Source: Spiroplasma mirum ATCC 29335
Lineage (GTDB): Bacteria > Bacillota_I > Bacilli_A > Mycoplasmatales > Mycoplasmataceae
Reading direction: 5' to 3'
Assembly: GCF_000565195.1 (NCBI RefSeq)
Contig: NZ_CP006720.1
Coordinates: forward strand, 186,001 to 250,000
DNA: 64,000 nucleotides
Shown here piece by piece: positions 1 to 64,000 of the stretch. Each line of letters starts with the position of its first letter. The stretch's first letter is position 1. The notes below the pieces were generated by a model, which was given only the letters and a program-made list of their open reading frames with translations, made no database searches and was not told where the DNA came from. The translations under genes and the position numbers were made by a program.

Positions 1-2
1 TG

Positions 3-3000
3 GGTTATGGTAATTTTCATTATGATTACTCCTTTAATTATATTTCTTCAGGTTATGATGCTAATAATGTTCAAACAATATCACCATGATATACTTTTGA
101 TGCTGATTATGCTTCAACAGGTTATGGGGTTGCGGAACTTGATTTTCCAACTTTAACAATTGGAAAAGCTGACTCCGCCTTATTACCAATTAACTTAGCA
201 GCAACTAATTTTACGCCCGGAAAAACTCCCACTGCATTAGTAAGTAGTTTAGATTTTCAGTTGGATAAAAAAGATGTGGAAAATGGTGTTTTTGGTAGTT
301 TATATTGTTTTAACTTTAAAAGTCCAAGTTTTTTAAATTCAACAATTGGCCAAATTTACCAACGTGATATTTGAGGAAAACCAACAAGTGCCCAAAAAAC
401 CAAAGCAATCACTTTAATTTCAAATTATATGGATATGATTAATAATTCACAAATTACAACAAATTTAAAATTAACAATTATTGATTTTATTAATCAAAAT
501 TATAAAACAACTGGGTGAGATCTTAACCAAGCTGCTGAATTTGCTAATAAATTTATTAATGGTTCAACTTGAGACCCCTTAAAACCAACAGCCTTTGTTA
601 GTTCAACTGATAGTTGAGAAGTGAAAGGAATTTTAAATGATACGCAAAATATTCCAACAATAGAATATGATAAATCAACAAATAAAGAGATAAGAAATGA
701 TATTTTAACTTATAATGGTAGTTCAGAAAAATGAGGATTACGAGGGAATATTGGTGTTATTGCACATACTATTAATAAAACAGTGCAAAAATCATCTAAT
801 TTTAAATTTTATTATGCCAATAGTCAAAATCCAGAGATTATCAAATCAAACCAAGCAATTTTAGAAAAAGGATCATTTCGTGTTCGTAATTTAGATACTT
901 ATGATTTCTTTGATACTTTTGCTCCATTTCGTGGTTATAAAAATCAAGATTTCTTTAACTTATATTATAACTTAATTGGATTTTTAACAAATTTTGAAAT
1001 TGCAACAAGAAACCAAGCGGTGGTGTGATCAGTAACCGGGAAGAAGTATCGTTTTATTGCGGCATGGTCATCAATTATTGATAGTGAAGGAAAATTCATT
1101 CCTATTTATGATGACCCTGATCAGATAAAAATTATTCAACAGTCAAATTACTGAGATAGTTTAAAAGGAATGCGTGACACGGTAATTGTGTCGCCTCAAT
1201 ATGCTAAGGCTACTGGTCAATCGTTTGATTCAAAGATTAGTGTTGGGCAAAGCCAGGAGTTATATATTGGAGCTTATGGGGGGGGATACTCAAGATATTT
1301 ATCCAACAATCTATGATGATGATGTGATACCTTCTACCGATTCTCAAGCAATTTTATATATTTCGCACCCAATGTTTCAAGAATTATTTGGGGAAAATAA
1401 TGCCACTGGTTATTTGGATGGTGAATTTCAAGATGTTTCCCGGGGATTATTAACCCATACTGGAAATATTAAAAATAAAGATGCTGACTTTCTTAATTTT
1501 AAAAAATATCTAGCGGATAATGTTAATGATTTAAGAAATGTTACCACCGCAATTAATAACAATACTGATAATAATCTTAATAATAATTCAATTTTTAAAA
1601 CCTATGCAGATAATGCAAATGTTAACCGTCGTTATACGTTATTAAACTCAACAATTAAGTTATATTTAATTATTGCTGTTGTTTGTGTAATTTTATTCTT
1701 ATTAGTAATTAGTTTTGTTAGTTTTGTATTATTGAAAAAAATAATTGAAAAACAAAAAACACAAATTGGAATTTTAAAAGCCAATGGGTATACTACTTTT
1801 GAAATTTCTTCTGCCTATTTATTATATTTATTAATACCAATCATTATTAGCGTTCCGATTGGGTGAGCGTTGGGATTGGTATTACAAATACCAATTATGG
1901 ATATCTTTAATAACTACTTTATTATTCCAATTAAATTTAGTTCTAATGCGTTCCCACTTCTATACTTTTTCTTATTATTTATTATATTAATTGGTTTAAT
2001 TGTCGTCTTGACTTGTTATACAATGTTAGGAAAAAGTGTCCTTTTATTAGTAAATGCTAACCAAAATATTAAACCAAACCTGTATTTGAGTAGATTAGTT
2101 AGTCGGATTAAATTTAAACGGTTTACTAACAAGTTCCGGTTAATTTTAATTTCAGTATCCTTAAAGAATATTATTTTATTTATGCTAACTTTTATTGTCG
2201 CAACGGCTATTTTGACCTTATCATTATTAATTCCCACAACAATTAATAATATTTCCCGGGAATACTATAAAAATATTAAGTATAAAACGGAATACAATCT
2301 AAATAATGTCCAATATAATAATCCATTATCTCGTTATGGGCTTTATAATATGACTTCACCCTTACCAGAATTTGATGAAAATAACCCAACCCCTGATCCG
2401 ATTGGCGAAGATATGGCATTTGCTCAGTATGTAAGAAATAGTAGTGGGGATTCTTGGCAAGGCGTTAATGATCCTGAGTTTCAACAATATTATAGTGAAT
2501 ATGTGACAAATATGTTATTATACAACATTGCGCAATTAAAAGGGACTAACATTTCGTTAGCAATGCTAGACTATATTGTTAAACAAGCACCAGTGGCTAA
2601 ACAAGATGATGTTGCTAATTTATTACAAACAATTGTATGTAATATGTTACCCCAAGTATTTGGCCAAGAAGCAATTGATAATATTCCCAATGATAGTTAT
2701 TTACAAAAATGAACTTATTGTGTAGAAAAAGCAACTAACACAATTTTACCTTCGGAAATTAAAGAAATGTGGTCACGTAATAGTACCATTAAAAACCGTT
2801 TTTCATTTGGTTTTGGTTCCTTACCATTTGATCGCCAGCATGATGAATTATATACCGGTTATCAAGCAAAACTGATGAATATTAATGGGCAAGATGTTAC
2901 CGATAATAATATTTTAATTAATAGTTATGGTTATACTAAAGGCAACCTTAATAAAATGAATCTTAATAATGATGATATTTTTAAATATGATCCTAATAAT

Positions 3001-4341
3001 AAAACAATTCCGGTTTTAATTAACCAAGCTGCTGTCAAAACTTATGGACTTGGAGTTGGGGATAAAATTAATTTTGGAACAATGAGTAATGCCCTTCAAT
3101 ACTTAGGAAAAGATAATAAAATGAATGATATTAAATCAGAGTGGTGATATTTTAAAACAGATGATGAGATGGGGAACCAACAAATTTATCAGATGGATTT
3201 AAGTAAATTTACTTATTCACCCCAAAATGACAATAGTCAACAAGTATGAGGTTATAATGTTGGAACAACAGACCATCCGAACATTATACCTTATCATCAA
3301 ATGAAAGATATTATGTTAAAAATTCCAAAGAACTTAATTGATGTTAGTTTTTGAAATAAAACTCCAATTAAAATTAATAGTAATACTGGTCAAACGGAAA
3401 CGCATCTCTTTTGTAATGAGACCGGGGATTGTGCTGAAAATGGGATTGTAACAAGTGCTGGTGATTCTTATTTAATTAGGGTCTATGACTTAGGGTTTGA
3501 TCACACCTTAAATAATTTAGGCGATTTAGTATCTTCGGAGTTCCCAACCACATGGTATAACAGTGCAATGACTCTGGGATTATTAAAATCAACTAGTTTA
3601 GATAAAATTCCAACCTATAATTTGTCAGATTATCAATATCAAGTTATTGGAATCCAAAATACTTATGACCATCCGCGGATCTTTTTAGACCAACAATATG
3701 CTAATAAGGTGTTAGGTTATCCAACGGATGTTAATGCTAATAGCCAGCCATATTGGTTTAACGGGAAATATTCAACGAATGAAAAAGCAGTTGATCAAAC
3801 TGAACGCTATATCTTAAATTCAACAAATGGTAATTATTCAATGCTGAATTTTAAAGATAATTTTGCCCCGGCAATTACGAATGCTGATTATGTGGGGATG
3901 AAACAACAAATTTTAATAAAATTAACTTCAATTACTATTGAAATTGCAACCTTTTTTATTGTTTTAACAATTATTAGTGCTATTATTATTATTTTCTTGA
4001 TGACGGATGCCTTTTTAGCTAAGTATACCAAATTTATTGCCACTCTTCGGATTCAAGGTTATGCTGTGCGAGAAATTAACAGTATGATTTTAGGAATGTT
4101 TATTCCATTCGTGCTAATTGGATGAGCGTTAGGATTTGGACTATTGTGAGTTATTATTAAAGAAGCAGTTAGTGCTGTTTTATTAAATGCGGGCTTAGTA
4201 ATTCCCTTCACAATGAGTTATTATATTATTCCAATTGTGTTTGTAATCGTCATGTTTATGTTTGCCATTACCTTTTTAATTTCTTCAAAAAAAATCTTAG
4301 CAATGAATGTTCAATTATTAGCAACAGTTAATGATGAATAA
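3..4341 (+). pseudogene. Large FtsX-type ABC transporter permease, 5' end outside window, frameshifted at a G8 tract
   Basis: The reading frame is open from the window edge to 1285, then continues in the next frame from the G8 run (1278-1285) to a TAA at 4339-4341, giving about 1,445 codons. There are two FtsX-like modules. The first has membrane segments around 1657-2250, with the cytoplasmic signature KKIIEKQKTQIGILKANGY. The second has membrane segments around 3910-4300, with FIATLRIQGYAVREIN. Large extracytoplasmic domains lie before and between them. The design matches MacB/FtsX-family permeases that act on lipoproteins or surface substrates in mollicutes; the substrate is unknown. Seven Gs would keep one frame across the tract, and eight are present. 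A paralogue at 22564-26984 supports the frame on both sides of the tract. An intrinsic terminator follows. It could be phase-variable rather than dead. Confidence 0.8.
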
Positions 4342-4387
4342 TTACCACAAGATATTTAATTTAATTAATTTTTTGGTAAAATTAATC

Positions 4388-4418
4388 AGATAATTATATC
4401 TTTATATAATTATCTTTT
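4388..4418 (+). terminator. Intrinsic terminator after the permease gene
   Basis: A perfect 12-bp stem (4388-4399 with 4404-4415) with loop CTTT is followed by a short T run. It lies 47 bases past the permease stop and separates that gene from the next. Confidence 0.7.
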
Positions 4419-4510
4419 AATTAAGACAGAAATTCCTTTTACTTGTCTAATTAATTAAACCCTTTTAATTTAATGAAAAAAACTAAAAATAGAACTAAGA
4501 AGCGTACTTT

Positions 4511-5487
4511 ATGACATTTATAAAGAGTAAGTTTAAGCACCTTTTAATGGGGGTTACCCTATTGATGTTTATTCTAATGTTAGATTTAGGAATCGGATTA
4601 AGTGCCTCTGGAATGGTGGGAATGGATTTACAGAAGTTTATTAATAGCGTTGAACGATCAATTGATCACTATTTGCCAAAAGGAAAAGTGGTGCTAGATT
4701 CGAAAGGTGGCGCTTTTAAGTTAGCAAAAGATATATTAAAAGTGCCTATAAAAGTGATGCAATTTCAATTTTAACAACCCAAGAAATTAATAGTAGTGTT
4801 AAAGATGAATATTTAAAATATGCTGATGATTCTTTTGATAGTTGATGAGGAGCATATTTTGGGTCGGATAAAAAGGATATTGATTTAAATGAGTTTTCAC
4901 ATGAACTAGTGCAATTTGATATTAGTGTCGCTAAAAAATTCCGTAATTATGGTTATACTCATTCAGGAATTGAATGGTTTAGCCATCATGCTCTTGGTAA
5001 TTTATTGAAAACTAATTATAAAGATAGTGTCACTTATAAAGATGCAAGTCATCAACAAATAATCCTTGACCAAAATAACTATGATTCTAATATTGTGGGA
5101 GGGACAACAGATGCCACAGGATTTATCCCAACCAATAATCCCATAACAACATCTTTAGGAACTTATATTGTTAACAACAAAGTATGATTTTTAAATACCC
5201 AAATTGATAACATTATTAAAGCAAACAATGCATTAGTATTACCGTTTACGGCAAATTCAAAAACATGAATTACTAATAATTTAGAAACTTATGATAAAAA
5301 TACTGATAGTGTTACTCGTAAAGAAATAGCAACAGTTAATGACTATTATCAACCTAATTTTACCAAAGCATTTTATCAAACTCTAATAGGAGCTGTTTTC
5401 CTAATTATTTTAACCCCAATTTTTGGGTTAGTATTTATTGGCTTAACAACCTATGGATATTTAAAATTCCCGAATGGACTAAAATAA
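4511..5487 (+). pseudogene. Two-TM membrane protein of unknown function, frameshifted
   Basis: I do not recognise the family. The N-terminus has one hydrophobic anchor (HLLMGVTLLMFILMLDLGIG). A roughly 250-residue polar domain follows, then a C-terminal membrane helix (LIGAVFLIILTPIFGLVFIG) and a short tail. The first frame stops at TAA 4772-4774. The frame that resumes reads KSAYKSDAISILTTQ and stays open, with Trp as TGA, to TAA 5485-5487. One A is missing near the AAAA at 4738-4741. An upstream ATG at 4473 gives a basic leader (MKKTKNRTKKRTL) that is out of frame with 4511, so there may be a second indel near the start. A terminator follows directly. Confidence 0.6.
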
Positions 5488-5491
5488 ACAA

Positions 5492-5530
5492 AAAATAAGT
5501 TATGGTTACAAAACCATAACTTATTTTATT
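5492..5530 (+). terminator. Intrinsic terminator
   Basis: A 14-bp perfect stem (5494-5507 with 5512-5525), extendable by two A-T pairs, has loop ACAA and a T-rich tail. It ends the 4511-5487 gene. Confidence 0.8.
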
Positions 5531-5569
5531 ATTATTTATTTTGAGAGTTGAGAATTTAATATAATTCCA

Positions 5570-5836
5570 TTAGTAAAAGATTATTAATGGGGATTTATAT
5601 TAAGTTGATAATTAATGGGAAAGAAAATATGTTGGGTGGATTTACTTTCCCTATTAATATAATATGTTAATATTTTATGAAAAAAAGTAATTTCATAAAT
5701 TAGAAAATTATAATTTAACATTAATAATCTTATCCATTTTTTTGTTTAAGTTTGTTTAGATATTAATACTTTTGGTTATTAATATAATGAAGGATCTTAT
5801 CTTATTAACAGAAACTTAATAAACAAGACAATATGG
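5570..5836 (+). other. Structured non-coding leader region upstream of metG
   Basis: There is no open frame of note between 5531 and 5990. Several imperfect stem-loops can be drawn. GGGAAAG (about 5619) pairs with CTTTCCC (about 5648) and can be extended outward by ATTAAT pairs. TTATGAAA pairs with TTTCATAA near 5676-5700. TATTAATAC pairs with GTTATTAATA near 5760-5785. The series ends in a terminator at 5837-5878, about 110 bases before metG. It could be a small RNA or an attenuated leader. I recognise no T-box, SAM or other known element in it. Confidence 0.35.
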
Positions 5837-5878
5837 AAAAGAATTTATTGATTAGAATAAAATTCTTTTTTTTATTTT
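5837..5878 (+). terminator. Terminator-like hairpin in the metG leader
   Basis: AAAAGAATTTA (5837-5847) pairs with TAAAATTCTTTT (from 5858), with one bulged A, followed by a T-rich tract (TTTTTTTT then ATTTTTT). It is not behind a coding gene, which is why it suggests attenuation or the end of a small RNA. Confidence 0.55.
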
Positions 5879-5944
5879 TTATAATTTTAGTTTAAAATAT
5901 GTCTAGGAATAAGATTAAGTAAAACAGATTTATTCAGTTTACGA

Positions 5945-5950
5945 TATAAT
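5945..5950 (+). promoter_or_regulatory. -10 element of the metG promoter
   Basis: TATAAT lies 41 bases before the metG ATG, and AAAGGAG (5975-5981) follows as the ribosome binding site. I see no clear -35 box. Confidence 0.5.
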
Positions 5951-5990
5951 TTAAGTAAATGAGTTTTATTAATCAAAGGAGCGAGTCTTG

Positions 5991-7580
5991 ATGAGTGCAG
6001 ATCACAACAAACGATTTTATGTTACAACTCCAATTTATTATCCGAGTGCCGAATTACATATTGGGCACGCGTACACAACTACTTTAGCAGATGTCTTAAA
6101 ACGTTATAAAAAATTAGATAATTACGAAACATTTTTTTTAACTGGTAGTGATGAACATGGGGAAAAAATTGAAAAAAAAGCCAAGGAGGCAAACATTAGA
6201 CCCCTAGAATTTACTACTAAAATTGTCAATAATTTTAAATTGTTATGACAAGAATTAGGCATTGACTACGATAAATTTATCCGCACAACTGACCCGCAAC
6301 ACGAAGCTGCTGTGCAAAAGATTTTTAGTAAGTTATATAATAATGGAGATATTTATGCTGGTGAATACGAAGGATTATACTGTGTTAACTGTGAAGAATT
6401 TGTGACCGAATCACAAATTGATAAAGAAAATCTAACCTGTTTAATTTGTGATAATGTTTTAAAAATTGTTAAAGAAGAAACGTACTTCTTTCGTGTCTCA
6501 AAATATAGCAAATTTTTAATAGATTATTATAATAACCATCCAGATTTTATTGAACCAGTAAGTAGTAAGAATGAAATGTTAAATAATTTTTTCTTACTAG
6601 GATTAACTGATTTATCAGTAACACGTACTAGTTTTACCTGGGGAATTAAAACATTAGAAAATCCGACCCATATTATTTATGTTTGAATTGATGCATTATC
6701 AAATTATATTACAGCGTTAGGATATTTATCAGATGATGAAACATTATTCCAGAAATTTTGAAATAATCCAGAAGTTGAAATTGTTCAATTATTAGGAAAA
6801 GAAATTGCTCGTTTTCATATGATTTATTGACCAAGTATGTTAGAAAGTTTAGGATTGCGTCAGCCTAATAAGTTACTTTCGCACGGTTGGATTTTATTTA
6901 AGGATACTAAAATGAGTAAATCAATTGGAAATGTTGTTAGTCCGTTATACTTAATTAAAAAATATGGCCGTGATGCTTTACGATTTTATTTATGTTATGA
7001 AATTCCAACAGATCACGATGGAAAGTTTTCTTATGAAATGTATTTAGAATCTTATAATACTAATTTAGTTAATAATATTGGAAACTTAGTATCACGGGTT
7101 ACAAATATGGTAACTAAATATTTTAATGGTCAATTAACGGCAAATGGTGATCTTCATAATGATTTAATAACTAAAATTAAAGAAACAATTAATAATTATC
7201 ATTTGGCGATGAATAAGTATCAAATTTCGAAAGCCTTAACCGAAGTGTTAGCACTATGTCAGTATGCGAATAAATATATTGAACATAATAAACCATGAGA
7301 ATTAGCAAAAAATAACGCAATAGATAAGTTGCATGAAATTTTAGCCGGGTTATCATATGCAATTGTAGTAGTGGCAGTTTTATTACAGCCAGTCTTAATT
7401 GATAGCAGTCAAAAAATTGCTAATCATTTTAGTATTAATTTACAAGATTTATCATTTACTGATTTAACTAACCAAAACATTATTTATGACAAAGTAATCA
7501 GCAAAAAAGATATTCTATTTAACCGTCTTGATATTAAAAAAGAATTAGAGCAAATTACAACCGAATTAAAAAGTGAATAG
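5991..7580 (+). CDS. metG: Methionyl-tRNA synthetase
   Basis: This 529-residue class I synthetase charges tRNA-Met in the cytosol. The HIGH signature is at residues 23-26. A zinc knuckle of two CxxC pairs is at 131/134 and 150/153. KMSKS is at 307-311. The anticodon-binding helical domain follows (about 350-529). It is the short bacterial form without a C-terminal tRNA-binding dimerisation domain. ATG 5991 is preferred over the in-frame TTG at 5988 because AAAGGAG ends 9 bases upstream. Four or more Trp codons are TGA. It heads a tight run into mnmG (10 bases) and cysS (overlapping). Confidence 0.97.
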
Positions 7581-7590
7581 GGGAATGAAA

Positions 7591-9474
7591 ATGAAAGAAT
7601 ATGATGTGATTGTCGTTGGTGGTGGTCATGCCGGTGTGGAAGCAGCACTTGTTGCTAGCCGAATGGGTAAAAAAACTTTAATGGTGACTTTAAGCAAAGA
7701 TAAAATTGCTAATATGCCATGTAATCCTTCAATTGGCGGACCCGCCAAAGGAATTGTTGTGCGTGAAATTGATGCGATTGGTGGCGAAATGGCCAAAGCT
7801 GCTGACAAAACAGCCCTTCAGATGAAACTTTTAAACTCATCACGAGGTCCCGCTGTTTGAGCTTTACGGGCCCAATCCGATAAAATTAAATATGGAAAAT
7901 ATATGCAAGATATTATTAGTAACCAAGAAAACTTGAATCTTTTAACATTGCCTGTTGATGAATTATTAGTTAATAATCAACGTGAATGTTATGGGGTTGT
8001 TGTTGGTGGTGAACAAATTATTGCCAAAGCTGTCATTTTAACTACGGGAACTTATATGGCATCGGTTGTTTTACGCGGACAAGAAAAAAAATCATCCGGA
8101 CCAGATGATGAAATTACTACAAATGGTATTTCCCAACAATTGGCTACTTTAGGATTTCGCCTAATTCGTTTAAAAACTGGAACACCCGCTCGCATTAAAC
8201 GTGATTCAATTGATTTTAGCAAAACACAATCTGAACCGGGAAGCGATATGCCCCTGGCATTTTCGTATTCAACAAAAGATTTTTTACCTTTTGCAAAACA
8301 AGAATTATGCTGGTTAATTCATTCCAACGATAAAACCCACCTGTTAGTTACTGAAAACTTAACAAAATCAGCAATGTATTCAGGCAATATTGTGGGGAGA
8401 GGGCCACGCTATTGTCCAAGTTTTGAAGATAAGATTACCCGTTTTCCTGATAAATCTCGCCACCAAATTTTTTTAGAGCCCGAGTCAAAAGAATTAGATA
8501 CAATTTATGTACAAGGTTTTTCGACTTCAATGCCAATTGACATTCAAGACCAAATGTTAAGAACACTTCCCGGGTTAGAAAATTGTGAAGTTGTTAAATG
8601 GGCTTATGCAATTGAATATGATGCAATTGATCCTACACAAATGACTCATACATTAGAAAGTAAGTTAATTGCTAATTTATATACCGCGGGACAAATTAAT
8701 GGAACGAGTGGTTATGAAGAGGCAGCTTGCCAAGGTTTAATGGCGGGAATTAATGCTTGTTTAAAAATTGATTATCAGGAACCTTTTATTTTACGTCGGG
8801 ATGAAGCTTACATTGGTGTCTTAATTGATGATTTAGTAACCAAGGGAACTAAAGAACCATATCGTTTATTAACATCGCGGGCTGAATATCGCCTATTATT
8901 ACGTAATGATAATGCTGAGGAGCGCTTAAAACATTATGCAAAAAAATTTGGTTTAATTAGTGACGAGGAATGAACAGCTTACCAAGCAAATGTGGCTAGT
9001 TATAATCGTGTTTACCAATTATTAAAAAAAACAATTTTTGATCACCAAGCACCAATTATTTCACAGCTAAAAAACAATGGGATTATTATTAATGAAAAAA
9101 TTAGTGCTTATAATTTATTAAAACGCCCAGATATTAATATTAAATATCTTGAAGAAGCTATCAGTGCTTTAAAAAATTTACCAGCATTCTTAAAACAAAA
9201 CTTACTAATTAATATTCGTTTTGAGGGTTATATTAAAAAACAACAAGAAATTGCTTTAAAAACAATTAAACTTGAAAATAAAAAAATCCCAACTGATCTT
9301 AATTATGATGAGGTTGATAATTTAGCAATTGAAGCGCGCGAAAAATTAAAATTAATTAAACCGATTTCAATTGGTCAAGCAAACCGAATTTCAGGAATTA
9401 ACCCTTCTGATATTCAGATGTTATTATTTCATTTAAAAAAAATCAGCAAGGATAGAGATGGAAGTGATGCTTAA
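7591..9474 (+). CDS. mnmG: tRNA uridine-5-carboxymethylaminomethyl modification enzyme MnmG (GidA)
   Basis: The protein has 627 residues, normal for the family. With MnmE it installs the cmnm5 group on the wobble uridine of tRNAs, using FAD, NADH and methylene-THF. The FAD-binding GGGHAG is at residues 10-15. The [11 protein letters not shown] motif follows near residue 47, and [13 protein letters not shown], typical of the second FAD contact, lies near residue 370. The C-terminal helical domain that contacts MnmE and tRNA is present. ATG 7591 is chosen because AGGGGAA precedes it; an in-frame ATG at 7585 is possible. The TAA at 9472-9474 overlaps the cysS start, so the two genes are translationally coupled. 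Confidence 0.97.
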
Positions 9475-10796
9475 TGATGAAATTATATAATAGTTTAACC
9501 CACACATTAAGCAATTTAGACCAACCAGAAGTTAATATCTATTCTTGTGGGGTAACTGTTTATAATTATATTCACATTGGGAATACCCGTCCGCTAATTA
9601 CGGTTGATTTATTAATAAATTATTTAGAATTTAATAATGTTAAGGTTAATTTTTTACAAAACTACACTGATATTGATGACAAAATTATTAACCAAGCACT
9701 TTGTGATCAAAAAACCGAAAAGGAAGTTAGTGAATTTTTTATTGCGGCTTTTCAAGAAGACATTACCCGTTTACAAGTTCGCAAAGCTGATCGCTATGTA
9801 CCAATTAGTATGCACATTGAAGATATTATTAATTTTATTGCTGCTTTGGTTAACAAAGGCGCTGCCTATGTTGCGGAAGGGAATGTTTATTTTGCTATTG
9901 ATAAATACGAAACGGAATATGGGTGCTTATCGAATAAAGTTATTAGTGAATTAACATCTGGGGCCCGCATTGAAGTTGATCCGGCAAAAAGAAATCCGCT
10001 TGATTTTACTTTATGAAAAAAAACAACCACCGGAATTTTATTTGATTCACCATGAGGAAAAGGGCGCCCCGGATGACACACAGAATGTGCCCTTTTAATT
10101 GATTTATATTTTAATCATCAAACAATTAATATTCATACGGGAGGGATTGATTTAATTTTTCCCCACCATGAAAATGAACGGATTCAGTATTTAGCAAAGA
10201 ACCAAAAAGAAATTGCCGATATTTGGTTACATAACGGTCATTTAAATTTAGATAATGAAAAAATGAGTAAGTCATTAGGAAATATTATTCCCTTGCGTCA
10301 GTATCTTGATGAGTATGGCGCAAATAGTTTGAAGTATTTAATGTATTCAACAAATTATGCTCAGCCTTTAAATATTACGGATGATTTAATCCAGTACGCT
10401 ATTAATAAGACCAACAAAATTTTTAATTTATTAAAAAATCTTAACCGCTATTTAGGACAACATAATTTACATATTAATTTAAAAGAACGAGGGGCAAACT
10501 TAACATTAGCTAATGATCATTTAGCAAATAATTTAAATACTCCAAATGTTTTAACTGTGGTTAATAATTTAATGAAGACTCTCAACCACCAGTTAAAAGA
10601 AAACAACTTAGATTTAATAATGACTAGTGATTTTTATAATATAATTTTTAATCTCTTAAATTTTAATTTTGTGTTGCCAAAAATAACTCCAGAGGTGATT
10701 AAATTATTAGCACAATGAGAAACATATAAAAAAGAGAAAGAATATGATAAGGCCGATCAAATTAGAAGTCAGCTCATCCAAAAGGATATTATTTAA
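9474..10796 (+). CDS. cysS: Cysteinyl-tRNA synthetase
   Basis: The protein is 440 residues, near the lower end for the family. The zinc-ligand Cys opens the SCGVTVYN motif (Cys25). The HIGH-equivalent HIGN is at 34-37. The GGIDLIFPHHENE motif that binds Cys and zinc is around residue 225. KMSKSLGN is at 263-270. Trp codons are mostly TGA. The ATG overlaps the last base of the mnmG stop; the next ATG (9477) is equally possible. The stop lies one base before the ATG of the trmFO remnant, showing the original operon order mnmG-cysS-trmFO. Confidence 0.96.
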
Positions 10797-10797
10797 A

Positions 10798-11830
10798 ATG
10801 AAAAATAAAAAAATTAATGTTGTTGGAACTGGTTTAGCAGGTTGTGAAATTGCCTACCAATTAGCTAAGACTAAGCGAGGATTGTCAGTAAACCTTTACG
10901 AAGTAAAACAAGTTAAAAAGAATCCTGTTCAGAATTTAGATTCCTTTGTGGAATTAGTTTGTTCTAATTCTTTTCGTAGTAAGTCAATAGAAAATGCGAG
11001 TGGAATTTTAAAAGAAGAATTAAAAATCTTGGATTCTTTAATTATTAAAGCAGCGTTAGCGAGTGCAATTCCGGTTGATGATGCTTTAACAGTTGACCAT
11101 CAACTTTTTAGTAACTATGAGTTGATTACATCATCCACAGTCACGTTAAAAGAATTTGAAAAATATTTTAAAGGTTGTCAGCTAATTGAATTACTAGCTA
11201 AGCAGTCAAAGAAAGTATTATTAAACGGGTCGATGAGTCCCAACCATTTAGAAGATGATCAGGGTAATTTACCTTTTGCTGTTATGCAACTACGAAAAGA
11301 TAATTTAATTGATACTTTATATAATATTGTGGGATGACAAACAAATTTAACCTTATCGGAACAAAAAAAGAATTATTAATAATTTTATTTCGGGGTTAGC
11401 AAAAGTTAATATTGTCCGTTATGGGGTGTTACATAAAAATAATTATATTAATTCCCCAAATCTATTAAATCAATCGTTACAATTAAAGCAGAATTCTAAT
11501 ATTTTCTTTGATGGCCAAATTACCAGAGTGGAAGGTTACTTAGAATCAACGGCGAGTGGATTACATCGTGCTTTGAATGTTTATCAATATTATCATCACC
11601 AAAAGCCAATCATTTTTCCCCTACAACAAGTATTAGGATCGTTAATGAATTATGTTACTAATCTTCGGCAAAAAAATTTAAAACCAATGAAAGTAAACAC
11701 TGGAATTATTGCAATGTTAGATCAATCTTATGATAGTAAGAAGGCGAAAAATCTCGAAATTTATTAGCGGGCAATTAAAGTATTAACAAAACTAATTTCT
11801 GATAATAGCATTTTAAATCTTTCTAGTTAG
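10798..11830 (+). pseudogene. trmFO: Decayed trmFO: folate-dependent tRNA (m5U54) methyltransferase
   Basis: The N-terminus is a clear TrmFO (FAD motif GTGLAGCEIAYQLA, then LVCSNSFRS and ALTVDHQLFSNYE). The frame then jumps from LFSNYE to LKEFEKYFKGC, skipping roughly 90-100 residues that the family has between these motifs. A second lesion is one extra A in the A7 run 11363-11369; the first frame stops at 11376-11378 and the alternative frame gives RYGVLHKNNYINSP and GYLESTASGLHRALN. A third is TAG at 11765-11767, twenty-one codons before the natural stop at 11828-11830, where Gln would fit. The enzyme must be inactive. Confidence 0.9.
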
Positions 11831-11883
11831 ATGTATTATTAATGTGTAATTTATGCATTTTTTGTTAAGAAAGGGTAAATATT

Positions 11884-12624
11884 ATGCAAGAATATATGTA
11901 TATTTATGGAATCAATGCTGTTAAAGAAAGTTTACTTAATAAGAATATTAAAATTAAGTGTTTATATGTTAGCGAGAATAGTAAGTTAATGGCTCAAATT
12001 ATAACAATTGCTCAAAAAGAACACATTCCGGTTAAACAAGTTAGTAAACAAATCTTATCAAAATTAACAAATAGTGAAAAAACCCAAAATGTGGTGTTAG
12101 AAATTTATAAACCACAATACTATACGTTAGAAGAATTGATGATGAAAGCTAGTCAAAAACCACATCCGTTTTTGTTAATTCTTGATAAAATTTTTGACCC
12201 GCATAATTTTGGAGCAATTTTACGAACTTGTGACATGTTTGGTGTTGATGGGGTCATCATTCTGGATAAACGCCAAGTTGAGTTAAATGCAACAGTGGCG
12301 AAAACATCAGCGGGAGGATTTAACTATGTTCCGATCTGCAAAGTTAACAATTTAACAAATGCTGTTGAATACTTAAAAAAACACGGTTATTGAATTTATG
12401 CCACTAGTTTAAACGATAATGCCCAACGAGTTGACAGTTTAGAATATGATACTCCAATTGCCTTAATCTTAGGAAATGAAGGAAAGGGTGTTAGTCAAAA
12501 ATTATTACAACATTCTGATTTTAATATTTTTATTCCGACAAATGGTCATTTAGATTCCTTAAATGTATCAGTTGCCACGGGAATTTTAATTTACCAAATT
12601 AAAAGCTCCCAACAGCAACTATAA
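11884..12624 (+). CDS. rlmB: 23S rRNA (guanosine-2'-O-)-methyltransferase RlmB-type SPOUT protein
   Basis: The protein has 246 residues. An N-terminal SpoU substrate-binding domain (about 1-75, starting YIYGINAVKESL) is joined to a SPOUT catalytic domain with LDKIFDPHNFGAILRTCDMF, the knot motifs LILGNEGKGVS near residue 198 and LNVSVATGILIYQ near the C-terminus. Family members 2'-O-methylate G2251-type positions of 23S rRNA, but paralogues act on tRNA, so the exact target is inferred. An AAAGGG sequence precedes the ATG. The order rlmB - sigma-like gene - rpmG - secE - nusG matches the Bacillus neighbourhood. Confidence 0.9.
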
Positions 12625-12648
12625 AATAATAAGGAGGTATTATGAGAG

Positions 12649-13224
12649 ATGAATAAATATGAATTATTATATTTGTATCAAGATAAACATAATGAAAAAG
12701 CCCTTTTAAATTTGTATAAAATTTATTGTTAAAAATTAGAAACAAGCAAACGCCGAACTTACTATAAATATTTTAGTCTACCCGTTAAATTAGAAAATTT
12801 AGAAACAATTAAGTATTTTTCAATTATGAAAAGTGACCAGATTTATAATCTGACTTCTAAGAAAAAATTAAGTGATTTTATTGAGCAAAGATTTATTTAA
12901 AATATTCACAATTATTTGCGAAAACATTTAAATAGTAAGAATTATGTTCTTAACGGTTATTTAAAAATGTTGGGGACTACTAGTTTTGACCAAGACAGTG
13001 CAGTTAATCTTGAACAAGATTTATTAGAAGCAGAAGCGCTTATTTTAATCAAAGAATATTTGTTTACAGTCTTGTCACCTCTTGAGGAAGAGGCTTTTCT
13101 TTTTTTGAATAAGAGGATATAATATAAGAGTAATTTCACACGATACTGACAAGTTGATAATGCCCAACAACGGATCATGAAAAAAATTAGAAATTTTAGT
13201 AAAAATAATGCATCTTGGGTATAA
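12649..13224 (+). pseudogene. Decayed sigma-70-family (SigH-like) sigma factor
   Basis: A single frame of 192 codons keeps a strong Shine-Dalgarno (AAGGAGG at 12631) but holds three in-frame TAAs at 12730, 12898 and 13120. The translated remnant opens MNKYELLYLYQDKHNEKALLN and contains KHLNSKNYVLNGYLKMLG, LSPLEEEAFLFLNKR and, after the last stop, a helix (DNAQQRIMKKIRNF) that fits the recognition helix of region 4.2. The identity rests mostly on position: sigH sits between rlmB (and yacP) and rpmG-secE-nusG in Bacillus. All three stops could come from Gln CAA by one C-to-T change. Confidence 0.6.
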
Positions 13225-13242
13225 TTTTTGGTATTAATATAC

Positions 13243-13248
13243 TATAAT
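13243..13248 (+). promoter_or_regulatory. -10 element upstream of rpmG-secE-nusG
   Basis: TATAAT lies 19 bases before the rpmG ATG, immediately after the sigma pseudogene. No clear -35 box is visible. With the upstream gene dead, this promoter probably drives rpmG-secE-nusG. Confidence 0.4.
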
Positions 13249-13266
13249 TAAATATGGTGAAATAAT

Positions 13267-13416
13267 ATGCGCGAAAAAATCATATTAGTATGTTCAGAAT
13301 GTTTAAATCGAAACTATATTACTTATAAAAACAAGTTAACTCATAAGGAACGTTTTGAAATTAAAAAGTTTTGTAAAACATGTAATAAACATACAATTCA
13401 TAAGGAAACACTGTAG
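13267..13416 (+). CDS. rpmG: Ribosomal protein bL33
   Basis: This 49-residue zinc-ribbon L33 carries CSEC near the N-terminus and [13 protein letters not shown] near the C-terminus, giving the C+ (zinc-binding) form of the protein. It is a component of the 50S subunit near the E site. It lies between the sigma-factor remnant and secE, the usual neighbourhood of this L33 copy. Only nine bases separate it from the secE ATG. Confidence 0.95.
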
Positions 13417-13425
13417 GTGATAAAA

Positions 13426-13890
13426 ATGAGTAATAATAAGGATAAAAAAACACCAAAAACTCCCAAAGAACCAAAAGTTAAAGCGGAAAAATTAACAAGA
13501 GCCGAACGAAAAGAACAACGTGCCCAACTAAAAGTTGAACGTGCCGCAGCAATGTTCCAAAAACGAAAAGCAAAAGAGGCACCAATTAAAATTGGTAGTA
13601 TTAAAGAACCAGCGGGAGTGGATGAAGCACCAACAGCGGAAAAACCTAAAAAAAGTTTTTTTAGTCGTAAAGGTGAAAAAAAATATAAAGACCGTATTAA
13701 TTGAAAATTAGCTTTCCGTGAATTTCCAGTAAAAATGGCAAAAGAAGTGAGCCGAATTCGCTGAGCACGGAAGGGTAGTCTCGGGAGAAAGTTTTTAATT
13801 ACAATTCTTTTTATTATCGCATTTGCAGTATTTTTCTTCTGCTTAGATGAAATACTATCACATGTTTTAAAAGTCGCACATATTATTTAA
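13426..13890 (+). CDS. secE: Preprotein translocase subunit SecE, long N-terminal extension
   Basis: The protein has 154 residues, more than twice the usual bacterial SecE. Residues 1-90 are Lys/Ala/Glu-rich and probably disordered. The core follows: an amphipathic helix (EFPVKMAKEVSRIRW) and one membrane helix (FLITILFIIAFAVFFFCL). SecE clamps SecY in the plasma membrane. An in-frame GTG at 13417 directly follows the rpmG stop, but ATG 13426 is the better start. Trp codons in the core are TGA. Long basic SecE extensions are common in Spiroplasma relatives; their role is unknown. Confidence 0.93.
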
Positions 13891-13923
13891 AGAAAATAAA
13901 ATAATTTAAAAAGGGGTAAAAAA

Positions 13924-14547
13924 ATGAGTGAAAATAATTTAAATGTAACACAAACTAACCAACCAGAACTTGATGATATTAATAAGTATAAAGGGAAATG
14001 ATATGTAATTAATAGTTATTCAGGACATGAAGATCGTGTTCGCGATGACTTAATCCAACGGGTAGAATCTTTGAATATGAAAGATGTTATTTTTGATATT
14101 CGAGTAGTCAAAGAAATGATTCCCTCAAAAGGAAAAGGAAAAAAACCAGTTGAAAAAAACCTTTATCCAGGTTATATCTTTATTAATATGATTATGAATG
14201 ATGATGCTTGATATATTGTTCGTAATACCACTGGAGTTACCGGGTTTATTGGTTCATCAGGACGGGGAACAAAACCATTTCCACTAACAGACCAAGAAGC
14301 CCGCACAATGTTAAGTAAATCTACTTCATTTAAAGAAGCACAAACAAATAAAAAAGTTAAAAAAGTTTATGTTGCTAATTTTGAAGTTAATGATTATGTA
14401 AAAATCATTGCTGGTCCGTTTACTGATATGGAAGGACAAGTTACAAAATTAGATACAACAAAGGGAATGGCAACTGTTAATTTAGAGATGTTTGGGCGGT
14501 TAACACCAACTGAAATCCCTTTTGATCAATGTGAATCAATTAAATAG
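13924..14547 (+). CDS. nusG: Transcription termination/antitermination factor NusG
   Basis: The protein has 207 residues. The NGN domain (about 20-130: KWYVINSYSGHEDRVRDDL, then NLYPGYIFINM and VRNTTGVTGFIGSSG) contacts RNA polymerase. The KOW domain (about 155-205: NDYVKIIAGPFTDMEGQV) couples to the ribosome or Rho. It follows secE by 33 bases with an AAGGGG ribosome binding site, as in most bacteria. There is a 22-residue acidic or polar lead before the NGN domain. Confidence 0.96.
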
Positions 14548-14560
14548 TATTTAACATCAA

Positions 14561-15157
14561 ATGACAAATTTACAACAAAGAATTACTAACCCCCAGTTTT
14601 TTATTAATAATGCCATTGTCGTTGCCCAAAGATTATTAAATAAGTATTTGGTGCGGATTATTGATGGGAAAAAAATTATTGCTCGCATTGTCGAAGTTGA
14701 AGCCTATGATGGTTCAACCGATGATGCTAACCACGCTTTTAATAATAAAAGGACAGCGCGCAACGAAACCTTATTTTGAAAAGGCGGTTTTGTTCATATT
14801 TTTATTATTTATGGTATGTATTATTGTTTAAATTTTGTTTGTGACCAGGAAAATTATCCAAGTGCGGTTTTAATTCGAGCTTGTGAAATTATTAGTGATG
14901 AGCGTGACGAAGCTTTTCAACCCAACTTTAAACTCGCCAATGGTCCGGGAAAAGTTTGTCGCTATTTAAAGATTGATAAAACGAATGATGGGTTAGATTT
15001 ATTAACAAATGATGAATTATTTTTACTAGATAATGAAGACTTGCCACCAAGCGCAATTGTAACGACTCCCCGGATTAATGTTGATTATGCCACTGTTGCA
15101 AAAGATTATTTATACCGGTTTTATATTAAAAATAATCCCGCAATATCAAAGAAATAA
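14561..15157 (+). CDS. 3-methyladenine DNA glycosylase, AAG/MPG family
   Basis: The protein has 198 residues, matching the bacterial MPG (YxlJ) family. Recognisable blocks are LLNKYLVRIIDGKKIIARIVEVEAY (split here only by description), the catalytic VEAYDG with the general-base Glu, KRTARNETLFWKGG, the intercalating YGMYYCLNFVC hairpin, AVLIRACEI, and NGPGKVCRYL near residue 127. It removes alkylated purines in base-excision repair. Start ATG 14561 lies 13 bases after nusG, so it is probably co-transcribed with it. Confidence 0.9.
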
Positions 15158-15176
15158 ATAATAAAAAGGTGAAACA

Positions 15177-15747
15177 ATGAGTATAGAGAAAAATGAAATA
15201 TGAAAAGTTCATTCTGATTTTCCGCACTTGGAATTTAGTAACTTAGGGCGAATTCGGAACAGTCAAACTAAACAAATTAAAGAATTAAAAAAACCGAAAA
15301 ATACCAACTATTTTTTAATTCGCCGTCGGGTTGATAACAAAACAAAAACAAAACCACTCCACCGCATTTTAGTTGAGCTATTTATTGGCGACGTTCCCCA
15401 TAACATGACTGTTGATCATATTAATGGAAACCCCCGCGATAACCGGGTGGAAAATCTGGAAGTTGTTTCGCGCAAAGAAAACACCGTTCGGCAAATTAAA
15501 ATGTGGTCTCATCCGCACAGCTTTTATGACCGCCAGTTAATCCAAGCGCATAATGAAAAAAAAATGGTTATATAAAGATACCCTTTACAATTGAATTGAT
15601 TTATTAAAACTTCTTTATCGACAAAATATTATTTATTATCAAGTACAGTGAAGAAGTAGTAAAGAGGGAAGAATTGGTTATTTACCAAATGGTGAATTGA
15701 TTAAGCGGGTTAAATTTAAAGAAATGGAAAAATTACTTGACGATTAA
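15177..15747 (+). pseudogene. HNH homing-type endonuclease (NUMOD4-HNH), frameshifted at an A9 tract
   Basis: The first frame gives 132 residues: a NUMOD4-like start (IWKVHSDFPHLEFSNLGRIRN) and an HNH core (LHRILVELFIGDV, VDHINGNPRDNRVENLEVVS). It ends at TAA 15573-15575. Dropping one A from the A9 run at 15556-15564 instead gives EKKWLYKDTLYNWIDLL and an open frame to TAA 15745-15747, ending in a second NUMOD-like repeat (GRIGYLPNGELIKRV). Base use is clearly richer in G+C than neighbours (runs of CGC/CGG Arg codons), suggesting transfer, perhaps by phage. It has its own ribosome binding site (AAAAGGTG). The HNH core itself is intact, so some activity is possible. Confidence 0.75.
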
Positions 15748-15779
15748 TTTCCTCAAAAGATTTTAGTTTTAATGAACCA

Positions 15780-15807
15780 CCACTAATATTTAAATTAGTG
15801 GTTTTTA
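15780..15807 (+). terminator. Intrinsic terminator between the HNH gene and pncA
   Basis: CCACTAAT (15780-15787) pairs with ATTAGTGG (15794-15801), loop ATTTAA, followed by a T run. It sits between convergent genes and may serve mainly the plus strand. Confidence 0.7.
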
Positions 15808-15855
15808 TATTTAGTGCTTATTTATAAAAAAAAGGAATAATTATAATTATTTCTT

Positions 15856-16356
15856 TTAAAATTTTATGTGGTTATCAATTCCGGCACAAAGATTTAAGTC
15901 AACATAACCATGGTAACCTAATTTAATTGCATCAACTAAAGTTGCTGAAACACAAACATCAAGGGCAACTCCGACAATACAAAGTTCTGTGATATGGTTT
16001 GTTTTTAAATATTCATCTAACCTATTACTAGTATGGTCATCATCAAAGAAGCCACTGTAACTATCGGCATTTAGCTTTGTTCCTTTTAAAATAATTTTGT
16101 CAAAACTACTTTCTGATAAATTATATAATTCACTACCCTTGGTATTTTGAATACAATGGGGTGGTCAGATTTCAAATGAGCAATGATGTTCAGGGTGTCA
16201 GTCTTTAGTGGCAATGACTAAGTCATTATTATTTTTATATTTGTTAATTAATGCTAATAATGGTTTTTGCAATTTTTCACCATCTTTAACATATAATGAA
16301 CCGTTTGGATCTACAAAATCATATTGGTAATCAACAACTATTAAGGCCTTTTTCAT
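15856..16356 (-). CDS. pncA: Nicotinamidase / isochorismatase-family hydrolase
   Basis: The protein has 166 residues and the full cysteine-hydrolase triad: Asp9 (VVDYQYDF), Lys91 (ILKGTK) and Cys135 (VGVALDVCVSATLVDA). Metal ligands Asp52, His54 and His58 lie in KDWHPEHH. These features fit nicotinamidase, which makes nicotinate for NAD salvage; a related amidohydrolase role cannot be excluded. Trp in DWHP and IWPP is TGA on the coding strand. It is the only minus-strand gene in this part of the window and has an AGGAG ribosome binding site. It is somewhat shorter than typical PncA (about 180-210). Confidence 0.85.
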
Positions 16357-16408
16357 TTTTATTTACTCCTTTATTTATTAATATTATTATGATAGCATTA
16401 GAAATTGA

Positions 16409-16414
16409 TATAAT
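16409..16414 (+). promoter_or_regulatory. Extended -10 promoter of rsmG
   Basis: TGATATAAT gives a consensus extended -10 (TGn plus TATAAT), 37 bases before the rsmG ATG. AAGGAA at 16437 is the ribosome binding site. Confidence 0.55.
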
Positions 16415-16450
16415 AAATAATAAAGGAATAAATAGTAAGGAAACTGAATA

Positions 16451-17149
16451 ATGATTGAAATAATTACAAATGTCTTTCCCAATTTAATAATTACTGAGTA
16501 CCAACAAAACCAGTTAAAAATTTATTATGAATATCTAATTGCCCAAAATAAAGTAATGAATTTAACAGCCATTACAGATGAACAAGAAGTATATTATAAA
16601 CATTTTTTAGATTCGTTATTATTATTAAAACATTATCAAATTAGCGAAAACAGTAATATTTGTGATGTTGGTAGTGGAGCTGGTTTTCCGGGAATTGTGC
16701 TAAAAATTATTAATCCTAATTTTAAGTTAACTATTATTGAAGCGTTAGAAAAACGTTGCAAGTTTTTAACTAACTTAGTTGCTAAACTTAATTTAACTAA
16801 TATTACTATTATTCATGCTCGAGCTGAAGAATATAGTTACAATCATTCTGAAACATTTGATATCATTCTTTCTCGAGCAGTTGCCAACTTAGGAATGCTA
16901 TTAGAATTAACCGTGCGGTTAGCAAAAGTTGGGGGTTTGTTAATTTGTTATAAAGGTGCTAATATAAAAATAGAATTAACTGCTAGCCAGAAAACAATTG
17001 AAGTTTTAGGGTTAGAACTAATTAATTTACAATATGAAAATATTGACCACTTAGGGGAACGAAACATTTGTTTTTTTAAAAAGCGCCAACCAACTAATAA
17101 TAAATACCCACGTAATTTTAGTCAAATAAAAAAATGACCAATTGGTTAA
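16451..17149 (+). CDS. rsmG: 16S rRNA (guanine-N7-)-methyltransferase RsmG
   Basis: The protein has 232 residues. It contains the RsmG N-terminal helix (YYEYLIAQNKVMNLTAITDE), the SAM-binding loop VGSGAGFPGIVLKI near residue 76 and IIEALEKRCKFL just after it. The enzyme methylates G527 of 16S rRNA using S-adenosylmethionine. It is followed by parA and parB, as near many Firmicute origins, but mnmG lies 7 kb away here rather than adjacent. The stop is set by reading through TGA 17135 to TAA 17147-17149. Confidence 0.95.
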
Positions 17150-17213
17150 AGTGTTATATAATATAATTGGATATTTTATTATTAAATTAGATAGAAAAGA
17201 GGATAGGAATTAT

Positions 17214-17984
17214 ATGGGAAAAATCATTGCGGTTACTAATCAAAAGGGTGGAGTTGGCAAAACAACAACTTCGATTAATTTAGCAGCCGGGCTGGCGTTA
17301 CATGGTAAAAAAATACTTTTAATTGATATTGATCCCCAGGGGAATTCTACAACGGGGATTGGTACCAATAAAGATGATATTTCAGAAAGTATGTATGATG
17401 TTTTAATTGGTCAAGTACCATTGAAAAATATTATTATTCCAAATATTATTCCCAATGTTGATTTAGCTCCAGCGACAATTTCCTTAGCAGGAGCGGATAT
17501 TTATTTAATGGAGCAATCAGAAGATAGTCAAAGTTTATTATTAGACCGTATTAAACCAGTGCGCGATAACTATGATTTTATTTTAATTGATTGTCCACCA
17601 TCATTAGGATTAATTAATCGGAATGCCTTAGGTTGTGCTGACTCAGTCTTGATTCCTATCCAAGCTGAATACTATGCGTTAGAAGGATTAGCTCAATTAT
17701 TAACTTCAATTCGGTTTGTCCAAAAAATGTTTAATAAGAATTTAACAATTGAAGGAATTGTCTTAACAATGTTTGACTCACGCACCAAACTATCCTTTGA
17801 AGTAATGAGTGAAGTTAAAAAATATTTTAATGAAAAGGTATATAAGACTTATATTCCCCGCAATATTAAAATTAGTGAATCACCATCCCATGGGTTAAGT
17901 ATTTTTGATTATGATAAGGGTGGTGCTGGTGCAATTGCTTATCGGGAATTAACAAAGGAGGTTTTAGCAAATAATGGCAACTAA
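17214..17984 (+). CDS. parA: Chromosome-partitioning ATPase ParA/Soj
   Basis: The protein has 256 residues. The deviant Walker A motif KGGVGKTTT is at residues 11-19, LLIDIDPQGNSTTG follows, and DFILIDCPPSLG carries Walker B. ParA-type ATPases bind the nucleoid and move ParB-bound origins; in Bacillus Soj also tunes DnaA. ATG 17214 is chosen because it starts exactly at the family N-terminus (MGKIIAVTNQKGG), with AGAGGATAGG upstream. The gene overlaps parB by 11 bases, so the two are coupled. Confidence 0.95.
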   Translation: MGKIIAVTNQKGGVGKTTTSINLAAGLALHGKKILLIDIDPQGNSTTGIGTNKDDISESMYDVLIGQVPLKNIIIPNIIPNVDLAPATISLAGADIYLMEQSEDSQSLLLDRIKPVRDNYDFILIDCPPSLGLINRNALGCADSVLIPIQAEYYALEGLAQLLTSIRFVQKMFNKNLTIEGIVLTMFDSRTKLSFEVMSEVKKYFNEKVYKTYIPRNIKISESPSHGLSIFDYDKGGAGAIAYRELTKEVLANNGN

Positions 17985-18864
17985 AAGCAGATTAAGTTCA
18001 AAAGGTTTAGATAAAATCTTTGGTGAAGGTATTAATGATGTAATTAAAGAAATTGAAAATAATGAAGAATTGAAAGAAACGGCCAGTGAAATTAAGTTAG
18101 AAGAAATTCTTCCCAATCCCCACCAACCCCGCAAAGTTTTTAAGGAAGAAGAATTGCAAGAGTTATCAACTTCAATTAAAAAACACGGAGTTATTCAACC
18201 AGTTATTGTTAAAAAAACAACAAATGGTTATTATTTAGTAGCGGGAGAACGTCGTACGCGTGCTGCCAAACTAGCTGGTTTAACAACAGTTCCGGCAATT
18301 GTTGTTGATTTTGATGATCAACAAATGAAAGAAGTTGCGTTAGTAGAAAACATTCAGCGCGTTGATTTAAATGCCATTGAAGAAGCGAATGCCTATAAAG
18401 AATTGTTAGATTTATTAGATATTACCCAAGAAGAATTAGCAACCCGGATTGGAAAATCACGTAGTCATATTGCAAATACGATGCGGTTATTAAATTTACC
18501 AAAAGAATTACAAGCTGATGTGTTAGAAGGAAAATTAACAATGGGGCAAGTAAAACCATTAGTAAGTTTACAAGCTGATGTTAGTGAAGTTAAAAAAATT
18601 GCACAACAAATTATTAAAGATAATATGAATGCCCGCCAAGTTGAAGAATTAGTTAAACGTTATAATAGTGGGGATAATATTAGTATTAAACTAAAACCAA
18701 TTAAAAAACTTGAACAACGAACAATTAATGAATTCTTAGAAAATAAAATTATGCGGAAATTAGGAACCAAAGTGATTATTGATAAGGATAAAATTATTAT
18801 TAATTACTTAGGAGTTAAAGATTTAAACCGCATCCTTGAAATTTTAGGATTAACAGATGAATAG
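17974..18864 (+). CDS. parB: Chromosome-partitioning protein ParB/Spo0J
   Basis: The protein has 296 residues. The N-terminal CTPase/ParB domain includes LEEILPNPHQPRKVF near residue 45 and the GERRTRAA box at 91-98, the CTP-binding arginine patch. The helix-turn-helix region (ITQEELATRIGKSRSHIANTM, about 150-170) reads parS sites. A C-terminal dimerisation domain ends the protein. I see no consensus parS site inside this window. It forms an operon with parA and precedes ychF by 15 bases. Confidence 0.95.
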   Translation: MATKSRLSSKGLDKIFGEGINDVIKEIENNEELKETASEIKLEEILPNPHQPRKVFKEEELQELSTSIKKHGVIQPVIVKKTTNGYYLVAGERRTRAAKLAGLTTVPAIVVDFDDQQMKEVALVENIQRVDLNAIEEANAYKELLDLLDITQEELATRIGKSRSHIANTMRLLNLPKELQADVLEGKLTMGQVKPLVSLQADVSEVKKIAQQIIKDNMNARQVEELVKRYNSGDNISIKLKPIKKLEQRTINEFLENKIMRKLGTKVIIDKDKIIINYLGVKDLNRILEILGLTDE

Positions 18865-18879
18865 AAAGCGAGTATTACT

Positions 18880-19980
18880 ATGCCGTTAAAAATAGGAATC
18901 GTTGGTTTACCAAATATTGGTAAATCAACATTATTTAATGCGATTACTAATTCCCAAGTTGAAGCTGCGAATTATCCGTTTGCAACAATTAACCCGAATA
19001 TAGGTGTGGTCGAAGTCCCCGATGAACGAATGCACCATTTAATTGAGATCTTTCAACCATACAAAGCAATTTATACAACCTTTAAATTTTATGATATTGC
19101 TGGTTTAATTGCTGGTGCCAGTAAGGGAGAAGGGTTAGGAAATGCTTTCTTAGCTAATATTCGTGATACCGATGCAATTTGTATGGTTGTCCGTTGCTTT
19201 AAAAACAAAGATATTACCCATGTTGAAGGAAGTATTGATCCGCTTCGTGATATTGAAATTATTAATTTAGAATTAATTATTGCGGACCAAGAACAAATTG
19301 AAAAACGGATTAATAAAATTGCAAAGCGGGCACAAACCTTAAAACAAAAAGAAGATGTTTTTGAATATGAACTTTTACAAAAATTAGACCAGCAGTTAAC
19401 AGCAAATAAATTATTAAAAGATTTAGTTTTAACTGCCGAAGAGTACAAAGCAATTAAAAATTTTAATCTGCTTACAATGAAACCTTTTATTTATGTAGCA
19501 AATATTGCTGAAACTGATTTACAAACAAAAACTAACCCGTATGTTGCAAAAGTACAACAGTATGCCCAGGATAATAATATTGAAGTTGTGACAATTTGTG
19601 CCCAAGTTGAACAAGAATTATTAACTTTAAATGATGAAGAAAAAACAATTTTTATGGAAGGCTATGGGATTCAAGAGTCAGGATTAAGTCAGTTAATTAA
19701 AAAATCTTATGCTTTGTTAGGTTTACAAACTTTCTTTACTGCTGGAAAACAAGAAGTCCGCGCCTGAACTTTTAAAAAAGGCGCAACGGCTCCTGAATGT
19801 GCCGGAATTATCCACACTGATTTTGAAAAAGGTTTTATTAAAGCAGATATTTATGCTTACCAAGATTTAATTACTTATGGCAGTGAAAAAGCAGTAAAAG
19901 AAAATGGTAAAATGCGTAGTGAAGGAAAAACTTACATTATGCAAGATGGTGATATTTGTTTCTTTAAATTTAATGTTTAG
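18880..19980 (+). CDS. ychF: Redox-regulated ATPase YchF (Obg-like)
   Basis: The protein has 366 residues. The P-loop GLPNIGKST is at 9-17. [20 protein letters not shown] is the switch region, and the nucleotide-specificity segment sits near ERD-like residues in the middle. A coiled-coil insertion ([20 protein letters not shown]) and a C-terminal TGS domain complete it. YchF family proteins bind ATP in preference to GTP and associate with ribosomes. The C-terminus lies beyond TGA 19765, read as Trp. The gene is adjacent to parB as in Bacillus (yyaF). Confidence 0.95.
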
Positions 19981-19991
19981 GAGTGGTTTTC

Positions 19992-20444
19992 ATGCGAACT
20001 GGTAATAGTTATGATTTACATAATTTAATTCCCGGGGAATTTATTAGCTTGGGGGGAGTAAAAATTCCTTGTCAATGCCAAGTCCAATCAATTTCAGATG
20101 GGGATATTTTATTACATACCATTAGTGAAGCTATTATTGGAGCGTTAGGGTTTGGTGATTTAGGAGATTGATTTGATGAGAGTAATGTTGGTTTGTCTTC
20201 CCAAATTATTCTTGCCAAAGCGCTCGACTTGTTGAAAGACCAAAATTACGAAATTGCCAATGTTGATAGCACTATCATTGTTGATAGTCCCAAACTCCAA
20301 CCCCATAAAGAAAATATTAAAGATAATTTAGTTAAATTATTAAATGTAAATCCAAGCCAAGTTAATATCAAAGCCACAACTTCTGAACAAAACTTTCCTA
20401 GTATTATTCAAGCTTATACAACAGTTTTATTAATTAAAAAATAA
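19992..20444 (+). CDS. ispF: 2-C-methyl-D-erythritol 2,4-cyclodiphosphate synthase
   Basis: The protein has 150 residues. It matches IspF from end to end: SYDLHNL gives the Asp and His metal ligands, SDGDILLH the third ligand, then EAIIGALGFGDLGDWF, IANVDSTIIVDSPKL, and IKATTSEQ with the catalytic Glu. The enzyme is the fifth step of the MEP isoprenoid pathway. One His usually preceding SDGD is Ile here (QSISDGD), and the region after TTSE (usually GFTGRGEG) reads QNFPSIIQ, so this is a divergent copy. It may be functional or in early decay. ATG 19992 lies 11 bases after ychF. Confidence 0.85.
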
Positions 20445-20470
20445 TATTAAATTTTTTTAAAAGTTTATCA

Positions 20471-20528
20471 ATTATTTCAAAATTTCTTAAAAAACTAGCA
20501 AGAGATACCTTGTTTTTTTTGAAATAAT
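20471..20528. repeat. 12-bp perfect inverted repeat upstream of a lipoprotein pseudogene
   Basis: ATTATTTCAAAA (20471-20482) and TTTTGAAATAAT (20517-20528) are exact reverse complements with a 34-base spacer containing T8. It could be the terminator of ispF or an operator for the gene at 20562. Confidence 0.5.
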
Positions 20529-20561
20529 GAATTTGTTTAGCGAAAAAGTGAGGGAAAGAAA

Positions 20562-22482
20562 ATGAAAAAATTATTAAGTATTTTAGGTTTTCTTTCTTTA
20601 ATTGGGACTTCAGCAATTTCTGTTGTTGCTTGTTCTGGCACTAGCGGTAGTGTGATACAGACGCTCTATTAGAATAAACCTTAACAAGTACCAAAAGTTT
20701 ATCAAAATTGATGATTATGAGCCGTCATGAAAATTTAAATTTAACACAAGCGGAGGCTAATTCATTTATTAGTCATGATAGTGTTAATAATGTTTTAAGT
20801 AACCGAGAAATTAATTTAGGGAATAACCACAGTTTTATTAAGTTATATACTTTATATAACCAATGGAAAAACTGATTTGCAACAGCAAGTCAAGATGAAT
20901 TTAAGGATTCGGCAGATTTTATTCAAAAAGATGATTAAGTAACAATGGGGCCAATTTTATTGGTTAAGTGGCGACTCGTCTAATTTAAATACGGGAGGAA
21001 TAAATAGTTTAGATTCTAATTTATATACTAGCTCAACCACTGTTAATAATGGTTTAAGTAATATGGATACAGTGTTAAAATTATTTGATAAAAATTCACT
21101 AGATAGTATGGTTAAATTATTATCAACTTTCTTACCAACAACAAAAACTGAAGGGCAACGGCCATATGGTTTAGGAAATCTTAATATGATTTATAAAGAT
21201 TATGCTTTTGGGATTATTGTCAATGGAGATCAAGGAATGTTTTTAAATGCTGTGTATAAAGTTGCTGAGAATGATGAAAGAAAACAAAAAGCAATTGCTT
21301 TATATGGTCAGGACCTTTATACAAAGTTATTTGGTAATCCAGATAATAATTCAATTGTAGATGAAGATGGAAATAAAGCGCTTTGAAATAAAAGTGATAC
21401 AAAAAAATGGTGATGATACGGGATTATTTGGGCAAACTATTAAAGAACAAATTGCCTTAGTGAAACCTAATCTTGATTCATCAACTGCTCATGATGATGA
21501 CTTCTTTAAATCTGACTATGCTGTATGGCAAGATGGTGTAAAAAAATCTTAAAAGATAGTACGACATTATTAGAAATTGCAATGGCTGCTGCGCACGCTA
21601 AACCTGCTCAGTTTGATGAGTTTATGCACTTAACAGATAATGATCGAGGAATTAAAGCGATAGAATTAGGAATGCAAATAAAATTACATATTAATTTAAA
21701 ATTTAGTGATGTTAATTATAAATTATTTTTATCAGGAATAAACCAATTTTTAACTGCCTTAGTTAATTTTAAAGGTGATGATACAAGTTAAGATGCTTTA
21801 GAAAATGATAGTAATTACAAATGAACCACAATTGATAAATTACATCATGCAACTTTAGGAAAAGATGGAAAAGGAGACTATAATAAATTTTGAACTTCAA
21901 ATAATAATACTAATTATCGTGATGAAGTAAATTGAATAATGGGTTATGATTCTAGTGGCACATCACCAACTGGATTTATTAAAAACTCATTATATGATGT
22001 TTTATATTCATGAGGTCACGATAAAAATGGCGATATGTATAATGCTTTATATGGTCCCGTAAAGTGCCTTTGCGAAAGGAATAATTAATTTTAACAAATA
22101 AGCTGATTTTGTTTATGATAATTTATATGGACCATGGTTAGAAGGCAAAAAATACTGAACATATGAAAACATTAAACATCAATATCATGCAACAGGAAAA
22201 TTAGCAGCGGTGTCATTTAATATTGAATACCATGGGTTAGGAGATTTATTGACAAGCCTTTAATTTAGATAAATTAAAAAATAATGAACAATATCGTGTT
22301 AGTTGAAACGGAACGGGGTTTATATTTTGATTCATCAGATCTTAGCAAAATTCTATATGGACAAGTTAAAAAATAAATCCCATGTCGAATGAACAAACAT
22401 TTGAACTTCAGTAATTAATGATATGATGTTAACTGATATGAAATGATATCAGCCAAATGGTGTTGATTATTATTACTTTTAA
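20562..22482 (+). pseudogene. Decayed surface lipoprotein
   Basis: It begins with a classic Spiroplasma lipoprotein signal (MKKLLSILGFLSLIGTSAIS, lipobox VVAC then S). The frame breaks within about 35 codons (TAG near 20668). Further pieces follow in all three frames, for example NNVLSNREINLGNNHSFIKL, DTVLKLFDKNSLDSMVKLL, KPAQFDEFMHLTDNDRGI and NGVDYYYF before TAA 22480-22482. TAA also interrupts at 20937-20939 and 21789-21791. Function is unknown. Its neighbour is a decayed FtsX-type permease, suggesting a former lipoprotein-permease pair. Confidence 0.8.
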
Positions 22483-22563
22483 TTTAATAGGATAGAAAAA
22501 GCATTATTCAGTTTATGAAGAATAAAAAAGGATAATGTTTTTCTTAGGTAGGAAGAAGATAAT

Positions 22564-25500
22564 ATGAAAAAGAATTTTTTATTAATTAAGCAAAATTTAC
22601 TAAGCGCTTTAAAAATTAAAATTCAATTTATTGTTTTTTTCGTGCTCCTTTTTTATATTCTTTAATCATTGCCTTATTTTCTTCTACAATTAATCGGTTA
22701 AATAAAGCAAATGCTTTTTTATACCCGAAGAGTGTGGACTATGATTATTCGTATGCTTTTAAAACTCGTGATACCAATAAAGCAAACTTACAATCGTTTA
22801 CACTGCTTTTTGCGCTTAGTGATAGTGATAATTATGTGTCATATAATGATTTACAAGATAATGTTTTTTCGTTTCCAACTTTAAGCATTGGTGGTGACGA
22901 TAGTGCGTTTTGCGAGCTTTAACAACAAGCGATTATCTTATTAATGTTGATAATACTAACCATGCCACATATTAACGTGAACATCAAAAAACCAATTTTA
23001 TAATTTTAATTATGATGGTGCTGATTTTAAAAATTCACTAATTGGTCAGTTATCCCATAAAGCTGAAGATAGTTTTAATCCTGCTTATCAACAAGAAGTT
23101 AAAACCACAATTACTAATTATCTTTTATTTTTAACTTACACTAAAATTACGGATAACATTAATCAGATGTTAACCGGTTTAATTAACTATAATTTAAATA
23201 AAGCGGTTAATCCGTGAACAAAAGAAAATGTTAATGATAAGTTTAAAGATTGAGTAAATTATGATGGTACTAGTGCGCAATGAAATCAGCACATTAATAT
23301 TAATCATTCTACTAATATCGCCATTGTTAAAGAATACCAAACAAAAGTTAATCCCATTGTTAGCAATGATTTTTTTGAACAAGGTTTAAATGGGAATCTA
23401 GGAAGTGTTTAACAATATGAATATTATGATAATAGTAGTGGGGAACTAAAAAAATGGTTATACCTATTTTTATGGGGGTAGTATTCTAACTTCAACGCAA
23501 TTTAAGAATCCCTCGGCGCCCGAAAATTATGCTTCGTTAAGAATTGGAAGGTTATATGATAGTAGTTATTATCTTTTTAATAGTAGTTTTTGTGGGCACA
23601 CTAACTTAGAGTTTTTCCAACTTTATAATAAGTTATTAGAATTAAATGAGGGATTTAATGTTTTTGATTGCTGCGAATTCATTACTTGGGATACGAAAAA
23701 TAATGTAAAGTTTAAATTAGTTGATAAAAATAGTGTTAATTTAAAAATCTTTAGTGCGTTGCCAAGTTATAATCCGAACTTTTGAGGCTATGTGGTAATT
23801 ACACCGGGCGGGCTATTATGCTAAAAAACACCATTTAAAATTAGAAGATCATATTAGTGTTAATAATTATCAGCAGGACCAGGATTTAGTAATTGGGGCG
23901 TTTGGAAGTGACTCGCAAAATGGTTATCCAACAATTTATGATGTTGATGTATTACCAAACTCTAATAGTGAAGCAACGATTTATGTTACTTCTGATGTTT
24001 TTGCAAATAATAAATTAGGTAATCCGACAACAGCATTTGAAACATCGCGGGTATTTTTAAAAGTTATTACTAAATAATAGTGATATTAATATTTTTCAGC
24101 AACATTTTGCTGATGAATATAATAATATTTTAAAAAACTATGTAGGGATTAAAAACAATACTCCGTTAGTAAATTAACTAAAGATTCAAAGCAAAGATGA
24201 TGGTCCAAAAATTTATAATCGGTACCAAATATTGGGAAATGTAATTCATATTTTTACCATTGTTATAACTGCCATTATTATTTTCTTTGGAATTATTGTT
24301 TTATTTGCATTATGAATAATTATTAAAAAGTAAATTGAAAAAGAAAAAAATAAAATTGGAATTTTAAAATCATTAGGTTATAACCAAGTTCAAATTACCT
24401 TGGCGTATTCTTTTTACCCATTAATTCCAATTCTTATCGGAATTATTTTTAGTTAGGTAATTGGGTTAGTGCTTCAAATTCCAATTATTGGGGTTTTTAG
24501 TAATTTCTTTACCTTGCCAAACCAGTTTGATGCTTATTATCCATCATTATTTTATAGTTTAATTGGTTTTCTAGTGTTACGTAGTTTAGTATGTTTCTTT
24601 ATTTCGCTCCGAATGATTTCCATTAATACCTTATATTTAATTAACTTTAATAAAAACTTACGCCCTAATTTGTTAATTTTAAAACTAAGAGCAAGTTTAC
24701 CGTTAAAACGATTTAATACTAAATTTAAATTTTTGATTGCAGCAGTTTCAGTCAAAAAAATTGTGATGATTTTTGGAACAATGTTAATTGCTACTTTTGC
24801 AATCGCCATGGTGATTGCTTACCAGTAACTGGTTCGTCGATTGTCCGTGATTATTATAAGTATTGGAATTTTAAAAACGAAACGGATTATGAAGCTCCGA
24901 TTCCCAATTCATCAATTACGCACTATGATGTTTAACAATGGCAAGGAGTTGGCCAGGGGAATAGTATTGATTATCCCTTAACAAACAACGGAGTGATTCC
25001 CAAGTATTAAACTATGGTTAATTCCGGTAATTTTTGATAAAACTGTATAAGTAACATTATCAACCATAAACTGGATTTGATCATCTGGTTTACCTGTTGT
25101 TAGGTCGCGATAATCATCTAAAATTTTTTGTAATGATCCAATCGAAATATTAGTTCCGCGAAAGGCCAATAAGTTATATCCTAACATATTAATAAGTTCA
25201 CTGGGGTAATTACCACCTTTATCAATTGTAGTATCATATTCATTCGTATTAATTTTGCTAGTTTCTCGTCATGATGGATTACCAATTGAATTATAGTTGG
25301 TGATTGAAAATCATGTATTCAACAAACCGTTAGTGCGTTAGCACCAGCTTATTTTATGGAATATTGAAATAAATCAGTGGAACGTCAAAATGAATTTACA
25401 ATTACTGCTCAAACAGTACCGTATGACCAAGCAAGCGATGAATTCTTTACGAAATTTACTTCAACTGTGCAATTAAACAACCAAGCGTTAGGGATTGCAA

Positions 25501-26984
25501 CATATGGAATTAATCCTAATAGTCGGATGATTACTTTTAATAAGGATTTATTACAACAAGATAAATATCAAAATAATACACTTCCAATCTTAATCAATAA
25601 AGCTTTTGAAAACTGGTTCGCAATATTTTGGTTTAAATAAATTAGTGGTTTTTCATAAGAATTTTGAACCGACCACCTTATAATTAACTTTCTTTTGGCA
25701 AGGATTACTTGCTAAATCATTTGCATTAGCATTCTTTAACAACCCGGTTTTAAAAGCTTCCGTGTACCACTGTGTGGGAATTCCGGCATCACCAATCACT
25801 TGTTGCACAATAGTAATTGCAATAAAACTATAATTTCAATCAAATGGACGAATAACATAACTATTATCCCGTGTTCGTACAACACCATATTTACTATCAA
25901 TTAACGATGGAAACAGGTTTTCCAAAGGATTTTTGTCATTAACAATAACTTTATTCAGGTCAATATCATTGACTCCTGGCTGGTAATTTTAGTAAGATAT
26001 TTTTTATTAAATAATATGGACAAATATGCCCCCACTACTATCGGTATAAGTTAGATCATAATATCCATATTCTAATGCAGTATACCGACTAGGATTAGTT
26101 ATCCCTTTATATTTAACTAAAACAGAATTTCCATAACTTAGGTGGCTAAAATCAATTTGGTCCAAGGGAATATCCTTGTTAGGGTCATACGAATCAATGC
26201 CCTGGTCATTATCTAAAGTATCATTATATAAATTCACCAGGCAGGATCAATTGGAACTGTTTGACCTAAGGTATTTGTATAAGTTAGAATATCAACATTT
26301 GGTTGGGCGCTAATAATATCATTAACATGATAGTTATAACTTTTGTTAGGTTATGCTACAACTTATCATCAGAACTTGGGGGTTCCCACTTATTTTAATG
26401 GGAAAGTTACCTTTAATCCAGAACCAACTGACCAAACACCAAACAACAAGATTGAGATTGGCTTCAATAACTGGTGGGTATGATATTAATAATTTTAATG
26501 ACAACTTTAACTGAATGGTCAAAGATAATAATATGATTAGTACAAAATTAATATTTTAGACCGGGTTGCTTTAATTGCCTTAATGTTAGGAATTACCTTT
26601 ATCTTAATTAATATTTTTGCGGCAATTGCCATTGTCAATATGATTATTAATTTATTTGTTAATCAGTTTAGTAAGATGATGGCCTTATTACGGATTCAAG
26701 GATATACGAACCGGGAAATTAACTCTTTTACCCTAGGGTTATTTACTCCCATTGTGATGATTACTTTAATCCTTGGTTTTATTGCCGGATGGTTTGCGAA
26801 TGTCGGGGGAATCATTATTTTTGAAAACGCCCATCTGATTATGCTTCCTTATTCATTTACATGGTATTTAATTATTATTGTACTATGTACAATTGCCATC
26901 ATTTATTTAGTAACTTATCTGTTATCAGCACATAGTTTACGAAAAATGAACATTCAAGAGCAGGTTGCTTTATTAGATGAATAG
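22564..26984 (+). pseudogene. Decayed FtsX-type permease paralogue with two internally inverted segments
   Basis: This is a full-length paralogue of the permease at 3-4341. The start ([20 protein letters not shown]) breaks in a T7 run near 22641. Later blocks are QDLVIGAFGSDSQNGYPTIY, KIGILKSLGYNQVQITLAYS, FSKMMALLRIQGYTNREINS and the natural C-terminus at TAG 26982-26984. Frameshifts and TAA/TAG stops are scattered throughout. Two stretches, about 25010-25335 and about 25655-26345, code for the expected parts of the protein only on the minus strand. Examples are NMLGYNLLAFRGTNIS against NMLLYNIAQLKGTNIS in the paralogue, and a segment ending TQWYTEAFKTGLL against TTWYNSAMTLGLL. Confidence 0.85.
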
Positions 26985-27016
26985 AAATTACGAAGATTAA
27001 TTCGTAATTTTTTTGC
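26985..27016 (+). terminator. Intrinsic terminator after the permease pseudogene
   Basis: AAATTACGA (26985-26993) pairs with TCGTAATTT (27002-27010), followed by a T run. It starts on the base after the stop codon. Confidence 0.8.
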
Positions 27017-27036
27017 CTTTTTTAAGAAAATACTTA

Positions 27037-27042
27037 TATAAT
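27037..27042 (+). promoter_or_regulatory. -10 element of the gltX promoter
   Basis: TATAAT lies 48 bases before the gltX ATG, downstream of the previous terminator. GAAGGAG just before 27090 is the ribosome binding site. Confidence 0.45.
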
Positions 27043-27089
27043 TATTATGTTAAGGGTAGGAAAAATACCAGCATTGAGAAGGAGTTATA

Positions 27090-28553
27090 ATGGAAAAGAA
27101 AATTAGATTACGATATGCTCCCAGCCCAACGGGATTCTTACATATTGGAAACACCAGAACAGCATTATTTAACTACTTATTAGCAAAACATTACCAGGGT
27201 GCTTTTATTTTAAGAATTGAAGATACTGATGTCGAACGAAATGTTGAAGGAGCAATTGCCTCACAATTAGATAATTTACGATGATTGGGAATTGAACCAG
27301 ATGAAACTATTGATAAACCTGGTCAATATGGACCATACACCCAGTTAGAAAGATTACAAACATATGAAGAATATGCTAATAAGTTGTTAGCCGCTAAAAA
27401 AGCATATTATTGTTTTTGTACGGCCCAGGAATTAGAAGCTTCGCGTGAAAAACAACTAGTCCAGGGTTATGCTTCCCCTCGTTATGATCGTCGATGTTAT
27501 CGTCTTTCGGAAGCCGAAGTTAATGAAAAATTAAAAAATAATGTTCCGACAAGTATTCGCTTTTTTGTGCCTGATAATGAAAGTTATGATTTTAATGATT
27601 TAGTGCGTGGACCAGTTCACTTTGAATCAAAAGATCTTGGGGACTGAGTAATTATAAAATCAAATGGGATTCCAACTTATAATTTTGCGGTGGTAATTGA
27701 TGATATTTTAATGGAAATTAGTCATGTTGTTCGGGGTGAAGAACATATTTCAAATACCCCAAAACAATTAATGATTTATCGAGCTTTTGAAAAAGAACCA
27801 CCAATTTTTGCCCATCTGACTTTAATTGTTAATGAACAACATAAAAAATTATCAAAACGTGATGGTCATTTAATGCAGTTTATTAGTCAATACCGTAAAA
27901 TTGGATACTTACCAAATGCCATTTTTAATTTTATTGCCCTATTAGGATGATCACCATTAGGAGAAGAAGAAATCTTTATTAAGGAAGAACTGATTAAAAT
28001 TTTTGATGAAACAAGACTAAGCAAATCACCAAGTATGTTTGATGTCAAAAAATTAACTTGAATGAATAATTTATATATTAAAAAAATGAGTGATGAGGAA
28101 TACTTAGCATTTACCAAACCCTTTTTAGCAAGTGCTTATGATTTAACAAATAAAGCGGATGATTGATTAACAATGCTCTTATTAATTTTTAAAAAAGAAC
28201 TGCAATATGGCCAAGAAATTGTTGCTTTAACAAAACCATTTTTTGTTCAGGTTACTGAATTAAGCTCAGAAACAATTGGAATGTTAAATAACTTAAATAA
28301 TTATCAGGAATTAATTACCGAGTTTCGTAACCAAATTAACCAGTTAACAAACTGAAAAGAAATTAGTATTAAAGAAATTATTAGTATGCTGGGGAAAACT
28401 TTAAATGTTAAAGGAAAAGACTTGTTTATGCCAATTCGGATTTTTGCTTCACACCAAGAACATGGTCCAGAATTAGCAAAAGTTATTTATTTATTAGGAA
28501 AGGAACAAGTTATTAAAAACATTGATAACTTATTAAATAGTAATGAAAAGTAA
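27090..28553 (+). CDS. gltX: Glutamyl-tRNA synthetase
   Basis: The protein has 487 residues, standard bacterial length. The HIGH-equivalent HIGN is at 18-21 within [19 protein letters not shown] is at 253-257. [17 protein letters not shown] is the typical active-site block, and the C-terminal anticodon-binding domain is complete. No GatCAB genes are in the window, so whether it also makes Glu-tRNA-Gln cannot be judged here. The gene overlaps the following HD gene by 11 bases. Confidence 0.96.
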
Positions 28554-29775
28554 ATTACCATTAATTATTCGTGATAGTGTCCATGGTGACATTGAGTTAT
28601 GAGAACAAATTGCCGTTAACCTTATCAATAGTCAAGAATTTCAACGCTTGCGTAGAATTAACCAACTCGGTGGTGGGCAGTTTATTTTTCCGAGTGCTTC
28701 ACACACTCGTTTTACTCATTGCATTGGAGTTTATCATTTAATTAGTGAAATTTTAAAAACAAAATCATTCCAAGAAAATTATCCCAATCCGCGTCAGCAG
28801 TTACTAGTCAAATTAGCGGGATTATTACATGATATTGGTCACGGACCATTTTCACATACTTTTGAAATGGTAAATTATGTTAATAAGGCTAATATTAGTC
28901 ATGAAGAATATTCAGCGTTAATTATCAAATCACCAATAACCCAAGTTAATCAAATTTTAAAACAGGAATTAACTGATGAAGAAATTGCTGAACTATGTTT
29001 AATGATTGAAGGAAAACACCCTGATAAAGTATTATCATCCTTAGTATCTTCCCAAATTGATGCGGACCGGATGGATTATTTGTTACGTGATGGGAAAAAC
29101 AGTGGGGTTGAATATAGCCATTTAGATGTTCAGTGAATTATTCGTCATATTGATATTAAAGATCACAAAATTGTATTTCCGCAAAAAACTCAGTATGCCA
29201 TTGAAAGTTATTTAATTGGGCGTTATCATATGTACAAACAAATCTATCTCCACCCTTTAAGTATTGGTTTTGACTTAACCTTTAAGATGTTTTTTCAAAG
29301 ATTATATGATTTATACCACGCAGGATTTCAATTTAAAAATAATGATATAATAGATTTATTAAAACCATTATTGGAAGGGAAACAAATGACAGCAATTGCT
29401 TATTGCCAACTTGATGATTACACTTTTTTTACTTACATTAAAATGTTAAGTAATGAAGAAGATGAAATATTACAAAAACTAATTACAATGTTAACTAACC
29501 GTAATTTCTTACGTCAAATTGATGCTAAACGGACTGATTTAGAAGAAATTAAAAAAAATTTGGCAAAAAAATACAAAAACTATTATAATTATTTTATGGT
29601 TGAATTTGAGTTAAAACAAGTAAAACTTTATGATGGTGAAAAAAAACCAATATTTATTCAAGTCAATACTGATATTAAAAATCTAAATGAAATTTCTGAA
29701 ATCTTTTTAGCAAATAGTGATAAAAAATTACATGGTTCAATATCATATTACACAGTAAATGATGTCTTGAAATAA
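28543..29775 (+). CDS. HD-domain phosphohydrolase (YwfO-like, dNTPase/SAMHD-type)
   Basis: The protein has 410 residues. RDSVHGDIELW at the N-terminus, then QRLRRINQLGG, HTRFTHCIGVYHL (His54, His59), LLHDIGHGPFSHTFE (His96-Asp97, His100) and SQIDADRMDYLLRD define the metal site of the HD/SAMHD1-like family. Bacillus YwfO and Enterococcus EF1143 are similar; EF1143 is a dNTP triphosphohydrolase. The substrate here is inferred. The start codon sits within the last codons of gltX, so the two are coupled. It precedes rpoE, as ywfO lies near rpoE-pyrG in Firmicutes. Confidence 0.87.
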
Positions 29776-29805
29776 ATTATTAATAATTTAAAAGGGGTAG
29801 AACAG

Positions 29806-30315
29806 ATGATGAATGATAATGTTGAATTATTAGAATTAGTATATGAATATTTAAAGAAAATTAAACACAGTGATACTTTTGAAAATATTTGAAATGCAAT
29901 TGCTGTGAATGATATCAGTGTCCAAGGACATAGTAAAGAAGATGTTATTGCCGAATTATATACTGATTTAGTATTAGATAATCGTTTTGTTTTAACAAGT
30001 GAAGGTATGTGAGGTTTACGTGAACTTTTAAAATATGATGAAATTAAAAAACAATATGATTATACTGATCAATTTGAAACAACTGAAGAGTTTGAAGATA
30101 TTGATTTAGATGAAGAAGAAGATGAAGGTGATCTTTCTGATCAATTAGATTTTGATGATGACGATGAAGATTTAACTGAAATTGATTTAGATGATGATTT
30201 AGCAGAAACTGAGTTTTTGGTTGACGATGATGACCAAACAGTGGCTGCTAAATTAGGAATTACCGAAGAAATTGACTGACAAGCTTTAGAAAAAGAAATG
30301 GAAGAGAATAATTAA
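29806..30315 (+). CDS. rpoE: DNA-directed RNA polymerase delta subunit
   Basis: The protein has 169 residues. The N-terminal HARE-HTH domain (about 1-85: ELVYEYLKKIKHSDTFENIW, MWGLREL) is followed by a strongly acidic tail (Asp/Glu tracts, about 100-150), the hallmark of RpoE. Delta recycles RNA polymerase and displaces nucleic acid. A distinctive hydrophobic patch (VAAKLGITEEIDWQALEKE) ends the protein. Two ATGs (29806, 29809) follow AAGGGG; either could be used. It lies just before pyrG, as in Bacillus. Confidence 0.93.
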
Positions 30316-30327
30316 ATTTTATATGTA

Positions 30328-30377
30328 ATTAGAAACAATTATATATTAATTTTCGATTGTTTCTAATTTTTATTTTT
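30328..30377 (+). terminator. Intrinsic terminator between rpoE and pyrG
   Basis: ATTAGAAACAAT (30328-30339) pairs perfectly with ATTGTTTCTAAT (30356-30367), followed by TTTTTATTTTT. Given its position only 24 bases before the pyrG ATG, it may act as an attenuator; Bacillus pyrG is known for leader attenuation, but no C-rich start was looked for here. Confidence 0.75.
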
Positions 30378-30400
30378 AGTGCAGAAAGGATGGAAAAACT

Positions 30401-32002
30401 ATGACTAAGTATATCTTTGTAACCGGTGGGGTTGTTTCAGGACTAGGGAAAGGAATTATGACTTCTTCAATTGGGGTCTTGTTAAAAGCAAGTGGTCTTA
30501 AGATTTTTATGCAAAAATTTGATCCGTATTTAAATGTTGACCCAGGGACAATGAGCCCTTATCAACATGGCGAAGTTTATGTAACTGCCGATGGTGGTGA
30601 AACTGATTTAGATCTAGGACATTATGAACGTTTTATTGATGAAAATTTAACAAAAGAATCAAACATCACATCTGGTTTTATTTATAAAAATGTTATTGAA
30701 AAAGAACGCCATGGCGAATATGATGGACGAACTGTCCAAGTTGTTCCTCACATTACTAATGAAATTAAAAATAAGGTTTATTCAGCCGCAAAAAATTCGC
30801 AAGCAGATGTTATTATTACTGAAATTGGGGGAACAGTTGGGGACATTGAATCATTACCTTTTATTGAAGCAATTCGTCAAGTTCGGATTGAAAAGGGTCG
30901 TAAAAATGTTATTTTTATTCATGTTTCGTTAGTTCCTTATATTGCAGCTTCAAAAGAATCAAAAACTAAACCAACCCAACATTCCGTAAGGGAATTATTA
31001 TCATTTGGAATTCAACCCGATATTATTGTGGCTCGTACAGAACAACCATTAGATAAAAATGTTCTGGCCAAAATTGCTTTATTCTGTAATGTTGAATTGC
31101 AAAATGTCTTAGTTGCTAATGATGCCAAAACAATTTATGAAGTTCCGTTACATATGTATGAACAAAATGCCCAGTTATCAGTAGCAAAATTATTAAACTT
31201 AAAATTACCTCGAACAGATATTAGTCAATGAAACCGTTTTGTGAACCAGATTCATAATTCGCAAGCAGAAATTGTCATTAAACTAGTTGGTAAATATGTT
31301 GAATTACCGGATGCTTATTTATCGGTAATGGAATCATTGTACATTGCCGGCTATGAAAATAATGTTAAAGTTAAAATTGACTGAATTAAAGCTGATGATG
31401 TTTATGAAGATAATTGTTCAGAATTATTAGCCGGGGTGAGTGGAATCTTAGTTCCTGGTGGTTTTGGTGAACGCGGATTTGAAGGTAAAATTTTAGCGGT
31501 TCAATATGCACGTGAACATAACATTCCTTTTTTAGGAATTTGTTTTGGAATGCAAGCAGCAGTCGTTGAATTTGCCCGTAATGTTTGTAAAATTCAAGAT
31601 GCAAATTCAAGTGAATTTGGAGAAACTCCGCACCCTGTAATAGATTTAATCCGCGGAAAAAATAAGGATGAAGCACGGGGTGGGACCCTGCGCTTAGGAA
31701 ATTATAAAGCAACCCTATTAAAAGGATCACTAGCAGCTCAATTATATCAACAAGATGAAGTTTGAGAGAGGCACCGACACCGTTATGAATTTAATAATGA
31801 CTATCGTAAATTATTGCAAGACAACGGAATGATTTTTAGTGGTATTTATCAGGAAAAAGACTTAGTAGAAATTATTGAAATTCCTAGTCATCGGTTCTTT
31901 ATTGCTTCACAATACCATCCAGAGTTTACTTCGCGACCAAATAAACCAAATCCGTTGTTTAATGGGTTTGTAAAAGCAGTCATTGATTATAACAATAAAT
32001 AA
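30401..32002 (+). CDS. pyrG: CTP synthase
   Basis: The protein has 533 residues. The synthetase domain P-loop [10 protein letters not shown] is at 9-18, with the [20 protein letters not shown] motif after it. The glutamine amidotransferase domain has PGGFGERG, the nucleophile Cys381 in GICFGMQ and His506/Glu508 in QYHPEF. It converts UTP to CTP with glutamine or ammonia. All catalytic residues are present. A strong terminator follows. Confidence 0.97.
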
Positions 32003-32047
32003 AAAAATAGTAAGGATTTAGATTATTCTTTAATCCTTACTATTTTT
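32003..32047. terminator. Terminator downstream of pyrG (convergent junction)
   Basis: AAAAATAGTAAGGATT (32003-32018) pairs with AATCCTTACTATTTTT (32032-32047), with T-rich ends on both strands. It can serve pyrG and the minus-strand remnant. Confidence 0.8.
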
Positions 32048-33168
32048 ATTTAAGTTGTAATTTGTTAACCCATGGTTTTGCAAAAATATCAACCTGACCA
32101 CTATCTTCATAAATCTTGATGACCATTCCATGGTTCAATACAAATAAATTTGGTTTGATCATTAATTTTGGTAACAACACTGTCTAAGATAAATTCTATC
32201 TTCGGATTTTTCTTCGCTTTGGCTAGTAAATTATCATCCGCACGAAACTCTTGGCGACGATGAACTAAATAAACTTTGTTAACAAATTTAGTTAAATATA
32301 GCGCTTCTTCTAAAGCTGCATAGCCCCCACCAATTTGATCAATAATGTTATGGAGTACTATAAACCGGGTAGTTTGGTAAAATTGGTTATTAGCATATAA
32401 AAACCCAGTTAAAATGTTATCTTGTGGAGATATAATTTCTCTTTTGGTACACGCCAAAAGCTTCAACTTAGGAAATTCAGCCATTAAGTTTTGTCATCCG
32501 GTTTGTAATTCTAATTGATAATCTTCGCTGCTATTATTAACAATTAGATTAAGAATGAATTGTAAATCTTTGTAACCGCAAAAAGCATAATCAACATATA
32601 GCAAGATTGTTAAAATTGCTTGTTGGGCTTCTTGAATAGTTCACAAATTAGCTCGGTAGTTAAAATCAAAACTTATTGTTTTTTTTTTTTTTTGCATTGC
32701 TTGAATTAAATTCAAAGTATTTGTTTGAACTGTTTGGTTTAATGCTAAAGTAATTCCTGAAAGATGGAGATGGTCAATTGTTTTGACAATTTTGTTAATT
32801 GTTTCATCATCAGGATTTCAAGTTTAAAATGCTGAATTGTTCCGATCATAAGTTACTTCACCATTTTTAATACTAGTGGGGGATGATAAATAATATAATC
32901 CAATCCGGCTATTGTGAGTTGAAGTAATGAAATTGGTTTTAACACCAAATGAATTTAAATGTTTTTTAAATTTATTACCAATTTGATTTTCGGGAAATTG
33001 GCTAATTGCATAAACCTCATTATCCCACCCAGCTAAATTGATACCAACATTCATTTCTGCACCACCATAATTAAAACGAACAAAACTACCATCTTCAAAA
33101 CTAGTCCCCATTTTTATTGTTAGTCGTAACAACGGATCTTCTAAAATACCAATGACTTTTTTCTTCAT
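32046..33168 (-). pseudogene. kdgK: Chimeric remnant: KDG kinase (PfkB) fused to thioredoxin reductase and aldose-epimerase-like pieces
   Basis: Residues 1-260 are a 2-keto-3-deoxygluconate kinase: RFNYGGAEMNVGINLAGWDN, SRIGLYYL, HLHLSGITLAL, ISFDFNYRANLW and FIVLHNIIDQIGGG. There the protein should continue GDAFAAG-like, but it becomes YAALEEALYLTKFVNKVYLV and HRRQEFRADDNLLAKAKKNP, which is the second nucleotide-binding domain of thioredoxin reductase. The end (TKFICIEPWNG; in another frame DIFAKPWVNKLQLK) resembles the C-terminus of aldose 1-epimerases. One in-frame TAA interrupts at 32824-32826. An A15 tract (32679-32693 on the other strand) encodes a Lys run and is in frame. The kinase lacks its catalytic GAGD region, so it is dead. 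Confidence 0.82.
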
Positions 33169-33177
33169 TTAAATATT

Positions 33178-33617
33178 TTATGTTAATCGCACGTATTCCT
33201 TTGGTTTATTAACAACGGCAAGATAAACATCTTTTTCAATTGGATTAATTAAATTACCACTAATCACACATGCTAAACAATCATTTTTCAACCATGTTTG
33301 GAGATTATGCTCATCTTGGCATAATTTCATTATTTGGTAAAGGTGCTTTAATTGCTTTAATATTATCAGGACTAAAACAACTTCGTGGAAATAGTTTTAC
33401 TAGTTTTCAACCATTCGCTAAAATATTAGTAATTTCCGTAATTGTCATGACCCCGGGAATATATAAAACTTTTTTGCTTAGCATAACTTACTGATTGCCA
33501 AGTTAAAATTAGGTCCAACAATAAATTGACATCCCCAAGCAATTGCTTTTGTGCTGTTGTGGTACGAATTACTGCCACAATTTTTTCGTTCTTTAATGTT
33601 AATAGAACATTTTCCAT
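33178..33617 (-). pseudogene. eda: Decayed 2-keto-3-deoxy-6-phosphogluconate aldolase
   Basis: The N-terminus (MENVLLTLKNEKIVAVIRTT) and later blocks (GCQFIVGPNFNLAISKL, PGVMTITEITNILANG, KLVKLFPRSCFSPDNIKAIK, PLPNNEIMP) are those of KDPG aldolase. About 60 residues between VIRTTTAQK and GCQFIV are missing, including the usual catalytic Glu region. The remaining blocks are in different frames, with an in-frame TAA after KLC. Eda with KdgK would turn KDG into pyruvate and glyceraldehyde-3-phosphate. It lies directly upstream of the kdgK remnant in the same orientation. Confidence 0.78.
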
Positions 33618-33651
33618 TTCTTTCACCTCACAAAACTACTATATTACTTTT

Positions 33652-33671
33652 TTAACTTATATACAAGTTAA
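33652..33671. promoter_or_regulatory. Palindromic operator candidate for the GntR regulator
   Basis: TTAACTT-ATATAC-AAGTTAA is a near-perfect 20-base palindrome, 35-55 bases before the eda start on the minus strand. The TTGTATATAA core on the minus strand resembles FadR-subfamily half-sites. It lies between the regulator gene and the eda-kdgK remnant, where a UxuR/KdgR-type operator would be expected. Confidence 0.4.
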
Positions 33672-33708
33672 AAAATAAAAAAATAAATAACCCTTTAATT
33701 GACAAGGA

Positions 33709-34398
33709 TTATTTAAAAATATTAGGAAATTTTTGGCGCATATAAGGAATTGTTTTTAAAAAGTTATGGGTATGATTTTGCATAAATTGATCAATTTTAT
33801 CAATCCAACCATTTTTAATAATTTCCAACTCTTCTTTATGCTGGTTTAACACAATATCTAGGTTAATTTGATCAATTACTTCAATAATTCGAATCCGATC
33901 GTAACTTGCCGCCATTTCTCGTAACTTGGTTCAAATATGTTCATGGTTAGCACCAAGGAAAATTAAACGATGAAATTCATTATTTAATTCATAAAATTTC
34001 ATTACATCAAAAATTTCTTGACTAATTAATTTTTCTTGTTTTTGAATAATTTTTTCTAGGTGGCTTCATACTTTTTTGTCAAATTTAACACAAGCTTGTT
34101 TTAAAATTTCAATTTCAACGGCTTTCCGAACTAAGATGCCATCTTCTGCTTGTTGAATATCAATTTTAGAAACAAATGAACCTTTTTGGGGCAAAATGTC
34201 AATTAACCCTTCTGTTTGTAAAACTTTTAAAGCTTCGCGAATTGGAGTCCGCGAAATATTTAATTGTTTACTTAATTCATTTTCAGAGATTAAAGTACCA
34301 GGTAAAATTACAAATTCAAGAATATTTTGCTTTAGTAGTTGGTATGCATAATCACGAGAATTTAAACTGCTTAAATTTTTGTCTTTCTTAATAAACAT
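33709..34398 (-). CDS. GntR-family (FadR subfamily) transcriptional regulator, UxuR/KdgR-like
   Basis: The protein has 229 residues and is intact. The winged helix-turn-helix (about 15-80) has SENELSKQLNISRTPIREAL at 38-57. The C-terminal FCD ligand-binding domain (about 95-225) has FYELNNEFHRLIFLGANHEH, whose Asn/His pattern supplies the metal site. This subfamily commonly senses sugar acids such as glucuronate, KDG or mannonate. It is divergent from the uxaC remnant and co-oriented with eda-kdgK. It is the only unbroken gene of the hexuronate locus, so its natural targets may now lie elsewhere, or it may simply not yet have decayed. Confidence 0.88.
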
Positions 34399-34483
34399 TA
34401 CTGTTACTCTGCTACCTTTCTATTTTTTCTATAATTTTATTCTATCAAAAATCTTTTAATAAAAATCATTAAAATCATGTAAA

Positions 34484-35809
34484 TACCAATTTTAGATTAT
34501 TATAATCATTTAGTTGCCAAAGAATTAGCCGATAATATTGGTTTTTGTAATTTAACGGAATTATGGTTAAAAGGTGGCCATTATAAATAACGACAAATGC
34601 GAACATGTGGAATTCAAGAAAAATATATTACTGGTGATGCTAATGATTATGATAAGTATTTAAAATGAGTTTAATGTTGTGAAATGTTAATTGGTAATCC
34701 CTTAATCCAATGATTTCAACTAGAGTTGAGAATTTACTTGGGAATTACCAAAACATTAATATTAAAAAATGCTAAAGCAATTTAAGGTGAAGCCCAAGCA
34801 AAATTATCAACAATGACTTGTCGAACATTTTTAGAAAAATCTAATGTTTATGCAATTTGTATAACCGATGATCCCATTGATAATTTAGAATATCACCAAG
34901 AATTAAAAACTTCATGACCAGTGCTAAAAGTAATTAGCAATTTCCGTCCGGATAAAGTGATGAAAATTAATACCGATGGTTTTGGTGATTATATTGCAAA
35001 GCTAAGTAGTGTTAGTGGAACTAATATTAAAGATTATGATTCTTTAATGAATGCTTTAAAAAAAAGAATTAATTTTTATGACCAAATGGGTGGTAAAACA
35101 GCCGAGCATGGTTTAAAGGTTTAAATGAACTTCAATTTATTCCAACTACAATTGCTGAAGCAAACACAATTGTTAAAAAACGATTGAGTGGTCAAAAATT
35201 AACTGAAGAAGAATTCTTTAAATTTATTTCAGCATTATTATTAGATCTATCTAGAATTTATAAAAAATATAAATGAGTAATGTTATGATATATTAATTGT
35301 TTACGCAACAATAATCTGGAATTATTTAAAAAATTAGGTAGTGATATTGGTACTGACAGTACCGCGGAAGGATTTTAGCAAAACCGTTAAATCAAATGTT
35401 AGGAATTTTAAAAGCGGAAGGAAACTTGGAAAAATTAAGTATCTTTTCATTAAACTCTAATAATTGAGCTGCGATTGCTACTTTAACGGGAAATTTTCAA
35501 AATAATGATGACGGAATTAAAGGAACGATTCAGTTAGGAACCGCATGGTGATTTGCGGATACTTATACTGGTAATATTATGCAAATTGAAAAATTTGCTG
35601 AGTTGTCAACCTTAGGAATTAATATTTAGATGCTAACTAATTCGCGCGCTTACTCATCATTTGCTCGTCATGATTATTATCAAAGAATTTTATGTAATAT
35701 GGTCGGAGAATGAGTGGAAAGAGGAAAGTGCGTGAATGATGATGCTATCTTGAAAAGATTAATTGAAGGGATTTGTTTTAACAATGCCAAAGAATATTTT
35801 GGATACTAA
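34484..35809 (+). pseudogene. uxaC: Decayed glucuronate isomerase
   Basis: The family N-terminus is missing; similarity begins at PILDYYNHL (normally DYHCHL). Then come NLTELWLKGGHYK, a TAA at 34588-34590 where the family has Trp (HYKWR), QEKYITGDANDYDKYL, IGNPLIQWFQLELR, NFRPDKVMKINTDGF, KTAEHGLKV and the end block LCNMVGEWVERGKCVNDDAI. Several TAA/TAG stops and at least three frame changes are present. UxaC turns glucuronate into fructuronate. It is transcribed away from the regulator. Confidence 0.85.
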
Positions 35810-35821
35810 TGTAATTGATTT

Positions 35822-36597
35822 TTAATTAAAAACTTTAGCTTAGTTAACAAAGTTGCCCTCATAACTTGGGGTAACATGCGGATTGGTTATGAGATTGCGT
35901 TAGCCTTAGCAAAAGCAGGAGCTGATTTATATATTTTTTGTTATGACAATACGAACACTGCACAAATGGGAAAGGAAGTAGTAAAATTAGGAAGAAAAAT
36001 AGTTTTTAAATATGGTGATTTAACTAATTCAAAAACCTTAGTTCAAATTGTTCCGCATGTTTTGCAAAATTTTCAACACTTAGATATTGTTGTGAATAAT
36101 GCTGGAGCTATTTTCCGAACACCAATTTTGGCCGGAACTGATGAAGAATGGCAGCGTGTAATTGCCATTAATTTAACCACTGTTTATCAGTTATCACGCG
36201 AAGCTGCACAGGTTATGGTTAACCAACAATCTGGTAAAATTATTAACATTGCTTCGATGTTATCTTATCAAGAAGGCAAATTTGTTCCTTCATATAACAG
36301 CTTCTAAACATGGGGTTTTGCTGGTTTAACCAAAGCCTTTTGTAATGAACTAGCAAGTTACAATATTCAAGTAAACGTCATTGCCCCCAGGTTATATTGA
36401 AACCGCAAAACCGATTCAATTTGTCAAGATCCTTTTCGCAGTGCAGAAATTTTAAACCGGATTCCAAGTGGACTTTGAGGACAACCCCGTAATTTAGGAC
36501 TAACTGCTGTTTTTTGAGCATCACCTGCTAGTGTGATTATCTAAATGGTAGTTTAATTCCCGTGGATGGGGGGATGACTGGCCTGCTAATAAATTAA
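35822..36597 (+). pseudogene. Decayed SDR-family sugar-acid dehydrogenase (KduD-like)
   Basis: NKVALITWGNMRIGYEIALA replaces the usual TGGxxGIG nucleotide loop and is spread over two frames. DIVVNNAGAIFRTPI, INLTTVYQLSREAAQVM, GKIINIASMLSYQEG, SYNSF (normally SYxASK) and, after frame changes, NVIAPGYIETAKP, PSGLWGQPRNL and NGSLIPVDGG are typical of 2-deoxygluconate/fructuronate-type SDR enzymes. In this locus it probably reduced fructuronate to mannonate in place of UxuB. The catalytic YxxxK region is interrupted by a frameshift near 36303. Confidence 0.75.
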
Positions 36598-36621
36598 AAA
36601 AATAGAAAGAGGAAGAGAAAT

Positions 36622-37688
36622 ATGAAATTATCGTTTCGTTGATATGGCCCTGATAAGGACCCCATATCGTTAGAATATATTAGCCAAATACCAAATGTTG
36701 CTTCTATTGTTATGCAATGTTATAAATTTAAACCAGGATTGGCATGAGAAAGTGATAAAATTATTCGCATTAAAAAATTAATTAATGACCATCATTTAAA
36801 CTGAGATGTTGTTGAGTGAATTCCTGTCCATGAAGATATTAAATTAGGACTACCAATCCGTGATAAATATATTAAAAATTATTGTACAACAATTGAAAGA
36901 TTAGCAAAAGAGGGAATAAAAGTTATTTGTTATAATTTTATGCCTTCTTTTAACTAGGTGCGCACTGATTTATATAAAAAAATGGCGGATGGATAGTTCA
37001 TTATGTGAAGCATATAACCAGTATGTAATTGAACAGTTAGATGCTAATAGTGCAATTAAGAAGTTCAAAGAACTACCAGCTTGAACTTTAAGTTTTCCAG
37101 ATGAACAAACAGCAGAAATTTTTGGTGCATATCAAAAAATGAGTGATGAAGAATTATGAGATAATATTGCTTATTTTATTAACAAAGTAATACCGGTTTG
37201 TGACCGGGTAGGGGTTAAAATATCAATTCATCAAGTTGATCTCGCATGACCTATCTTTGGGATTCAACGGTTAATTATTAACGAAGAAAATTTAGCAATA
37301 TTTTTAGCAATTAACCCATCACCAAATCATGGCTTAAGTTTATGTGTTGGTTCATTATCAACTAATTTAAAAAATAATATGGAGCAAATTGTGCGTCGCT
37401 TTGTTAGCCGCATTCATTTTACTCATATTCGTAATATTCGCTATGATACTCCGCACTCATTTTATGAAATTGCCCATGGTGATCATGATGGAGTTTTAGA
37501 TTTACCAGCAATTGTAAAAACCTATGCTGATAATAACTACCAAGGTTATGCATGCCCCGGACCATGGCTGCGTAATTTTAGGTGAATAAAACCAACCCCA
37601 TATTCCTGGATATGGATTATATGATCGGGCATTAGTGTTATCTTACATTAACGGATTATGAGATGTTTATCAAAAAACTAAAAAATAA
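36622..37688 (+). pseudogene. uxuA: Decayed mannonate dehydratase
   Basis: MKLSFRWYGPDKDPISLEYI and [18 protein letters not shown] are clear UxuA. TAG at 36955-36957 replaces the Trp of the family motif (FDWTRTDL; here FN-stop-VRTDL). A frame change follows near 36990, then VGVKISIHQVDLAWPIFGIQ, GLSLCVGSLSTN and HFTHIRN with metal-site residues, another shift inside the CPDHG motif (about 37556) and a TAA after ILGE. The C-terminus (GYGLYDRALVLSYINGLWDV) ends at TAA 37686-37688. The enzyme made KDG from mannonate. Confidence 0.88.
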
Positions 37689-37698
37689 ATTATTTTTA

Positions 37699-37729
37699 AC
37701 ATAAATATTTATAATATTTATGTTTTTTT
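37699..37729 (+). terminator. Intrinsic terminator of the hexuronate locus
   Basis: ACATAAATATT (37699-37709) pairs with AATATTTATGT (37713-37723), followed by a T run, 10 bases after the uxuA stop. Confidence 0.75.
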
Positions 37730-37819
37730 ATTAATTACTTTAAAATTCTACATATTTATCTTATTTTATATTATTATTACCTTGTAAATAAAAAATCTAA
37801 AATTTAAGGAGAGAATAAA

Positions 37820-39121
37820 ATGCAAGAAGATAAAATAAGAACTTTGGCTGTAGTTGGTAGTCAATGAGGCGATGAGGGAAAAGGAAAAATTACCGATTAT
37901 TTTGCCCAATCAGCAGATTATGTTGTGCGATGAGCTGGTGGGGATAATGCTGGCCATACGATTGTTATTGGTGGGAAAAAATATAAATTAAGTATTGTTC
38001 CCTCGGGAGTTTTTAACCCAAATTCAATGAATGTCATTGCAAATGGTTGTGTTGTTAACTTACGTAAGTTAGTTAGTGAGATTAAGTATTTAGCGGAAAA
38101 TGGTTATGATTGTAAAAACCTTCGAATTAGTAACCGTGCACATTTAATATTACCGTACCATATGAAAATTGATGAATTACAAGAAGAATATCGACAAGGT
38201 GATTTAATTGGAACTACTAAAAAAGGAGTAGGACCATGTTATCAAGATAAAGCTGAACGAATTGGAATTCGGGTGGGTGATTTATTTGGACCAGAAAACT
38301 TTAAGAAAAGATTAACGGCTAATTTAAAATTTAAAAATGAATTATTAACCAAATTCTTTAACGCTGATCCATTTAGTGTCCAAGAAATTTATGATGAATA
38401 TTTGGAATTATTTAACCAAATTAAAGATTTAGTTACTGATACTTCATTACTAATTAATAATGCTATCAAAGCTGGCAAGAAGGTTTTATTTGAAGGAGCC
38501 CAAGGAGTTATGTTAGATCTGGACCATGGTACTTATCCATTTGTAACTTCTTCTAATCCTTCCGCAGCTTCAATCCCAACTGGATGTGGAATTGCGCCCC
38601 GTTATATTAGCAATGTAATTGGAATTGTGAAAGCATATAATACCAGAGTGGGAACCGGACCATTTCCTTCGGAAATTACTGGCGAAGTTGCAGATTATAT
38701 TAGGGAAACTGGACATGAATATGGGACAGTATCAGGAAGAGCTCGCCGCATTGGGTGATTTGATGCAGTGTTAATGAAACATTCATTGCGAGTTAGTGGT
38801 TATACAAGTATGGCTATTATGTTATTAGATGTTTTAACTAGTCTTGATAAAATTAAAATTTGTACGAAATATCGTTACCAAGGGCAAGAAATTGATTATA
38901 TACCAAGTACAATTGCCGAATATAATCAATGCCAGCCAATTTTTACGGAAGTTGATGGCTGAACAGAAGATATTAGTCAAGTTAAAACTTATGAAGAATT
39001 ACCAACTAATGCTAAAAAATATTTAGCTAAATTATCAGAAATAGTTGGGGTTCCTATTAGTTTATTTTCCGTTGGTCCTGACCGTGCCCAAACAATTTTA
39101 ATTGATAAGGAGATATTTTAA
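37820..39121 (+). CDS. purA: Adenylosuccinate synthetase
   Basis: The protein has 433 residues, full length. The N-terminal GTP loop GSQWGDEGKGK is at 13-23, with Trp16 encoded by TGA. Other family blocks are [48 protein letters not shown] (given in two parts in the family), [15 protein letters not shown] and [12 protein letters not shown]. It joins IMP and aspartate. AAGGAGAG precedes the ATG. The stop is five bases before purB, so both steps from IMP to AMP are in one operon. Confidence 0.97.
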
Positions 39122-39126
39122 TAGTT

Positions 39127-40428
39127 ATGATTGAAAGATATTTGGTAAAAGAAATTTCTGACATTTGAAGTGATGACAATAAGTATGTAACATGAGGATT
39201 AGTCGAGTTATTAACTTGTAAAGGTTGAAATCACCTGGGTTTAATTAGTGATCAAGAAATTACTGCTTTAAAACAAAATCTAAAAGTTGATATTCCCCGT
39301 ATGTTAGAAATTGAAACAGAAACCAAACATGATGTTGTCGCCTTTACGAGAATGTTATCAGAACATATGGGTCCAGAAAAAAGATGGATTCATTTTGGGT
39401 TAACTTCAACAGATGTTGTTGATACTAGTCAAAATTATCTAATTAAACAATCTAATCTTATTGTTGATAAGTATTTAAACTTATTATTAGCAAGTTTAAA
39501 AGCAAAAGCATTGCAATATAAAACCCAACTAATTATGGGGCGAACTCATGGAATGTACGGAGAGCCAACTTCGTTAGGATTAAAATTTTTACTGTGGTAT
39601 GCGGAGTTAGGACGAAATATTAAACGTTTTAATTTTGCAAAAGAAAATATTGAGGTAGTGAAGTTAAGTGGTTCAGTTGGTAATTTTGCACACATTGAAC
39701 CTGAAGTGGAAGCCTATGTTGCTAAAAAATTAGGATTAGGAATTGATCCAATTTCAACTCAAGTTACTTCCCGTGATCGTCATATTAATTTATTTACTAG
39801 TTTTAGTCAGATTGTTAGTCTATTAGAAAAAATGGCTATTGAATTTCGCCATTTCCAACGAAGTGAAGTTAACGAAATGGCGGAGGGGTTTAGTAAAAAC
39901 CAAAAAGGTTCTTCTTCTATGCCTCATAAGAAAAATCCAATTAGTTCAGAAAATATTTCAGGTCTCGCCCGGTTAGTTCGCAGTAACATGTTAGTTACTT
40001 TTGAAAATAATTTATTGTGACATGAACGTGATATTTCGCATAGTAGTAATGAACGAATTATTTTACCAGATACTTATCATTTAGTGGTTTATTTATTAAA
40101 ACGAATGATTAATGTTATTGATAATCTAGTTGTTAATAATGATAATATTAATCAACATTTAGCCCAAGCAAATAATATTTTTTATAGCCAAGTAGTGCTA
40201 ACGGAAATTATTAAAAAGACAGCATATAGTCGCGAAGAAATTTATGATTTTATGCAAAAATGTACTTTAGAAACGCAACAAACAAACCAAGATTTTTTTC
40301 AAGTGTTAATTAAAAATAATGTTGAAAAATATCTATCAAAAGCAGAATTAATAAAATTATTTAATTTAAATTATTTTATTCGGAATGTGGATAAAATTTA
40401 CGCTCGCGTGTTACAGAAGGAGTCATAA
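39127..40428 (+). CDS. purB: Adenylosuccinate lyase
   Basis: The protein has 433 residues. The fumarase/aspartase signature [11 protein letters not shown] is at 261-271. The substrate-binding TSTDVVDTS and the catalytic His141 in GRTHG are present. It cleaves adenylosuccinate to AMP and fumarate and also acts on SAICAR where that pathway exists. It is preceded by AAGGAG inside the end of purA and followed one base later by pth, whose ribosome binding site (AGAAGGAG) lies inside purB. Confidence 0.97.
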
Positions 40429-40429
40429 A

Positions 40430-40999
40430 ATGAAATTAATTGTTGGTTTAGGAAACCCTGGGGATGAATATAAATACACTCGTCATAATATTGGTTTTTT
40501 AGCCTTAGACCGCTTAGTGGAAAAATTTAATCCGTATGGTCCGAAAAAAAATTTTAATGCTTTTTATTGAGAAACGAAAATCAATGATGAAAAAATTATT
40601 TTGATGAAGCCCCAAACTTATATGAATCTAAGTGGGAACGCGGTTTTAGCTATTAAGCAGTTTTATAAAATAAATTTAGAAGATATTATAATTATCCATG
40701 ATGACAAGGATATTAAATTTGGGGCGTTAAAAATAAAAATGGGTGGTTCAAGTGCTGGTCAAAATGGAATTAAGGATTTAATTAATAAATTAGGGAGTAA
40801 AAATTTCAAACGGATTCAGGTTGGAATTGGTCGTGACCAACAAATTGATTTAAAAGATTGGGTTTTGGGAAAATTTACTAAACAGCAACTAGCAACTATT
40901 AATGATGATATTTTGGTTCGGATTGAAGAAATCTTTATTCGTTATTTGTTAAAACAAGAAAATTTTAATAAAATAATGATTTTATATAATGCAAAATAA
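40430..40999 (+). CDS. pth: Peptidyl-tRNA hydrolase
   Basis: The protein has 189 residues. Asn9 (GLGNPG), catalytic His19 (RHNIGF), [13 protein letters not shown] and Asp92 in [18 protein letters not shown] and RIQVGIGR are the standard motifs. It recycles peptidyl-tRNA released from ribosomes. The HDDKD has Lys where Leu is usual, otherwise the active site looks complete. It is two bases from rsmI. Confidence 0.95.
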
Positions 41000-41001
41000 T
41001 A

Positions 41002-41874
41002 ATGAAACAATATAGTTTTAAAAGTAATAATCCCAAACTTTATTTAATTGCGACTCCAATTGGAAATTTACAAGAATTTAGTCTCCGGGCAATAGCGATT
41101 CTTCAAAACGAAGTCGAGAAAATTTATTGTGAAGATACCCGCAATACCATTAAACTACTTAAGCATTTTAATATTAAAAAGAAATTAATATCCTTAAATA
41201 AGAATAATGAAAAAAAAAGATATCAAGAATTGCTTCATAGTATTGATCAGAGTGAATCAATTGCGTTAGTTAGTGATGCTGGATATCCGTTGATTAGTGA
41301 TCCGGGTTATTATTTTGTTAACCATTTAATGCAAGAACTAAACTATGATATTGTACCAGTTAATGGATCTAGTGCTTTTTTAAGTGCGTTAATTAGTTCC
41401 GGTCTTGATCCTCGTCATTTTTTATTTTATGGTTTTTTAAGTCACCAGAAAAATAAAAAGCAGGGAGAATTAGAAAGTATACAACGGGTGCCGTACCCAA
41501 TTATTTTTTATGAATCACCACACCGTCTAATTGAAACGTTACAATTATTATTAAAAATATTTAATGATCGGCAAATTTGTGTTGCCAAAGAAATGACAAA
41601 AATTCATGAACAATTTTATCGTGGTAAAATTAGTGATATTATAGAAGAAATTATGAAAGATGACAATTATCAGTTTGGAGAATATACCATTGTAATTGCC
41701 GGGAATGCTAAAAATTTAGCTGAGGTCTCGCTTAGTGATGAGCAATTAATTGCTGAAATTAATGTTTTAATTAAAGAACAAAATTATAAAGCAAAACAGG
41801 CAATTGATATTGTGGCAAATAAATACCACATTAGTAAAAATATTTTATATAATAAATATCATAAGAAAGACTAG
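41002..41874 (+). CDS. rsmI: 16S rRNA 2'-O-ribose C1402 methyltransferase RsmI
   Basis: The protein has 290 residues. LYLIATPIGNLQEFSLRAI, YCEDTRNT, LVSDAGYPLISDPGY, PVNGSSAFLSALISSGL and FYESPHRL are hallmarks of the RsmI tetrapyrrole-methylase-fold family. The C-terminal extension (EQNYKAKQAIDIVANKYHIS) is a helical RNA-binding tail. The start lies two bases after pth. It is complete and uses few TGA codons. Confidence 0.95.
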   Translation: MKQYSFKSNNPKLYLIATPIGNLQEFSLRAIAILQNEVEKIYCEDTRNTIKLLKHFNIKKKLISLNKNNEKKRYQELLHSIDQSESIALVSDAGYPLISDPGYYFVNHLMQELNYDIVPVNGSSAFLSALISSGLDPRHFLFYGFLSHQKNKKQGELESIQRVPYPIIFYESPHRLIETLQLLLKIFNDRQICVAKEMTKIHEQFYRGKISDIIEEIMKDDNYQFGEYTIVIAGNAKNLAEVSLSDEQLIAEINVLIKEQNYKAKQAIDIVANKYHISKNILYNKYHKKD

Positions 41875-41896
41875 CAGATCATTAAAGGTGTAAATT

Positions 41897-42703
41897 ATGA
41901 AAAGTCAAAATATTAAGATCGCAAAATTAGTATTTTATCTAGCAATTATTGTGCTAGTTTTATTTTCACTGTCCTTATCTTTTTGGTACACTTTAATCCA
42001 TTATAAATTAAATTTAATTAACTTTGCTTTTACACTTTTTCATGATGAAGTGTGCAAACTAGTTTAATTTTATTACTGTTTGCCATTGGTGGGGCAATTA
42101 ATATTTTTTCGCCAAAATATCTGCAGTTTATTAATAATGATAATTTTAAATTATTCTTAGTTTTTATCTTCGTAGTAACTTTTTTTATCGTTGGCATCTT
42201 TGTTAGTTTAGTAACCAATACTAAATTTACACATAATAATGATGGATAAACAATTTACTACTGAATCTCAACCGCCATTGGCCATTGAATTTTACCCAGC
42301 GCCATTATTGTTTATTTTTTTGTTAATACAGAAGTTAAGGAAATTAATCTTAAAAAATTTTATTTAAAGGACTTGCATAAGTTCTATTATTTCCCAATTA
42401 TTTATACAATTTATATTGCAATTCGCGAAGTTGTTTTATTAGTGCTTCCAGTTGATGAGAAGTTATTTAACTATGCCAAAGGGGTGGATAATTATTATGC
42501 CCCATATTTTTTTTCAAGATTTTCTCCATACTGCTTATTATATTTTATATTTAATTGTACTAGCAATTCTTATTTTCTTGATTTTAACAATTTTAATTTT
42601 AATTAATAATATTCATTATTATAGAAGAAAAAACCAGTTGCTTAAAAGAAGAATAATTTTATTTTTTCTTAATATTTATGCAATTAAAGAGTATAATAAA
42701 TAA
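41897..42703 (+). pseudogene. Multi-pass membrane protein (possibly DUF1600/Pr6Pr-like), frame-disrupted
   Basis: The product would have about six membrane helices: LVFYLAIIVLVLFSLSLSFW, SLILLLFAIGGAINIFS, LFLVFIFVVTFFIVGIFVSL, HWILPSAIIVYFFV, a helix near IYTIYIAIREVVLLVLP, and a last one (ILYLIVLAILIFLILTILIL). A frame change occurs near 42050. An in-frame TAA lies at 42247-42249, just before the HWILP motif. Another frame change falls in the T8 run 42507-42514, after YYAPYFF. The pattern of a polar loop before HWILPS recalls DUF1600-type mollicute membrane proteins, but I am unsure. It follows rsmI by 22 bases. Confidence 0.6.
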
Positions 42704-42745
42704 ATGTAGGCGAAATATTAAAACTGAATCATAATTAGAGTATTC

Positions 42746-42788
42746 AAAATACCAAATTTATTCGTGAAGATAATTTTGGTATTTTTAA
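42746..42788 (+). terminator. Intrinsic terminator
   Basis: AAAATACCAAA (42746-42756) pairs with TTTGGTATTTT (42775-42785), with an 18-base loop and T-rich end. It closes the purA-purB-pth-rsmI unit. Confidence 0.65.
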
Positions 42789-42911
42789 TTAAAACAGCGA
42801 ATAATAATTAATATTTATAAATGAAAAACTAATTAGGTTAATTAATATCATATTTTAGTTTTTTAGGATAAAATAATAGTGTTAATATACTAAAAAGAAG
42901 GGAAAACCAAT

Positions 42912-43784
42912 ATGTCAGAAAATAATTTTTGAAGTAATGTCGAAACTGGGATGAATAACTATTTAGCAAAATATTTAAGTTTGTTTAAAGAAAGTTACCA
43001 AAAACCAGAAGTTTATAAAGATGAAAAAGTTGATGCTTTTTTAAAAGGTTTAGAAGGTAAGGAAGGATTTGAACAAGTTTTTAATTATGTGCGGGTAGAA
43101 ATTAAACCCTTATTTGACCAAATCCGTACTAGCTATTTAGTGAATAAAAAACCCGAAGAAATTGAACAAAATAAAATTAATACTTTAATTGAAGTAAGTA
43201 AACTATTTAATGCTATTATTCCGTTACCACGATTTTTAAATGATTTTATGGTGAGTGCTAAAGAATCATCACCGGTTGATTTAAATAAATTATTTGTTAA
43301 TATGATGAAATTAGAAGTTAATGAATTAACAAAAATTTATGATGAAGAAATTAAAGGGATGGATCCGGTAATTGATAACTGTGTTACTGATTTAAGCAAA
43401 TCAGAGGATGCCTTAGAAATTTGAAATTTTATTAACCAATTTGGGTTGTTCTTACAACGCGATATGGCCCTAACTGAATATAACCAAAGTGAAGAAGAAA
43501 AAAAATTTGATGAACAACTTAAAAACATTGATAAAATTGAACAAGACTTTAAAGATGGAAAAATTCAATTACCAGAATTTAATAAAGATTGCTTAGTGGA
43601 AGAAGTAAATAAATACCATAGTTTTGTAACGGAAATGACTCCGGAAACCCGCAAAGAAGTAGCTGACAAAGCAATTAATTACCGTAATAAAGTTTTACCA
43701 TTAGTGCAAATTGTTCAATGTTTACATGATTTATTAATTAATATTTTAACAGCAACCAACATTATCAATGCTGATAAACAATAA
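42912..43784 (+). CDS. Hypothetical cytosolic helical protein, intact
   Basis: The protein has 290 residues and no signal or membrane segment. I do not recognise the family. The sequence is rich in Glu, Lys, Asn and Leu and is predicted mostly helical (FKESYQKPEVYKDEKVDAFL; EEEKKFDEQLKNIDKIEQDF; PETRKEVADKAINYRNKVLP). AAGAAGGG precedes the ATG. It stands alone between terminators, so it is probably monocistronic, and it has stayed intact while its neighbours decay. It may be a lineage-specific protein. Confidence 0.75.
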
Positions 43785-43813
43785 CTAAAATTTTAAAATA
43801 TAACTTTGTTATC

Positions 43814-43841
43814 TTGAAATATTTTAAATTCAAGATATAAT
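43814..43841 (+). promoter_or_regulatory. Strong promoter for a short transcript
   Basis: TTGAAA (43814-43819), a 16-base spacer and TATAAT (43836-43841) make the best-matched sigma-70 promoter I found in the window. Its only near downstream content is two hairpins, the second a terminator. Confidence 0.7.
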
Positions 43842-43847
43842 AGAAGT

Positions 43848-43905
43848 ATGGAGTTAGATATAAATCTACTCTCGGCAAAAACGGGCATACCCGTTTTTTT
43901 TATTT
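43848..43905 (+). ncRNA. Candidate small RNA or attenuator (about 55-60 nt)
   Basis: Starting about 7 bases after the -10 box, the transcript would contain a first hairpin (43851-43871: GAG/CTC and TAGAT/ATCTA, with one bulged T and loop ATAA). A short linker CGGCAAAA follows, then a strong terminator with stem ACGGG/CCCGT. There is no ORF of use inside. It could be a stand-alone small RNA or a premature-termination leader for the decayed lipoprotein operon at 44015. A match to any known riboswitch was not recognised. Confidence 0.5.
43877..43902 (+). terminator. Intrinsic terminator of the small transcript
   Basis: AAAACGGG (43878-43885) pairs with CCCGTTTT (43890-43897), loop CATA, inside a T8 tract. 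Confidence 0.85.
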
Positions 43906-43909
43906 ACTA

Positions 43910-43942
43910 GTAATCAACGCTAATCGTGATTACATTTTTTTT
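43910..43942 (+). terminator. Second tandem terminator
   Basis: GTAATCA (43910-43916) pairs with TGATTAC (43927-43933), extended by CG/CG inside, and is followed by ATTTTTTTT. It lies 13 bases after the first, making read-through unlikely. Confidence 0.65.
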
Positions 43943-44014
43943 ATTTTTTTTGTTATGATAAAAGTCATATAAAATAAATTAAAACATTAACGTTGAGGGG
44001 AGAGTTTAATAACT

Positions 44015-45164
44015 GTGAAAAAAATAATGACCGTCTTTTTATTATTTTTTCCTGTCAGTGTAACTGTTACCAATGCCGTAATTGCTGTCATCTGAAAAGA
44101 TACCAATGATATTAAATATTTAATTACGAAAGAAACTTTAACTCGTAATTATTTGTAGTCGTTAACAAGTTTACGTGGTTATGATGATGGGTTAATGCCT
44201 TCTATTAAAATAAATGTGCTATTAGCACTTAGCCAAAATGAGCCATGAATTGATATCAATACTTTAGATATTCAAGTCTATTATGGTGATATTAATGATA
44301 ATAATTTTTATAAAGCAACTCCAATTGATTTTACCAATTTTAAAAATGATGGATTAATTTTATATTTTACCGTGGGAATTTTTACGAAAGCCGGGAAAAA
44401 TATCAGGGTCATCAATTCATTAATTTTGATTTTTAACCAACCTAAGATTTTCCAACAGAAGATAAAGTTAGTTTAAATAATAATGGTACTCCAATTAATA
44501 GTATTGATAGGTTGGTCAAAGCTTGAAATAGTCTTTTACAAAACCAAGTTATTATTAATAATTTTAATCAGCAATTTAAAACAATGGGAGTTGACATTTC
44601 ACTCAGGATGGGGTTACAATCTGGCCAAATGTTAATTAGTGGTGATACAAAAAATTATTTAAAATTAAGTGGTGAAGAAATTAAAGAAGATAATGACCAT
44701 ATTACAATAACTGAAATTTATTTAGTTATCTTCTTAATAAACTTCGTGCGGCTTTACTTAAAATTCCAGCAAATAATTTTCTACTACCCGTTGGTCAAGA
44801 AAATAATGTTAAAATTAAGGATATTAAAGATAACGGTTATGATTATAGTTATTTAGATTATGAGGTTACCCTAGACTTAACTTTAGAAGACTTATTAATT
44901 CCAATGTGCAATTATTTGATAACAATTATTAATAATATTTATCACAAGGAAATTGATCCTAATACTTTTAGTGTACAGTTTAAAAAGAATAGTTATGCAG
45001 ATCCAACATTATTAGCTTTAACAACTCCAATTAGAAATTTATCAACTTTCACTAATCCCGAGGGGGATAAAAAACACTGGATATGAATTGAAATGTTTAA
45101 TTCAATAGACACCTTGTTAAATATTTCATCAATTCCCGGGCTTCACTTAGCATTTAAGATTTAA
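44015..45164 (+). pseudogene. Decayed surface protein, paralogue of 47474-48659
   Basis: It starts at GTG 44015 (or ATG 44027) after GAGGGGAGAG. The hydrophobic leader is MTVFLLFFPVSVTVTNAVIA, without a lipobox Cys. TAG at 44156-44158 interrupts, and frame changes follow near 44395 and 44720. Recognisable pieces are LDIQVYYGDINDNNF, KVSLNNNGTPINSIDRLVKA, MGLQSGQMLISGDTKNYL, DYEVTLDLTLEDLLIPMCNY and the end LALTTPIRNLSTF...LHLAFKI. The last block and the VYYGD block align with the lipoprotein pseudogene at 47474. The family is unknown to me. It is the first gene of a four-gene decayed operon. Confidence 0.7.
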
Positions 45165-45178
45165 AGGAGGATGCAAAT

Positions 45179-47464
45179 ATGGCATTAACATTACGTAATT
45201 TAACCACAACTTTTTTACTAACCACTTTGGTTGGTTTCTTAACTACTTTAACAGTTGCTTGTGCTCGGACATTTACAAACGCCAGTGGTGGAAACCATAG
45301 TTATGAGAATTAATAAAATTTTAGAAATATCAAAAATACTACTAATTACTTTTTTATTTTCCCCAATAAAAAATATATTATTGTCTTTTGTAAAACCATA
45401 AAGCGCTTGGCTAACATTAATTTCACCCAGTATGGTTGTGATGATTGCGGACCGGTTCCGGATGATAATGTTTATTTTCATACTTTTTTGGAAATGCTAA
45501 ATTTACTTATTCTGTTTATTTAGCTGAATTGCAACCGTAATTTTATGGAATTCGCGATAATTTATTTAATTGTCAAAATGATAACCCGATCTTAACAACT
45601 TGAAAAAATAAATATACTAATTTAAAGTTAATTATTTTAAATAAACTTAGTTTGGATAAATTTAATGATCTATCACTAAGAGTAATTGACAATGATGATC
45701 CTAATATTGAAGTTCAAGCAAATTTTTAATATTTATTAAAGTGCATAATAATGCTTCTGGTTGCGACAAGGATATTTATCAAGGAACCCAATATATGCCT
45801 GATGCCATTGGTCCAAGTAAGTTGTCTACTTTAAGTTTTGATGTGCAGCCAATTTGAATTAGTATCTATACAAAGAATGATGCTCGTAGTGGCTTTCATA
45901 ATTTAAAATTAGAATTAAAATTCAATGTTAACGGGCAAAATATTACCTTAACCCGTCCGTTACAATTGAATGTTAAAAATTATCAGTTAGTAATGGATGA
46001 TTCCCAACAAGAGCCAAGTGAACGGTTTGGTTTTAATGCAACTTCTTATTCCTCAAATGCAATGAATTATGTTGAAAAAACGACTAATAATTTAACTACA
46101 AATAGTTTGAGTACAACAGCTGATCAAATTGGCTCCCGACCAACGAACATTCCCTATTATTTAACTGACACTTATCAGCCATATTTAATTGAACATTTAA
46201 AAACCTTAAAAAGAACAAATAACTTTTATTTATATGGAACTGGTTTTAGTCACCAGTTAATTCAATGAACAGGAAAATTATCAAAAAGTGGTTGAAGTGA
46301 CCAGCAGTATGAAGATTATATTAAAAATAACAACTTTAGTGATATTATTAAAGATAAGAACTGGACATGAACATTTGATTTTACAGTGTTAGATGCCTAT
46401 TTAAAATTAGCAGCTAAACTAGGATATCGATAATTTCTTTTTACAACAATGGATATCGGAAATTTTAGTTTTTGGTATTTAAAAGGAGCAAGTGCTACGC
46501 AAGGACCCCAACGTGATTTTAAAGTTTTGCTAGTTAATGCGAGTAATGGAATGCCAGGGAGTGATTTTAATAATTATTTGGAATTTTTACATAGTAAACT
46601 AATTAAAGCCTTATCTGAATATTGGCACCAAGTTTACCAAAAACTGGAATACAAAACTCTGGATGGTAAAACAATAACGCTTTATGATTCATTTGATGAA
46701 CTGGCGGATAAAACGAATGAACTAACGATGAAAAAATATTAATGACAATGATCAGTAAGTATCATCTAATTAAGTCAAATGTTTTTGCTGGGTGAAGATT
46801 TAAATATGATCCGTTTAACAAAAAAGAAATCCAGGAAATCTTTTTGAACAAGTATAACCAAATGATTTTACAACAACGGGAAATTGTTCAAAAATTTAAT
46901 AATTTAAATATTTATAAATTACGAAGTAATATTTTATGTCGTAAATCATTAGAAAATTCGACAATGATTTATAGTTCATGAAATAATTTCCCGGTCTCAT
47001 ATTTACAGTCTGATAATAGTAAGCAAGTATGAGAAACCATTGCTGGCTTATAAAGTAGGGGCGAATGGTTATGTCCGTTGGGCGTATAATTTTTATAGTG
47101 ATGATTATTACAAATTAGGAGAAGTCAGTTCCGAGTTTGAAGCAGGGGATAATTTCTTAGTTTATCCGGGTGATATTAAAGGGCGCCTCGTTTAAGTATA
47201 CGTTTTTTAAACTATTTAGCTGGAGTTCAAGAAGTAGATAAGATAATGCAGTTAATTGAGTTTTACCCCAACAAGCGTTATGACATTAACCGCGCGTTAA
47301 ATACAATTGGATTTGCCGGAACCACAGCCCGGGATAATAAATATAAATGATATCCCCAAGATTTTACAATTAATGATGTTAAGTTTTTACAACCAGGTTT
47401 ACACTACTAAAAAATAGTTGGGGAACAAGTTTATGAGTTATTTATGTATATTGATACATTTTAA
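45179..47464 (+). pseudogene. Decayed lipoprotein with DUF4091-like (glycoside-hydrolase-like) domain
   Basis: AAAGGAGG and ATG 45179 open a lipoprotein signal (MALTLRNLTTTFLLTTLVGF, lipobox TVAC). Within 45 codons the frame stops, and a 103-bp block in reverse orientation follows (45325-45427). Later pieces include SGFHNLKLELKFNVNGQNIT, FYLYGTGFSHQLIQW, TMDIGNFSFWYLKGASATQG and NGYVRWAYNFYSDDYYKLGE. GDNFLVYPGDIKG and SIRFLNYLAGVQEVDKIMQL complete a pattern typical of DUF4091 C-termini. Stops or frameshifts occur at about 45297, 45538, 45728, 46430, 46740, 47051 and 47195. If correct, it acted on glycans at the cell surface. Confidence 0.68.
45325..45427 (-). repeat. 103-bp perfect inverted copy of 61942-62044
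   Basis: Read on the minus strand, this block is base-for-base identical to 61942-62044 and encodes the same peptide (GEINVSQALYGFTKDNNIFF and on). Similarity ends abruptly at both sides. The two copies are 16.5 kb apart in opposite orientation. Confidence 0.9.
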
Positions 47465-47473
47465 GGAGGCACC

Positions 47474-48659
47474 ATGAAAAGATTACTTTTAAGTTTAATG
47501 TCCTTAAATTTTACATTAACTGCTAGTTTGTCATTAATTAGTTGTCATCAAACAACTGTTAAAGCTGATATTTTTGACTTGTTAACGATTAAACCAGAAA
47601 TTTTAACGAAGCATCATTAAACAATTGACCAGTTATTATGGGCTAACAATGGGAAGTTTGGTAGTTTACGCAACCATGTGATAGCGATTATTAGTCAAGA
47701 ACTACCACAGTTAGACTTGTTAAAACTTAAGGCTGATATTTATTATGGTAATCAAACGACAGTTAATCCCGAATTATTAATTAATTTTAATGATATCAAT
47801 AACTTAGCTCCAATATTTAATTTTGCTGTACATTTAATGCCCTCTAAATATGGACATTATTAAAATGAAAAATGAATTCATTTTGAAAAGCACATTGATT
47901 TTTTAAACTTAGATGTTTTCAAGAATGCAACATATGTTTATAATGATCACCCTTTAAAATTTAATCCTGCAGAATTATTAACAACTTTTATTAATAACTA
48001 TAATAGTATTATTACGAGCAAAGCAGCTAATTCAGAAATCAAAACATATTTGCAAACCCAAAATCTAATTAATAACAATCTGGAGTTACCAACGGAATTT
48101 ATTTAAAATTAATTATCAAAACTATCAAGAAAATTTAACTAATTATCTTACTTTTAAAGAAGACGATGCGAATTTAGTTTTTAATCCTGCTGATAAAGTT
48201 TTAGTTCAACAAGAATTAGCAGCAAAAGGATTGCAATTTCATACCACTAACTTTTTAACAGGCTGAAAAGTAACAATTGATGGTAGTGATTTTAATACAA
48301 ATGATTGGCCTTATATTGACTGAAAAACCGTTACCAAAAACTTATGCTAAAACAACATTAGTTCAAGATGTAATTGAATTGAAGATACGAGAACTTATCT
48401 AGCCGCGCATATTGCGCATGTGTATAATTCCCATTTCTTAACTAGTCAAGATATTGAAATTGTTATTAAAAAAAGTTACCAACCAAATGCTGATGATGCG
48501 TGACCATTAACAACCCCACTAGTTAATTTATGAAAAACTGCCGACCATGGTAATTTAAATTATGCTTATGTTTGAATTAGCAAAAGTAATAATAGTTTAT
48601 TAACAGTGGATAATAGTAAAAGTGTGGCCGGAACCCATATTACGTTTAAAATAAGTTAG
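47474..48659 (+). pseudogene. Decayed lipoprotein, paralogue of 44015-45164
   Basis: AAGGAGG (47463) and ATG 47474 open a lipoprotein signal (MKRLLLSLMSLNFTLTASLS, lipobox LISC). TAA at 47618-47620, a TAA after the YGHY at 47861-47863, and frame changes near 48095 and 48330 break the frame. Shared features with the gene at 44015 are KADIYYGNQTTVNPE, a middle region of Asn-rich strands and the end ADDAWPLTTPLVNLW... AGTHITFKIS. This one keeps a lipobox Cys that the 44015 copy lacks. The function is unknown. Confidence 0.7.
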
Positions 48660-48676
48660 AAAAGAGGAAAAACCAT

Positions 48677-50013
48677 ATGGTGAGAAAATTAGAAGTATTT
48701 AAATATTTTATTAGTACAAATCTTTGTTTGGTACTTTTTAGTATTGTGGTGGTGGGAATGTTTTATTGAAAAAATTTTCAAATTACTAAAAAAAAAGTAT
48801 CTATTTTAAAAAGTAACCTTTTTTATTATGTGATTTATTTTTCATTACAAATTATAATCATCTTAACAATAGTTGACATTATATTATTATTTACAACTTC
48901 TAACTTCTATTTTATTAGTAACCCACCGTTAACTTGGTCATATTCATCATGGTTTATTTTGTCATTTATTATTAACGATAATTAGTGGTTTATTATTCTG
49001 TGGTTTTTGTTGTGTTTTATACTTTAAACGTTGAAAATTAATGTTATATTTTACTGATGATACTATGGGAATTTTTTTGATCAAATTAATTGGGTTAACT
49101 TAAACGCTAGCATAATAAAATATCACCAGGGATTAATTTTTAAATTTAATAACCAGTTTATTGAGTACCACGAAAATAATCCTTTTTCAAATTTCTTATT
49201 AAAAATTTTAAATTTAACTGTTTTTACCGAATAAGATCCTACTGTTTTCCATAAGGTTAATTTTTTAAGAATTAACAAATACTCATTTGTAAAAATTGAT
49301 TCCCAAAAAAATGATGCTAATTTTATTACGAAAGTTTATCCCACCTTAATGTGAAAGCAACTAATAAATTGAACTATCTTATTTTTTTATTTTTATTAAT
49401 CTTTTACTAATAATTTTTATTTTTGTAGCCGGAATTGTCCCCTGATCGCCTAAATTATGAGACTTTTATCATTATTCTCAACAAAAATATGTTTTAGTTA
49501 CAAATAATATCATTTATATCCTTGCTATAATTATTGTTATTTTTAATTTTTTGATTTTAACCGGGTTGGGAATTAAATTATTTATTAATATTTATAGTCA
49601 GAATTGAAAAAGTTTACTTTTTAATATTACTAAAATAATTTGTAGTGTCATTATTATTACTTTAAGTCTTTACTTTTTAACAAGTTTAATTGATTTTTTG
49701 ATTATTTTAATGATAAAATAAGTAATTCTGATGTGGTGGTTCCAATTAATGTAAATGATTTGCTAATTTTATTAAACCAAGACTATGTCAAAGGGATGGG
49801 AGTTGTCATTTTATTGCAAATTATTTTCACAGGTTATATTATTGAGAATTTAACATATGAATTAATAATTAATTTTCAGACCCACCCAACAAATTGTAAA
49901 AAAATTATTGATTAATCATCACTATTGATGAACTTTGTTTAAAATTAAGAAAGATTAATCCTCAACAATTAGGCCCGTCCAAAAAAATGGGAACGAAAGC
50001 GAATAAAATTTAA
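48677..50013 (+). pseudogene. Decayed multi-pass membrane protein, last gene of the surface operon
   Basis: ATG 48677 follows AAAGAGG. The first helices read STNLCLVLFSIVVVGMFYW and FYYVIYFSLQIIIILTIVDI. The frame breaks near 48980, and several further frame changes and TAA codons (for example 49231 and 49099) follow. Later hydrophobic segments are LIIFIFVAGIVPWSPKLWDF and ILAIIIVIFNFLILTGLGI. The remnant ends about LGPSKKMGTKANKI at TAA 50011-50013. About six membrane helices are expected. I do not recognise the family. It lies 17 bases after the preceding lipoprotein remnant. Confidence 0.6.
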
Positions 50014-50074
50014 ATTTTTATGATAAAATATATCAGTATATGGTCAAAGTAGTATAAAAGTTAGGGTGAAAAAA

Positions 50075-51502
50075 ATGAATCCAATAGGCATGCATAACAA
50101 TCTTTTTTATTGTTCCCCAAATTGTCAGGGTCATTTTAACGTGGGCGCAAATTATGGTTATTATCATCAATATCCAATTCCAGGGCAGTATCAGTATCAA
50201 TATCCACAGTATCTGCAACCGCAAAATCTGCAACCACAACCTTGTTCGCCATTAGTAGCCTTTCAACAACCAACAATAATACCACCATTTCCAAATCCAA
50301 TGGCATTAAATAATTTTGCTGGTTACCAGCCAAGCCAGTATCAACAATTTGCTCAGTATCCTAATATGTTACCACCACATAATATCGGTGTAAATAATGA
50401 AAGATTGTATGCACGGGCTCCAGAACCATACCAACCAAAGGTGAAAACTTATAATGCTCAGGATGAGTATAACTGGGCAGTTCATATTTCAGAAATTTTA
50501 GATGAGTTTGTTAATCGAAATCGTCCTAAAAATAAATTTAGTGCAGAGCATGATTCATACGATATAATAACAACTTTAAACAATTCAATTAACAACCTAA
50601 ATAATGCAGTTAAACATAATCAAGAATTAATTAAAGCAGCTAATTTATCAGAACCATCTGCTCCAATTAGTAATATATCAACAGATGATGTTAAGAAAGA
50701 GCAAGTTTTAGCAGCTAAAGTTTCATCGGCGTTACCAACAACTGAAAACTTAACTGATGCTGACATTCCTTTAGTAACACCAAAGATAATAGAAACACCG
50801 TTGGAAAATGAAGGTAATCATAATCATTTATTTTTTGATCCTAGTGTTATTAATGAACTTGATGATCACGAGTTTTTGAACTTACCAGATGATGAATTAA
50901 GAGAGGATATCCAAGAATTTACTAAAATTGAGGAAATGCCCAAGGTAGAAATTTTAGACAATAATCACAGTTATCAACAAAGTTATGATGATGAAGATTA
51001 CTACCAAGACGAAGTTAAATTAAATGATGAATTAGCAGGGATCTTAGAAGCAGTTGACGAAGAAGCGGGCGTTGAAAATACTGTTCCCCTTGCTACAATT
51101 TATAAGAATATTACTTTAAAAACGCCAACAGGAAAAGTTAGTGCCCAAGAAGTTTATGAATATATGTTTGATGAATATGGACATAATAAAGTTGGTCAGT
51201 TTGATGTAATGGAAAAGTTTGGATTAACTGATAAACAATATATTAAATTATTAAATAATTTTTATGATATTGACGGGCCAACACAAAAAATCAAACAACC
51301 AAAATTAAAACAGCCACGAAAAATTAACAAAAAAGCATTGATAATATCCTTAGCTGTGATTTTAACGCTTGCTGTTTTAGTTGCAATTTTAATTGTTTTA
51401 TATTTTGAAGTACCATCTGTGCATGATAAATTCCAAATTGCGATTGATAAGATTAGTGGTGGATGAAATCAAATGATTATGTCAATTAAAAACAAACTAT
51501 AA
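50075..51502 (+). CDS. Pro/Gln/Tyr-rich tail-anchored protein of unknown function
   Basis: The protein has 475 residues. The first 110 are low-complexity and rich in Tyr, Gln and Pro (YQYQYPQYLQPQNLQPQP), with CSPNC nearby. A polar and acidic middle (about 120-350, with EDYYQDEVKLNDELAGILEA) follows. A small conserved-looking domain (TPTGKVSAQEVYEYMFDEYG, FDVMEKFGLTDKQYIKLLNN) precedes one membrane helix near 420-443 (ALIISLAVILTLAVLVAIL) and a short tail. The architecture resembles acidic, proline-rich cytoskeletal or attachment-organelle proteins of mollicutes, but this is only an analogy. Trp at TGA 51464 extends the protein to TAA 51500-51502. An in-frame GTG at 50066 is an alternative start. 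Confidence 0.8.
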
Positions 51503-51528
51503 ATAAATATTTATAGTTTGTTTTTTTA
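51491..51528 (+). terminator. Intrinsic terminator overlapping the stop codon
   Basis: AACAAACTATAAA (51491-51503) pairs with TTTATAGTTTGTT (51510-51522) and runs into a T tract. The stop codon lies in the stem. Confidence 0.8.
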
Positions 51529-51537
51529 AAATCTATG

Positions 51538-51543
51538 TATAAT
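51538..51543 (+). promoter_or_regulatory. -10 element of the topA promoter
   Basis: TATAAT preceded by TG, 43 bases before the topA ATG and directly after the previous terminator. AAAGGAG precedes the ATG. Confidence 0.45.
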
Positions 51544-51585
51544 AGAGTATGTAGATTATTTTGAGTTTTAAAGGAGTGTATAAAA

Positions 51586-53586
51586 ATGGCAGGGACCTTA
51601 GTTATTCTGGAGTCACCTACGAAAACAAAAGCCGTTGCAAAATATTTAGGGGAAGGTTATACTGTTTTATCTTCAGAAGGTCATATTCGAAATTTGTCAA
51701 CCAAAGGAGAATTTGGGCTCGGAGTTGATATTATAACTTTTGAACCAACTTATAAAATTGAACGTGGGAAAAAAGAAAAAGTTAAAGAATTAAAAACAGC
51801 AGCTAAATCAGCGGAATTAGTTATTCTTGCGACCGACCCGGACCGCGAAGGAGAGGCAATTGCTTACCACTTAAATGAAGTTTTAGCATGTAAAGATAAA
51901 TCGCGTCGAGTACGGTTTAATGAAATTACAAAAGATGCTGTTTTAGAAGCTTTCCAATATCAAACTGATATTGATATGAACTTAGTTAAGTCCCAAGAAG
52001 CACGGCGTATTTTAGACCGTTTTATTGGGTTTCGGTTAAGTAAGCTATTACAGAAAAAAATTAAATCAAAATCAGCCGGGCGGGTACAATCAGTAGCCTT
52101 GAAATTAATTGTGGAACGGGAAAAAGAATATCAAAATTTTATTCCCAAAGAATATTGAACAGTTGAGGGGTTATATAAAAAAGCCGTTATTAAATTAGTT
52201 AAGTATCAAAATAAAAAAATTGAACTTAACAATGAAGCAAAAGTTTTAAAAGTAAAAGCTGCTCTCCAAAAAGACTATGAAGTTGTGGATATTAATAAAA
52301 GTGAACGTCAACGAAAATCTCCTAATCCCCACACCACATCAACAATGCTTCAAGAAGCAAGTAGTAAGTTGGGATTCCCGTCAAACAAAACTTCAATGAT
52401 TGCGCAACAATTATATGAAGGGATTAAAGTTAAAGATAATTTAGTCGGATTTATTACTTATCCGCGGACAGATTCAATTCGGTTAAGCGAAAAATTTGTT
52501 CAAGATGCTTTTAACTACATTACTATTAACTATGGGCAAGAATATCTGGGGGAAGTTAAACAACCATCACAGAAAAAGAAAAATGTCCAAGATGCCCATG
52601 AAGCAATCCGCCCCACGGATTTAACAATGACACCAGACTTAGCAAAAGAGTACCTTTCACGTGACCAATGACGGTTATATAAAATAGTTTATCAACGAGC
52701 ACTAGCTAGTTTAATGGCAAGCGCAAAATTATTAGGAACAACAATTAGTTTACTAAATAATGATTATGAATTTAAAATTACCGGTAGTGTTGTGATTTTT
52801 GAAGGATTTTTAAAAGCAGTTTCTTTAGATGATAATGAAGATCTCGCTAGATTACCAAAATTAAAAATTGGCCAGTTCATTAATTTAAATGAATTATACG
52901 GAATTCGTCATTTTACAAAACCACCAAGCCGTTATTCAGAAGCCCGATTAATTAAAACTTTAGAAGAAATCGGGGTTGGTCGCCCTTCGACATATGCTCC
53001 TATTATGAAAACGTTGCGTGATCGTGGTTATATTATGATTGAAAATAAAGCAATTAAAGCCACTGAACGGGGAATCTTAACAAGTGATAAATTACAAGAA
53101 TATTTTAATGATATTATTAATGAATCCTATACTTCTTCAATTGAAGAAACATTAGATGTTATTTCGAAAGGGGAAAGTGAACCCAAGCCGTTATTAAAAG
53201 AATTTTGAGAACGCTTTGAACCACGAATTGAAAATGCGATGAATTTAATGGAAGAAATTCCGGTTGAAAAAGCGAGAATTATTTGTCCAGAATGTGGAAA
53301 TGACTTAGTTTATCGCTATGGGAAATATGGAAAATTCATTGCTTGTTCAGGGTTTCCAAAATGTCGCTATATTCACCAGACGGGACCAAAGTTTGGGACT
53401 TGTCCAAAGTGTGGGGTTGGCGAAATTATTTTAAAATTTAACAAACGCAATCAACGTTTTAAAGCATGTACTAATTATCCGAACTGTGATCACACGGATT
53501 CTTATAAAGAAGAGAAGTCAGATGGCAATGGTGGAGACAATATTGAAGAAAAAAATGAGTTATATCGCATTAATTTTCTAAATTAG
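51586..53586 (+). CDS. topA: DNA topoisomerase I
   Basis: The protein has 666 residues. The Toprim domain has VILESPTK and DPDREGE with DxDRE at 84-88. The catalytic Tyr292 lies in GFITYPRTDS. Conserved FNEITKDAV, QEARRILDRFIGF and VGRPSTYAPIMKTL follow. Two C-terminal zinc ribbons have Cys at 567/570/587/593 and 606/609/628/634. The enzyme relaxes negative supercoils. The length is typical of the mollicute form. ATG 51586 is preceded by AAAGGAG. Confidence 0.97.
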
Positions 53587-53694
53587 ATAATTTTAGTAAA
53601 ATTTAGAAAATAATTTGACAATTTTGATATTTCTGACTGGGAATTTATATAAAAAATTGTAATAATTAAAAAATAATTTTCCTAAATATAAATG

Positions 53695-53700
53695 TATAAT
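53695..53700 (+). promoter_or_regulatory. -10 element before the S1-domain gene
   Basis: TATAAT preceded by TG, 29 bases before the ATG at 53729. GAAAGGGG is the ribosome binding site. Confidence 0.45.
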
Positions 53701-53728
53701 GATAAAATAGAAAGGGGAATATAGCACT

Positions 53729-54052
53729 ATGTATAGTAAAGGACAAGTAGTTACAGTTAAAATTACTAATATTACACCTTTTGGAGCATTTTGTGAATTA
53801 AAAGATGCTACTGGCTTAATTCATATCTCAGAATTTTCAGACTTTTTTGTCAAAGACATTAAACAATTTGTTAATTTTGGTGACGAAGTTGAAGTTGAGG
53901 TATTGGATTTTGATGCTGATAAAAAACAAGTAAAATTAAGTTATAAAAACTGTCGACCAGAATTACTAAAGAAGACAAATAGCCAGATTCAAGAAACTGG
54001 CGCTGGTTTTCAACCATTAAAAGAAAAAATTAATTCATTAACTAGCAAATAA
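53729..54052 (+). CDS. Small S1 RNA-binding domain protein (YugI/GSP13-like)
   Basis: The protein has 107 residues. One S1/OB-fold domain fills residues 1-75: VTVKITNITPFGAFCEL, GLIHISEFSDFFV and VEVEVLDFDADKKQVKLSYK. A short tail follows (LKKTNSQIQETG). Bacillus YugI (GSP13) and CvfD are similar single-S1 proteins that bind ribosomes or mRNA. It directly precedes pgi, and yugI lies next to pgi-related genes in some Firmicutes. The exact RNA target is not known. Confidence 0.85.
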   Translation: MYSKGQVVTVKITNITPFGAFCELKDATGLIHISEFSDFFVKDIKQFVNFGDEVEVEVLDFDADKKQVKLSYKNCRPELLKKTNSQIQETGAGFQPLKEKINSLTSK

Positions 54053-54120
54053 TAATTAATACCTAATTAGTGAGTTTTCATTGAAAGTTTAAAATTAGGA
54101 AGTGAGCGTATCAAATAACA

Positions 54121-55404
54121 ATGATTAAAACAGATTTAACAAATGCAATATCAGAATTAGATTTTAATAAATATAATCAACAAATAGCTGCAATTCATCA
54201 AATGATCCATGATAATTCAGGTGTAGGCCATGAGTTTTTAGGATGAGTTGAATGACCACTTAATTACGATAAAGCAGAATTAGCAAAAATGAAAGCAGTA
54301 GCAAGTCAACTTACGAAAGAAATTGATGTTTTGTTAGTTATCGGCATCGGGGGAAGCTATCTCGGTTCACGAGCTGCAATTGAAATGATTAATGGATTGT
54401 ATTATCAACCACAAGTTGAGATTATATATATTGGCAATACTATGTCATCAACATATACTCAACAAGTTTTAGATTATGTAAAAAATAAGGAATTTGGAAT
54501 TTGTGTCATTTCCAAATCTGGAACAACAACAGAACCAGCAATTGCCTTTCGCTTATGTAAAGATTTATTAGAACAAAAGAAGGGTAAAGCAGTTGCCAAA
54601 ACGAGAATTATTGCTGTGACAGATAAAGCAAAGGGTGCCTTAAAAGAGCTTGCCAACCAAGAAGGGTATCAAACATTTATTATTCCCGATGACATCGGGG
54701 GACGATATTCGGTGCTAACACCAGTTGGAATCTTTCCAATGTTAGTGGCCGGAGTGAATGTTGATGAAGTTTTTGCGGGAGCAAAGTTAGCTTACGAAGA
54801 TACTTTCAGCCCCGATTTAACTAACCAGGCATATCGCTATGCGTTAGCACGGTATTTATTAAATACTCGTGACCACTATCAAAGCGAAATGTTAGTTAGT
54901 TATGAATTACAATTCCAAATGTTGAATGAATGGTGAAAACAACTGTTTGGAGAATCAGAAGGTAAAGATGGGAAGGGGTTATTACCAACTTCATGTATTT
55001 TTTCTACTGATTTACACTCATTAGGACAATTCATTCAGGAAGGTACTAAAAATATCATTTTTGAAACAGTGATCAAAATTAATAAACCAAATGGTGATTT
55101 AGTACTAACAGCTGACCAAGAAAATTTAGATGGCTTAAATTACTTAGCTGGTAAAACATTACATAGTGTAAATACCATTGCTATGGCGGGGGTTGTTTAT
55201 GCCCACCACCAGAGTGGTAATGTCCCAAATATCATTTTAGAATTTGCGACAATGGATGCGAAAATGTTTGGTTACTTATCATATTGATTTATGAAAGCGT
55301 GTGCAATGTCAGCGTATTTATTAAAAATTAATCCGTTTAATCAACCAGGAGTTGAAATATATAAAACTAATATGTTTAAATTGCTGGGAAAACCAGGAAA
55401 ATAA
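54121..55404 (+). CDS. pgi: Glucose-6-phosphate isomerase
   Basis: The protein has 427 residues, the compact Firmicute form. [11 protein letters not shown] lies near residue 75, [10 protein letters not shown] at 131-140, [13 protein letters not shown] around 198, and [18 protein letters not shown] in the lower half. It interconverts glucose-6-phosphate and fructose-6-phosphate in glycolysis. The Shine-Dalgarno is distant (AGGAAG near 54098), so the ATG at 54121 may be weakly translated. Several Trp codons are TGA, including one beyond 55285. The gene is followed by a bidirectional terminator. Confidence 0.95.
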
Positions 55405-55407
55405 CAT

Positions 55408-55442
55408 ATTTAAAAAAGTAGTTTTCAAAACTACTTTTTTAA
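55408..55442. terminator. Bidirectional terminator between pgi and coaD
   Basis: A near-perfect palindrome (55411-55425 with 55427-55441) has A6 on one side and T6 on the other, so it can act on both strands. It overlaps the last codons of coaD. Confidence 0.85.
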
Positions 55443-55853
55443 TTGGTTAATTTGTTTTAATAAGGTTGAAGAAATTTCAGTTAGTCCATAATCCACAATA
55501 AAAAAAATTGTTTCGAGATTATTATTTAACTTTTTATTTGCAAATGCTAATTCCATTTCGTATTTCAAATCATTATTATTTCTTAACCCCCGAATAATAT
55601 AATTTGCCCCTAATTCTTTAGCAAGTTTACTTGTTAAGCGATTATCATTTGTTAAAACTTCAATCATTGGATTAATATCGGCACAAATAGTTTTAACAAT
55701 TTTAGTTCGTTCAAAAATGTCACCTTGTTCTTTTTTTTCTAAATTAATCGAAACAATAACATATAGCTTTTCAAATAGTAAACTTGCCTTCTTAATAATA
55801 TTAATATGTCCTTCATGAATCGGATCAAAACTACCTGGGAAGATCGCTTTCAT
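55431..55853 (-). CDS. coaD: Phosphopantetheine adenylyltransferase
   Basis: The protein has 140 residues. The nucleotidyltransferase motif GSFDPIHEGH is at 7-16, RGLRNNNDLKYEMELA near 89 and the C-terminal ISST motif (LTEISSTLLKQ) near 126. It transfers AMP to 4'-phosphopantetheine in coenzyme A synthesis. It is shorter by about 20 residues than most CoaD proteins, mainly at the C-terminus. It runs against pgi and shares the terminator. A GGGGTGTTACG context precedes its ATG. Confidence 0.93.
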   Translation of the reverse strand: MKAIFPGSFDPIHEGHINIIKKASLLFEKLYVIVSINLEKKEQGDIFERTKIVKTICADINPMIEVLTNDNRLTSKLAKELGANYIIRGLRNNNDLKYEMELAFANKKLNNNLETIFFIVDYGLTEISSTLLKQINQLKK

Positions 55854-55944
55854 CGTAACACCCCTGTTCTATTTTTTATTTTATCGCATTTTTTAAAAAT
55901 ATAAAATTAAGTTAAATATATTTTCAAAATTTTATTTGTTATTG

Positions 55945-55950
55945 TATAAT
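55945..55950 (+). promoter_or_regulatory. -10 element upstream of the RNase J-like gene
   Basis: TATAAT preceded by TG, about 100 bases before the ATG at 56050, in the divergent intergenic region with coaD. Confidence 0.4.
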
Positions 55951-56049
55951 ATTTAAGATTATAGTTATATGGTTTCTTATTACAATTAATAGTAGACAAT
56001 TTTTTAATTTAGAATGTTAATTAAAAAACTTCAGAAAGGAAGACGATTT

Positions 56050-57717
56050 ATGTCAAAAATTAGTTTTTTTGCCCTTGGGGGGCTAGATGAGCGCGGGAAG
56101 AATTTATATTGCGTGGAAGTTGATCAAGATATTTTTGTTTTTGATGCGGGAACAAAAAATCCGGAACGGGGAATTTTAGGAATCGATGTTGTTATTTCTA
56201 ATTTTGATTATTTAAAAGAAAATCGCAATCGCATTAAGGGGATTTTTATTACTAAACCTTCCGATGAATGTTCAGAAGCAGTTACTTATATTTTAAAAGA
56301 AGTCGCAATTCCAATTTACGGAAGTAAACTAACTGCTCATATTTTAAATTTTCATCTCCAACGTTTTAAAGTTCGTGGGAAAGAAGAACTGTTTAAAGTT
56401 GTTAACCCGCATAATGTTATTGAATTTGGACCTTGCAAAGTTGAAGTTTTTGCAACCACAACAAACATGCCAAATAGTTATGGTTATGTTTTGCATACTC
56501 CGGATGGGGTGATTATTTACCCGGGGGATTATATGTTTGATGCAAAAGCTGACCCTGATTTTGCCATGGATATGCAACATTTAACTGACATTGCTACCCA
56601 TAATAAAGTATTATTATTTTTATCAGAAGCTTCATCAGCCTCACGAATGGACTATACGGCGCCAAACCATAAAATTAAAAGTTATATTGAAAGAGCAGTT
56701 AAAGAAGCACAGGGCCGCTTAATTTTAGCTTGTTTTGATCAGGACTTACATAAAATAAATGAATTATTTGATTTAGTGCGTGAAAACAATATTAATGTCG
56801 GAATTTATGGTCAAACTTTATTAGAAGCTTTAAAAGTAATTAATGCAAATAACCAAATGAACTTAGAAGGAATTAACCTTAAAACTTTACATGACGTTGT
56901 TAATGATGAAAAATCATTAATTATAGTAACGGGCAGTGGTGAACGTTTATATAGTCGGTTAATTAAAATTGCTAGTGGGAATGATGATATTTTAGATATA
57001 AAAGAAACTGACACCATTATTTTAGCAACTCCACCAAATCCGGGGAGTGAACTAAACCATGCGAATGTGTTAGATGAACTAGCCCGTACGGTGGCGAAAA
57101 CAACTGCTTTATCAGATCGCAAAATCTGAACAATGACTGCTAGTTATGAAGATATTAAATTAATGACTTCGATTTTAAAACCACAATACTTTATTCCGGT
57201 TAAAGGGTTATATAAAGACTTTGTCAAAGCAAAACAAGCCGCTAACGAAGCAGGGGTTCCAGTTGAAAATATTTTCTTATGTGATAATGGGGAAAGTGTG
57301 AACTTTACAAATGGTGAATTTGATAAAGTAATTGGCAAAGTTAAAACTTCTGACTTATATGTTGATGGGATCGGTGTTGGTGATATTGGGGCTGTGGTGT
57401 TAAATGAACGAAAACAATTAGCAACAGATGGGGTTGTTATTATTGGAGTTTCAATTGATGCAAAAACAAAAGCAATTACTTCCCTAATTGATACCCAAAT
57501 GCGTGGTGTTATTTATATTCAAGAAAATAATGATATTTTTAAAAAAATGCAAAAAGTAATTACCGATATTATTGAAAAACACCATAAAAAAGCAATTGCT
57601 GGAGAAATGTATGATGTTAATGAAGTTAAAAATGAAATTCGGAGTACCGTGTTATCTTTTGTTAAATTGGAAACCGGGAAAACCCCAATTATTTTAGCAA
57701 TTGTAAATGAAATCTAA
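56050..57717 (+). CDS. RNase J family protein lacking the metal-binding motif (RNase J2-like)
   Basis: The protein has 555 residues with the metallo-beta-lactamase, beta-CASP and C-terminal domain order of RNase J. ALGGLDERGKNLY and VFDAGTKNPE open it, and IIYPGDYMFD and LLFLSEASSASR are recognisable. The signature HGHEDH of RNase J is replaced by K69-P-S-D-E-C74. The late PVHGEYR motif is PVKGLYK (Lys385 for His), and the HAS motif is TAS. So at least four metal ligands are missing while the frame is intact and full-length. It probably acts as a non-catalytic partner of an active RNase J encoded elsewhere. ATG 56050 follows GAAAGGAAG. Confidence 0.85.
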
Positions 57718-57830
57718 AATTTAGGATATCTTTTTAGTTTATGATATATTTATATTATAAATATTAATATAATAATTTTTTGGTATGGTCATATACATTA
57801 TTAATTAATATTTCAAGGGGGCAATTTAAT

Positions 57831-60764
57831 ATGAGACGAAATTCTTATGATGATTATCCATTAAATGATCAAAATGAGACGACTGCCATCATTAAAATTG
57901 AGAAAAAACAACGCCGAAATGATTCAATCGGATGAATTATTGGATCATTATTGTTAATTTTCTTTACAATTATTGCGGTTGGTCGGATTACTTTAATTGG
58001 ACAGTTTATTGATGATGTTATTTTTACTTTTCCCTTTGGATGGTTTAAATACATTGTTTATTTGTTGTGCTTAATATTAGGAATCACTATTTTTATTGGG
58101 GTCAAAATAAAGCTAAAAAGACGGGTTCGTCATATGATCCTGGTTTTTGCAATTTTAGCCTGTTGAATGGTAAGCAATGTGTTATTAATTGTGCAGTTTG
58201 CACACCACGAAATTAAATATTTTGACCAAGATAATTTTGTTAATATTATGAGTAATTATATTAACCACTGACAAAAAGCATCTATTTTTAATCCGCATCC
58301 TCGTAATCCCATTACTTTTGTGGGTTTTAATGGTGATTGAATCACGCTATATGCGGGTGGTGGAATTATTGGAAACTTTATTGCCGCAATTTTTTCTTAT
58401 TTAACAATTTTTGGTTCATTAGCATTAGCATTATGCTTTACAATGTTATGGTTTAGTTGGGTCTTTACTGGTTCTCCAATCGGGATGTTCCGTTCAAAAA
58501 AATGTCAAAATAACCATGGGATTCGGGTTGTTAAATTAACATCTAATAAAAATTGCAAAGCCAATAAAAAAGTCTTGCAAACTAGTATTTACCAATCAAT
58601 TAATATTCCTGACGATGAAATCTTTTCATCCCGCCAGGTTATGCACACAACCGAATCTTCGGATATTACGATTCAAATGCCTTCCTTTACTGCTGCTCAT
58701 GACCAGCGGTTGATTGAAGATTTAATTGCTGATGATTATCAACAAACTCGAAATAATAAAAATAAAAAACAAAATTATGTTAATTTTAATGAGCCACCAA
58801 ACCGTCCTCAACCACCGCTTAAACCCGTTTATATTCCGAGTGAACATGAATATATTCAACCCCGTTATCGTCGCCAAGATAATAATAAATTAAATGACGC
58901 CCCCTTTTATTCATCAGCATATGGTAATAATGTTGATTTGTCAAAAGCGCGGGAAAAATTAAATTCCGAATCAGCAATTACTCCATTTGGAAAATTATCT
59001 AATAACTCAACGATGAAGACAAGTGAACTTCGTCAAACTTCAATTTATGATGAAAATGATCAAACCCAAGAATTTAACATTCTGCCTGTTAATACTCCGG
59101 TCAAGAATGAACCAGAATTTTATGATGATTTACCAGAGTTAACTCCTGAACCAAAACAAACCCCAGAAAGTTATGTTTCACAAACTGATCAAATTTTAGA
59201 AGCGCATAATAAAGCAATTAATCGTCAGTTAAATTGCCATAGTCCTAATTATCATGAATCCCCACCACCAATCTCACAACCACGGAATGTTGAAATTAAT
59301 AAAAATGCAGCAGTTAATCCTAAAAAATTAACAATTAATGAAAGTTATGAATTACCAAAATTAAGTTTATTAAATGAAAAAGTAGTTAATTATCAAAATA
59401 ATGAAATTAATAAACAAGCCGCCCAAAATAAAGCGTTGAAAATTAATGAAGTTTTTCAACAATTTAATGTTGCGGCAAGTGTCCAGGGCATTAATATTGG
59501 CCCAACGATTACTAAGTTTGAAATTCATATGCAACCTGGGGTGAAGGTTAATAAAATTACTAGTTTAGAAAATGATTTAAAATATGCTTTAGCAACCCAA
59601 AATGTGCGGATTGAAGCACCAATTCAAGGCAAATCTGCGGTTGGAATTGAAATTGCCAACCAAATTAGTAATAAGGTAACTTTACGGGAAATTATGGAAA
59701 AAACACCATTAGAAAAACAAAACAATAAATTATTAGTTGCGATTGGGCGTAGTGTAAATGGTGAAATTATTTTTATTGAATTAGATAAGATGCCCCATTT
59801 ATTAGTTGCCGGGTCAACGGGAAGTGGGAAGTCAGTATCAATTAACACAGTTTTATCTTCCCTATTATTGCGAACAAAACCCCATGAAGTTAAGCTACTA
59901 TTAATTGACCCAAAACAGGTTGAATTAGCAGTTTTTAATAATTTACCGCATTTACTAGCCCCTGTAATCTATGATACAAAATTAGCAAATGGGGCGTTAA
60001 AAAAAGTTATTGGTGAAATGGAACGTAGATATAGTATTTTATCGGAAAAAGGTGTTCGTAATATTGAAACTTATAATGCGAAAGTTAAAGCAGAAGATAA
60101 ATTACCATACATTGTTGTTGTCATTGACGAACTTGCTGATCTAATGATGACAGCGGGGAAAGACATTGAAGATTCTATTATGCGGATTACCCAGTTAGCC
60201 CGAGCAGCGGGAATTCACATGATTATTGCCACTCAACGTCCATCAACTGATGTTATTACCGGAGTTATTAAAACTAATATTCCATCACGAATTGCGTTTG
60301 CTGTAGCTTCCTCAATTGATTCACGAACTATTTTAGACCAAACCGGGGCCGAAAAATTAATTGGATATGGAGATATGCTATATGCCCCAGCAGGGCAAAA
60401 TATTCCAACTCGTGCCCAAGGAGCTTATATTTCCGATGAAGAAATTGAACGGTTAGTTCAGTATTGTCGTAGTCAACAAGATCCAGAATATGAAGAGGAG
60501 TTTTTAAATATTGACCAACCTGGGAGCAAAGAACCGGGCGGTCAAAATAATTTAGACCCCTTATACCATGAAATTAAACGGTTTGTGATTCTGAACCAAA
60601 AAGCATCAACTTCACTAATTCAACGAAAATTCTCGATTGGATATAACCGAGCAAGTCGACTAATTGATTTATTAGAAGACAACGGGGTTATTGGTCCCCA
60701 AAATGGGGCTAAGCCACGAGAAGTTTATATCCAAAATCTTGATTTAGATGATAATGAATGATAA
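57831..60764 (+). CDS. ftsK: DNA translocase FtsK/SpoIIIE
   Basis: The protein has 977 residues. The N-terminus has four membrane helices (about 40-215). A long polar linker rich in Asn, Gln and Pro follows (about 220-520). The motor starts near 535 (VQGINIGPTITKFEIHMQPG). Walker A is at 661-668 (GSTGSGKS) and Walker B at about 762-767 (VVVIDE). The C-terminal gamma winged-helix domain (about 905-970: QRKFSIGYNRASRLIDLLED) reads KOPS/SRS-like sites. It pumps DNA at the septum. ATG 57831 follows AAGGGGG. A terminator directly follows. Confidence 0.95.
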
Positions 60765-60793
60765 AAAATCCTTAATTTATTTAAGGGTTTTTT
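60763..60793 (+). terminator. Intrinsic terminator of ftsK
   Basis: AAAAAATCCTTAA (60763-60775) pairs with TTAAGGGTTTTTT (60781-60793), including one G-T pair. Loop TTTAT. Confidence 0.75.
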
Positions 60794-60903
60794 ATGGATA
60801 ATTATTTTTTGTGGTTCTTAATTTTAATTTAAAAAATATTTAACCTTTTTTAAAAATATGTTACAATTATGCGATCTAACTATGAAACAAAGGAGGTATT
60901 TTG

Positions 60904-62910
60904 ATGCGCAAGGAAGTTACAACCAATAGTCTAGTAACTATTGATGATGCTTTAGTTTGCAAATATTGTCAAAATAATATTGAAAATATTAAAGTCTTTC
61001 TCCGAACAAGAGTATTTCCTAATTTATGGAATGAAAAGTTGCTCTTATTACCCCTTGCCGAGGGGGCAAAGTTTTGTCAAGAATAACCATAAGCAATTAA
61101 TATTGCAATCATTATTTGCCATTTTAAACAATACTATTTAATTTATTCAGAAAGTAAAGGAAAAAATCAACATCATAATAATGTTAAATTTAATCCGAAG
61201 GTATTACAAAAAGTTGTCCACTTAAATCATCCGGACCATAATGTCCAAATGAATCTTGCCAATGCCAATATCCCGCCTGCAAAATTTAACTCGGCGTTAC
61301 AAATTAAACCTAATTTAATTAAAATAGTAGTAAAGACTAAGAAAAAATTTAAGACACCGCTTATCTTTGGAATGGTATTTTTATTAATTGTTGGGTTATT
61401 GTTAGGAGCAAGGTAAAGAATAAAATTATTTACTAATTCAGCTGGACCTGATGAAAATAAACCCGTTATGCCAATTATTAACCTGCGTGATTTAGGCAAT
61501 TTATCAAAAGACTTAACGGGGAATTATCAAAATTATTATATTAATATCAATGATACCTCAGAAAATAGTTTGCAATCAGCTATTAAACGAGTTGTTCACT
61601 ATGACAATAGTTTATTAGATCCTAATTTAATAAGTTTAATTGATCATCCGTTAACAACTTTGCGAACAAATGATGTGCTAGAACCGTTAAAAACAAATAA
61701 TATTGCAATTGATATTACAGTTCCTGTCCAAACGGGTCTGTTGTGAAATGGGAAAGCCACCATTAATTTAACAGTTCATAATTTTGGCCAAAAAATTAAA
61801 ATATTTGATAAAACAATTGTAAATGTTAATCAAATTAATAGTTATCAATATGTTTTAACTTCTGATGATATCATTTATGATGCTAGCAATGATTGGGAAT
61901 AAGTTTTAACTTTATCTTCACAAGTAATGAAAATGGATGCTGGTGAAATTAATGTTAGCCAAGCGCTTTATGGTTTTACAAAAGACAATAATATATTTTT
62001 TATTGGGGAAAATAAAAAAGTAATTAGTAGTATTTTTGATATTTATGGGGCTCCGTTAACAAAAACAATTAAAAAAGTTTTAATGATTCCGTTTACTAAT
62101 GCAAGTACTCTTCAATATCAAAAAATTTTCTTTCTTATTTTAACAACTGATGGGTTTTTATATTAGTTATTGTTTGATCAACGAGATAATACTTTCCATG
62201 TTGTAAAAAAAATTGACTATTTTACAATATTTCCTGAAATAATTAATGATATTTATTATAATCCTTTAGCAAATAGGATTGATGTTTATTATCAAACTAG
62301 CTTTGTTTCTTTTCCAATTAAATTAGATCTTGATATTGAACATGATGTTAAGATAGACCATAATTAAATTTCAAATGATTTTAAATTTGCTAAAATTTTT
62401 ATAAGAATGGAGTGGAAATTAAAGTAGTAAAAACTGCTCCTAGTAATCTTGTGGATGGCTTAATAATTATGGATAATAAGGTTGAATATGATTTTAAATT
62501 TCCACCGAATTATGCTGATATTTTAAATATCATTATGGATGATTCTGTTAGCAATAAAATTAAATATGCTTTAGTCAGTAATTATGATGCAACTTTAAAA
62601 AAAATATAACATTGAATTAATTAAAATTGGTGATGGTATAAGCACTGGTGATTTAGGAGATGATTTTGAAGTAGTATTATAAGATTTAACTAATAATTTT
62701 TTTGAAGATACTAATGGTCATTTGTATTTGTTTGGTAAGCAAAATAATGAGTTAATTCCTTTATATTCTTCACAAAATGATTGACAGCAGCCAATAGCTT
62801 ATTTTAATGAAGAGTTTTTGAACCACCAAGTGCAATTTGCGAAGATTCCCCTGGATAATTTTATTTTTACACAAAAAATAGTGTTTATAAATTTTAGAAT
62901 AAACTATTAA
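60904..62910 (+). pseudogene. Decayed single-TM surface protein with N-terminal CxxC motif
   Basis: AAAGGAGG (60890-60897) precedes ATG 60904. The N-terminal VCKYCQNN might bind zinc. One membrane helix (PLIFGMVFLLIVGLLLGA) is encoded near 61362. A large extracellular part follows, with IIYDASNDWE, VSQALYGFTKDNNIFFIGEN and ILTTDGFLY, resembling repeated beta-propeller-like strands. Reading one frame from 60904 to 62367 meets stops at 61084, 61090, 61414, 61900 and 62164, with no frameshift until after 62367. The remainder (to TAA 62908-62910) needs two frame changes, one in an A8 run near 62601. All five stops fit Gln. The family is not recognised. Confidence 0.75.
61942..62044 (+). repeat. 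103-bp perfect inverted copy of 45325-45427
   Basis: This block encodes part of the VSQALYGFTKDNNIFFIGEN strand region, in frame with the pseudogene, so this copy is in its native context. The partner at 45325-45427 is reversed and out of context. Confidence 0.9.
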
Positions 62911-63053
62911 GGTAATTTTGAATATTATTTGGTAGTTTATTTTATTTAAAAAAAAATATTAAAATAAATTCCTTTATTTATAATTTATATATATAATATG
63001 TTTGTAATAAATAATTTATTTAGTTAATTATTAGATATTAGCAAATATTGCTA

Positions 63054-63059
63054 TATAAT
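63054..63059 (+). promoter_or_regulatory. -10 element of the ecfA operon
   Basis: TATAAT, 49 bases before the ATG at 63108, in AT-rich intergenic DNA. TTGCTA lies just upstream of it; no convincing -35 box at 17 bases. Confidence 0.4.
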
Positions 63060-63107
63060 TAATTTATAAATTTTGGGGAGAAAATACATATTAAGGTGAT
63101 TAGTAAA

Positions 63108-63974
63108 ATGGCAAGAAAGAAAAAAAATGTAGATATAACACTGGAAAAAATAAATAATATTTCATTGAAATTAACAGATATTGAATTTCGCTATCGAGAA
63201 AATCATCCCAACGCTGTTGATGGGGTTAGTTTTGAAATTAACCATGGTGAATATGTAACTATTATTGGTCATAATGGTAGTGGGAAGTCAACAATTAGTA
63301 AAATCATTATTGGTGTTTTGCGTCCTCAAAATGGTAGTGTTGAAATTTTTGGAAATGTGATGACTAATTTAAAAATGAATGGGATTCGAAAATTTTTAGG
63401 AATTGTTTTTCAAAATCCAGATAATCAGTTTATTGGTTCGACCGTTCGTGATGATATTGCTTTTGGTTTAGAAAATCGTCGCATTCCCCAACCGGAAATG
63501 CAACCAATTATTGAAAGAGTGGCAAAACAAGTTGGGATGCTAGATTTTCTAAATCATGAGCCCTTAATGTTATCCGGGGGTCAAAAACAACGTGTGGCGA
63601 TTGCGTCAGCCTTAGCTTTGCAACCAGAAATATTAATTTTTGATGAAGCAACTAGTATGTTGGACCCCAAAGGGAAAAAAGAAGTTAAACAAATTATGGT
63701 TGATTTAAAAAATACTCGTGAGAAAACGATTATTTCAATTACCCATGATATGGATGAAATTTTAAATGCCGATAAGGTTATTGTTATGAATAAGGGGAAA
63801 ATGGTTAAGTGTGGGAAACCAGAAGAAATTTTATATGATGAAGATTTCTTACGCTCAATTCATTTAGATGTGCCATTTGTTTCCAAAATAATTGATTCTT
63901 TAAAAGCAGCCGGGTTAAGTGTTAAGAATACCTTAAGTTTAGAGGAGTTGGTGGATGAAATATGTCAAAAATAA
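63108..63974 (+). CDS. ecfA1: Energy-coupling factor transporter ATPase EcfA1
   Basis: The protein has 288 residues. It contains Walker A at 54-61 (GHNGSGKS), the Q-loop FQNPDNQF, the signature LSGGQKQR, Walker [14 protein letters not shown] and the H-loop SITHDMDEI. The FQNPDNQF and [10 protein letters not shown] features are those of ECF-type (CbiO) vitamin transporter ATPases. An N-terminal basic stretch (MARKKKNVD) is unusual. An in-frame GTG at 63096 would add four residues. The next ATP-binding gene starts inside the last codons, as in ecfA1-ecfA2-ecfT operons. Confidence 0.93.
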
Positions 63975-64000
63975 AAAATAAAAAAAATGATGAAGTTAAA
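63962..64000 (+). CDS. ecfA2: Start of the second ECF ATPase, cut by the window edge
   Basis: ATG 63962 overlaps the end of ecfA1 by 13 bases and opens [13 protein letters not shown] before the window ends. Only its basic N-terminus is visible. The identification as EcfA2 is from operon context alone, since the second ATPase normally follows. Confidence 0.55.

Follow-up and report, generated by a model that had tools for sequence, protein, structure and literature searches.

Does a permease gene of Spiroplasma mirum, parts of which read on the wrong strand, carry a DNA switch, or do the reversed parts record how the gene decayed? The window, the whole stretch of DNA that was analysed, comprises 64,000 nucleotides of the S. 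mirum contig (G000:C1:186001-250000), and positions given without a contig refer to it. A sequence-only reading of this window had described a permease pseudogene with two separately inverted internal segments, for which it considered an invertase, shufflon-like switching of extracellular domains, or recombination between short inverted repeats. As reference for orientation and breakpoints we used the closest genome available for comparison, taken as S. eriocheiris (G003). The argument involves two permease genes:

Positions 22564 to 26984, plus strand: decayed FtsX-type ABC permease pseudogene; its orthologue, G003:C1:244933-249347, consists of two long overlapping frames of 583 and 921 aa.
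Positions 3 to 4341, plus strand: diverged FtsX-type permease paralogue, frameshifted in the window and a single 1494-aa frame in G003 (G003:C1:221632-226116), which polarises the inversion.

The identification of the locus as a permease pseudogene is supported. The FtsX domain (PF02687) matches the G003 orthologue with 77 bits and the paralogue with 70 bits, and the pseudogene retains both FtsX domains at a detectable level. Genome-wide, there are 17 FtsX domain matches in S. mirum and 25 in G003. Among 14 Spiroplasma genomes the whole permease gene is present in just one other, G003, and two protein-based scans of genome contigs revealed no further relatives. A DNA search of S. mirum found only the pseudogene locus and the diverged paralogue; thus, no closely related sequences are available as a source of alternative segments. 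Frameshifts and stops break the pseudogene upstream and downstream of the inversions as well, and with multiple lesions of both kinds in the gene, the DNA is free of selection at both inversions. Third-codon-position differences exceed those at first and second positions in all segments, inverted or not (ratios of 2.2 to 9.3). This excess in every segment indicates long constraint and a recent death of the gene, and since it is alike in both orientations, decay has gone no further in the inverted parts than in the remainder. The G003 orthologue is itself split by one frameshift, at G003:C1:246582-246684 between the 583-aa and 921-aa frames, so that both species may be in the process of losing the permease gene. 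The frameshift of the paralogue in the window is located at positions 1186-1400.

For breakpoint mapping, positions 22400-27200 were used as BLASTN query against G003. The region G003:C1:244.8-249.6 kb was matched in five abutting collinear blocks with 88-91% identity and E values down to 0:

Positions 22400 to 25009, plus strand: block 1.
Positions 25008 to 25295, minus strand: inversion 1, 288 bp, corresponding to G003:C1:247374-247661 reversed; balanced, with a TA overlap at 25008-25009 and 25294-25295.
Positions 25296 to 25610, plus strand: spacer of 315 bp separating the two inversions, uninverted and collinear with G003 (BLASTN block 25294-25612).
Positions 25611 to 26344, minus strand: inversion 2, 734 bp, corresponding to G003:C1:247977-248713 reversed; balanced, with AA at 25611-25612 and TT at 26343-26344.
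Positions 26343 to 27200, plus strand: block 5.

Two segments of the pseudogene are therefore inverted in place, as had been proposed, and the order of the blocks in G003 bears out that the plus-strand flanks are collinear on both sides. The E value of about 1e-110 for the weaker of the two inverted blocks excludes a chance match. The alignment to a homologue that had been suggested for placing the breakpoints was possible with the nearly intact G003 orthologue, and all four were located; the earlier coordinates (25010-25335 and 25655-26345) hold to within about 45 bp, with the first segment now ending at 25295 and the second starting at 25611. No bases are gained or lost at the four junctions, so that each inverted block occupies exactly its own place, and the homology at the joints amounts to 2 bp per inversion, TA in the first and AA/TT in the second. 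The inverted blocks diverge from G003 by 9-12%, like the remainder of the locus. A nested double inversion, in which the entire block was flipped and its middle then flipped back, is ruled out, as it would exchange the order of the blocks.

In G003, a single 921-aa frame spans both segments and the neighbouring blocks on one strand, which validates the reading frames on which the first description was based. The inverted arrangement is thus not native coding in the one homologue that carries the whole gene: the orthologue is uninverted and this frame is open. The paralogue at 3-4341 likewise has the uninverted order on the plus strand. Judged by this comparison, in which G003 and the paralogue are both uninverted, the inverted state is derived and arose in the S. 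mirum lineage.

The sequence-only reading regarded two inversions in one gene as unusual for simple decay. To put this in context, sampled stretches of S. mirum (600 kb) were compared with 780 kb of G003, of which 572 kb could be chained at 92.8% identity. The control was the pair G001/G013 from the same genus (92.0% identity, 266 kb), in which RecA is intact in both members. Besides the inversions in the permease gene, the following were found in S. mirum:

G000:C1 88662-89912: further in-place inversion, with flanking deletions, in a gene that is open in G003.
G000:C1 807581-808585: further in-place inversion, with flanking deletions, in a gene that is open in G003.
G000:C1 820006-820764: further in-place inversion, with flanking deletions, in a gene that is open in G003.
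Positions 45325 to 45427, minus strand: inverted-copy insertion of 103 bp, identical to the reverse complement of 61942-62044 at a distance of 16.5 kb; in G003 only the source copy is present.
G000:C1:975158-975369: inverted-copy insertion of 212 bp, 99.5% identical to a source about 4 kb away, replacing about 1 kb present in G003.

Because the genes that harbour the three further inversions have open frames in G003, all of them are events on the S. mirum side, and in-place short inversions total five per approximately 572 kb of aligned S. mirum DNA. At the junctions of these three, homology is slight or absent, or there are small fillers, except at one loosely aligned end, and the 103-bp insertion is another homology-poor rearrangement product. 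In the 572 kb, the S. mirum side shows 53 net losses of 50 bp or more, compared to 6 gaps in the opposite direction. The median junction overlap is 3 bp where the gap measures 1 kb or more (13 junctions); the junctions of shorter losses mostly involve repeats of 9-30 bp. One clean junction lies in the window at 34481, where 5.3 kb of G003 DNA is missing with an overlap of 5 bp. Across its 266 kb, the control pair has no in-place inversions and three indels of 50 bp or longer. The two pairs differ strongly in indels; the difference in inversions (0 versus approximately 2.3 expected) is not significant, and the comparison is confounded with relaxed selection, as G001/G013 may just have fewer pseudogenes. 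Short inversions thus recur during decay in S. mirum. What stands of the earlier claim is that two in one gene are mildly improbable: when five inversions are placed at random, two start within about 600 bp of each other in 2% of cases if all DNA is allowed, and in 7% if 30% of the DNA is tolerant.

The recombination-repair genes are relevant here. According to a published survey, S. mirum has lost ruvA/B, recO, recR and recU and, from the recombination set, retains just recA and recD, with recA called complete (PMC9666726). Contrary to the latter, recA of S. mirum (G000:C1:843290-844003, minus strand) is broken. Unrelated sequence, apparently out-of-frame, stands in place of the Walker A stretch, the 27 residues that follow this stretch are gone, and the C-terminus has been swapped for a permease-like tail via a 5.1-kb deletion; a 359-aa frame is nonetheless open. 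The ruvB gene contains two in-frame TAA codons. The sister species S. atrichopogonis has lost recO, recR, recU and ruvB (PMC4607517), and RecA loss is known from other spiroplasmas (PMC3563533, PMC8208695).

Taken together, the two segments are very probably fixed micro-inversions in a dead permease gene, produced by homology-independent (illegitimate) recombination in an S. mirum lineage that lacks the RecA/RuvAB/RecO-R-U pathway. Both have the properties of such products, being short (288 and 734 bp) and in place, with 2 bp of homology each. A segment would have been broken at its two ends and the fragment rejoined in reversed orientation, its ends paired over 2 bp (TA; AA/TT), so that nothing would be gained or lost. 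This cut, flip and join step is suggested by the structure of the joints, and a link between the inversions and the lost repair genes seems plausible. The flips could have occurred separately while the gene was decaying, or in one local damage event with four breaks and two turned fragments, and would have been retained because selection no longer acted on the gene. Two independent events are possible; a single compound event is possible as well, since two inversions in one gene are mildly improbable. A point against illegitimate recombination is that the other three inversions are unbalanced, and the balanced adjacent pair is not especially well explained by ordinary decay.

The main rival is replication template switching, in which a stalled nascent strand uses 2-bp matches to jump onto the opposite one, copies backwards and returns, possibly twice in one event of 1.3 kb. 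That such copying takes place in S. mirum is shown by the 103- and 212-bp inverted-copy insertions, and the flanking deletions and small fillers at the other three inversions are typical of the process. However, template switching probably gains or loses sequence as a rule; it seldom replaces hundreds of bases exactly, and two consecutive balanced products are hard to obtain. The balanced 2-bp joints would therefore seem better matched by two breaks followed by end joining of a turned fragment, and we consider template switching possible but unlikely as the origin of this pair. A search of the literature on bacterial micro-inversions with template switching returned nothing useful.

A further reading is an unrecognised conservative mechanism in S. 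mirum that flips sub-kilobase segments with no sequence specificity, for example through staggered 2-nt cleavage by a topoisomerase or nuclease that belongs to none of the known recombinase families. This we regard as improbable. If true, balanced inversion would be a regular class of mutation in a RecA-less bacterium.

A site-specific invertase or shufflon-like switch that turns extracellular domain segments of the permease would be consistent with a single surface-protein gene having two inversions, both balanced and both with a core of 2 bp. The mlp genes of Mycoplasma penetrans form one of the phase-variable inversion systems of mollicutes. Others are the vpma genes of Mycoplasma agalactiae, with Xer1 (PMC2268961), and mba/UU172 of Ureaplasma (PMC3047005); DNA inversion systems with short repeats are thus known in Mollicutes, and the repeats are at least 12 bp long, with an Xer-like tyrosine recombinase where the enzyme is known (PMC3047005, PMC2268961). 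The S. mirum locus shares with them DNA inversion in a surface or membrane protein gene, but it lacks inverted repeats of at least 12 bp and a tyrosine recombinase, and the gene is broken.

For the ends, the left flank was compared with the reversed right flank, with random pairs from the same gene at the same distance as control. Flank scores (±15 bp) were 12 and 12 (p = 0.31 and 0.33), and wider end windows were also unremarkable, with a lowest p of 0.064. Recombination between short inverted repeats is thus not borne out, and the observation that the junctions hold only very short inverted matches was right: they are 2 bp each, no better than random positions, and an overlap of at least 2 bp is expected by chance in approximately 20% of random junctions at the local base composition. 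Homologous recombination between inverted repeats was rejected as well, there being no repeat of tens of bp, and recA and ruvB being broken at present. A junction sequence common to the four inversion ends, the search for which had been recommended, is not apparent: pairwise scores range from 10 to 16 versus a control mean of 12.8, and the cores differ (TA, AA). The recommended genome search for invertase genes was equally negative. The serine (PF00239), tyrosine (PF00589) and Piv/IS110 (PF01548) recombinase families gave 0 matches in S. mirum or G003, while the same searches matched 10, 14 and 4 control genomes, respectively. Ku had no match in S. mirum or G003 either. In addition, the permease gene is dead outside the segments, and unrelated decayed genes elsewhere also carry short inversions. 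Ongoing switching therefore appears to be absent, and a switch is a very unlikely explanation.

An artefact of the assembly or of the library behind the deposited genome is just as unlikely. While the inversions are known from one S. mirum assembly, misassembled inversions normally need repeats of about read length, and the ends here have 2 bp in common; moreover, the inverted blocks are as diverged as their surroundings, and rearrangements of like style are scattered through the genome. That the inverted order is ancestral and G003 rearranged can be dismissed, as the long open G003 frame across both segments refutes it and the order of the paralogue agrees.

Micro-inversions by illegitimate recombination or end joining are well described in decaying or non-coding DNA of mammals and organelle genomes, and were reportedly a subject of Chaisson in 2006, a work cited in PMC2483231. 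The S. mirum pair resembles these in being short and in place, with flank order retained, few-bp microhomology and weak selection, and differs in that it consists of two balanced flips, 315 bp apart, in a bacterial pseudogene. Many pseudogenes, small deletions and loss of recombination-repair genes are features that S. mirum shares with the published picture of genome decay in the Mirum clade (S. atrichopogonis, PMC4607517; S. mirum, PMC9666726). These reports describe deletions, pseudogenes and conserved synteny, but make no mention of short in-place inversions. In the literature searched, we found no earlier description in Spiroplasma, and the word "inversion" is absent from PMC4607517, PMC9666726, PMC8208695 and PMC3563533.

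The locus is thus a new case, resolved in fine detail, of micro-inversion without homology in a gene undergoing decay, and not a switch. It adds a caution that inverted blocks in pseudogenes can escape gene finders, and the analysis corrects the published claim of a complete S. mirum recA. The trio of S. mirum, S. eriocheiris and S. atrichopogonis offers a natural test of the effects of homology-free rearrangement on pseudogenes. At base-pair level, the evidence indicates that a bacterium can undergo short balanced inversions without inverted repeats or matches to known invertase families, and probably without RecA.
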